This document shows positions 1 through 30,544 of a stretch of 30,544 nt of DNA, one piece after another. The stretch comes from a virus. The position numbers were made by a program, and so were the translations under genes. The stretch is taken from positions 1 through 30,544 of the IMG/VR virus record IMGVR_UViG_3300046454_000221; one strand, written 5' to 3'. Below the pieces are notes generated by a model. The model ran no database searches, had not been told where the DNA came from, and worked only from the letters and a program-made list of their open reading frames with translations. Position 1 is the stretch's first letter. Each line of letters opens with the position of its first letter.

Positions 1-1
1 G

Positions 2-640
2 CCGCAATCGCCGTCGCCGATCTATGAGTGGATCGCGGCCTATTGCGCCGAGGCGGCCAAGGCGCTGTCGATTGATCCGGCCCGCCCGCTGCAAACCCTG
101 ACGCTCGATGGTGTGACGCCCGCGCCAAAAAATTGGCGGTTCAACAAGACGCAAACCAATGCGCTGGCGGGCATCGGGCTCGCGGTACAGATGACCAACG
201 CGGCGGGCATCCCGACCATCGCTCGCGAACAAACGACCTACCAGAAAAACACGCTCGGCCAAGCCGACAACGCCTATGAGCTGATGACCACGCTGGCGAC
301 ATTGGCCGAGCTGTTCCGGCGGATGCGGCAAGCCATCACCAACAAGTATCCACGTCACAAACTTGCGAACAATGGCACGAGATTCGGCCCGGGTCAGGCC
401 ATCGTCACGCCGAACATCATCAAGGCCGAGCTGGTCGCCGAGTATCGTCAGGACGAATATGACGGCCTCGTCGAGAACGGCGACGCGTTCAAAAATGCGC
501 TGATCGTCGAGCGCGACGACACCGATCCAAACCGGGTCAATGTCCTCTATCCGCCCGACGTGGTGAATCAACTCCGCATGTTCGCGGTGCTCGCGCAGTT
601 CCGCTTGCAATATCCGGTGTTCCAGAACGTCGCGGCTTAA
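2..640 (+). CDS. Contractile tail sheath protein, Mu gpL-like (C-terminal part, 5' end outside window)
   Basis: The reading frame is open from the first full codon of the window, so the start lies to the left. The visible 212 residues match the C-terminal region of Mu-type tail sheath proteins: an R-x-N-K-T-Q-x-N-x-L-A-G-I-G-L segment is followed by a conserved stretch with AREQTTY, and the end reads like the sheath handshake region (PDVVNQLRMFAVLAQFRLQYP). The sheath polymerises round the tail tube and contracts to drive the tube through the host envelope. It is followed, 47 bases on, by the tube gene, which is the normal Mu order. An ATG or GTG near position 113 is an internal codon, because homologous-looking sequence continues upstream of it. 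Confidence is high for the family; the length is unknown. Confidence 0.88.
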   Translation, partial: PQSPSPIYEWIAAYCAEAAKALSIDPARPLQTLTLDGVTPAPKNWRFNKTQTNALAGIGLAVQMTNAAGIPTIAREQTTYQKNTLGQADNAYELMTTLATLAELFRRMRQAITNKYPRHKLANNGTRFGPGQAIVTPNIIKAELVAEYRQDEYDGLVENGDAFKNALIVERDDTDPNRVNVLYPPDVVNQLRMFAVLAQFRLQYPVFQNVAA

Positions 641-687
641 CCGGCGCGCTCGCCTAACCCAATCCAACATCATCAGGAGTCTTGAAC

Positions 688-1062
688 ATGGGCAACAGGT
701 TTGCCGGTGTGGCGTATTGGTCTGCCGACGGCGCACAGCTCGCCGTTCGCGGAAACTTAGAGGTGATGCCGTCACGCTACGAGCGCACCGGCATCGCGGG
801 ACAAGATCGCGTGCACGGCTATTCCGAGTTGCCGGTGGTGCCGTACATCGCGGGCGATGTGTCGACGCTGGAGGGCACCGTCGTCGAGGACATCGACAAC
901 ATGACCGACACGACGATCACCGTCGAGGCGGCCAACGGCACGGTTTGGGTTTTGCGCAACGCATGGCGCGCCGAACGCTCGACCGTCAACTTGCGCGATG
1001 GGCAATTCCATGTGCGCTTTGAGGGCATGTCGCTCGATGAGCTGACCTCGGTGGCGGCATAA
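688..1062 (+). CDS. Phage tail tube protein, Mu gpM-like
   Basis: A 124-residue protein beginning MGNRFAGVAYWSADG, with the ELPVVPYI and EGTVVEDIDN segments and the mixed beta composition of the Mu gpM / phage tail tube family. It would stack as hexameric rings to form the tail tube inside the sheath. The ATG at 688 is preferred over a TTG at 682 because an AGGAG Shine-Dalgarno sequence at 675-679 is 8 bases from the ATG and too close to the TTG. The stop TAA (1060-1062) directly abuts the ATG of the tail assembly chaperone, which suggests translational coupling. The position between sheath and chaperone supports the call. Confidence 0.85.
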   Translation: MGNRFAGVAYWSADGAQLAVRGNLEVMPSRYERTGIAGQDRVHGYSELPVVPYIAGDVSTLEGTVVEDIDNMTDTTITVEAANGTVWVLRNAWRAERSTVNLRDGQFHVRFEGMSLDELTSVAA

Positions 1063-1431
1063 ATGGCAATAGCTGACATCAAAGCCCGGGCAGCGGCGGC
1101 CCCGCCGCTGCCCGAGGAAAAGCCCGACGCGCCATTGCCAGCCTATACGCTGGAGCTGTCGCGCCCGGTCGAGGCGCACGGTCAACAGGTCAACAAGCTG
1201 GTGTTTCGCGAGCCGACCGGTCGCGACCTGTTGAACGTTGGCAACCCGGTGATCTTTGACCCGATCTCGGACCCGCCAAAGATCATCCACGACGAGCGCC
1301 GGATGAACGCGATGATGAGTGCGCTGGCGGGCGTGCCGCCGTCGTCGATCATGGCAATGTCGCCGCGCGATTGGATCACCGCCGCGTGGGGGCTGACGCC
1401 TTTTTTCGTGCCGGTGCCGGGCAAGATCTGA
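1063..1431 (+). CDS. Tail assembly chaperone, short (zero-frame) product, Mu gp41-like
   Basis: The 122-residue zero-frame product has the sequence features of Mu gp41 / phage tail assembly chaperone proteins: LELSRPVEAHGQQVNKLVFREPTGRDLLNVGNP, then a helical segment M-M-S-A-L-A-G-V-P-P-S-S-I. Tail assembly chaperones bind and hold the tape-measure protein while the tube polymerises and are not part of the mature virion. It lies between the tube and tape-measure genes, as in Mu and most long-tailed phages. It ends at TGA 1429-1431, shortly after a run of T at 1401-1406 that forms a slippery heptamer, and a longer -1 frame product is described separately. Confidence 0.82.
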   Translation: MAIADIKARAAAAPPLPEEKPDAPLPAYTLELSRPVEAHGQQVNKLVFREPTGRDLLNVGNPVIFDPISDPPKIIHDERRMNAMMSALAGVPPSSIMAMSPRDWITAAWGLTPFFVPVPGKI

Positions 1432-1550
1432 TCGGCGATTGCATCGGCCTCGCGTTGAATTTTCATTGTAGCCCGCTCGAGTTTGCCGACCTCCCGATGT
1501 CTGTCGTGCATGATCTGATCCGCGAGCTGATCGCCTTTAAGGACCGCTGA
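1063..1550 (+). CDS. Tail assembly chaperone, -1 frameshift extended product
   Basis: Reading in the zero frame to the heptamer T TTT TTC (1401-1407) and then slipping back one base gives a product of about 162 residues ending at TGA 1548-1550. The extension starts RAGAGQDLIGDCIGLALNFH and continues with a CSPLEFADLP segment and a charged C-terminal helix. That pattern (a short helix, then F-H-x-S/P-x-x-x-x-x-L) is what is seen in the downstream half of frameshifted tail assembly chaperones. No start codon with a ribosome-binding site precedes the second segment, so frameshifting is the best way to express it. In many long-tailed phages, including Mu, the paired short and long chaperones are established; that this particular site is used is my inference. 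Confidence 0.7.
1401..1407 (+). promoter_or_regulatory. Putative -1 ribosomal frameshift slippery heptamer (T TTT TTC)
   Basis: In the zero frame the codons are CCT TTT TTC GTG, so the heptamer obeys the X XXY YYZ rule with both tRNAs able to re-pair after a one-base backward slip. The stop of the zero frame is 24 bases downstream and the -1 frame is open to 1550. It is located inside the tail assembly chaperone gene, the classic place for programmed frameshifting in tailed phages. The G/C-rich sequence after it may help pausing, but I did not fold it. Confidence 0.68.
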
Positions 1551-1553
1551 CCG

Positions 1554-3458
1554 ATGGCCGATCAACAGGAAGCGGTGCAGATCGTCATCGAGGTCGTCGA
1601 CAAATTTTCCAAGCCGCTCGTCGATCTGAAAAAAGAACTCGGTGGCCTCGCCGACAAGGGCGGCGACGGCGCGATGAAAACCGTCAAGGGTTTTTATGAG
1701 CTGCGCGAGTCGATCCATACGGTTTCGCGGTCGGTGACCTCGACGCTGATGCCGAGCCTGAAAGTATTGGGCCTCGGCTTTGCCGGTGTGGCCGCGACAT
1801 TGGCGAGCTTTGTCTCGGGGCTGAAAAACCTCGCGGGCGGCATCAACGAGCTGACTCGCCTAAGCACCGAAACCAAGATCGGCATCGACAAGATGCGCGA
1901 GCTGGAATCGGTGGCTCGCCGCGTCGGCATCAGCTCGGAACAGATGCGCTCGGGCTTCCGAGGCTTCAGCGAGGAAATGGACAAGCTCCGCATCGGCACC
2001 GGCGGGCTGCAAGCGTTTTTTTCGCAACACGGCATCGGATGGGCTGGCCGCGAGTTGCGCGACATCAAGGACGTAAACAAGCAGCTTGATTACGTGCTGG
2101 AGCTGGTCGACCGCATCGACGATCCACGGCAAAAGCGGCTGGTGCTGGAGCGGCTGCAATTGCCGCAAAATTTGGCACAGATACCGCGCGCCGAGCGGCA
2201 ACGCGCCATCGAGGAATATCGCAAGGCCGTCGGGCCGTTGAACAAGCAAACCAAGGAGTCGGCGCTTCGCTTTGAGGAAGCGATGATTAAGCTCGGGACC
2301 GGTTGGGAAGTATTTACCAACCGGCTGGCGGCCAATGGCGGCCTCGACGCCATGTCGAAATTGCTCGAAACGATGGCCGCCAATGCCACATCGTTCGCAG
2401 ACACGATCAGCACTGTGGCGGTTGGCCTTAGACTGTTTTTTGGCGGCAACGTGCCAAAGCCGAGCGAGTCGTCGGGCGGCATCACACAAAAGCAAAGCTT
2501 GCAGGGCGGCGGCAAGGACGAGCAAGCCCGGGTTATCAAGATCGGCACCACCGAGGGCGTGGTCGATGCCTTCAAAAAAATGGCGCTCGACATGGGCGGC
2601 GGCGACGGCAGCACCGCGCCGGTGATCCGCGCCTCGCTCGGCCCGAGCGGCGGCGGCGGTGGCGGCGGCGGTGGTGGCTCGCGCGGCCCCGGTGGTGGTG
2701 GCGGTGGCGGCGACCCGGCCAGCGCCCGACCGTCGACGCCATCGACCGGCGGCGGTGGTGGCGGTGGCAGTGCCGCACCGAACCAAGCCGACCGGCCCGG
2801 CTACATCGGCGGCAATGTCACGGTCGGCGGAAAAACATTCCATTGGGGCTCGGGCGGGCGCGGTCGCGGTTCGATACCTTATGGCGATTGGCCCGTGAAC
2901 ATCGGGCCCGGCGCGGGCATGGGCCCTTGGGGGCGGTCGCACGGCTCGGCGGCCACTATCGGGCGGCCCGGCGGCGAGATCGACGACCCGAGATACCCGG
3001 GGCGGCCACGCGCCGGAATCCAAATACATCCATCGAGCAGTGCGACGCTCGACCGGCTCTATACCGCTGGCTGCTTTGCGGTGCCGCGCGCCGAGTGGCC
3101 CGCATTCAAAAAGGCGTTGCTGGAGGAAGCGGCCAAGGGCCCGCTGACGCTGCACATCGGGCGCGACGGCAAGGCCGAGATATTGGGCAAGGACGAGCTA
3201 GATGCCCGCAACAAGGTGCCGCTGCCGCGCTCGCGCCCGGCGGAAGCGGACGAGGATAACAAGCCGCCGCCGCCGCGCGAGCGGCTGCGCGAGGCCGCCA
3301 ACAGCAACGGCCAAGACGGCAACATGGAAGGCGCGGCCAAGGTGCGGGTCGAGATGAATGGCTTTCCGCGCGGCACCAAAACCACCGCATCGACGAGCGG
3401 CGTGTTTTCCGATGTCGAGCTGCATCGCGGTTATGTGCCGCACACTGAAAGCGCCTGA
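1554..3458 (+). CDS. Tail tape-measure protein, first copy, with C-terminal L,D-transpeptidase-like module
   Basis: A 634-residue protein. Residues 1-260 are helical and tape-measure-like (VVDKFSKPLVDLKKEL; GFAGVAATLASFVSGLKNL hydrophobic stretch; STETKIGIDKMRELE). A glycine-rich linker with runs of Gly occupies about residues 365-420. After it comes a compact domain with SIPYGDWPVN and GIQIHP, then TAGCF; H492 and C507 sit like the His and Cys of the YkuD/L,D-transpeptidase-type motif, suggesting a peptidoglycan-acting module at the tail tip. A C-terminal tail with PLPRSRP and GVFSDVELH repeats that of the next gene. The tape measure sets tail length and is ejected with the DNA. The gene overlaps nothing and is 2 bases from its paralogue. 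The enzymatic call is tentative; the tape-measure call is firm from position and N-terminus. Confidence 0.75.
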   Translation: MADQQEAVQIVIEVVDKFSKPLVDLKKELGGLADKGGDGAMKTVKGFYELRESIHTVSRSVTSTLMPSLKVLGLGFAGVAATLASFVSGLKNLAGGINELTRLSTETKIGIDKMRELESVARRVGISSEQMRSGFRGFSEEMDKLRIGTGGLQAFFSQHGIGWAGRELRDIKDVNKQLDYVLELVDRIDDPRQKRLVLERLQLPQNLAQIPRAERQRAIEEYRKAVGPLNKQTKESALRFEEAMIKLGTGWEVFTNRLAANGGLDAMSKLLETMAANATSFADTISTVAVGLRLFFGGNVPKPSESSGGITQKQSLQGGGKDEQARVIKIGTTEGVVDAFKKMALDMGGGDGSTAPVIRASLGPSGGGGGGGGGGSRGPGGGGGGGDPASARPSTPSTGGGGGGGSAAPNQADRPGYIGGNVTVGGKTFHWGSGGRGRGSIPYGDWPVNIGPGAGMGPWGRSHGSAATIGRPGGEIDDPRYPGRPRAGIQIHPSSSATLDRLYTAGCFAVPRAEWPAFKKALLEEAAKGPLTLHIGRDGKAEILGKDELDARNKVPLPRSRPAEADEDNKPPPPRERLREAANSNGQDGNMEGAAKVRVEMNGFPRGTKTTASTSGVFSDVELHRGYVPHTESA

Positions 3459-3460
3459 CG

Positions 3461-5491
3461 ATGGCCGATCAAGAGGAAGCCACCAAGATCGTCGTCGAGG
3501 TGGTCGACAAATTTTCGCGCCCGCTGGTCAATCTAAAGCGCGAGCTGGAGGGGCTTAGCAACAAGGGCGGCGAGGGAGCGACCAAAACCGCCAAGAGTTT
3601 TGACACCTTGCGAACGTCGATTCACACCGTGGCGTCGACCGTCACCGGGACGCTAATGCCGAGTATGCGCGTGCTTGGCCTCGGCTTTGCCGGTGTGGCC
3701 GGGACGCTGGCGACGTTTGTCGCCGGGCTCAAGAGCCTCGGCGGCAGCATCGTCGAGCTGTCTCGTTTAAGCACAGAAACCAAGATCAGCATCGACAAGA
3801 TGCGCGAGCTTGAGGCGGTCGGTCGCCGCGTGGGCATCACCGCCGAGCAAATGCGCGCCGGGTTTCGCGGCTTCTCTGAGGAAATGGATAAGCTCCGCAT
3901 CGGCACCGGCGACCTACAAAAGTTTTTCGGCACTCACGGCATTAGCTGGCTCGGCACCGACCTGAAAAATATTCGGGATGTAAACAAACAGCTCGACTAC
4001 GCGCTTGAGGTGATCGACCGGATGACCGACCCGAGGCAAAAGCGCCTTGTGCTTGAGCGGCTGCAATTGCCCGCCAACCTTTCGCAAATACCGAGGGCCG
4101 AGCGCGAGCGCGCCATCGAGGAATATCGCAAAACCGTTGGGCCGCTCGACAAGGCAACCAAGGACTCGGCGCAGCGGTTCGACGAGGCCATGACCAACAT
4201 GGCGACCGCTTGGGAAAAGTTTATCAACCGGCTGGCGCAAAAGGGTGGGCTCGACGAGTTCACCAAGTTGCTCGATTTGGTTTCGGGCAGCGCCACCAAG
4301 ATCGCCGACGAGGTGACCAAGGCGGCTCGAGATTTTGGCAGCATCTACAGCGACCTTGTTAAAATCACCGCTTTATTGAAAGAGATCAAAGGCCAATTGC
4401 CTGACCCGGTTGGCGATTGGAAAAAGAAAGGCTGGCGCGGATTCCTGCCGCATTTCACCACGCCAAACGAAAGCGTTGAAAAGCGTTTTTGGCAGCCGCA
4501 GAGCTTGCAGGGCGGCGACAACAAAGATGAGGCCATCAAGGTCATCAAGACCGGCACCAGCGAGGGTGTCGTCGACGCCTTTAAGAAAATGGCGCTCGAT
4601 GCTGGCGGCGACAGCGCGGCGGGCGGCGGCGGCACGTTCGGCGGCGCATCAGTCATCCGCGCTTCACTCGGCGGCGGTGGTGGTGGTGGTGGCGGCGGTC
4701 GGCGCGCGGGCCCCGGCGGTGGTGGCAATGAAAGCGAGCCCGCGCCGCCCGGCGGCGGGGCCGGTCTGCCCGGCGATAAGCGCGCGGTTGCGGGCACCGT
4801 GGTCGACGAGTTGCGCCGGGCCGGGCTGCCCGAGAGTGCTATCGCGGGCATCCTGGCTAACATCAAATCCGAGAGCGGATTCAACCCGAATCTGCGCCAT
4901 CCCGATCAGCCGAAATTCGGCGGCGAGGCGCATTTCGCGCACGGGCTGTTTCAAGAGGGCGGCACCGAGTGGAACAACTATGCCAGATGGTTGAAGCAAA
5001 ACCATCCCGGCGCGAGCTGGCAAGACCCGCGACTGCAAACCAAATTCCTCGCCGAGCGGATGCGCACTGGCTATCCGGCGCTGTGGAAAAAGTTGATGAA
5101 ATCCGGCAACTCTGCCGAGTCGGCGGTCGACTTTCTGCGCGAATATCTCAAGCCCGCGTTGCCGCATCAAAGGTCGCGTGCCGATCAATATCGCCGTGGC
5201 GTGCCCGGCGTTGATGCCTATACCGGCGGCAAGGACGGCGGCGCGGCTGATGTGCCGCTGCCGCGCTCCCGCCCGCCCGAGGCCGACGCGCCAGCGGTGC
5301 CGCGCGCGCGTATGATGGAAGCGGCCAACCACTCCAACCAATTCGCCCGGGTCGAGGGCGACGCGCTGGTGCGCATCGATCTCGCCGGATTGCCGCACGG
5401 CAGGAAGGCTGGCGCGATGGGCGGCGGCGTGTTTTCCGATGTCCAGATTCATGGCGGCAACACCGTGCCGCTCGCCAGTGAAAGCGCCTAA
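3461..5491 (+). CDS. Tail tape-measure protein, second paralogous copy, with C-terminal phage tail lysozyme domain
   Basis: A 676-residue protein whose first ~260 residues align without gaps to the preceding gene (about two-thirds identical over the first 60 residues by hand count). The linker is again glycine-rich (about residues 403-425). The C-terminal domain differs: VVDELRRAGLPESAIAGIL, then NIKSESGFNP with E471 as the likely catalytic acid, and AHGLFQ, matching the phage tail lysozyme (Phage_lysozyme2) fold used to cut peptidoglycan during entry. The extreme C-terminus (PLPRSRP ... GVFSDVQIH) is shared with the first copy. So the two genes are a duplication with the enzymatic module exchanged. 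Start ATG follows the previous stop by 2 bases. A +1 spacing to the gpN-like gene completes an operon-like string. Confidence 0.8.
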   Translation: MADQEEATKIVVEVVDKFSRPLVNLKRELEGLSNKGGEGATKTAKSFDTLRTSIHTVASTVTGTLMPSMRVLGLGFAGVAGTLATFVAGLKSLGGSIVELSRLSTETKISIDKMRELEAVGRRVGITAEQMRAGFRGFSEEMDKLRIGTGDLQKFFGTHGISWLGTDLKNIRDVNKQLDYALEVIDRMTDPRQKRLVLERLQLPANLSQIPRAERERAIEEYRKTVGPLDKATKDSAQRFDEAMTNMATAWEKFINRLAQKGGLDEFTKLLDLVSGSATKIADEVTKAARDFGSIYSDLVKITALLKEIKGQLPDPVGDWKKKGWRGFLPHFTTPNESVEKRFWQPQSLQGGDNKDEAIKVIKTGTSEGVVDAFKKMALDAGGDSAAGGGGTFGGASVIRASLGGGGGGGGGGRRAGPGGGGNESEPAPPGGGAGLPGDKRAVAGTVVDELRRAGLPESAIAGILANIKSESGFNPNLRHPDQPKFGGEAHFAHGLFQEGGTEWNNYARWLKQNHPGASWQDPRLQTKFLAERMRTGYPALWKKLMKSGNSAESAVDFLREYLKPALPHQRSRADQYRRGVPGVDAYTGGKDGGAADVPLPRSRPPEADAPAVPRARMMEAANHSNQFARVEGDALVRIDLAGLPHGRKAGAMGGGVFSDVQIHGGNTVPLASESA

Positions 5492-5493
5492 CG

Positions 5494-6060
5494 ATGGCAA
5501 CACCACTATGGCGCGCGATGCTGGTGCCCGCGATGTTTCGCGGCGCGCCGTTTCATGTCGACGCCAATGCCCGGTCGTCGGGCCGCCGCATCGTGCTGCA
5601 TGAGTTTCCGAAACGCGATGTGCCCTATGCCGAGGACATGGGCCGGAAGGCGCGCACGTTTCCGGTGACCGGCTATGTGATCGGGCCAAGCTATGTCATC
5701 CAGCGCGAATTGCTTGAGGCCGCGCTTGAGGCCGAGGGCCCCGGGCTGTTGATCCTGCCGACCTTGCTGCAACGCGATTCTATCTTGTGCCAAGTGCGCG
5801 ACTACACCGTGCGCGAAACCCGCCAAGCGGGCGGCATGGCCGAGTTCGATATGCAATTTGTCGAGGCAGGCGAAGCGGGTTTCAGCGTCAACATCGACAG
5901 CCAAGGCGCGAGCGAAACCGCAGCCGACAACGCGGAAAGCCAAGCCGTCGATACTTCAAATAGCGAGCTAAAGCCGGGTGACGGCCCCGGGGCCAACCCT
6001 AGCGGCAGCGTCGAGATCGGCCAGCCCACCATTACCGACGATTCAGGAAACCCGATATGA
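5494..6060 (+). CDS. DNA circularisation / tail protein gpN, N-terminal domain only
   Basis: A 188-residue protein starting MATPLWRAMLVPAMFRGAPFHVD, with GRRIVLHEFPKRDVPYAEDMG and the G-Y-V-I-G pattern characteristic of the DNA_circ_N domain of Mu gpN (a baseplate-wedge/hub-associated tail protein despite the 'DNA circularisation' name). The conserved domain spans about residues 1-130; the remaining ~55 residues are acidic, low-complexity linker. Mu gpN is roughly 490 residues, so this is only the front part. The back part appears to be the next gene, which starts with an ATGA overlap. It may be a true two-gene arrangement, since both halves are intact with clean ends. Confidence 0.8.
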   Translation: MATPLWRAMLVPAMFRGAPFHVDANARSSGRRIVLHEFPKRDVPYAEDMGRKARTFPVTGYVIGPSYVIQRELLEAALEAEGPGLLILPTLLQRDSILCQVRDYTVRETRQAGGMAEFDMQFVEAGEAGFSVNIDSQGASETAADNAESQAVDTSNSELKPGDGPGANPSGSVEIGQPTITDDSGNPI

Positions 6061-6728
6061 AAGCCGACGCCCGCGAGGAAGCGGCGCAGCTCGTAGTCGC
6101 GACCGTCAAAGACCTGTTGAACACCGTGACCGTCGACGCCGGGCGGGCGGGCTCAATGGTGCGGCTCGCCGCCGGGGATATGATCGCCGATGCCGAGCTG
6201 TTGATCGAAAACGCGGCCATTGCCACGCCGCTCGCCAATTTATTCAACTTGGTACGGTTGGCGGGGGCTACGGTCGACCAGTTCGACTTGGTGCGGCGGC
6301 ACGTCGTCGCCGTCGTCGTCAGCTATAACGCGGCGCTGTCGGTGCAAAACAGCGTGATCCGCTTTTCGCTGGTGCAATGCGCGCGTGTTCTCGCCGCGAC
6401 CACGATGACCAGCCGCAATGAGGTCGACCGCTATCTCGACCGCATGAACGCTGCGTTTAATCAGGCCGAAACTTTTGCGGCCAACACTCACGACCAAGCG
6501 TCCTATCGCTCGATGATCGCGCTGCACGCGGCGGTGACGTTTGACCTGACCACGCGGGCGCGGCCCTTGCCGCAAATCGTGGTCTACGATTTCGGGCTAT
6601 CCAAGCCCGCGCTATGGATCGCGCAGCGGCTTTATGCCGACGCCGCCCGATGCGGCGAGCTGGTCGACGAGAATGCGCCGGTGCATCCGGCGTTTGTGCA
6701 AATGCCCGTTCGCGCGCTGTCGCAATGA
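6057..6728 (+). CDS. gpN C-terminal-like protein (second half of split gpN)
   Basis: A 223-residue, mostly helical protein. The C-terminal part has SYRSMIALHAAVTFDLTTRARPLPQ, RLYADAARCGELVDEN and HPAFVQMPVRALS, which resembles the end of Mu-type gpN/DNA circularisation proteins (typically an R-N-x-x-x-H-P-A-F x-P ... R-x-L-S pattern). The ATG overlaps the stop of the previous gene as ATGA, so the two are probably translationally coupled. Together they give 411 residues, slightly short of a full gpN. No frameshift or stop-codon remnant was seen at the junction, so I read it as a split rather than a decayed gene. Confidence 0.68.
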   Translation: MKADAREEAAQLVVATVKDLLNTVTVDAGRAGSMVRLAAGDMIADAELLIENAAIATPLANLFNLVRLAGATVDQFDLVRRHVVAVVVSYNAALSVQNSVIRFSLVQCARVLAATTMTSRNEVDRYLDRMNAAFNQAETFAANTHDQASYRSMIALHAAVTFDLTTRARPLPQIVVYDFGLSKPALWIAQRLYADAARCGELVDENAPVHPAFVQMPVRALSQ

Positions 6729-6731
6729 TCC

Positions 6732-7865
6732 ATGCCAAACCCGCAAGAAATCTGCATCGTTCAAGCTGGCGGCACCAATTATAAATTTTGGAAAGAGGTC
6801 GAGGTAACCCGCACCGCCTCCGACATCGTGTCGCGGGCGACGCTGGTGGTGGCCGAGATTGGCGACCTCAACAAGGGCTGGAAATCGATCCGGCTGCCGC
6901 CGGGCGCGCCGGTCAAGATCAACCTGGCGGGCGAGCTGGCGTTGACCGGCGCGGTGACGGTGCGACAGGTCAGCTATGATGGCAATTCGCACAACGTGCG
7001 GTTTGTCTGCCAATCGAATACCTCGGCGCTTGCTAAAAGCTCGCTGGTGCTGCCGCCGGGGCAATTCAAAAACCAGACGCTAGAAAAGCTGGCCAACGCC
7101 GCCACCAAAAAATACGGCATCACGTTTTCGCTGAAGGGGATGCCGGAAGGCGCGCAAAAGGTTTTCGAGCGGGTGTCGATCCATTGGGGTGAAAGCCCGT
7201 TTCAGTTCATCTTGCGGCTGGCACAAATGCGCAATATTCACATTTTCGACAATGCGATGGGCAACCTGATCGGCATCAGGGGCGGCGGCCAACAGGTTGC
7301 CGATCTGCAAGAGGGCCGCAACATCCTGCAAGCCGAGCTGGTCTGGTCGCAGGATAACGCCGCCGACACCATCAAGGTCGACGGCGACCAGCACGGCACC
7401 AACGCGCATTGGGGCGACAAGGCGCGGGCACAATCCGCCGAGGCGAAGAATCCAAATTACAACGCCAAGATTCCGTCGCCGCTGTTGATGGTGATGCCAC
7501 AACCGGGTGACGTTAAGGATGCGCAGATGTTTGCCAATCATTCGGTCGACCTCAACGCCGCCACCATATTCACCGCCAACATCACGGTGCGCGGCTGGCA
7601 GCGTCAGGGCGGTCAGCTCTGGCTTAACGAGGTCGGCAACCTGATCAACCTCTACTCGCCGATGTTGCTGCCACAGGATCGCGCCAAGCTCGGCATTCAG
7701 GCGGCGACCTGTCGGCAAAACGACTCGACCGGTACCACAACGACGTTAGAGCTGGTATTGCCGGATCGTCTCGGTGGCCGCGATCAGATCAGCGTCGGCC
7801 CGAACGCAACACCCGAGTCCGCACCATCAACGGCGGAACCAGCACAACCGAAAGAGGAACCGTAA
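6732..7865 (+). CDS. Baseplate hub protein, Mu gp44 / gpP-like
   Basis: A 377-residue protein in the position of the Mu tail protein P (gp44). It has the hub-type beginning (ICIVQAGGTNYKFWKEVEVTRT), a middle segment WGESPFQFILRLAQMRNIHIFDN that is the usual second domain of these hubs, and the late-domain ITVRGWQRQGGQLWLNEVGNLI. In contractile tails this protein forms the trimeric hub that links the tube to the spike. The last ~30 residues are proline/glutamate-rich. It ends next to the spike gene (adjacent ATG at 7866). Confidence 0.85.
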   Translation: MPNPQEICIVQAGGTNYKFWKEVEVTRTASDIVSRATLVVAEIGDLNKGWKSIRLPPGAPVKINLAGELALTGAVTVRQVSYDGNSHNVRFVCQSNTSALAKSSLVLPPGQFKNQTLEKLANAATKKYGITFSLKGMPEGAQKVFERVSIHWGESPFQFILRLAQMRNIHIFDNAMGNLIGIRGGGQQVADLQEGRNILQAELVWSQDNAADTIKVDGDQHGTNAHWGDKARAQSAEAKNPNYNAKIPSPLLMVMPQPGDVKDAQMFANHSVDLNAATIFTANITVRGWQRQGGQLWLNEVGNLINLYSPMLLPQDRAKLGIQAATCRQNDSTGTTTTLELVLPDRLGGRDQISVGPNATPESAPSTAEPAQPKEEP

Positions 7866-8609
7866 ATGCGAGTCTCGACGCGCACGCTTGGCGACAATAT
7901 GAAAAACGCCATCAAGCGCGTCACCGTCGAGAAGAACGACGACGACCCGCTGTTTCGCGAGCATGAGGTGAGTCTCTACACTGACGAAAAGCAAAAAGAG
8001 ATCGAGCATTTTGAACCGTATGGTTTGACCTCGCGGGTCAAGCAACCGACCGGCCAAGGCAAGCAAAAGAAAAAGGCCGAGGGGCTGATCGTGTTCACCG
8101 GCGGGCAACGCTCGCACGGCGTGCTGATCGTCACCGGCGACCGCCGCTATCGCTTGCGCGGGCTGAACGAGGGCGAGGTCGCGCTGTTCGACGATCAGGG
8201 TCAGCAAGTGCATTTCACGCGCGATGGTATCGTGACCAGCGCGCCGAAAGGCAAAAAGATTGTTGCGCAGATTATGGACAGTGACAGCGCGCCGAAATCG
8301 CAATCGCAAGATGCCAAGGACGACGGCCAAGGCGCACAGGCCGGGGGCAAGGCGTTGGCCAGCCTGACGCTGACCAAAGATGCATGGACCGTGAACCATC
8401 CGACCAAGATGCAATTCACCGTCGGCAGTAGCACGTTGTTGATCGAGGCCGACAAGATCACGGTCACGTCGCCGACCATCAGCAATAACGCAAAGACACG
8501 GTTTGAAACCATTGGGCCGACGTTCCTCGGCCTTGATGGTGCTAACGGCAGCGGCCCCAAGGTGGTGACCGAGGGCGGCCCGGCAAAACAAACTTTTGCC
8601 GAGGTTTGA
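7866..8609 (+). CDS. Baseplate spike assembly protein, Mu gp45 / baseplate protein V-like
   Basis: A 247-residue protein in the gp45 position. It contains LIVFTGGQRSHGVLIVTGDRRYRLRGLNEGEVALFDDQGQQVHF, the OB-fold-plus-hydrophobic-strand pattern of Mu gp45 spike proteins, followed by repeated short beta strands (SLTLTKDAWTVNHP; TVGSSTLLIEADKITVTSPTI) as expected for a triple-stranded beta-helix spike that pierces the outer membrane. A lysine-rich stretch near residue 70 and an acidic-to-basic linker lie between. It starts immediately after the hub gene stop and is followed by a tandem-repeat protein that may extend the spike. Confidence 0.85.
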   Translation: MRVSTRTLGDNMKNAIKRVTVEKNDDDPLFREHEVSLYTDEKQKEIEHFEPYGLTSRVKQPTGQGKQKKKAEGLIVFTGGQRSHGVLIVTGDRRYRLRGLNEGEVALFDDQGQQVHFTRDGIVTSAPKGKKIVAQIMDSDSAPKSQSQDAKDDGQGAQAGGKALASLTLTKDAWTVNHPTKMQFTVGSSTLLIEADKITVTSPTISNNAKTRFETIGPTFLGLDGANGSGPKVVTEGGPAKQTFAEV

Positions 8610-8610
8610 A

Positions 8611-9048
8611 ATGCCAAACGATGCGGCATTTACCGTCGACATTTCCGCGCAAGGCATCAGCACGGTCAACGGTGGCGACATCAGCTCGGCTCATAATGTT
8701 TCAGCGGCGGCCAATGTTTCAGCGGTGGCCAATTCAACCGCCGGGAATGACGTCAATGCCGGGAATGACATCAATGCCGGGAATGACATCAACGCCGGGA
8801 GTGACATCACGGCGGGCCGCAACATCATAGCGACCGGGTACATCCAGGCGTCATCCATTCAAGTCCCGCCGACACCGGCAACAAGCTTGATTCTTCCTTG
8901 GACTAGTTTTGCTGGTTTGCCGCCGCCGGTTAATGGCGCGGTCGCCTTGATACTGGATGCCAGCATAGACGGTTCTGGTGTGATTACCGGCGGCGGAACC
9001 AGCAAGGCAATGGGCGCGGCCTATGGCGGGCAATGGTATGCCGTATGA
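8611..9048 (+). CDS. Small hexapeptide-repeat protein between gp45 and gp46, possible spike/beta-helix accessory
   Basis: A 145-residue protein. The ATG at 8611 is chosen over the upstream TTG at 8596 because it begins right after the preceding stop. Residues about 45-70 have a hexapeptide repeat (AGNDIN, AGNDIN, AGSDIT, AGRNII), encoded by about four tandem copies of an 18-base unit. Such repeats build left-handed or triple beta-helices, in keeping with its place directly after the spike. The C-terminal half (SFAGLPPPVNG; ILDASIDGSGVITGGG) is small and Gly-rich. I do not recognise a named family. It could be a spike tip or a spike-associated fibre. Repeats make unit-number variation between related phages likely. 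Confidence 0.6.
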   Translation: MPNDAAFTVDISAQGISTVNGGDISSAHNVSAAANVSAVANSTAGNDVNAGNDINAGNDINAGSDITAGRNIIATGYIQASSIQVPPTPATSLILPWTSFAGLPPPVNGAVALILDASIDGSGVITGGGTSKAMGAAYGGQWYAV

Positions 9049-9063
9049 AAAGGCGGTGAGCCA

Positions 9064-9558
9064 ATGCCCGATCTGAGACTCTATGACATCGTCTCGCCGT
9101 TTGCGGTGACGTTTGACCTGTTGCAAAAGCGCGACGGGCTGATCGACGAAACCGAGGCGCTGGCGACCGCCGTGATCGTGGCACTCGGCACCAATCGGCT
9201 GGCGCTGCCCGACGACGTGCTGCCGAACATCGACGACAGCGACCGGCGCGGCTGGTGGGCCGACACCGACGCCGAGCTGATCTGGAACGCGTGGCCCATC
9301 GGTTGCCGCCTGTGGCTGATCGAGCGCCACAAGATCACCGGCTTTGAAGCCAGCCAAGGCTCGACCATCGCGCGGATCGATTCCTATATCCGTGAGGCGT
9401 TGCGCCCGTTCGTCGAGAATCGCATTTGCTCAAGCTTTGATGTCGTGGTGACGCGCACCGAGCTGCAAAAGATCGTGGCGCAGATCACGATATGGCGCGG
9501 CCCGTTGCCCGCCATTCAATTGATGTATCAGGCCCTATGGGCCGAAATAGGAATCTGA
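9064..9558 (+). CDS. Baseplate protein, Mu gp46-like
   Basis: A 164-residue protein: MPDLRLYDIVSPFAVTFDL, a run of LATAVIVALGTNRLALPDD, then GWWADTDAELIWNAWPIGCRLWLIERHK, which is the signature region of the phage GP46 family (DUF1028-type small baseplate protein of Mu). It is a lysozyme-less small baseplate component next to gp47. An AAGGCGGTGAGCC sequence with a GGTGAG element precedes the ATG. Short spacing (3 bases) to the next gene suggests one operon. Confidence 0.85.
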   Translation: MPDLRLYDIVSPFAVTFDLLQKRDGLIDETEALATAVIVALGTNRLALPDDVLPNIDDSDRRGWWADTDAELIWNAWPIGCRLWLIERHKITGFEASQGSTIARIDSYIREALRPFVENRICSSFDVVVTRTELQKIVAQITIWRGPLPAIQLMYQALWAEIGI

Positions 9559-9561
9559 TTT

Positions 9562-10623
9562 ATGCCTTGGACAACGCCGACGCTTAACGAGGTGCGCCAG
9601 CAAAACCGCGACTACATCACGGCGCGGCTGCACTCGGCGGCGATGGTGCCGAACAGCGTGTTACGTGTGTTGTCCGACGGCAACGCCGGGCTGGCGTTTT
9701 TGGTGCTGCTTTACATCGATTGGCTGGCGCTGCAATTGCTGCCCGACACCGCCGAAACCGAATGGCTCGACCGCCACGCCGACATTTGGTTGCCCGGCAA
9801 TGGCCGCAAGCCCGCGACGTTCGCCAGCGGCTCGGGCACGGCGACCGGCATCGATGACACCGTGCTGCCACAGGGAACGCAGCTCACCGGCTCGGCGGGC
9901 GTGCTGTACGAAACCACCGAACAGATCACGGTCGGCTCGTCGCCGACGCCGGTCGCGATCCGCGCCATCGATCCCGGTAAGCTCGGCAACCTCGACGAGG
10001 GATCGAGCATTGCCTTTGTTGGTGCCATCGCGGGCGTCGACGGCACCGTGACCATCGTCGAGATGACCGGCGGCGTCGACATCGAAAGCGACGACGATCT
10101 GCGCGAGCGCGTGCTGGAACGCATTCAGCAACCGCCGATGGGCGGCGCGCAATACGATTATGTGGCATGGGCCAAACAGGTGCCCGGCGTGACGCGGGCG
10201 TGGGCCTTCCCCGAGCAAGGCCCCGGTACCATGACGGTGCGATTCCTGATGGACGAGCTGCGCGCCGATGATGACGGTTGGCCAACGCCCGACGACATCA
10301 TTGCGGTTAAGGATTACATCGACCTAAAACGTCCGGTGACGGTGAAGGATTGTTATGTGCAAGCCCCGATCAAACAATTCCTCGAGATGACGATCAGCAA
10401 TCTTGCCAAGGATGACGAGGCAACCCGCGCGTCTATCGAGCAAGAAATTCAAGACATGCTGTTCGTCAAGGCGGCCCCGGGCCAAACCATCTATCGGTCA
10501 TGGGTTGACGAAGCCATCACCAACGCGGTCGGCGAGGATCATCACAACCTGACCTTTGACGATGCCGTGATGCCCGCGCCCGGTTATATGGCGGTGCTGG
10601 AAACTATTCTCTATACGCCATGA
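9562..10623 (+). CDS. Baseplate J-like protein, Mu gp47-like
   Basis: A 353-residue protein with the typical baseplate-J plan: an N-terminal helical part, LDRHADIWLPGNGRKPATFASG, the GTQLTGSAGVLYET strand block, VGAIAGVDGTVTIVEMTGGVD, then DDLRERVLERIQQPPMGGAQYDYVAWAKQVPGVTRAWAFPEQG, which is the family hallmark. It forms wedges of the contractile baseplate. Start ATG 3 bases after the gp46 stop; its stop overlaps the gp48 start as ATGA, so these are translationally coupled. Confidence 0.9.
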   Translation: MPWTTPTLNEVRQQNRDYITARLHSAAMVPNSVLRVLSDGNAGLAFLVLLYIDWLALQLLPDTAETEWLDRHADIWLPGNGRKPATFASGSGTATGIDDTVLPQGTQLTGSAGVLYETTEQITVGSSPTPVAIRAIDPGKLGNLDEGSSIAFVGAIAGVDGTVTIVEMTGGVDIESDDDLRERVLERIQQPPMGGAQYDYVAWAKQVPGVTRAWAFPEQGPGTMTVRFLMDELRADDDGWPTPDDIIAVKDYIDLKRPVTVKDCYVQAPIKQFLEMTISNLAKDDEATRASIEQEIQDMLFVKAAPGQTIYRSWVDEAITNAVGEDHHNLTFDDAVMPAPGYMAVLETILYTP

Positions 10624-11390
10624 CCGACCGTCACGTGCGGCGCAGCGGCGACGACTACGTCGAGCCGCTGGCCAGCCTGTTGCCGGTTGGCCCGGCGTGG
10701 CCGCGCGAATACGACTCGGCCTTGATGCAATTGCTCGGCGGCCTCACCGCAATTTGGGGTGATGTCGACAGCCGCGCCGCCGATCTGTTGGAACGCGAAA
10801 GCGACCCGCGCCAGACCGTTGAGTTGCTGCCGGATTGGGAGCGCGCTTGGGGGCTGCCTGATCCTTGCTACACCGCACCGCAAAGCATCGACGAGCGCCA
10901 ACTTGCGCTGGTGATGCGGATGACGATGCTCGGCGAGCAAAGCCGGGAATTTTTCATCTCGGTGGCGGCACAGATCGGCTATCACATCACCATCACCGAA
11001 TATCGCACGTTTGTTGTCGGCATAGACAGCGTCGGCGACGCCCGCGTGTACGGCGATCTGCCGCCCGATCCGATGCGCAACGTGTGGGGCAACCCGATCA
11101 TGAATGCGCGCGGCGACGCGCCGGTCGCTGATGGCGATCTATCGGAATGGCCCTATTACGGGCTCGGGCCCGACGCCAACCGCTTCTATTGGACCGTGCA
11201 CGTCGACCAAGCCAAGCTGGTTTGGTTTCGCTCTGCGTCGGGTCAATGCGGCGTCGATCCGCATTTGCGCATCGGTACCGCTGACGATCTTGAGTGTTTG
11301 CTCAACCGCTGGAAGCCCGGCCACACGCAAATAATCTTTGACTATTCCGGCTTGAGCGATCCCGGCGATCCAATGGCCGGAACACCATAA
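10620..11390 (+). CDS. Baseplate wedge protein, Mu gp48-like (DUF2313/YmfQ)
   Basis: A 256-residue protein. LPVGPAWPREYDSALMQLLGGLTAIWGDVDSRAADLLERESDPRQTVELLPDWERAWGLPDPC is the hallmark of the DUF2313 (YmfQ/gp48) family, which links wedges to tail fibres. The second half holds GMxxxA-like MLGEQSREFFISVAAQIGYHITITEYRTF and a C-terminal segment with short cysteine-containing strands (CLLNRWKPGHTQ). ATGA overlap with gp47. A GAGGA Shine-Dalgarno element about 6-13 bases ahead of the following fibre gene suggests continued transcription into the fibres. Confidence 0.88.
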   Translation: MTDRHVRRSGDDYVEPLASLLPVGPAWPREYDSALMQLLGGLTAIWGDVDSRAADLLERESDPRQTVELLPDWERAWGLPDPCYTAPQSIDERQLALVMRMTMLGEQSREFFISVAAQIGYHITITEYRTFVVGIDSVGDARVYGDLPPDPMRNVWGNPIMNARGDAPVADGDLSEWPYYGLGPDANRFYWTVHVDQAKLVWFRSASGQCGVDPHLRIGTADDLECLLNRWKPGHTQIIFDYSGLSDPGDPMAGTP

Positions 11391-11405
11391 AGAGGAATCG
11401 CGTCG

Positions 11406-12701
11406 ATGAAATATCAAGCACCGTATGGCGTCAGCGATCCAAACGCGGCGTACATCAATGGCAACCCGTCGACCGGCACGATGGGATCGATCCCGCCAGC
11501 GGCATCTATCGAATATCCGCAGAGGGAAGTCGTCAATTTTATAACCGCAAGCGGACTGACGCCGACCGATGCCGATTTATTGCAACTCGCAAAATCGGTG
11601 CAAAGCGGTCATGTTAATTTCGGGGCCGACCAAGGCACGCCGAATCAAATCGCCATTACGCTTAACCCGGCAATTGCACAATACAGCGTCGGTTTGCGGA
11701 TTATCGTCAAGGTCGCTTATGCCAACACGACGCAAGCCGTTGTCAACGTCAATGCAATCGGCTCGGTGCCGCTTGTGCATGGCGATCTGTCACAACTAAG
11801 CGGCGCGGAGCTTCATGCGGGGCAGATTATCGAATGTGTGTATGATGGCGCGAATTTCCAATTGATCTCAGGCGGCGCGGGCGGTGTAACAACGCTCACT
11901 GCAACGCGCGACGTTTACGTTAGCGATGCAATCGGCAACGACACGACGCTGGACGGTTCACAGGCAACCGTGTCGGGGGCTCATGGCCCATTTAAAACCA
12001 TCACTCGCGCCATGACCGAAATGGCAAAATACAATCTCGGCGGCTGGAATTTTCAAATTCATGTTGCGGACGGCACCTATAACACTTCAACGATAATTGA
12101 CGCGCCGTTGCCGAACGGCTCGGGCATGGTCAAGCTGATCGGGAATCATGCAAACCCGATTGCGTGTCACATCGCCAACGGCGGGCAGGGCAGCGCGCTT
12201 GTGTTTCAGCACGGCGGAACGTGGTCGGTCGACGGATTCGCGGTGTCGACGGTTGCGGCGGGGCCCGGCGATAACGGGGGCGGCGTATTTCTCGGCGGCA
12301 GCGTTGTCAATCTTTTGGCGATGGCGTTTGGACCGTGCCACGGTGACAACATTCATTGCGCGGGCGGCACGGTGTTCGCCTATGGGCCGTTTACGGTTTA
12401 CGGCGCGTGCGGCGGCTCGCACCTCGTAACAAGACTGAATGGCATTTATGTCAACAACACACTACCGCCAGCAATGTCGCTTGCATTTACGAGCGCGGTT
12501 AACTTTCCGAACTCCTTTATAAATGTAGCGACCGGCGGTCAGGCGCAAGTGATTTACGGAACCATGACCGGCGGCGTAAATGTGAGCGGCACCAATTTTT
12601 CCGTATCCGGCAACGGCGTCATTGATACAGGCGGGCGGGGCTCTGGATCATTGCCCGGCAGCGTTGGCGGCACGCCGGTATCGGGAGGGCAAATCATATG
12701 A
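11406..12701 (+). CDS. Tail fibre / tailspike-like protein with predicted right-handed beta-helix
   Basis: A 431-residue protein. The first ~160 residues are a phage fibre-type N-terminus (YGVSDPNAAYINGNP; YPQREVVNFITASGL). From about residue 175 the pattern YVSDAIGNDTTLDGSQ ... GPFKTITRAM ... IHVADGTYN appears, which is the opening of many pectate-lyase-fold (right-handed beta-helix) fibre domains. It ends in a Gly/Ser-rich tip with SLPGSVGGTP. An AAGAGGA ribosome-binding site precedes the ATG. It probably binds or cleaves surface polysaccharide, but no catalytic residues can be assigned by eye. The base composition looks lower in GC than the tail genes, suggesting exchange. Stop overlaps the next start as ATGA. 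Confidence 0.75.
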   Translation: MKYQAPYGVSDPNAAYINGNPSTGTMGSIPPAASIEYPQREVVNFITASGLTPTDADLLQLAKSVQSGHVNFGADQGTPNQIAITLNPAIAQYSVGLRIIVKVAYANTTQAVVNVNAIGSVPLVHGDLSQLSGAELHAGQIIECVYDGANFQLISGGAGGVTTLTATRDVYVSDAIGNDTTLDGSQATVSGAHGPFKTITRAMTEMAKYNLGGWNFQIHVADGTYNTSTIIDAPLPNGSGMVKLIGNHANPIACHIANGGQGSALVFQHGGTWSVDGFAVSTVAAGPGDNGGGVFLGGSVVNLLAMAFGPCHGDNIHCAGGTVFAYGPFTVYGACGGSHLVTRLNGIYVNNTLPPAMSLAFTSAVNFPNSFINVATGGQAQVIYGTMTGGVNVSGTNFSVSGNGVIDTGGRGSGSLPGSVGGTPVSGGQII

Positions 12702-13309
12702 TTAATGTCGCGGATCATTACTGGATTGTCGGCGGTTCAACAACCGACGTTTATCAGAGCAAGACGAATACGCTGGTTGCGGTTAGCGATGCGGCTTATG
12801 TCGCATGGGCTGCAACCAATTTAGCCGCACCAATTGCGAATGAAAGCGAATTGGCGGTCATGGTCCGCGCAAACGGCTTGCAATTGCCCGAGTGGCTCTT
12901 TCTCTCCGCCGACACGTTCATCCAGCCGACGCCGACGACCTACAGCAAGGGCCAACTTGCCGCTTACAGTGCTGACGCCAGAAATCGCCACGCCACCGGC
13001 GGCATGATTATTACGAGTCTGAGTCCCGTGCCATTTTTGACCGATTCAACGTCGCGCAACACGATCAACAGCAGTTTTCAATATTCGCAAGCCAATCCGG
13101 CGCACATCACAAACTGGAAAATGAGCGACGGCACATTCATTCCGCTCAACAACACGCAGATGGCTACTCTGAATAATGATGTGACCGTGTTTGTGCAGTC
13201 CTGTTTTACCTGTGAAGGTACCAACCTGACGGCCATCAACGGCGGCGGCATGACAACACTGGCGGCGATTGACGCGGCATATGCGGCAATCTCGAATACG
13301 GTCCCATAA
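12698..13309 (+). CDS. Fibre-associated protein with DUF4376-like C-terminus
   Basis: A 203-residue protein overlapping the preceding fibre by the ATGA pattern. The region from about residue 90 (ARNRHATGGMIITSLSPVPFLTDSTSRNTINSS, then WKMSDGTFIPLNNTQMATL) follows the DUF4376 pattern seen in tail-fibre-related or fibre-assembly proteins of many phages: a short N-terminal adaptor, a conserved T-x-x-x-R-x-x-x-N-x-x-x-x-x-A stretch and an A-x-x-x-x-x-W-K-M-x-D-G-x-x-x-x-L segment. I cannot say whether it is structural or a chaperone. Confidence 0.65.
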   Translation: MINVADHYWIVGGSTTDVYQSKTNTLVAVSDAAYVAWAATNLAAPIANESELAVMVRANGLQLPEWLFLSADTFIQPTPTTYSKGQLAAYSADARNRHATGGMIITSLSPVPFLTDSTSRNTINSSFQYSQANPAHITNWKMSDGTFIPLNNTQMATLNNDVTVFVQSCFTCEGTNLTAINGGGMTTLAAIDAAYAAISNTVP

Positions 13310-13657
13310 ATGGCAACCGTCAATATCACCGTTGAGAATGACGCGGATTTCTACCGCGTATTTCAGTACGTCATGGCGACGGCGGGCACGCCGATTGACA
13401 TCACCGGCGCATCGCTTGAAATGATGCTGCGCCGTCACGCCGAGGACGCCGAGGCGTTGTTGCGGCTCGGCACCGATACCGGCGAGATGGTGCTGACCGA
13501 TCCGGTTAACGGATTGTTTACGGTGCTGATCCGCCAAGACGTCTTAGAACGCCTCGGCCTCGGCATCTATGATCATTCCAACATCATGACGCTCGGCGGC
13601 TTCAAAACGAAAATTTGGTCGGGCACGTTGACCAATAACGCGGGGCCGACGCGGTGA
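13310..13657 (+). CDS. Hypothetical small tail-fibre-locus protein
   Basis: A 115-residue acidic protein ([70 protein letters not shown]). The strand-rich make-up with an I-D-I-T-G-A-x-x-x-x-x-L-R pattern recalls the N-terminal domain of baseplate upper proteins (BppU-like), but I am not confident of a family. Starts directly after the previous stop and its stop TGA overlaps the GTG of the collagen-like fibre, giving GTGA. It is likely a small connector in the fibre operon. Confidence 0.5.
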
Positions 13658-15024
13658 GCAGCGTCGAGGTCATTACTGACAGCAACGTCATCATTGCCGT
13701 TGAGGTTGACGACGATGGTCGTGTCGTCGTCCTTGCGCCCGATGATATCGAGACGATAGCCACCGGCGAACAGGGACCGCCGGGGCCCGCTGGCGGGCCG
13801 CCCGGGCCGCAAGGTCCGCCCGGTGCGCCGGGGCCAGCCGGGCCGCCCGGGAATCCTGGCGGGCCGCAGGGCCCGGCAGGGCCAACAGGGCCGCAAGGAA
13901 TGCCGGGACCGACCGGCCCGCAGGGACCAAAGGGCGATACCGGGACACAAGGCCCGGCGGGACCAACAGGGCCAACAGGGCCAACAGGGCCGACAGGGCC
14001 AGCGTCGACGGTGCCGGGACCGACCGGCCCACAGGGACCAAAGGGCGATACCGGGGCAACCGGTCCGCAGGGGCCAGCCGGTGCGGACGGCGCGGGCGCG
14101 CCGGGCACCGCGCCGCCAATCATGGACAGCACGGCGGCGGTCGGCACGTCGCTATTATTTTCCCGGCAAGATCACGTCCATCCAAGCGACACATCGCGCG
14201 CGCCGATCATCAGCCCCGGTCTGACCGGCACGCCGACCGCACCAACCGCACCGGTCGGCACCAACACCACACAGATCGCTACCACGGCGTTTGTCAGGCA
14301 GAACTTTGGGTCGCCAGCCACAAACCTCATCATCAACGGGGACTTTCGCATCAATCAAGTCGGTTATGTTTCTGCCGCTGCGTTGAGCGCCGGAACGTAT
14401 GGACACGATCAATGGAAAGCCGGGGCAACCGGCGGCGACTATTCTTTTACCCAACTTAAAAGCAGCACTCAGATAACCATAGCGTCGGGCAAATCCCTCA
14501 TCCAGCCGGTTGAGGACGTGAATGTCGTTGGTGGCTCTTATGTTCTGAGTTGGACCGGCACTGCCCAAGCTCGCGCTGGTGTCAACACGCTGACGCCATC
14601 CGGTTCTTATGCGGGCAGCCCTTTGCTGATTACCGGGCAGACGGCGGGCACGGTAATGTCGATTGAGTTCAATAGCGGAACGCTCGTCGGCGTGAAGCTC
14701 GAAAGCGGGGCGAGCGCAACGCCGTTCATCATGCGGCCTTACGAACAGGAATTGCAGAGTTGCAGGCGCTACTACCACAAGCGATCCGTTGACATTCTTC
14801 AGTCCGCGTTTGGATCGGGGGCATCTGTGGGCGCTTGGTTTTTTCATCCTGTACAGATGCGGGCGGCACCAACCGTTTCCAGTACGGGCGGCGCGCTGAC
14901 CAACGCAACGACCCAAGGGCTCGATCATGCAACGGTGGACGGTTATCGACATTATCTCGCATCCAACGCGGCAGGGGACACGGCGCTGACCGGCGGCGTT
15001 GACGTAGCGGATGCGAGGCTGTGA
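13654..15024 (+). CDS. Collagen-like tail fibre protein
   Basis: A 456-residue protein started by GTG overlapping the previous stop. Residues 1-37 form an N-terminal adaptor ([21 protein letters not shown]). Residues 38-151 are Gly-X-Y repeats ([18 protein letters not shown]) typical of phage collagen-like fibres, forming a triple helix. A tail-fibre hinge ([16 protein letters not shown] ... [22 protein letters not shown]) follows, then a C-terminal beta-rich domain ([15 protein letters not shown] ... [19 protein letters not shown]) common at the tip of phage fibres and likely the receptor-binding head. The repeats also give long open frames on the opposite strand; these are shadows. A 44-base direct repeat lies inside (13901-13944 and 14012-14055). 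Confidence 0.87.
13901..14055 (+). repeat. 44-base direct repeat inside the collagen-like gene (two copies) plus 9-base tandem repeats
   Basis: The blocks 13901-13944 and 14012-14055 differ at one base and both encode [14 protein letters not shown]. Between them lie several tandem 9-base units of the type CCAACAGGG. In-frame recombination between copies would shorten or lengthen the collagen region by 111 bases (37 residues). Confidence 0.85.
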
Positions 15025-15299
15025 TGGCCGACTATCAACTTACCGATACGGATATGGTGATCCGCACGGCAGACCACGCATCAATTCCCAACGATCCGGC
15101 CAACCGCGACCGCGCCGAATATGAGCAATGGCTCGCGGCAGGCGGCGTGCCCGATCCCTATGTGCCGCCCGAGCCGGTGCCACCGGCACCACAGCCGGAA
15201 ACCTCGGTGCTGTACGATCACGAAAACCGCTTGCGCGCCATCGAGGGCCAACCGCCGCTAACGTTGGGCGATTTCGTCAACAAGGCAAAAATGACATGA
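15024..15299 (+). CDS. Small conserved phage protein of the fibre/lysis junction
   Basis: A 91-residue proline-rich protein ([41 protein letters not shown], then VPPEPVPPAPQPE and a C-terminus RLRAIEGQPPLTLGDFVNKAK). The start is the ATG at 15024, which overlaps the stop of the fibre gene (TGATG); a GTG three bases upstream is less likely. The PNDPANxDxxEYxxWLAxG motif is often seen in small phage proteins just after tail fibres. No function known to me; perhaps a fibre-assembly-related protein. Confidence 0.6.
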   Translation: MADYQLTDTDMVIRTADHASIPNDPANRDRAEYEQWLAAGGVPDPYVPPEPVPPAPQPETSVLYDHENRLRAIEGQPPLTLGDFVNKAKMT

Positions 15300-15574
15300 G
15301 CCCCATCGAAACAACCGGCAAGATTGCATCGGGCACCATTGACGCCATGAAGTCGACGCCGTTGGCGTTGGCGTTGCTGGTCGTCAACGTCGGATTTCTC
15401 GGCTTCGCCGCCTATGTCTTGGGCGAGGTTGCCGCCAACGCCAGCGAGCGCAACAAAACGCAATCGGAGTTGATCAGTAAATTGGTGACCGACATTCGCG
15501 ATTGCCGACAAGGCCCGAGGCCGAGCGCGGTCTGGCATTTGTTGCCGGTGGATAGGCGCGCCCATGACCTATGA
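15296..15574 (+). CDS. Holin-like small membrane protein
   Basis: A 92-residue protein from the ATG at 15296, which overlaps the previous stop (ATGA); an upstream in-frame Met at 15128 is internal to the previous gene and rejected. A single predicted transmembrane helix lies at about residues 23-42 (LALLVVNVGFLGFAAYVLG), preceded by a short N-terminus and followed by a charged, helical C-terminus. Gene position directly before the endolysin, with an 11-base overlap, supports a holin or holin-associated role. Hole-forming activity is inferred only. Confidence 0.6.
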   Translation: MSPIETTGKIASGTIDAMKSTPLALALLVVNVGFLGFAAYVLGEVAANASERNKTQSELISKLVTDIRDCRQGPRPSAVWHLLPVDRRAHDL

Positions 15575-16097
15575 CCGCATTGTCATCAGCTCGGGGCATG
15601 GCAAATATGTGCGCGGCGCTTCCGGCATCATCGACGAGGTCGACGAGGCCCGCCGCGTGGTCGAGCATCTGGCCGACGAGCTGATCGCGCGCGGCGTTGT
15701 CGTCGACGTGTTTCACGACAACACCAGCCACGACCAAAGCACCAACCTTCACAACATTGTCGCCGCGCACGACAGCCACGACCGCGATCTCGATGTGTCG
15801 GTGCATTTCAACGCGTTCGATGGCAAGGCGCACGGCGTCGAGGTTTGCTATGTGACGCAACACGATCTCGCCGCCGAGGTATCGAGCGCCATCGCCGCAT
15901 GTGGCTTCACGGATCGCGGGCCAAAGCCTCGCCCCGAGTTGTATTTTCTCAACCACACCGACGAGCCCGCGATCCTGATCGAGGTCTGTTTTTGCGACAA
16001 CGCGGGCGATGCCGCGATCTATCAGCAACAGTTCCACAAGATTTGCGTCGCAATTGCCGATGTGTTGGGCGGAAAACCTGATACGATAGCCGTGTAA
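15564..16097 (+). CDS. Endolysin, N-acetylmuramoyl-L-alanine amidase (Amidase_3 family)
   Basis: A 177-residue protein. The Zn-ligand/catalytic layout of Amidase_3 is visible: H12 in ISSGHG near the N-terminus, an acidic residue in DEVDE (D24-E28), H81 in SVHFN and E140 in LIEVCF. Enzymes of this family cleave the amide bond between N-acetylmuramic acid and the L-alanine of the stem peptide, releasing progeny. No signal peptide is apparent, so release would depend on the holin-like gene overlapping it. Length is that of a bare catalytic domain, with no cell-wall-binding module. Confidence 0.85.
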   Translation: MTYDRIVISSGHGKYVRGASGIIDEVDEARRVVEHLADELIARGVVVDVFHDNTSHDQSTNLHNIVAAHDSHDRDLDVSVHFNAFDGKAHGVEVCYVTQHDLAAEVSSAIAACGFTDRGPKPRPELYFLNHTDEPAILIEVCFCDNAGDAAIYQQQFHKICVAIADVLGGKPDTIAV

Positions 16098-16123
16098 TTT
16101 TCTCTAGCAAAAGGACCACCGAT

Positions 16124-16687
16124 ATGCGGCGCGCGTTATTCATGGCTTTCGCTGTTGCTCTGTGTGCAATCCCGACGGCGGGCAATGCTCTGATCATCAC
16201 CGACCTCGGCAACAACCCAAACAGTGCGACCGGGCATTTCTCGAATAGTGTGCTTGGCACCACGTTTGACGATCAATTTACATTCCATCTGGTCGGGACG
16301 CAGTTTGTTACGATTGCCAGTGCCACCAATGATTTCCTGACCGCTAGCGATTTCATCACTGGCTTCACCGGCCAGCTATTCAATTCCGGCCCGAATGGTC
16401 TGCCCGGCGGTGGCGATGACTTTGCCGTCAACCTTCCGGTGCTTGCGGTGCCGTGTCCGTCTGATCCGACCGGCTGTCAGGTGCTGGCCGGTACCGCCAT
16501 CCTGGCCGGTGGCAATTACTTCCTCGACATCTCAGGCGTAGGTGGCGGCACGGCGGGCTATGGCGGCGACCTGACAACCACACCGTTCGCTGTGCCCGCG
16601 CCGATTCTCGGGGCCGGGCTGCCCGGGATGCTGGCGGCGTTGTTTGGCTTGCTCGGGCTTCGCTATCGGCGGCGGCGCGCCGCCTAG
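16124..16687 (+). CDS. Secreted protein with PEP-CTERM/VPxPA-type C-terminal sorting signal
   Basis: A 187-residue protein. Residues 1-22 look like a signal peptide (MRRALFMAFAVALCAIPTAGNA). The mature part is Gly/Asn/Thr-rich, with a Cys pair near PCPSDPTGCQ. The C-terminus has VPAPILGAGLPG, a hydrophobic helix (MLAALFGLLGL) and a basic tail RYRRRR, the three-part PEP-CTERM/VPxPA sorting architecture handled by exosortase/archaeosortase systems of alphaproteobacteria. It lies after the lysis genes, where temperate phages carry cargo (moron) genes. RBS AAAAGGACC precedes the ATG. Stop overlaps the stop of the convergent minus-strand gene. The known exosortase context would be supplied by the host. 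Confidence 0.7.
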   Translation: MRRALFMAFAVALCAIPTAGNALIITDLGNNPNSATGHFSNSVLGTTFDDQFTFHLVGTQFVTIASATNDFLTASDFITGFTGQLFNSGPNGLPGGGDDFAVNLPVLAVPCPSDPTGCQVLAGTAILAGGNYFLDISGVGGGTAGYGGDLTTTPFAVPAPILGAGLPGMLAALFGLLGLRYRRRRAA

Positions 16688-17049
16688 CCGACTAGTTCGC
16701 TTGGCGGCGTTGGAATCGGCGCATTAGTCGGTTTCCATAGGTGCAAACAGTGCGGATGGATGTTGATGTATTCGCTTTCGGGCGGATGCAATTGCATCAC
16801 CGTTTCGTCGGCCCGCCAAAATAGTCTTTTGACAAAGCACATTTCCTGCCAATTAGGCGGGCGGCGTGGAGTGGAAACAGAGACGTGTTCCCATCCGGTT
16901 TCACCGCCGCCAGCGGCCATGATTCTTAGTTCGCAGCCGCACGGCCCTTGAACAATAAAGATGCCGTAGGGTCCGAAATTGCTGTCGCTGCCATAGCGGC
17001 CAGATCGCAACCGACCGGCCTCTAATTTTTCAGACAAGGTTTTAAGCAT
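16684..17049 (-). CDS. DUF7694-like small phage protein
   Basis: A 121-residue protein. The core WEHVSVSTPRRPPNWQEMCFVKRLFWRADETVMQLHPPESEYINIHPHCLHLWKP follows the DUF7694 pattern found in many phages and prophages, of unknown function. The first 45 residues contain a Cys-Gly-Cys stretch. It is the last of four minus-strand genes; it converges on the PEP-CTERM gene with a CTAG stop-stop overlap. No further clue to function. Confidence 0.6.
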   Translation of the reverse strand: MLKTLSEKLEAGRLRSGRYGSDSNFGPYGIFIVQGPCGCELRIMAAGGGETGWEHVSVSTPRRPPNWQEMCFVKRLFWRADETVMQLHPPESEYINIHPHCLHLWKPTNAPIPTPPSELVG

Positions 17050-17277
17050 CTAGTCGTCACCTAGCTCGCTTTCGTCGCAAGGCTCATAAGCGCCGGGCAA
17101 TATCTCAATCGCGGCGAGCCCGTTCTCGATCCGCCTCGGGTTGACGCGGTCGACGCATACCTGACAGATCGGTTTGCGGTCGCCGTCGGGCGCGCGATAG
17201 CTCGGCACGCGGATCGGGTTATAGGAAAAGATGCGACCGCAACCGCAACAGGGGCTCGTTACGAAATAATAGCCCAT
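17050..17277 (-). CDS. Small zinc-ribbon-like phage protein
   Basis: A 75-residue protein with SPCCGCGRIF and later PICQVCVDRVNPRR, i.e. two Cys-x-x-Cys-type knuckles about 26 residues apart, which suggests a zinc-ribbon. The C-terminus is acidic. Ordered inside the minus-strand cassette between the 98-residue gene and the DUF7694-like gene. Function unknown; small zinc-binding phage proteins are often regulators or structural accessories. Confidence 0.6.
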   Translation of the reverse strand: MGYYFVTSPCCGCGRIFSYNPIRVPSYRAPDGDRKPICQVCVDRVNPRRIENGLAAIEILPGAYEPCDESELGDD

Positions 17278-17278
17278 G

Positions 17279-17575
17279 TTAATGGTTCCGCCATGCCGGG
17301 GGCACGCTGCCCCGGCGCTTGAGAATTTCCTCGGCGCTCGGCTCGATCAGCGCGGTCACCGTGTCGATGTGCAATTTTAGAATTTCGTCGCGCAAGCTCG
17401 GATGGTGCCCGGCGATCAACAGCGCCACCAGATCGGCGAGCGCGCCGCCGACCACGCCGGGGTCTTGGCCAGCCAATAGCGGCATGATGCTGCGCGACAG
17501 CTTGAGCGCGTCGATGGTCAGCTTGTCGACGTGGCGGCGGCGGCGCATTCGCCACTCCGTGTTTCTGGTGGCCAT
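17279..17575 (-). CDS. Hypothetical small basic helical phage protein
   Basis: A 98-residue protein starting MATRNTEWRMRRRRHVDKL. I use the ATG at 17575 rather than an upstream in-frame start because it overlaps the stop of the previous (upstream) gene as ATGA. It is basic at the N-terminus and helical (LSRSIMPLLAGQDPGVVGGALADLVALLIAG). Another minus-strand frame covers the same bases but has a poor, arginine-rich composition. No family recognised. Confidence 0.55.
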   Translation of the reverse strand: MATRNTEWRMRRRRHVDKLTIDALKLSRSIMPLLAGQDPGVVGGALADLVALLIAGHHPSLRDEILKLHIDTVTALIEPSAEEILKRRGSVPPAWRNH

Positions 17576-17889
17576 CAATCCATCCTTGCCGCAGCGAACG
17601 TGCCGTCTTTCTGAATGATCGCGACGATGGAGCAATCGTAGATCAAGATCAGCTCGTCGCGAAATTGAATGCGCGCGATGGGAAGCAATGGCGGGTCGCC
17701 GGGATATTTCAGCGCATTGGTGCGCGGGTCGCGGGTGAACCCCCGCATAGGACTCCAGCCGCCGCCGAACGCATAACGCTCGTCGAATTGTTCATGAGCC
17801 GGTCGCGGATCGCTTACGATCAGAAACGACGGAATGAGCCCGACATGGTCCCACGTGGCGTTGGGGTGTAGAAATTTGACGCTGATCAC
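17575..17889 (-). CDS. Hypothetical phage protein, first gene of minus-strand cassette
   Basis: A 104-residue protein started by GTG at 17889 with a GAGG Shine-Dalgarno sequence just upstream (CGGCGAGGCTTGA). It reads MISVKFLHPNATWDHVGLIPSFLIVSDPRPAHEQF. A small beta-rich core (LLPIARIQFRDELILIYDCSIVAII) follows. No family recognised. It is probably the first gene of a four-gene transcript that reads away from the twin terminators; the promoter would lie around 17900-17930, an A/T-rich stretch, but no strong -35/-10 pair was identified. Confidence 0.55.
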   Translation of the reverse strand: MISVKFLHPNATWDHVGLIPSFLIVSDPRPAHEQFDERYAFGGGWSPMRGFTRDPRTNALKYPGDPPLLPIARIQFRDELILIYDCSIVAIIQKDGTFAAARMD

Positions 17890-17932
17890 TCAAGCCTCGC
17901 CGGTTGTTCATTTAATTTTAACGCCCAAACTT

Positions 17933-17966
17933 AGGCCCCGGTCAATATGCCGGGGCCTCTTTTTTG
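17933..17966 (+). terminator. Rho-independent terminator, first of twin copies
   Basis: Inverted repeat AGGCCCCGG ... CCGGGGCCT (9-base arms, about 8-base loop) followed by TCTTTTTTG on the + strand. The following copy at 18002 has nearly the same arms and tail. The U-run faces the + direction, so it would stop + transcripts running in from the tail/lysis operon, past the convergent cassette. Confidence 0.75.
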
Positions 17967-18001
17967 TGTTGGGTTTGTCGGCTGTGCGACACAAAAGCAA
18001 A

Positions 18002-18032
18002 GGCCCCGGCAACATGCCGGGGCCCTTTTTTG
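18002..18032. terminator. Rho-independent terminator, second copy, probably bidirectional
   Basis: Perfect 9-base arms GGCCCCGGC ... GCCGGGGCC with a 5-base loop AACAT. On the + strand it is followed by CTTTTTTG; on the minus strand by TTTGCTTTTG. The flanks (GACACAAAAG before, CTTTTTTGTGTC after) extend the pairing, so it can terminate both the tail operon and the int/secreted-protein transcript that ends just to its right at 18059. Confidence 0.78.
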
Positions 18033-18058
18033 TGTCCGCATTGCTGACCTTGTCGGGG

Positions 18059-18556
18059 TCATGGGATTTTGCACGCCTCTTTCAGCACCGCGACCGCCTT
18101 GCGGGTTTCCTTCACGCTGAAAACAAACTCGCGCCGAGCCGCCGGTAGCGCAATGCGAATGCTCGATTGGCTGTCCGCAAACCAATCAAGGTCGGCCGTA
18201 GTTATTTTTGCTTCCAGAGCGCCCGAATAGTGTTCTTCAATTGACGCATTGAAGGTCCGTGGTTTTTTGCCATCGATGCTGATCATAAACGTGTCTGGTT
18301 TTGGCTTTTCACGGAACAGCACCGCCTGGAATTCACCATTTCTGCAAGACAATGCCAGCAACGGCCAGCTGTCGGCCCCATCGTTCACGACCGATGTCGA
18401 AACGGAATATCCCGGGGGTGGCGCGGGACCGAGTTGGATGTGTTTGGTCAACACCCAACTACCGAAACCAGTGCCGTCGCCCGCACCGCCGACACATGGG
18501 AATGCTGGCCCTACGAACAGAACAAGTATTGCCGCGATCTTTTTCAAGGCGTTCAT
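18059..18556 (-). CDS. Small secreted/exported protein co-transcribed with integrase
   Basis: A 165-residue protein beginning MNALKKIAAILVLFVGPAFP, a clear signal peptide (positive n-region, hydrophobic h-region); a Cys follows at position 21 but the residues before it are not a canonical lipobox. The remainder (WPLLALSCRNGEFQAVLFREKPKPDTFMISIDGKKPRTF; ITTADLDWFADSQSSIRIALPAARREFVFSVKET) is a compact beta-rich domain of unknown family. Its ATG is in the TAATG overlap with the integrase stop, so it is translated from the same mRNA. An upstream in-frame extension into int exists but is a shadow. A likely lysogenic-conversion gene; function unknown. Confidence 0.62.
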   Translation of the reverse strand: MNALKKIAAILVLFVGPAFPCVGGAGDGTGFGSWVLTKHIQLGPAPPPGYSVSTSVVNDGADSWPLLALSCRNGEFQAVLFREKPKPDTFMISIDGKKPRTFNASIEEHYSGALEAKITTADLDWFADSQSSIRIALPAARREFVFSVKETRKAVAVLKEACKIP

Positions 18557-19881
18557 TAGGCCACCGCCTTGAACGCCACGACTCTGCCGTCGTCGCCACG
18601 GCGCGCCATGCCGTCGAGCCGGTCGGCCCAATGCTGCAACATCTTGGCGCGGGTCTTGAGCAACGCCGCATCGTTGTAGTCGGCGCGGGTGTCGCTGTCG
18701 ACGTGGGCAAGTTGCAGCTCGATGATCTCGCTCGGCCATCGTTTGCTGTCGTCGTCGCGCACCTCGCTGTTGAGCATGGTCGAGGCGACCGCGCGCAGCC
18801 CGTGGGCGCATTGCTCGGCGGCGGTGTCATAGCCGAGCGAGCGCAGCGCCTTGTTAAGCGCGACCTCGGACATGCCTTGATCGACCGTGCCACCGAACAG
18901 CTTGCGCTCGGCCCCATCGACCGAGAATATCCAGCGGCCTTTGCCGGTCAGCTTGTGCATCCGCTTGAGTAGGGCAAATGCCTGATCGGACAGCGGCACG
19001 TGATGCTCCAGCCGCATTTTCATTTTGTTGGCGGGGATGACCCAAACCCGCTCATCCCAATCGACCTCGGACCATTCGGCGTTGGTGCATTCGCCGGGCC
19101 GTACCATCGTCAGCACCGTAAACTTAAGCGCCTCGCGACCGAACACGCCGTTATAGCGGTTGATGTCGCGCCACAGCTTGACGACCTTGCCGAGCTTTTG
19201 CTTGTCGGTGCCGGATCGCGTCACCGCCGGGCGGTTTTGTTTGCGGTCGCCGACCCGCTTGCTGGTGGTGGCGAGCTGTTTAAGCACCGGCTGCGCCACG
19301 TCATACTTGATCAGGTCTTGAGCGATGCACCATTGCAGGATGCGCGAGGTGAATCGCGTGACGCGGCCCGCATAGTCGAGGCTGAGATCGGCGCGCACCG
19401 CCGCGACCATCGCAAAGACGTGTTTGGTGGTCAGCTCGGTCACCAGATACTCGCCGAGATCGGCTTGCAGCCGGTTCAACAGGAAGCGGTTTTTGGTCAG
19501 CGTGCGCGGGGCCATCGGCGGTTTGAAATTGACCATTTCCGATTCAAACCATGCCTCGCTCATCGCCTGAAAGGTCTTGGTGGCGTTGGCCACCTTGTCC
19601 TTTCTGATGTCGGCTTTGACGGTGTGCGGATCGAGGCCGCCGTCGACGAGCGCCTTGAGCCGGTCGCGCTCGATCCGCGCCTCGCCGAGCTTCATGGCCG
19701 GATAGGGTTTGATTGCGGCGATGGTGTCCTTGAGCGTCTTGGGATGCTTGTAGCGGAAATACCAAACTTTGGCGGTTGGCCACACGTACAGATAAAGCCC
19801 GCCGCCGTCGTTGAGCTTGGTCAGCTTGTCGCCTTTGGTTTTGGCGGCTTGGCACGCGGTGTCGGTCAGATGGGTTTTCAT
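18556..19881 (-). CDS. int: Tyrosine recombinase integrase, P4-like
   Basis: A 441-residue protein. Residues 1-95 (MKTHLTDTACQAAKTKGDKLTKLNDGGGLYLYV ... KLGEARIERDRLKALVDGG) are the DUF4102 arm-type DNA-binding domain of P4-like integrases, and the middle is the SAM-like core-binding domain. The catalytic domain has R261 (MVRPGE), H360-x-x-R363 (AHGLR), H393 (LAHVD) and Y402 (ADYNDA), all the expected residues. It would catalyse site-specific integration and, with the excisionase-like gene at 20775, excision. The start is the ATG at 19881 with a GGACTTCCC leader; upstream lie tandem GTGGGGATG-type repeats. P4-like integrases typically use tRNA 3' ends, but no tRNA is seen here. Confidence 0.92.
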   Translation of the reverse strand: MKTHLTDTACQAAKTKGDKLTKLNDGGGLYLYVWPTAKVWYFRYKHPKTLKDTIAAIKPYPAMKLGEARIERDRLKALVDGGLDPHTVKADIRKDKVANATKTFQAMSEAWFESEMVNFKPPMAPRTLTKNRFLLNRLQADLGEYLVTELTTKHVFAMVAAVRADLSLDYAGRVTRFTSRILQWCIAQDLIKYDVAQPVLKQLATTSKRVGDRKQNRPAVTRSGTDKQKLGKVVKLWRDINRYNGVFGREALKFTVLTMVRPGECTNAEWSEVDWDERVWVIPANKMKMRLEHHVPLSDQAFALLKRMHKLTGKGRWIFSVDGAERKLFGGTVDQGMSEVALNKALRSLGYDTAAEQCAHGLRAVASTMLNSEVRDDDSKRWPSEIIELQLAHVDSDTRADYNDAALLKTRAKMLQHWADRLDGMARRGDDGRVVAFKAVA

Positions 19882-20209
19882 GGGAAGTCCTGTTCAATTC
19901 CGGTCGGAGCCTTCAACCTCATTCGGGTCGATTCCCGAGGATTCGGCCTTCCTCTATATAGCCGTTTACATCCCCACTCACATCCCCACTTTATCGGCGG
20001 CTGGTCACGAACGCGTGCGAACGTCACCGAACCGTGACGGAGCGAAAACGCCAGCAAATACATGGGGTTTAGGAGGGTGTCGCGAACGTCGGCGGAAGGT
20101 GGCGAACGTTAACGAACGGTTAAAATGGAGGCCACGCCCGCCTCCAAACTTGGCACTTAACCTATTGAAATTACAAAGGAAAGTTTTGGGGTAACCTCAA
20201 CATCCCCAC
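19882..20209. promoter_or_regulatory. Integrase upstream region: probable attP/arm-site and regulatory region, no gene
   Basis: A gene-free stretch between the integrase and a small leftward gene. It holds two 27-base direct repeats (see repeat entry), three exact GCGAACGT boxes on the + strand at 20017-20024, 20082-20089 and 20102-20109, and a CGTCAC...GTGACG inverted repeat at 20022-20039. Arm-type sites of P4-like integrases often look like tandem GTGGGG-type motifs, so this is the best attP candidate. A T-arm-like string GGGTCGATTCCC is present at about 19925-19936 but lacks the extra base of a true T-loop. Confidence 0.6.
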
Positions 20210-20226
20210 TCACATCCCCACTTTAT
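19968..20226. repeat. 27-base direct repeats, each containing a doubled ACATCCCCACT unit
   Basis: Copies at 19968-19994 and 20200-20226 appear identical across the full 27 bases (ACATCCCCACTC then ACATCCCCACTTTAT). Each contains two near-copies at 12-base spacing, i.e. four half-sites in all. On the integrase strand they read GTGGGGATG. The right copy covers the stop codon of the small gene at 20210, which encodes its last residues (VGM). Probable Int arm-type or iteron-like sites; no evidence of a core att sequence. Confidence 0.72.
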
Positions 20227-20422
20227 TTACGATCAACTCTTGCAGTAGAGCGCGCAGCCGCTCGATCTCGACCTGTGCGATAGAGGCCTCATAGCCACTC
20301 GATGCCTGCAATGCCGCAACTCGCTCGCGCAGCCGCTCAATCTCGTCGGCGGCCTGCGTTACCAGAACATTGTTTTCCCATACCTCTGCCGCGTAGCGCA
20401 GCCGCTCAACGAGGTCGGTCAT
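20210..20422 (-). CDS. Small coiled-coil phage protein
   Basis: A 70-residue protein MTDLVERLRYAAEVWENNVLVTQAADEIERLRERVAALQ..., a clear heptad coiled coil. The MTDLVERLRYAA ... QAADEIERLRE pattern is common in small phage proteins. The 3' end is made of the right 27-base repeat, so its last three residues derive from that repeat. It is followed (leftwards) by the integrase control region. Function unknown; it may interact with the Xis or repressor machinery. Confidence 0.6.
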   Translation of the reverse strand: MTDLVERLRYAAEVWENNVLVTQAADEIERLRERVAALQASSGYEASIAQVEIERLRALLQELIVNKVGM

Positions 20423-20502
20423 GGACCTCTCGCGCGAATAGATAGCAGTTCCCGCAGCCGCTCGATCTCAAAGTGCGTTTCAGACGGTAACGCTTTAGCC
20501 AC
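20419..20502 (-). CDS. Possible tiny coiled-coil ORF (27 residues)
   Basis: A 27-residue frame from GTG 20502, ending in TGA that overlaps the ATG of the next gene as ATGA. The product reads VAKALPSETHFEIERLRELLSIRARGP; the EIERLREL heptad repeats the motif of the following protein. The short length and GTG start make it uncertain; a second frame over the same bases starts MLKKLRKMF. It could equally be the remnant of a coiled-coil gene. Confidence 0.22.
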   Translation of the reverse strand: MAKALPSETHFEIERLRELLSIRARGP

Positions 20503-20569
20503 CGTCCGATTGCCGGTGATGATTTGAACATCTTGCGAAGCTTTTTAAGCATTGTTCACTTTCGACACG

Positions 20570-20761
20570 TCAGCGGCTGCTCTCAGCCGCGACCATTTTT
20601 CGCTGGTGTCGCAGACTGCGCTCGGCCTCCTGCAAGCTCTCGGCGAGGCGGTTTCTTCTCCCGCTATCGTCGGGATGGCAGTCGTTCAGCTCGTCCAAGA
20701 TCAATCGAACGCGCGCCTCTGCGATCCTCAAAAGTTGGTGGCTGATCCGCATACTAGCCAT
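20570..20761 (-). CDS. Hypothetical short helical protein in early leftward operon
   Basis: A 63-residue protein MASMRISHQLLRIAEARVRLILDELNDCHPDDSGRRNRLAESLQEAERSLRHQ, highly charged and helical. It starts 14 bases after the Xis-like stop, in the same direction, with a sense-strand context consistent with the operon. No family recognised. The + strand frames over the same region have arginine-rich, shadow-like compositions. Confidence 0.45.
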   Translation of the reverse strand: MASMRISHQLLRIAEARVRLILDELNDCHPDDSGRRNRLAESLQEAERSLRHQRKMVAAESSR

Positions 20762-20774
20762 TATGCCTCGCGGT

Positions 20775-20996
20775 TCATTTGGCGGGCAAGGTGCGCTGGT
20801 ATTCGTCGATGGTGTCGAGATCGATCAGCGTGCGGCGACCGTCCTTGACCGCCCTGATCTTGCCCCGGGCAATCAGCTCATAGATGCGCGTCTTGCCCAA
20901 GCGGCCATAGATCAACGCCTCTTTGAACGAGGCGAGCCGGGCCACGCCGGGCGGGCGTGGCTCGATCATCGGGATCATGTTCACGTGCTTGGTCAT
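20775..20996 (-). CDS. Excisionase-like helix-turn-helix protein (AlpA/Xis type)
   Basis: A 73-residue protein. Residues 24-70 (FKEALIYGRLGKTRIYELIARGKIRAVKDGRRTLIDLDTIDEYQRTL) match the winged-helix MerR-like domain of excisionases (helix, 'GKTRIYELIARGKI' turn, then a wing and the 'DxDxIDxYQ' end). Excisionases bend DNA at att sites and tip the integrase reaction toward excision. Being in the leftward operon that reads toward int supports the role. The ribosome-binding site GGAGGCAA precedes the ATG. Confidence 0.78.
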   Translation of the reverse strand: MTKHVNMIPMIEPRPPGVARLASFKEALIYGRLGKTRIYELIARGKIRAVKDGRRTLIDLDTIDEYQRTLPAK

Positions 20997-21007
20997 TGCG
21001 TTGCCTC

Positions 21008-21376
21008 CTAGTGCGGCGTCAAAACTTGGTCGCTGATCCGCGCCACGGCGATTTCCATTTGCCTGACGGCTTCCTCGCCGTCGGTCACCAGCCGCATGAA
21101 TTTTTGCATATGCAGCTCGGCGCGTTCCTTGGACTCGACAATGGTGTTTTCGAGGTCGTCGAGCTGTTCGCGCATCCCGGCGATCCTGGCCATCGCGTGC
21201 GCGTGAACGTCGCTCATTGCTGCCGAGGCGCGATGTATGACCTGATCAGCAACGGCCATCGCTTGCGCGCTTGGCGAGTCGCTTTCGAGGGAAGCTTTTA
21301 TTTCGGCTTCCAGTTTGTCGGCGATTTTGTTGCGGATGGCGCGCTCGGCGATGGGATCGATGGTGGTGTCTGTCAT
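21008..21376 (-). CDS. Hypothetical coiled-coil phage protein
   Basis: A 122-residue protein MTDTTIDPIAERAIRNKIADKLEAEIKASLE..., nearly all helix, with repeats of acidic and hydrophobic residues (AMARIAGMREQLDDLENTIVESKERAELHMQKFMR). The AGGAAGG ribosome-binding site lies 8-14 bases upstream. Located between the xis-like gene and the Gp157-like gene. Function unknown. Confidence 0.6.
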   Translation of the reverse strand: MTDTTIDPIAERAIRNKIADKLEAEIKASLESDSPSAQAMAVADQVIHRASAAMSDVHAHAMARIAGMREQLDDLENTIVESKERAELHMQKFMRLVTDGEEAVRQMEIAVARISDQVLTPH

Positions 21377-21381
21377 GGTGT

Positions 21382-21741
21382 CTATTCCTTCCTCGGGTTT
21401 AGGTTAGGACAACACGGCACGGGCTTGCGGCAACAACAAAACAAGGTGCCACAGCCCGCGCCGGACTCAACGCAACACACAACGCGCACAAAATTGTGGG
21501 GCCCCGGCCTACGGTGCAGCGGCCATCGACGACCGGGGGCCCCTTGCTCGACCCGGCTGCCCCGCGCCTTTGGTGCCACATGAAAGGAACGGGCGGGCTC
21601 TGCAAACTCGAAATAGCGCGGGCCTCGATCACCTTGAACGGTACAAAATCGCCGAGCCGAATCGGCGGCGGGGCCCCGCAGGTGATCTTTCGTGCACGAC
21701 CGGCCCGCTGGCCGTGGAAAAGATGGCCCCGCTAGAATCAC
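21382..21741 (-). CDS. Doubtful 119-residue ORF in the gap between the Gp157-like and coiled-coil genes
   Basis: The GTG at 21741 overlaps the Gp157-like stop as GTGA, which favours a real gene, but the product is rich in Pro, Arg and Cys (GAPGRRWPLHRRPGPHNF; FCCCRKPVPCC), and two other frames over the same bases are also open (minus 21399-21632 and plus 21496-21735). The DNA has three GGGGCCCC palindromes near 21498, 21537 and 21672 and a hairpin-like pair GGGGCCCCGG (21498-21507) and CCGGGGGCCCC (21533-21543). It may be a structured non-coding element rather than a protein gene. Confidence 0.3.
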   Translation of the reverse strand: MILAGPSFPRPAGRSCTKDHLRGPAADSARRFCTVQGDRGPRYFEFAEPARSFHVAPKARGSRVEQGAPGRRWPLHRRPGPHNFVRVVCCVESGAGCGTLFCCCRKPVPCCPNLNPRKE

Positions 21742-22253
21742 TTTGTCCTCACGCTCAAAACCATTTCTGGATTGGACAGCGCCGCGCCGGTGACATCCGC
21801 GCCGTCTTTCATCGCCTCACCAAGGTCACGTTTTTTCAGGCGCGGGATATGCTCCCAAAAAATTTGTGGAATTAGCGATTCGTCGGTGACGACGACGTGC
21901 CGCTGACCCGGGCGCAGCGACGCCGTGAAATCCGGCGGCGTCAGCTTGCCGATGTGATAGTTGGCCATTGCATCGCGCACGATCTGGCGGCGGCGCTCGG
22001 CGCGTGCCTCAAAGCGGGCGAGCCGGGTTTGCATATCCTTGACGCGCACCTTGATCGCCTCGACCGTCGCCGCATCGTCGAGCGCACCGCGCACGATGGC
22101 GGCCAGCAACTCGTTCATGTTGCTCAAGCCTTCGATGGTGTCGGCCAGCGTTTCCTCGTCGAGGTCGTCGCCATGCTCGGCCAGCAATGCCTCGCGGATC
22201 GCCTCACAGCGCCGCCCCTCGGCGTCGACGTGAATCTTGTCAGGAATTGGCAT
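21738..22253 (-). CDS. Siphovirus Gp157-like protein
   Basis: A 171-residue protein. The helical N-terminus (EEALLAEHGDDLDEETLADTIEGLSNMNELLAAIVR) followed by RRRQIVRDAM...LTPPDFTASLRPG and a C-terminal wing matches the Gp157 family (PF05565), small early proteins of temperate phages associated with recombination and resistance to superinfecting phage. It overlaps the single-strand-annealing-like gene by 14 bases, which is a usual partner of early recombination genes. Role in this phage not determined. Confidence 0.78.
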   Translation of the reverse strand: MPIPDKIHVDAEGRRCEAIREALLAEHGDDLDEETLADTIEGLSNMNELLAAIVRGALDDAATVEAIKVRVKDMQTRLARFEARAERRRQIVRDAMANYHIGKLTPPDFTASLRPGQRHVVVTDESLIPQIFWEHIPRLKKRDLGEAMKDGADVTGAALSNPEMVLSVRTK

Positions 22254-22959
22254 CGGTCACCTCACCGGTTTCGGGATCGTGGGCGGGCGTGCGCTTGCGC
22301 TCAAGTTGTGCCAGCGCGTCATCGTAATGGCTGGCCGGAATGTCGATGAGCTTGGCGATGTCCATTTCCCATCGCACTGACAGGTATTCGAGATATTGCG
22401 GCAGATCGGCCTCGACCTCTTTGGCAACCTTCAACAGGGCTTTGCGCTGGTCGTCGTTGATGAGCGCGGTCGGCGGCGGCCCGCCTGTTGCCGGTATCTC
22501 GGTTTCGTCGAGAAAGCCGAGCCCCGAGATCGACAGCGTCACGCGGCGTTTAGCCTTGGTCACCGCTTTCATCATGGCGTTTGCGGAAAATTCGTTGCCC
22601 GCGTTTTTGAACGGCACCACGCCAAAATCCTCGTCGGTGCGCCCGGTCTTGTCCTCGGCTTGCGAATGCACGACCAGCAAGCCGTCGGCCACGTCGCGGC
22701 TGATGATCTTGACCGAAATGCCGTTGATCTTGCGGAGCTGGTCGGCGCAATCGCGCTTGGCGTACAACACGAGTTTGCCGTTCAACATCAGATAATCGAA
22801 CGGGCGCGTCAGATAGTTGAGGCCGAGCGATTGGCAAACCCGCATGTAGTATTCATTGCGCTGCGCCTCGGTGAGTTTGCTGAGATCGCCTTTGATCAGA
22901 ACATCCTCGACCGTGGTGGCGGGCGGTTGTTCGGCTTTTTTAGCTGGCATCGTGGTCAT
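22240..22959 (-). CDS. Probable single-strand annealing / recombination protein
   Basis: A 239-residue protein from ATG 22959, chosen over a TTG at 22986 because GAGG (22967-22970) is 7 bases from the ATG. Features: LTEAQRNEYYMRVCQSLGLNYLTRPFDYLMLNGKLVLYAKRDCADQLRKINGISVKIISRD, then GNEFSANAMMKAVTKAKRRVTLSISGLGFLDETEI. The 'CxxLGLNxxTRPFxY...LNGKLxLYAxKDxxDQL' block is familiar from phage DNA-binding/annealing proteins (RecT-like, sometimes unannotated). Its neighbours are Gp157 and other early genes. I cannot assign a specific family; single-strand annealing is a best guess. Confidence 0.55.
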   Translation of the reverse strand: MTTMPAKKAEQPPATTVEDVLIKGDLSKLTEAQRNEYYMRVCQSLGLNYLTRPFDYLMLNGKLVLYAKRDCADQLRKINGISVKIISRDVADGLLVVHSQAEDKTGRTDEDFGVVPFKNAGNEFSANAMMKAVTKAKRRVTLSISGLGFLDETEIPATGGPPPTALINDDQRKALLKVAKEVEADLPQYLEYLSVRWEMDIAKLIDIPASHYDDALAQLERKRTPAHDPETGEVTDANS

Positions 22960-23230
22960 GTTGAAACCTCGCAAAGCGTGGGACAAAACAATCGCGCATC
23001 GCGCCGCTGTTGCGGTCGATGTGGCGCATGATGCCGAAAACGTCGTGCGCGAAATTCCCGTCGTCGGCCTTAAGCAACAGCTCGAGATCGAGCGGCTGCA
23101 TCCGGTGTGCCATCACAAGATCGATGGCGATGGCGGCGCGCACCGTTGGTTGCTTGAAACGCCGAGCGAGCTTTTCGGCGCGGTCGACGATCTCGGTTAG
23201 CAGCTTGGCTTCGCGCTTGTCGGTTTTCAT
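22940..23230 (-). CDS. DUF6874-like small phage protein
   Basis: A 96-residue protein from ATG 23230, overlapping the previous gene's stop by 4 bases. It contains MQPLDLELLLKADDGNFAHDVFGIMRHIDRNSGAMRDCFVPRF, which I recognise as the DUF6874 pattern ('PLDLExLLxADDxNFAHDVFGIxRHIDR'). Function unknown, common beside recombination genes. The N-terminal helix is basic. The start is chosen because the upstream arginine-rich extension has shadow-like composition. Confidence 0.6.
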   Translation of the reverse strand: MKTDKREAKLLTEIVDRAEKLARRFKQPTVRAAIAIDLVMAHRMQPLDLELLLKADDGNFAHDVFGIMRHIDRNSGAMRDCFVPRFARFQHDHDAS

Positions 23231-23532
23231 GACAGCCCGCCGGGATAGATGTCTGGATGCACCACGACCTCGCCGAGCGCGTAATACACGCCACACGGAT
23301 CGAGCCTCGGGATGTCGAAATTGACATAGCCGTTGCCGAACGACTCGACCTCGGCGAACAGCCCGTCGATCTCGCTTTGCACGGCGTCGCGGCTATAGCT
23401 GAAGATCGCATAATAATTGCGGTTGGCGTTTTCGCGGTCGGTGTCGCGGATGATCACGACGCGCTCGCGGGTGAGCTGCGCGCGCACGCGGCGTTCGGTG
23501 GCCAGATCGATGACGTTGTTGTTCGGTTGCAT
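23227..23532 (-). CDS. Hypothetical conserved phage protein, first of leftward early operon
   Basis: A 101-residue protein MQPNNNVIDLATERRVRAQLTRERVVIIRDTDRENANRN, ending FAEVESFGNGYVNFDIPRLDPCGVYYALGEVVVHPD. The mixed alpha/beta composition with a conserved-looking DIPRLDPCGVYYALG motif suggests a folded enzyme or structural domain but I do not know the family. It is the first gene after the immunity-region promoter area and overlaps the next by 4 bases. Confidence 0.55.
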   Translation of the reverse strand: MQPNNNVIDLATERRVRAQLTRERVVIIRDTDRENANRNYYAIFSYSRDAVQSEIDGLFAEVESFGNGYVNFDIPRLDPCGVYYALGEVVVHPDIYPGGLS

Positions 23533-23782
23533 GTGGTGGCACTACACAGAAAACAGGCATCCGCGAATCAGAGGATAGTGGTTTTCCATGTAACGTCGAG
23601 TCGAAAAGAATTTTTGAAACGTCAGTGAGTCTGACGTGTATCTGTGTCGCGCGATTTCAAATTTCGTTATTGATAATTTCCACAACAAATTTACTATGAC
23701 CTTGGCCGCACAAATTGCCGGGCGCGGCTCAATGGGAATCCAAACCACTAATAGAGGTCAGCGAATGTAAGGGAGTACCATC
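23533..23782. promoter_or_regulatory. Immunity/early control region with operator-like sites
   Basis: No convincing gene (a 68-residue minus frame at 23542-23748 has no good start). At 23619-23637 there is a 7-base-arm inverted repeat ACGTCAG-TGAGT-CTGACGT, a candidate operator with a GAGTC (GANTC) site in its centre. A sigma-70-like pair TTGATA (23670-23675) and TACTAT (23692-23697), 16 bases apart, faces right toward the gene at 23783. A GGGAG ribosome-binding site at 23771-23775 serves that gene. The leftward promoter must also lie here but was not identified with confidence. Confidence 0.55.
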
Positions 23783-24106
23783 GTGCACAAGTTGTTGACC
23801 GACGACGAAAAAAGTTGGCGAGTTCAAGCCGTCGCAAACTTGGAATTTGCCACTACAACCTTGAAAAAAATTGAACGCTCGTTATGGCGCGTTGGGCTTG
23901 GCCGGTTGTGCCGCCCGCTGCGCGAGGTGCTAGAGGCACTCGCACTCACGAAATATTTACTGGTACATCCCATGCCCGAGGTGGGCGGCGACGACGGCGG
24001 CGAGCGCCAATCACCGGATCAGGTGGTGCCGCGTTTGCGCGTGGTTGCTGGCGGCTCGGGCTCTATCGGCTTGCCGAAAGCCCGCCCGAGCGGCAATTTC
24101 GCGTAG
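23783..24106 (+). CDS. Hypothetical small protein converging on the repressor gene
   Basis: A 107-residue protein, GTG start, GGGAG ribosome-binding site 7 bases upstream and a good promoter further up. The first 60 residues (HKLLTDDEKSWRVQAVANLEFATTTLKKIERSLWRVGLGRLCRPLREVLEALALTKYLLV) are helical and amphipathic. The rest is glycine/arginine/proline-rich and lies antisense to the last 88 bases of the repressor gene. The N-terminal part looks real. No family recognised; a short regulator or membrane-associated peptide are possibilities. Confidence 0.48.
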   Translation: MHKLLTDDEKSWRVQAVANLEFATTTLKKIERSLWRVGLGRLCRPLREVLEALALTKYLLVHPMPEVGGDDGGERQSPDQVVPRLRVVAGGSGSIGLPKARPSGNFA

Positions 24107-24390
24107 GTGCCGTTCGTTAGCGGAACGCGCAGCAATAGCCGCAGCGCCTCGCTTAGCCCGTTGGTATCGCCGTCAAGAATGTAGTCGTGGGTTAAGCCGG
24201 GGATCGACCGTTTCAGCCGGGCGCACATATCCCGGCTGATCGGATAGCCTTGTTCGATGTTTGACCAGCGCGCCAAGGTGACGCCGAGCAAACGGGCAAA
24301 ATCAATCTTGCGGTCATAGCCGAGCTTTTCGCGCAGATCGCGCATCCGCGTCGGCACGGGTGCCTTTGACAGATCAGGGTTTTGGGCCAT
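24019..24390 (-). CDS. XRE-family prophage repressor (CI-like)
   Basis: A 123-residue protein. Residues 15-70 (MRDLREKLGYDRKIDFARLLGVTLARWSNIEQGYPISRDMCARLKRSIPGL) form a helix-turn-helix of the XRE type: recognition helix at LARWSNIEQG. The C-terminus is short and lacks a visible LexA/S24 peptidase, so it may be a small repressor without self-cleavage, relieved by another route. It is transcribed away from the Cro-like gene at 24565, the classic immunity arrangement. The last 88 bases are antisense to the gene at 23783-24106. Confidence 0.75.
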   Translation of the reverse strand: MAQNPDLSKAPVPTRMRDLREKLGYDRKIDFARLLGVTLARWSNIEQGYPISRDMCARLKRSIPGLTHDYILDGDTNGLSEALRLLLRVPLTNGTYAKLPLGRAFGKPIEPEPPATTRKRGTT

Positions 24391-24564
24391 GTGGCATAGC
24401 CTCTAGTTTGTGGCGGGCGTGGCGACCCGTCAGGGAACAAAAGGTAGGCCAGAACTGACCAGCCTTTCAAATTAAATTTTGCCGAAACGCAACAAAATTG
24501 AATAGCGGGTTTTCATGTAATTGGATGCTTGATTCTCATGTAACCCGGTCGCAAAGTTCGGGGC
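24391..24564. promoter_or_regulatory. Divergent repressor/Cro operator-promoter region
   Basis: A 174-base A/T-rich gap between the divergent genes. It has two direct TTCATGTAA/CTCATGTAA motifs at 24512-24520 and 24535-24543, 23 bases apart, consistent with operator sites recognised from one face of the helix, and a GATTC (GANTC) at 24531-24535 next to the second. No unequivocal -35/-10 pair was chosen. The 174 bases contain no other gene. Confidence 0.55.
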
Positions 24565-24828
24565 ATGGCTGATTCGCACAAGCCCGATCTCACCACCGTC
24601 AACAACATAATTGCCGCGCTCGGCGGCGACGACGAGGTGATGGCGCGGCACCGGGCCAGCGCGCCGTCGGTATGCAATTGGCGGCGCAAGCGGAAATTCC
24701 CCGCCAAAGAATACAAGCAAATGATCGACGATCTGGCGCAGCGCGGCTTTGCGCCGCCGCCGTCGCGGCTGTGGGGGCAGCGCGACGGCGGCCAGCGCAA
24801 GCCCGCCAGAAAGAAAACCCGCCGTTGA
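24565..24828 (+). CDS. Cro-like DNA-binding protein
   Basis: An 87-residue protein. Residues 10-60 (VNNIIAALGGDDEVMARHRASAPSVCNWRRKRKFPAKEYKQMIDDLAQRG) have the Cro/YdaS-like helix-turn-helix with a VCNWRRKRKFP recognition segment; very similar short proteins ('carph-isopro' domain) sit opposite repressors in many alphaproteobacterial prophages. Strongly basic tail (PARKKTRR). It starts the rightward early operon. Likely represses the CI-like gene during lytic growth. Confidence 0.7.
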   Translation: MADSHKPDLTTVNNIIAALGGDDEVMARHRASAPSVCNWRRKRKFPAKEYKQMIDDLAQRGFAPPPSRLWGQRDGGQRKPARKKTRR

Positions 24829-24854
24829 TGTCTGCGTTTGTAGGAGAGTCCGTC

Positions 24855-25328
24855 ATGGCCGATTGGACCATCGAGCTGATCAACAAGGTGATCCGGTTAT
24901 GGACGGTAGAGAACAGATCGGCGTCGGAAATTGGTGTATCGGAAGGGCTGTCACGCTCAACGGTCATGGGGAAGCTTTACCGTCTTGGGCTGTTGCATCG
25001 GGGTAAGCCCGGCAAACCGGCAAGCACGCCGCCAACATTTCATAAGCGCCGCCGCCCGCCGAAACAACCGGCGGCGGTTGGCATACATATCGAGGTCGAC
25101 GAGGTGCCAAACAAACCGAAACCATTCCTAGGGCTGTGGCTCGCCGAGCTTGAGCCCGGCGATTGCCGCTATCCGAGCGACGACCAGAGCGCCGCGCCGT
25201 ATCAATTCTGTGGCCAGCCGACCCGGTTCGGCTCGTCCTATTGCGGCTACCATTTCGAGCGGTGCTGCAATCCTCCTGGCCGAACGCCGAGCGTTCCGGC
25301 CTATGACATGGCGGTGCGGGGCAAGTGA
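24855..25328 (+). CDS. GcrA-family cell-cycle regulator
   Basis: A 157-residue protein from ATG 24855, chosen because TAGGAGAG (24841-24848) is 6 bases upstream; the longer upstream frame overlaps the Cro-like gene and is spurious. The N-terminus (ADWTIELINKVIRLWTVENRSASEIGVSEGLSRSTVMGKLYRLGLLHRGK) is a GcrA helix-turn-helix; the C-terminus (CRYPSDDQSAAPYQFCGQPTRFGSSYCGYH) is the GcrA C-domain with Cys/His residues. Host GcrA couples transcription to GANTC methylation by CcrM. Here it lies directly before a beta-class DNA methyltransferase, suggesting the phage modifies or uses methylation-linked transcription. A GAGTC lies between the SD and start. Confidence 0.82.
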   Translation: MADWTIELINKVIRLWTVENRSASEIGVSEGLSRSTVMGKLYRLGLLHRGKPGKPASTPPTFHKRRRPPKQPAAVGIHIEVDEVPNKPKPFLGLWLAELEPGDCRYPSDDQSAAPYQFCGQPTRFGSSYCGYHFERCCNPPGRTPSVPAYDMAVRGK

Positions 25329-26681
25329 ATGGCCGCGTTCCTCGATGGCCGCGTGATGTTGCATCCTGGCGATTGCCTCAATGTCCTGGCGGGCATTACG
25401 GGCGACAGCGTGGATTCCTGTGTCACCGACCCGCCCTATCACCTCACCTCAATCGTCAGACGCTTTGCCAATGCGACGCTAGAGCATGAGCTGTTTGCCG
25501 CTAACCATCCGATCCCTGCCTATGGCCGCTTGTCGCGCGGCTTCATGGGCAAGCAATGGGATGGCGGCGACATTGCGTTTCGCGCCGAGCTGTGGGCCGA
25601 GGTGTTTCGCGTTCTCAAGCCCGGCGCTCACCTAATCGCGTTCGGTGGCACGCGGACCTATCACCGCATGGCGTGTGCGATTGAGGACGCGGGGTTCGAG
25701 ATACGCGATCAGATCGGCTGGTTGTACGGCTCAGGCTTCCCGAAATCGCATGACGTGAGCAAGGGGATTGATCGGGCGGCGGGGGCTGAGCGGGAATTAA
25801 TTACTGTTATTAATAGAACAGGCAAAGATGTGGGAACCTACGGTGCCTTTGCCGGACCATCACCAATAACAGCCCCCGCCACCGATGCCGCCCGTGATTG
25901 GGCCGGTTGGGGCACCGCGCTCAAGCCCGCATGGGAACCGATTGTGTTGGCGCGCAAGCCGCTGATCGGCACCGTCGCCGAGAACGTGCTGGCGCATGGC
26001 ACGGGCGCGCTGAACATTGATGGATGCCGGGTTGAGCATTCGGAAGAATGCCGAGAAATGGCACCGCAAGCTGAGCCGGGCGGTCGGATCATCAGACAAG
26101 CCGGGCGCTACAAGACCGTTCAAGAATTGAAGCCCAATGGCCGCTGGCCCGCCAACATCATCCATGACGGAAGCGATGAAGTGGTGGCGGCGTTTCCTGA
26201 AATCGCGCCAACATCGGGCCACGTTCGTCATAACGTGTCAAAGGACGAATATTTCACTGGCAAGGCACCGATAGCGCAAGCCGGTGTTAGCGATGCTGGC
26301 GGTTCCGCCGCCCGCTTCTTCTACACAGCCAAGGCCGACGCCGATGACCGGCTCGGCTCCAAGCATCCGACCGTCAAGCCGCTCGACCTGATGCAATGGC
26401 TGGTGCGGCTGGTGGCGCCGCGCGGCGGGCTTGTCCTCGATCCGTTTGCGGGCACCGGCACCACCGGCGAGGCGGCATGGCGCGAGGGTTGCCGCGCCGT
26501 GCTGATCGAGCGTGAGCCGGAATACTGCGCCGACATCGAGCGCCGCATGGGGTTGGCTTTGAGTGGGCCCGACGAGCGCGCCCGGCAAAGCATGAAAGAG
26601 AAGCTAAAAGACAAGCCCGCCGATCACGGGCCGCTGTTTTCCGAGATTTGGGACAAACCGTTTTATCCGGTGCCGAAATGA
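25329..26681 (+). CDS. DNA methyltransferase, beta-class (N4-cytosine/N6-adenine type)
   Basis: A 450-residue protein; ATG follows the gcrA stop directly. The catalytic motif DPPY is at D34-Y37 and the AdoMet-binding motif DPFAGTGTT is at about residues 371-379, i.e. the catalytic motif first and the binding motif last, the beta-class order shared with CcrM. The target-recognition part is residues ~110-290, including an A/T-rich insert at 25793-25830 unlike its surroundings. It has no restriction partner here, so it could protect phage DNA or reprogramme gene expression. Its target is unknown; similarity to CcrM is by class order only, not proven for GANTC. Confidence 0.82.
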   Translation: MAAFLDGRVMLHPGDCLNVLAGITGDSVDSCVTDPPYHLTSIVRRFANATLEHELFAANHPIPAYGRLSRGFMGKQWDGGDIAFRAELWAEVFRVLKPGAHLIAFGGTRTYHRMACAIEDAGFEIRDQIGWLYGSGFPKSHDVSKGIDRAAGAERELITVINRTGKDVGTYGAFAGPSPITAPATDAARDWAGWGTALKPAWEPIVLARKPLIGTVAENVLAHGTGALNIDGCRVEHSEECREMAPQAEPGGRIIRQAGRYKTVQELKPNGRWPANIIHDGSDEVVAAFPEIAPTSGHVRHNVSKDEYFTGKAPIAQAGVSDAGGSAARFFYTAKADADDRLGSKHPTVKPLDLMQWLVRLVAPRGGLVLDPFAGTGTTGEAAWREGCRAVLIEREPEYCADIERRMGLALSGPDERARQSMKEKLKDKPADHGPLFSEIWDKPFYPVPK

Positions 26682-26803
26682 CGCTTCCAACACTCAACGC
26701 GCGCCACCGCCGCGAGGGATGGGAATCATGGGGCAACGAGGCCCCGGACGATGACGAGGTGGCGCACAGTGAACAAGCTCACACCAATCAAACCCGGCAA
26801 TAA
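26678..26803 (+). CDS. Tiny ORF between the two methyltransferase genes
   Basis: A 41-residue frame from ATG 26678, which overlaps the methyltransferase stop as ATGA, ending at TAA 26801-26803. The product (MTLPTLNARHRREGWESWG ... DDDEVAHSEQAH) is charged and overlaps the start of the Dam-type gene in another frame. The ATGA coupling makes it plausible as a small translated peptide or as a leader that couples translation of the next gene. Confidence 0.4.
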   Translation: MTLPTLNARHRREGWESWGNEAPDDDEVAHSEQAHTNQTRQ

Positions 26804-27677
26804 GCGGCTCGTTAAATTCGATCCCGAGCGGCACCGGCTGACGGTGGCGGCGCTCGACTACGGCATCAAGGAAGCCAAGCGCATCAAGGATTGGCCCGCG
26901 CTCGAAAAGGCCATCGACGCCAAGATCGAGGAACAACAGGCGTTTGTGGCGTGGTGGGGCGGCAACATTCGATCCCAAGGTGAGGCGAGGAAAAAAGAAA
27001 ACCGCGTTCCCGGTTTTCTTTCGGTGTCCAAGGCCGAGGACCTTACCGGCATGGCGCAACAGCGCGTCGCCGATCTGAAAAAGCGGCTGAAACAAATCGA
27101 AAAATTCCGCGAGCTGTTGCTTGGTGCAGAATACCGCGCGGCTTGCCTAGCCGCCGCCGATAACGTGCGCGGCACTACCGGCACCGGCGAAAACGAATGG
27201 TTTACACCGCCGCAATATCTCGACATGGCGCGCGAGGTGATGGGCGGCATCGATCTCGATCCGGCGTCGAGCGATAGGGCGCAAGAGGTGGTGAAGGCGG
27301 CCAAGTATTTCACCAAGGCGGACGACGGATTGCAACACGAATGGCACGGCGCGGTTTGGCTCAACCCGCCTTACGCGCAGCCGCATATCGCTAATTTCGT
27401 TGCCAAGCTGGTGGCGGAATGTGAGGCCGGGCGCGTCAGCTCGGCGATTCTGCTAACGCACAATTACACAGACACGGCATGGTTTCATGAGGCGGCGGCG
27501 GTCGCGAATGGAATCTGTTTTACCCGAGGCCGCATCAAATTTTATGAGCCCGATGGCGCGGTCGCCGCGCCCACGCAAGGCCAAGCGTTTTTCTATTACG
27601 GCAAAAGCCTCGACCGTTTTCTGTCGGTGTTTGCTGGTGTTGGATTTATCGTGTTTCCGTTTGGGCCGCAGCCATGA
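26769..27677 (+). CDS. Phage DNA N6-adenine methyltransferase (Dam-type)
   Basis: A 302-residue protein from GTG 26769, which has a GAGGTGG Shine-Dalgarno sequence 6 bases upstream; a longer start at ATG 26751 is the alternative. Residues 1-120 are a helical N-terminal region. From residue 144 WFTPPQY, then DLDPASS (about 163) and NPPY at 199-202 mark the phage Dam family (PF05869). These enzymes methylate adenine, commonly in GATC, but the specificity here is not known. Two methyltransferase genes of different classes lie in the same operon. Confidence 0.85.
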   Translation: MNKLTPIKPGNKRLVKFDPERHRLTVAALDYGIKEAKRIKDWPALEKAIDAKIEEQQAFVAWWGGNIRSQGEARKKENRVPGFLSVSKAEDLTGMAQQRVADLKKRLKQIEKFRELLLGAEYRAACLAAADNVRGTTGTGENEWFTPPQYLDMAREVMGGIDLDPASSDRAQEVVKAAKYFTKADDGLQHEWHGAVWLNPPYAQPHIANFVAKLVAECEAGRVSSAILLTHNYTDTAWFHEAAAVANGICFTRGRIKFYEPDGAVAAPTQGQAFFYYGKSLDRFLSVFAGVGFIVFPFGPQP

Positions 27678-28204
27678 GCGGCGATATTCATTCGCCTGCA
27701 GCCTATGCCCAAGGCAAGATGCTCGATCATTCGGCGTGGGATGGCGGTTTGGTTCGGCGGATCACGCCGAGCGACATCGACATGGCGGTGGATGCTAACG
27801 GCAAAATCTTGTTTTGCGAGCTGTCATCGTCGGTGTCGCACTGGCTACAAGCCGACACCGGCCAGCTTGTGCTTTATCAAAACGCCATCAAGGGCGGCTG
27901 TCATTGTGCCTGTTTGTGTAGGCACAACGTCGGCATTGACCGCAAAATCAATACTAAAAATGATGTACAATCGTTCCATGTGATGTTGTGGGATTACGAT
28001 TTTGTTTGTTCTGATATTTTCCCGGGCAGCATGTGGAGCGGCTTTGTTCGGTATTGGGTGAATGATCCTCATGGGCCGTTGACGATCCGTCGCAAACTTC
28101 TCGGTTTTGCTGTTGGCCTCGTCAAGGCGCAAGAATTGCCGCCGCCAGATTCGCCGCCGTCCGTGCATTTTCAGAAACAAAGCGATCTTTTTGGAGCGGC
28201 GTGA
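27674..28204 (+). CDS. Hypothetical phage protein, possible degenerate nuclease-fold
   Basis: A 176-residue protein overlapping the Dam gene stop (ATGA). It has RRITPSDIDMAVDANGKILFCELSSSVSHWLQADTGQ followed by NAIKGGCHCACLCRHNVGID; the D-I-D ... G-K-I-L-F-x-E-x-S pattern resembles the D...ExK motif of PD-(D/E)XK nucleases with the Lys replaced by Ser. A run of Cys/His (CHCACLCRH) could bind metal. I do not know the family. Its neighbour is the DUF1376 gene. Confidence 0.5.
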   Translation: MSGDIHSPAAYAQGKMLDHSAWDGGLVRRITPSDIDMAVDANGKILFCELSSSVSHWLQADTGQLVLYQNAIKGGCHCACLCRHNVGIDRKINTKNDVQSFHVMLWDYDFVCSDIFPGSMWSGFVRYWVNDPHGPLTIRRKLLGFAVGLVKAQELPPPDSPPSVHFQKQSDLFGAA

Positions 28205-28654
28205 ATGGGCCGCCTCCGCTGGTACAAGCGCGATCCGCGTGCGGCCTTGGTGGGGATGCGCAAGCTGACGCTTGAGGAACGCGGCGCTTACAACACGATT
28301 CTAGAGCTGATCTACATACACGACGGCGCGCTTGAGGATGATTCCCGCGTGATCTGTGGCGAGCTGTGCTGCAACGCTCGCCGCTGGCGGCGGCTCAAGG
28401 CGCGGTTGTTGGAACTTGGCAAAATCTACGTTCACGCCGGGCATCTGCGCAACGAGCGCGCCGACGACGAGGTCAGGAATGCCCAAAGTTTGGTGAAACT
28501 TTCAGAATTAAAGGCCAATACTAGGTGGGCCCTACATAATGAAATCAAACGCTTACGCGATGCAGCAGCAATGCAACCTACATCTACAAAGAAAGATTAC
28601 TTAAGCGCAAAGGTCGTGCCAATTGCTAAGGGGCCACCAGACAAAAAAGCGTGA
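28205..28654 (+). CDS. DUF1376 / YdaU-like replication-associated protein, short form
   Basis: A 149-residue protein. Residues 1-85 (RWYKRDPRAALVGMRKLTLEERGAYNTILELIYIHDGALEDDSRVICGELCCNARRWRRLKARLLELGKI) match the DUF1376 (YdaU) winged-helix domain, often the N-terminal half of phage replication initiators. The remainder is short and basic. In many phages DUF1376 proteins are ~250-300 residues, so this one may be a stand-alone initiator domain. No helicase or primase gene is visible in the window. It ends 38 bases before the operator-like region at 28670-28704. Confidence 0.72.
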   Translation: MGRLRWYKRDPRAALVGMRKLTLEERGAYNTILELIYIHDGALEDDSRVICGELCCNARRWRRLKARLLELGKIYVHAGHLRNERADDEVRNAQSLVKLSELKANTRWALHNEIKRLRDAAAMQPTSTKKDYLSAKVVPIAKGPPDKKA

Positions 28655-28665
28655 AGCAAAAAATA

Positions 28666-28704
28666 GGTTAGTGACTCTGACGTAGGTTTCACGTGAAAAA
28701 CTAC
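28666..28704. promoter_or_regulatory. Operator-like region: GANTC motif and TTTCACGTGAAA palindrome
   Basis: AGTGACTCTGACGT at 28670-28683 repeats the 14-base motif at 23624-23637 (AGTGAGTCTGACGT) with a single mismatch, which falls on the N of the GANTC. It is followed by the perfect 12-base palindrome TTTCACGTGAAA (28687-28698) within a wider GTAG...CTAC pair. This covers the GTG at 28693. It looks like a transcription control site for the gene at 28729. Confidence 0.5.
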
Positions 28705-28728
28705 ACGGCCACCGCAGAGGCCGACAAC

Positions 28729-29259
28729 ATGGCCAAGCTGTTCAACGGCACCGAGGTGATCGACGAGTGGCACCCGCTCGACGATGTGCCGCCGCCGCGA
28801 TATGTGCCCGCAACGTGGAACGGCCCGCACGTGCAAACCTGTTTAATCGAGGCGTGGCGCGTTTTAAACCGCACGACGTGGCATCCACCATACCCGCGCC
28901 GGTTTGGCGCAACGTGGCCCCGCTATAAGCTGGAGTGGCACGATCTATTGGCGCTGGTCGGTGGCGGTGAGCTGGAAAGTATGCAGCGCGAGCAAAACCG
29001 TACCCGCATACTGCCAACCGCGCGCGAGATCAGCGAGATGGAAAAAGCCATGTGGTGGCCGATGACGTATCTGCACGATGAACACCACGTGCTGATCGTC
29101 AATGTCTGTGCCCGGGTTGCATCGTTCGACGGCGATCTTGCCCGCGAAATGGCGCGCCGCCGCTACACCGGCAACGTCGAGCAATGGCAAAAGCTAAACT
29201 GGCAATTGTGCGATTGGATCGCCAATGGGCTGATCGTCGACCGCGTGACGGTGTTCTGA
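28729..29259 (+). CDS. DUF6362-like hypothetical phage protein
   Basis: A 176-residue protein from ATG 28729, preferred because AGAGG (28716-28720) lies 8 bases upstream; the GTG at 28693 would give 188 residues and falls inside an operator-like palindrome. The C-terminal half (QREQNRTRILPTAREISEMEKAMWWPMTYL, then IVNVCARVASFDGDLAREMARRRYTGNVEQWQKLNWQLCDWIANGL) resembles the DUF6362 pattern of a helical DNA-binding-like domain (E-I-S-x-M-E ... R-x-x-A-R). Function unknown. Confidence 0.55.
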   Translation: MAKLFNGTEVIDEWHPLDDVPPPRYVPATWNGPHVQTCLIEAWRVLNRTTWHPPYPRRFGATWPRYKLEWHDLLALVGGGELESMQREQNRTRILPTAREISEMEKAMWWPMTYLHDEHHVLIVNVCARVASFDGDLAREMARRRYTGNVEQWQKLNWQLCDWIANGLIVDRVTVF

Positions 29260-29265
29260 TGGTAT

Positions 29266-29301
29266 CTACAAACGCCGCCGGTTTTTCGCTTGCGTTTGTA
29301 G
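29266..29301. promoter_or_regulatory. 10-base inverted repeat ahead of the gene at 29310
   Basis: CTACAAACGC (29266-29275) pairs perfectly with GCGTTTGTAG (29292-29301) across a 16-base spacer. The right arm abuts a GTAGGGTG Shine-Dalgarno-like sequence for the ATG at 29310. The same 12-mer TGCGTTTGTAGG occurs at 24833-24844 directly before the gcrA start. The hairpin could occlude the ribosome-binding site in RNA, or mark an operator in DNA. Confidence 0.55.
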
Positions 29302-29309
29302 GGTGCTGA

Positions 29310-29948
29310 ATGATCACCGACCTCGACGATGACGTGGTCCGCTATCTGTCGGCGGTCGAGGCCATCGCGATCTACATCGCTACGGTCGACGGCGTGCCGG
29401 TTCGTGTAGGTTTTGCTCATGATCCGCGCAAAACCAAAGCTTTCCTGATCCGGCGTTGGCCAAGCCTGACGATCTCATGGCTCGCATGGTTTGACGACAG
29501 CAAGGACGAGGCATCGAGCTTTATCAACGACATATCCGGCAACATCAGCGACATACTGATCGAACACGGCACCGCTCGCCCGCTTGCTGGTGTTGTTGCT
29601 CATATCGAAAGCCTCGCGCGTGCGGAAGGTTTAACGCTGACGCCGCATGGTCGCGCCATAGAGCGCGCCCATGCAGCGAGCGAGCGCCTTAGTCAGGCGC
29701 TCGCTGCGCTCAAGGCCCGAGGTGAGCTGGCAGCGTTTAACGCCGCCTATCGGGTTTATCGTCAGGAACGCAATGCCAATGGCGAATCAGCAATGCCGTT
29801 TTGGGCCGCCGAGCAAGGTTTGCAGCGTTTAATTATCCGACATCTGGTGTCGCACGATAATTTTTTAGTGTCGGCGATGTTGCCCGCTATTCGTCAAGCT
29901 TTTCCGTGGTTTCGTGCCCGCTATGACACCTCGGAACAGGGTCTATGA
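29310..29948 (+). CDS. Hypothetical phage protein
   Basis: A 212-residue protein. The N-terminus (VEAIAIYIATVDGVPVRVGFAHDPRKTKAFLIRRWPSLTISWLAWFDDSKDEASSFIND) has a short strand-helix look reminiscent of a GIY-YIG-like beginning (IYIA...VGFAxDP), without the full catalytic set. The C-terminal half is helical (ERAHAASERLSQALAALKARGELAAFNAAYRVYRQER). An RBS (AGGGTG) precedes the ATG. No family recognised. Confidence 0.5.
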   Translation: MITDLDDDVVRYLSAVEAIAIYIATVDGVPVRVGFAHDPRKTKAFLIRRWPSLTISWLAWFDDSKDEASSFINDISGNISDILIEHGTARPLAGVVAHIESLARAEGLTLTPHGRAIERAHAASERLSQALAALKARGELAAFNAAYRVYRQERNANGESAMPFWAAEQGLQRLIIRHLVSHDNFLVSAMLPAIRQAFPWFRARYDTSEQGL

Positions 29949-30133
29949 CACCACAACATCTTGACGATGTGGGGTTTTTGGTTTGATCCTTCGCGCGTAC
30001 CGTTTTTGGGGCGAAGCTTTGCCTGGAAAGCGGTGCTTTCGCAAAACGTTGTCCCCCAACTTTCGGCGCAAAGCAGAGCGTCGGCTCATGGCTCGCTGGC
30101 CGGTGGGCCGACGTTTTATTTTGAGGTGCACAT
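29949..30133. other. Intergenic gap before HNH gene with weak terminator-like hairpin
   Basis: 185 bases without a convincing gene; frames found here are shadows with arginine-rich composition. ACATC (29956-29960) and GATGT (29966-29970) pair and are followed by GGGGTTTTTGG, a weak terminator-like hairpin after the preceding gene. Nothing else recognised. Confidence 0.35.
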
Positions 30134-30442
30134 GTGAGCGAACGCGTGCCTTGGTATGGCTGGCAGCGTTGGCGCAAACGTGCGCGCCATCAATTGCGCG
30201 AGCATCCGCTTTGCGCAATGTGCTTGCAGCAAGGCATCGTTGTTCCGGCTACGGTTGCCGACCACGTTGTGCCGCATAAGCAAAACCAGCGAGCCTTTTG
30301 GTTCGGTACGCTGCAAAGCCTCTGTGCTGCACACCACAACATCACCAAGCAATTGATCGAGCTGCATGGTTACAGCACCGATGTCGATGCTGATGGCTGG
30401 CCTATCGACCGGCGTCATCCGGCAAATAGAATACGAAACTAA
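30134..30442 (+). CDS. HNH homing-type endonuclease (terminase-proximal)
   Basis: A 102-residue protein, GTG start. The motif layout is C27-x-x-C30, then D43-H44-V-V-P-H48, C64 and H67/H68-N69, which is the HNH zinc-binding and catalytic pattern of small HNH proteins encoded next to the terminase genes in HK97-like cos phages. They act with the terminase large subunit in cutting cos. Its place at the end of the early operon and the G-rich sequence beyond it are consistent with packaging genes lying just right of the window. Confidence 0.82.
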   Translation: MSERVPWYGWQRWRKRARHQLREHPLCAMCLQQGIVVPATVADHVVPHKQNQRAFWFGTLQSLCAAHHNITKQLIELHGYSTDVDADGWPIDRRHPANRIRN

Positions 30443-30463
30443 ACGGTACGGTTGCCGCCGCCG

Positions 30464-30544
30464 ATGCTAAAGCGAGCCGGGGTCCTATCCACCGAAAGGG
30501 GCCCGGGGGGGATGGTCGCCGAGGATGGGTCGACGCTCCGCGAC
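30464..30544 (+). CDS. Possible start of a gene cut off by the window edge
   Basis: An open frame from ATG 30464 runs to the end, beginning MLKRAGVLSTERGPGG and continuing MVAEDG; an in-frame ATG is also at 30512. The G-run GGGGCCCGGGGGGG at 30498-30511 lies inside. A terminase small subunit or a cos-related gene is expected here from the HNH neighbour, but too little is visible to say. Confidence 0.3.
   Translation, partial: MLKRAGVLSTERGPGGMVAEDGSTLRD

Follow-up and report, generated by a model that had tools for sequence, protein, structure and literature searches.

Tandem tape-measure genes with different, exchanged enzyme-like blocks in the Mu/SfV-type tail operon of a viral contig

Tape measures are usually regarded as single-gene, homo-oligomeric rulers. 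Wall-hydrolase motifs within such proteins have been described in the mycobacteriophage TM4 Tmp (mt3, PMC1796659) and in phiCbK gp95 (CHAP, PMC3556154), and the TM4 motif aids the infection of stationary-phase cells (PMC1796659). In diffocin, a transglycosylase and an endopeptidase are joined in one hub protein (PMC10996793). The diffocin tape is a homotrimer (PMC10996793) and that of HFTV1 a hexamer (PMC12494034); since tape measures are trimers or hexamers, there is room for mixed assemblies. Our search of the open-access literature yielded no account of twin tape measures in tandem; a paper on Hesat, a Staphylococcus phage, refers in passing to two tail tape-measure proteins. One tape-sized gene lies between chaperone and hub in all ten cultured phages with related tails that we inspected (PPF1, SfMu, Vibrio 1.028.O, PY223, SfV, SppYZU01, AH07, AeroV_348, martha 12B12, and VP16T), in agreement with the preliminary description of our locus, which considered two tape measures unusual for a contractile tail.

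Our study analyzed a viral contig from IMG/VR, 30,544 bases long (the window), which carries a contractile tail operon of the Mu/SfV type in the order sheath end, tube, chaperone, two tape measures, split hub, gpP-like hub, gp45, baseplate J, and Mu gp48. The cultured sheaths nearest to it are those of SfII and SfV, at about 56% identity (tblastn). Relatives were found by scans of viral contigs and a profile catalogue, and labels of the type L006 denote those contigs. The features of the locus, all on the plus strand, are the following.

1063..1431 (+): tail assembly chaperone (Phage_TAC_7; Pfam PF10109, 6.4e-11; phrog_166)
1401..1407 (+): probable -1 frameshift slip site T_TTT_TTC (sequence reading, in frame CCT TTT TTC GTG)
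1404..1550 (+): chaperone extension in the -1 frame, open up to the stop at 1548-1550, immediately upstream of copy 1
1554..3458 (+): tape measure copy 1, 634 aa (phrog_2276, 8.1e-13; phrog_8125, 8.5e-13)
1554..2420 (+): tape region of copy 1, residues 1-289, paralogous to copy 2 (70% identity)
2544..2597 (+): conserved segment of copy 1, GTTEGVVDAFKKMALD, ahead of the linker (alignment)
2643..2771 (+): glycine-rich linker of copy 1 (sequence)
2772..3185 (+): enzyme-like block of copy 1, residues 407-544 (138 residues), with His492 and Gly506-Cys507 (L,D-transpeptidase-like motif)
3216..3455 (+): conserved C-terminal tail of copy 1, VPLPRSRP...GVFSDVELHRG (53% identity to the copy 2 tail)
3461..5491 (+): tape measure copy 2, 676 aa (phrog_2276, 4e-13)
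3461..4327 (+): tape region of copy 2, residues 1-289, paralogous to copy 1
4670..4771 (+): glycine-rich linker of copy 2 (the left edge of the exchanged block lies at about 4720, blastn against L006, L007, and L008)
4720..5254 (+): exchanged block, lysozyme in the window and an unrelated domain in L006/L007 (blastn; flanks about 88-92% identical)
4790..5185 (+): Phage_lysozyme2 domain of copy 2, residues 444-575, with the ESGFNP Glu conserved (Pfam PF18013, 1.9e-20)
5252..5488 (+): conserved C-terminal tail of copy 2 (BLASTP match to the copy 1 tail)
5494..6060 (+): N-terminal half of the hub protein (DNA_circ_N; Pfam PF07157, 1.9e-25; phrog_184 positions 5-156)
6057..6728 (+): C-terminal half of the hub protein, as its own gene (phrog_184 positions 261-401)

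The Mu gpN-type hub is thus encoded by two overlapping genes that cover opposite ends of phrog_184, a split also present in relatives and probably, by annotation, in Rhizobium phage PPF1. Elsewhere in the window we observed a tyrosine-family integrase with an arm-binding domain (18556-19881, minus strand) alongside the Mu-type tail, a collagen-like repeat protein that is probably a tail fibre (13654-15024; Pfam Collagen, 3.1e-11), and two neighbouring DNA methyltransferase genes, N6_N4_Mtase and Dam (25329-26681 and 26751-27677).

Both tape-measure reading frames are intact and separated by 2 nt. A frameshifting chaperone just ahead of the tape is the usual layout for an operon of this type, and both copies lie between this chaperone and the hub, copy 2 directly after copy 1. 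The possibility that one of the two is not a tape measure is ruled out at the profile level, as both match tape-measure PHROGs; the assignment comes from these profiles, and no TMP model of Pfam matches either copy. By BLASTP, the copies share 62% identity over residues 1-345 (E 8e-154), with 76% DNA identity in the tape part, and 53% identity over the last ~72 residues, the VPLPRSRP...GVFSDV tail (E 7e-17), with no significant match between the tape part and that tail. These alignments reproduce what had been read from the letters: 40 identities fall within the first 60 residues, the C-terminal tail is common, and the domains between linker and tail differ. Each copy also has a hydrophobic stretch by hydropathy, near residue 70 (in copy 1 a single one, near residue 69).

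The tail lysozyme proposed for copy 2 was recovered by Phage_lysozyme2 (PF18013) at 73.9 bits, against a curated cut-off of 28.2. The ES.F[ND]P motif, whose Glu we assume to be catalytic, is kept in the window and 11 relatives, with one variant, ESSLNP. When compared with cultured phages, plasmids, and GTDB genomes, copy 2 gives matches in the lysozyme domain only, nearly all of them from Staphylococcus phages. A lysozyme2 block like that of copy 2 also occurs in L030 (5723-7774), in a protein that matches no tape N-terminal profile.

The YkuD/L,D-transpeptidase block proposed for copy 1 fared differently: the block is real and conserved, with His492 and Gly506-Cys507 invariant among 15 diverse sequences, but the YkuD name rests on this motif. 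The block matches no Pfam or PHROG profile, and the PF03734 (YkuD) profile finds no match anywhere in the window. A profile search of PDB sequences aligns the His and GC of Pgp2 with those of the block, though at an E of 0.8, and Foldseek listed Bd1075 for the block model without significance; we take both proteins to be YkuD-type L,D-carboxypeptidases. The best structural model of the block has a pLDDT of 77.8, the five models disagree and yield no significant Foldseek match, and hhalign against E. coli LdtB did not confirm a YkuD identity. We call the block L,D-transpeptidase-like, by motif and not as a family member, and refer to it as the H...GC block. Copy 1 finds no match in the phages of the INPHARED set or in GTDB genomes, and its block finds none in plasmids and phages.

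Twin tapes between chaperone and hub were identified in two clades and in more distant lineages. In clade A (the window, L006-L010, L013, and L014), copy 1 carries the H...GC block, except in L010, where an M15-like block is found, and copy 2 carries a lysozyme or, in L006-L010, a SleB-like helical block. In clade B (L019-L029, L036-L041, and L045), the order of the enzymes is reversed, with the lysozyme first and the H...GC block second wherever enough of the second copy is present to be read. The distant twins combine H...GC with SleB-like (L072), H...GC with lysozyme (L074), SleB-like with a putative cysteine peptidase block read by eye (L083-L085), and a glucosaminidase-like domain (E 7.5e-5, below the Pfam cut-off) with a lysozyme with an M15-like block (L090); in L089 one copy has a lysozyme with an M15-like block and in L073 an SLT-like/H...GC region, the block of the other copy being without a class in both cases. 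None of the M15-like, SleB-like, SLT-like, or cysteine-peptidase assignments stands for a confirmed family; they come from motifs or from matches below threshold. The SleB-like block in copy 2 of L006-L010 has no Pfam match, and its low-confidence model (pLDDT 61) has no fold match; a phmmer match between the M15-like block and WD-40 designs was taken as chance. The second twin copies of L083 (7513-9435) and L084 (7577-9544) show a GAACG...GGHVM pattern resembling papain-like cysteine peptidases, with no Pfam match. In every twin with both blocks classified, the payload families of the two copies differ, and their usual pairing is of a glycan cutter and a probable peptide cutter. Among the single-tape relatives, L050 carries a lysozyme, L064 and L066-L068 an H...GC block, and L087 a lysozyme and an M15-like block within one protein; two enzymes on the tapes are not obligatory, because some of these single tapes appear to have just one.

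Recombination replaces the enzyme block between linker and tail and leaves its flanks in place. At the DNA level, the window and L006 are co-linear at 88-95% identity to position 4719, in the copy 2 linker; they are unrelated over 4720-5254, and identity resumes at 91% from 5255 onward. The copy 2 proteins of the window and L006/L007 agree accordingly in tape (93-95%) and tail (89-91%; L006: 95% and 91%), with unrelated blocks between them, and the copy 1 proteins of the window and L010 share 85% in the tape and 68% in the tail around the block swapped for the M15-like one. The tape of L012 (1-1344) is a chimera whose first 738 bases are 99% identical to L064 and the rest only 76%; it is 88% identical to L011 over 17-1344, with identical payload residues, and reads as a further recombination joint near the linker.

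Trees of the N-terminal parts place the clade A copies in one group (support 100/99), as they do each of the L072, L074, and L083/L084 pairs (100/99, 100/99, and 100/100), with a weaker grouping of the clade B copies (77/72 and 76/36). Orthology across clades A and B was rejected by the AU test both when copies were matched by payload (p 3e-32 for A1+B2 and 2.4e-4 for A2+B1) and when they were matched by position (p 4.6e-23 for A1+B1). Since copies group within clades and the cross-clade groupings are rejected, duplication occurred either several times or once and was followed by concerted evolution. The second course is kept in consideration by one stretch of L013, where synonymous divergence between the copies (5336-7237 and 7244-9289) falls to 0.14 at codons about 175-200 against ~0.5 elsewhere, which suggests local gene conversion. 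The twins in many independent contigs and the exchange of the block alone at the DNA level bear out the earlier proposal of gene duplication with domain exchange.

We propose that the duplicated tapes are two structural carriers of different wall enzymes, both most likely packed in each virion, a reading to which we give a probability of roughly 55%. The comparisons show a tandem duplication of the tape-measure gene, the retention of both copies, a different payload on each, and the exchange of the block lying between linker and tail. Each copy, in our reading a structural carrier, keeps the tape region, the conserved pre-linker segment, the flexible glycine linker, and the common C-terminal tail. 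The union of two blocks in the single tape of L087, and of two cutters in the diffocin hub, speaks for this reading. Both proteins would most likely occupy the tail lumen of each virion and, upon contraction, the lysozyme and a probable peptide cutter would reach the peptidoglycan together. We infer that the copy 1 block may be enzymatically active and that the two proteins may share one virion in a hetero-oligomeric tape; we count against the two-carrier explanation that neither the H...GC nor the SleB-like block significantly matches a known enzyme and that some single-tape relatives seem to manage with one enzyme. More tentatively, and at somewhat less than even odds, such a tape would bear two complementary wall-cutting arms, tandem duplication would be recurrent in contractile-tailed phages, and the arms would be freely exchangeable cassettes.

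In clade A, the lengths of the two tape parts are 31-37 residues apart, which is awkward for equal rulers and keeps in play an alternative that we consider unlikely, with about half the weight of the two-carrier reading or less: one copy would measure the tail and the other would be a lumen- or hub-bound enzyme carrier, with the tape fold reused as a packing handle. The free order of payloads between copies and the PHROG label "lytic tail protein" on some similar proteins are in line with this, but both tape regions are similarly conserved under purifying selection (dN/dS 0.03-0.27), with relaxed selection in neither copy, and tape lengths are similar in every pair checked. Less probable still is a homo-oligomer of one copy per virion, giving two virion types per burst as bet hedging; it accords with the preservation of both copies, each with all parts and with their 62% identity over the tape, but the genes follow each other at 2 nt without a switch or separate chaperone between them, and the likeness of the tape regions would favour mixing. 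An assembly artefact, or a transient duplication heading for loss, is highly improbable even for a metagenome contig with known single-copy relatives (L050, L064, and L067), as the same twins, orthologous copy by copy, recur in many contigs from different metagenomes and the two copies have only 76% DNA identity and evolve under purifying selection.

Twins that recur, are conserved, and differ in their enzyme blocks would show that duplication can diversify the cargo of the tail lumen. The twins also supply natural boundaries for module swaps, namely the glycine linker and the PLPRSRP tail, and they open the stoichiometry of tape measures, and their role in carrying cargo, to experimental test.

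With respect to known systems, the Mu/SfV-type operon of SfMu, SfV, and Rhizobium phage PPF1 shares the order sheath, tube, chaperone, tape, DNA-circularisation hub, and gpP, but these phages have a single tape measure where the window has two. The YkuD fold of Pgp2 and Bd1075 has the conserved H...GC in common with the copy 1 block, without a significant Pfam, PDB-sequence, or fold match between them. As in the proposal for the window twins, the hub hydrolase of diffocin brings a glycan cutter and a peptide cutter with the tail, although both reside in a single hub protein, whereas the blocks of the window are on two tapes. Finally, TM4 and phiCbK, like the window, have a wall-enzyme module inside the tape measure; theirs is a single module in a single tape gene, whereas the window has tandem paralogues with different modules.
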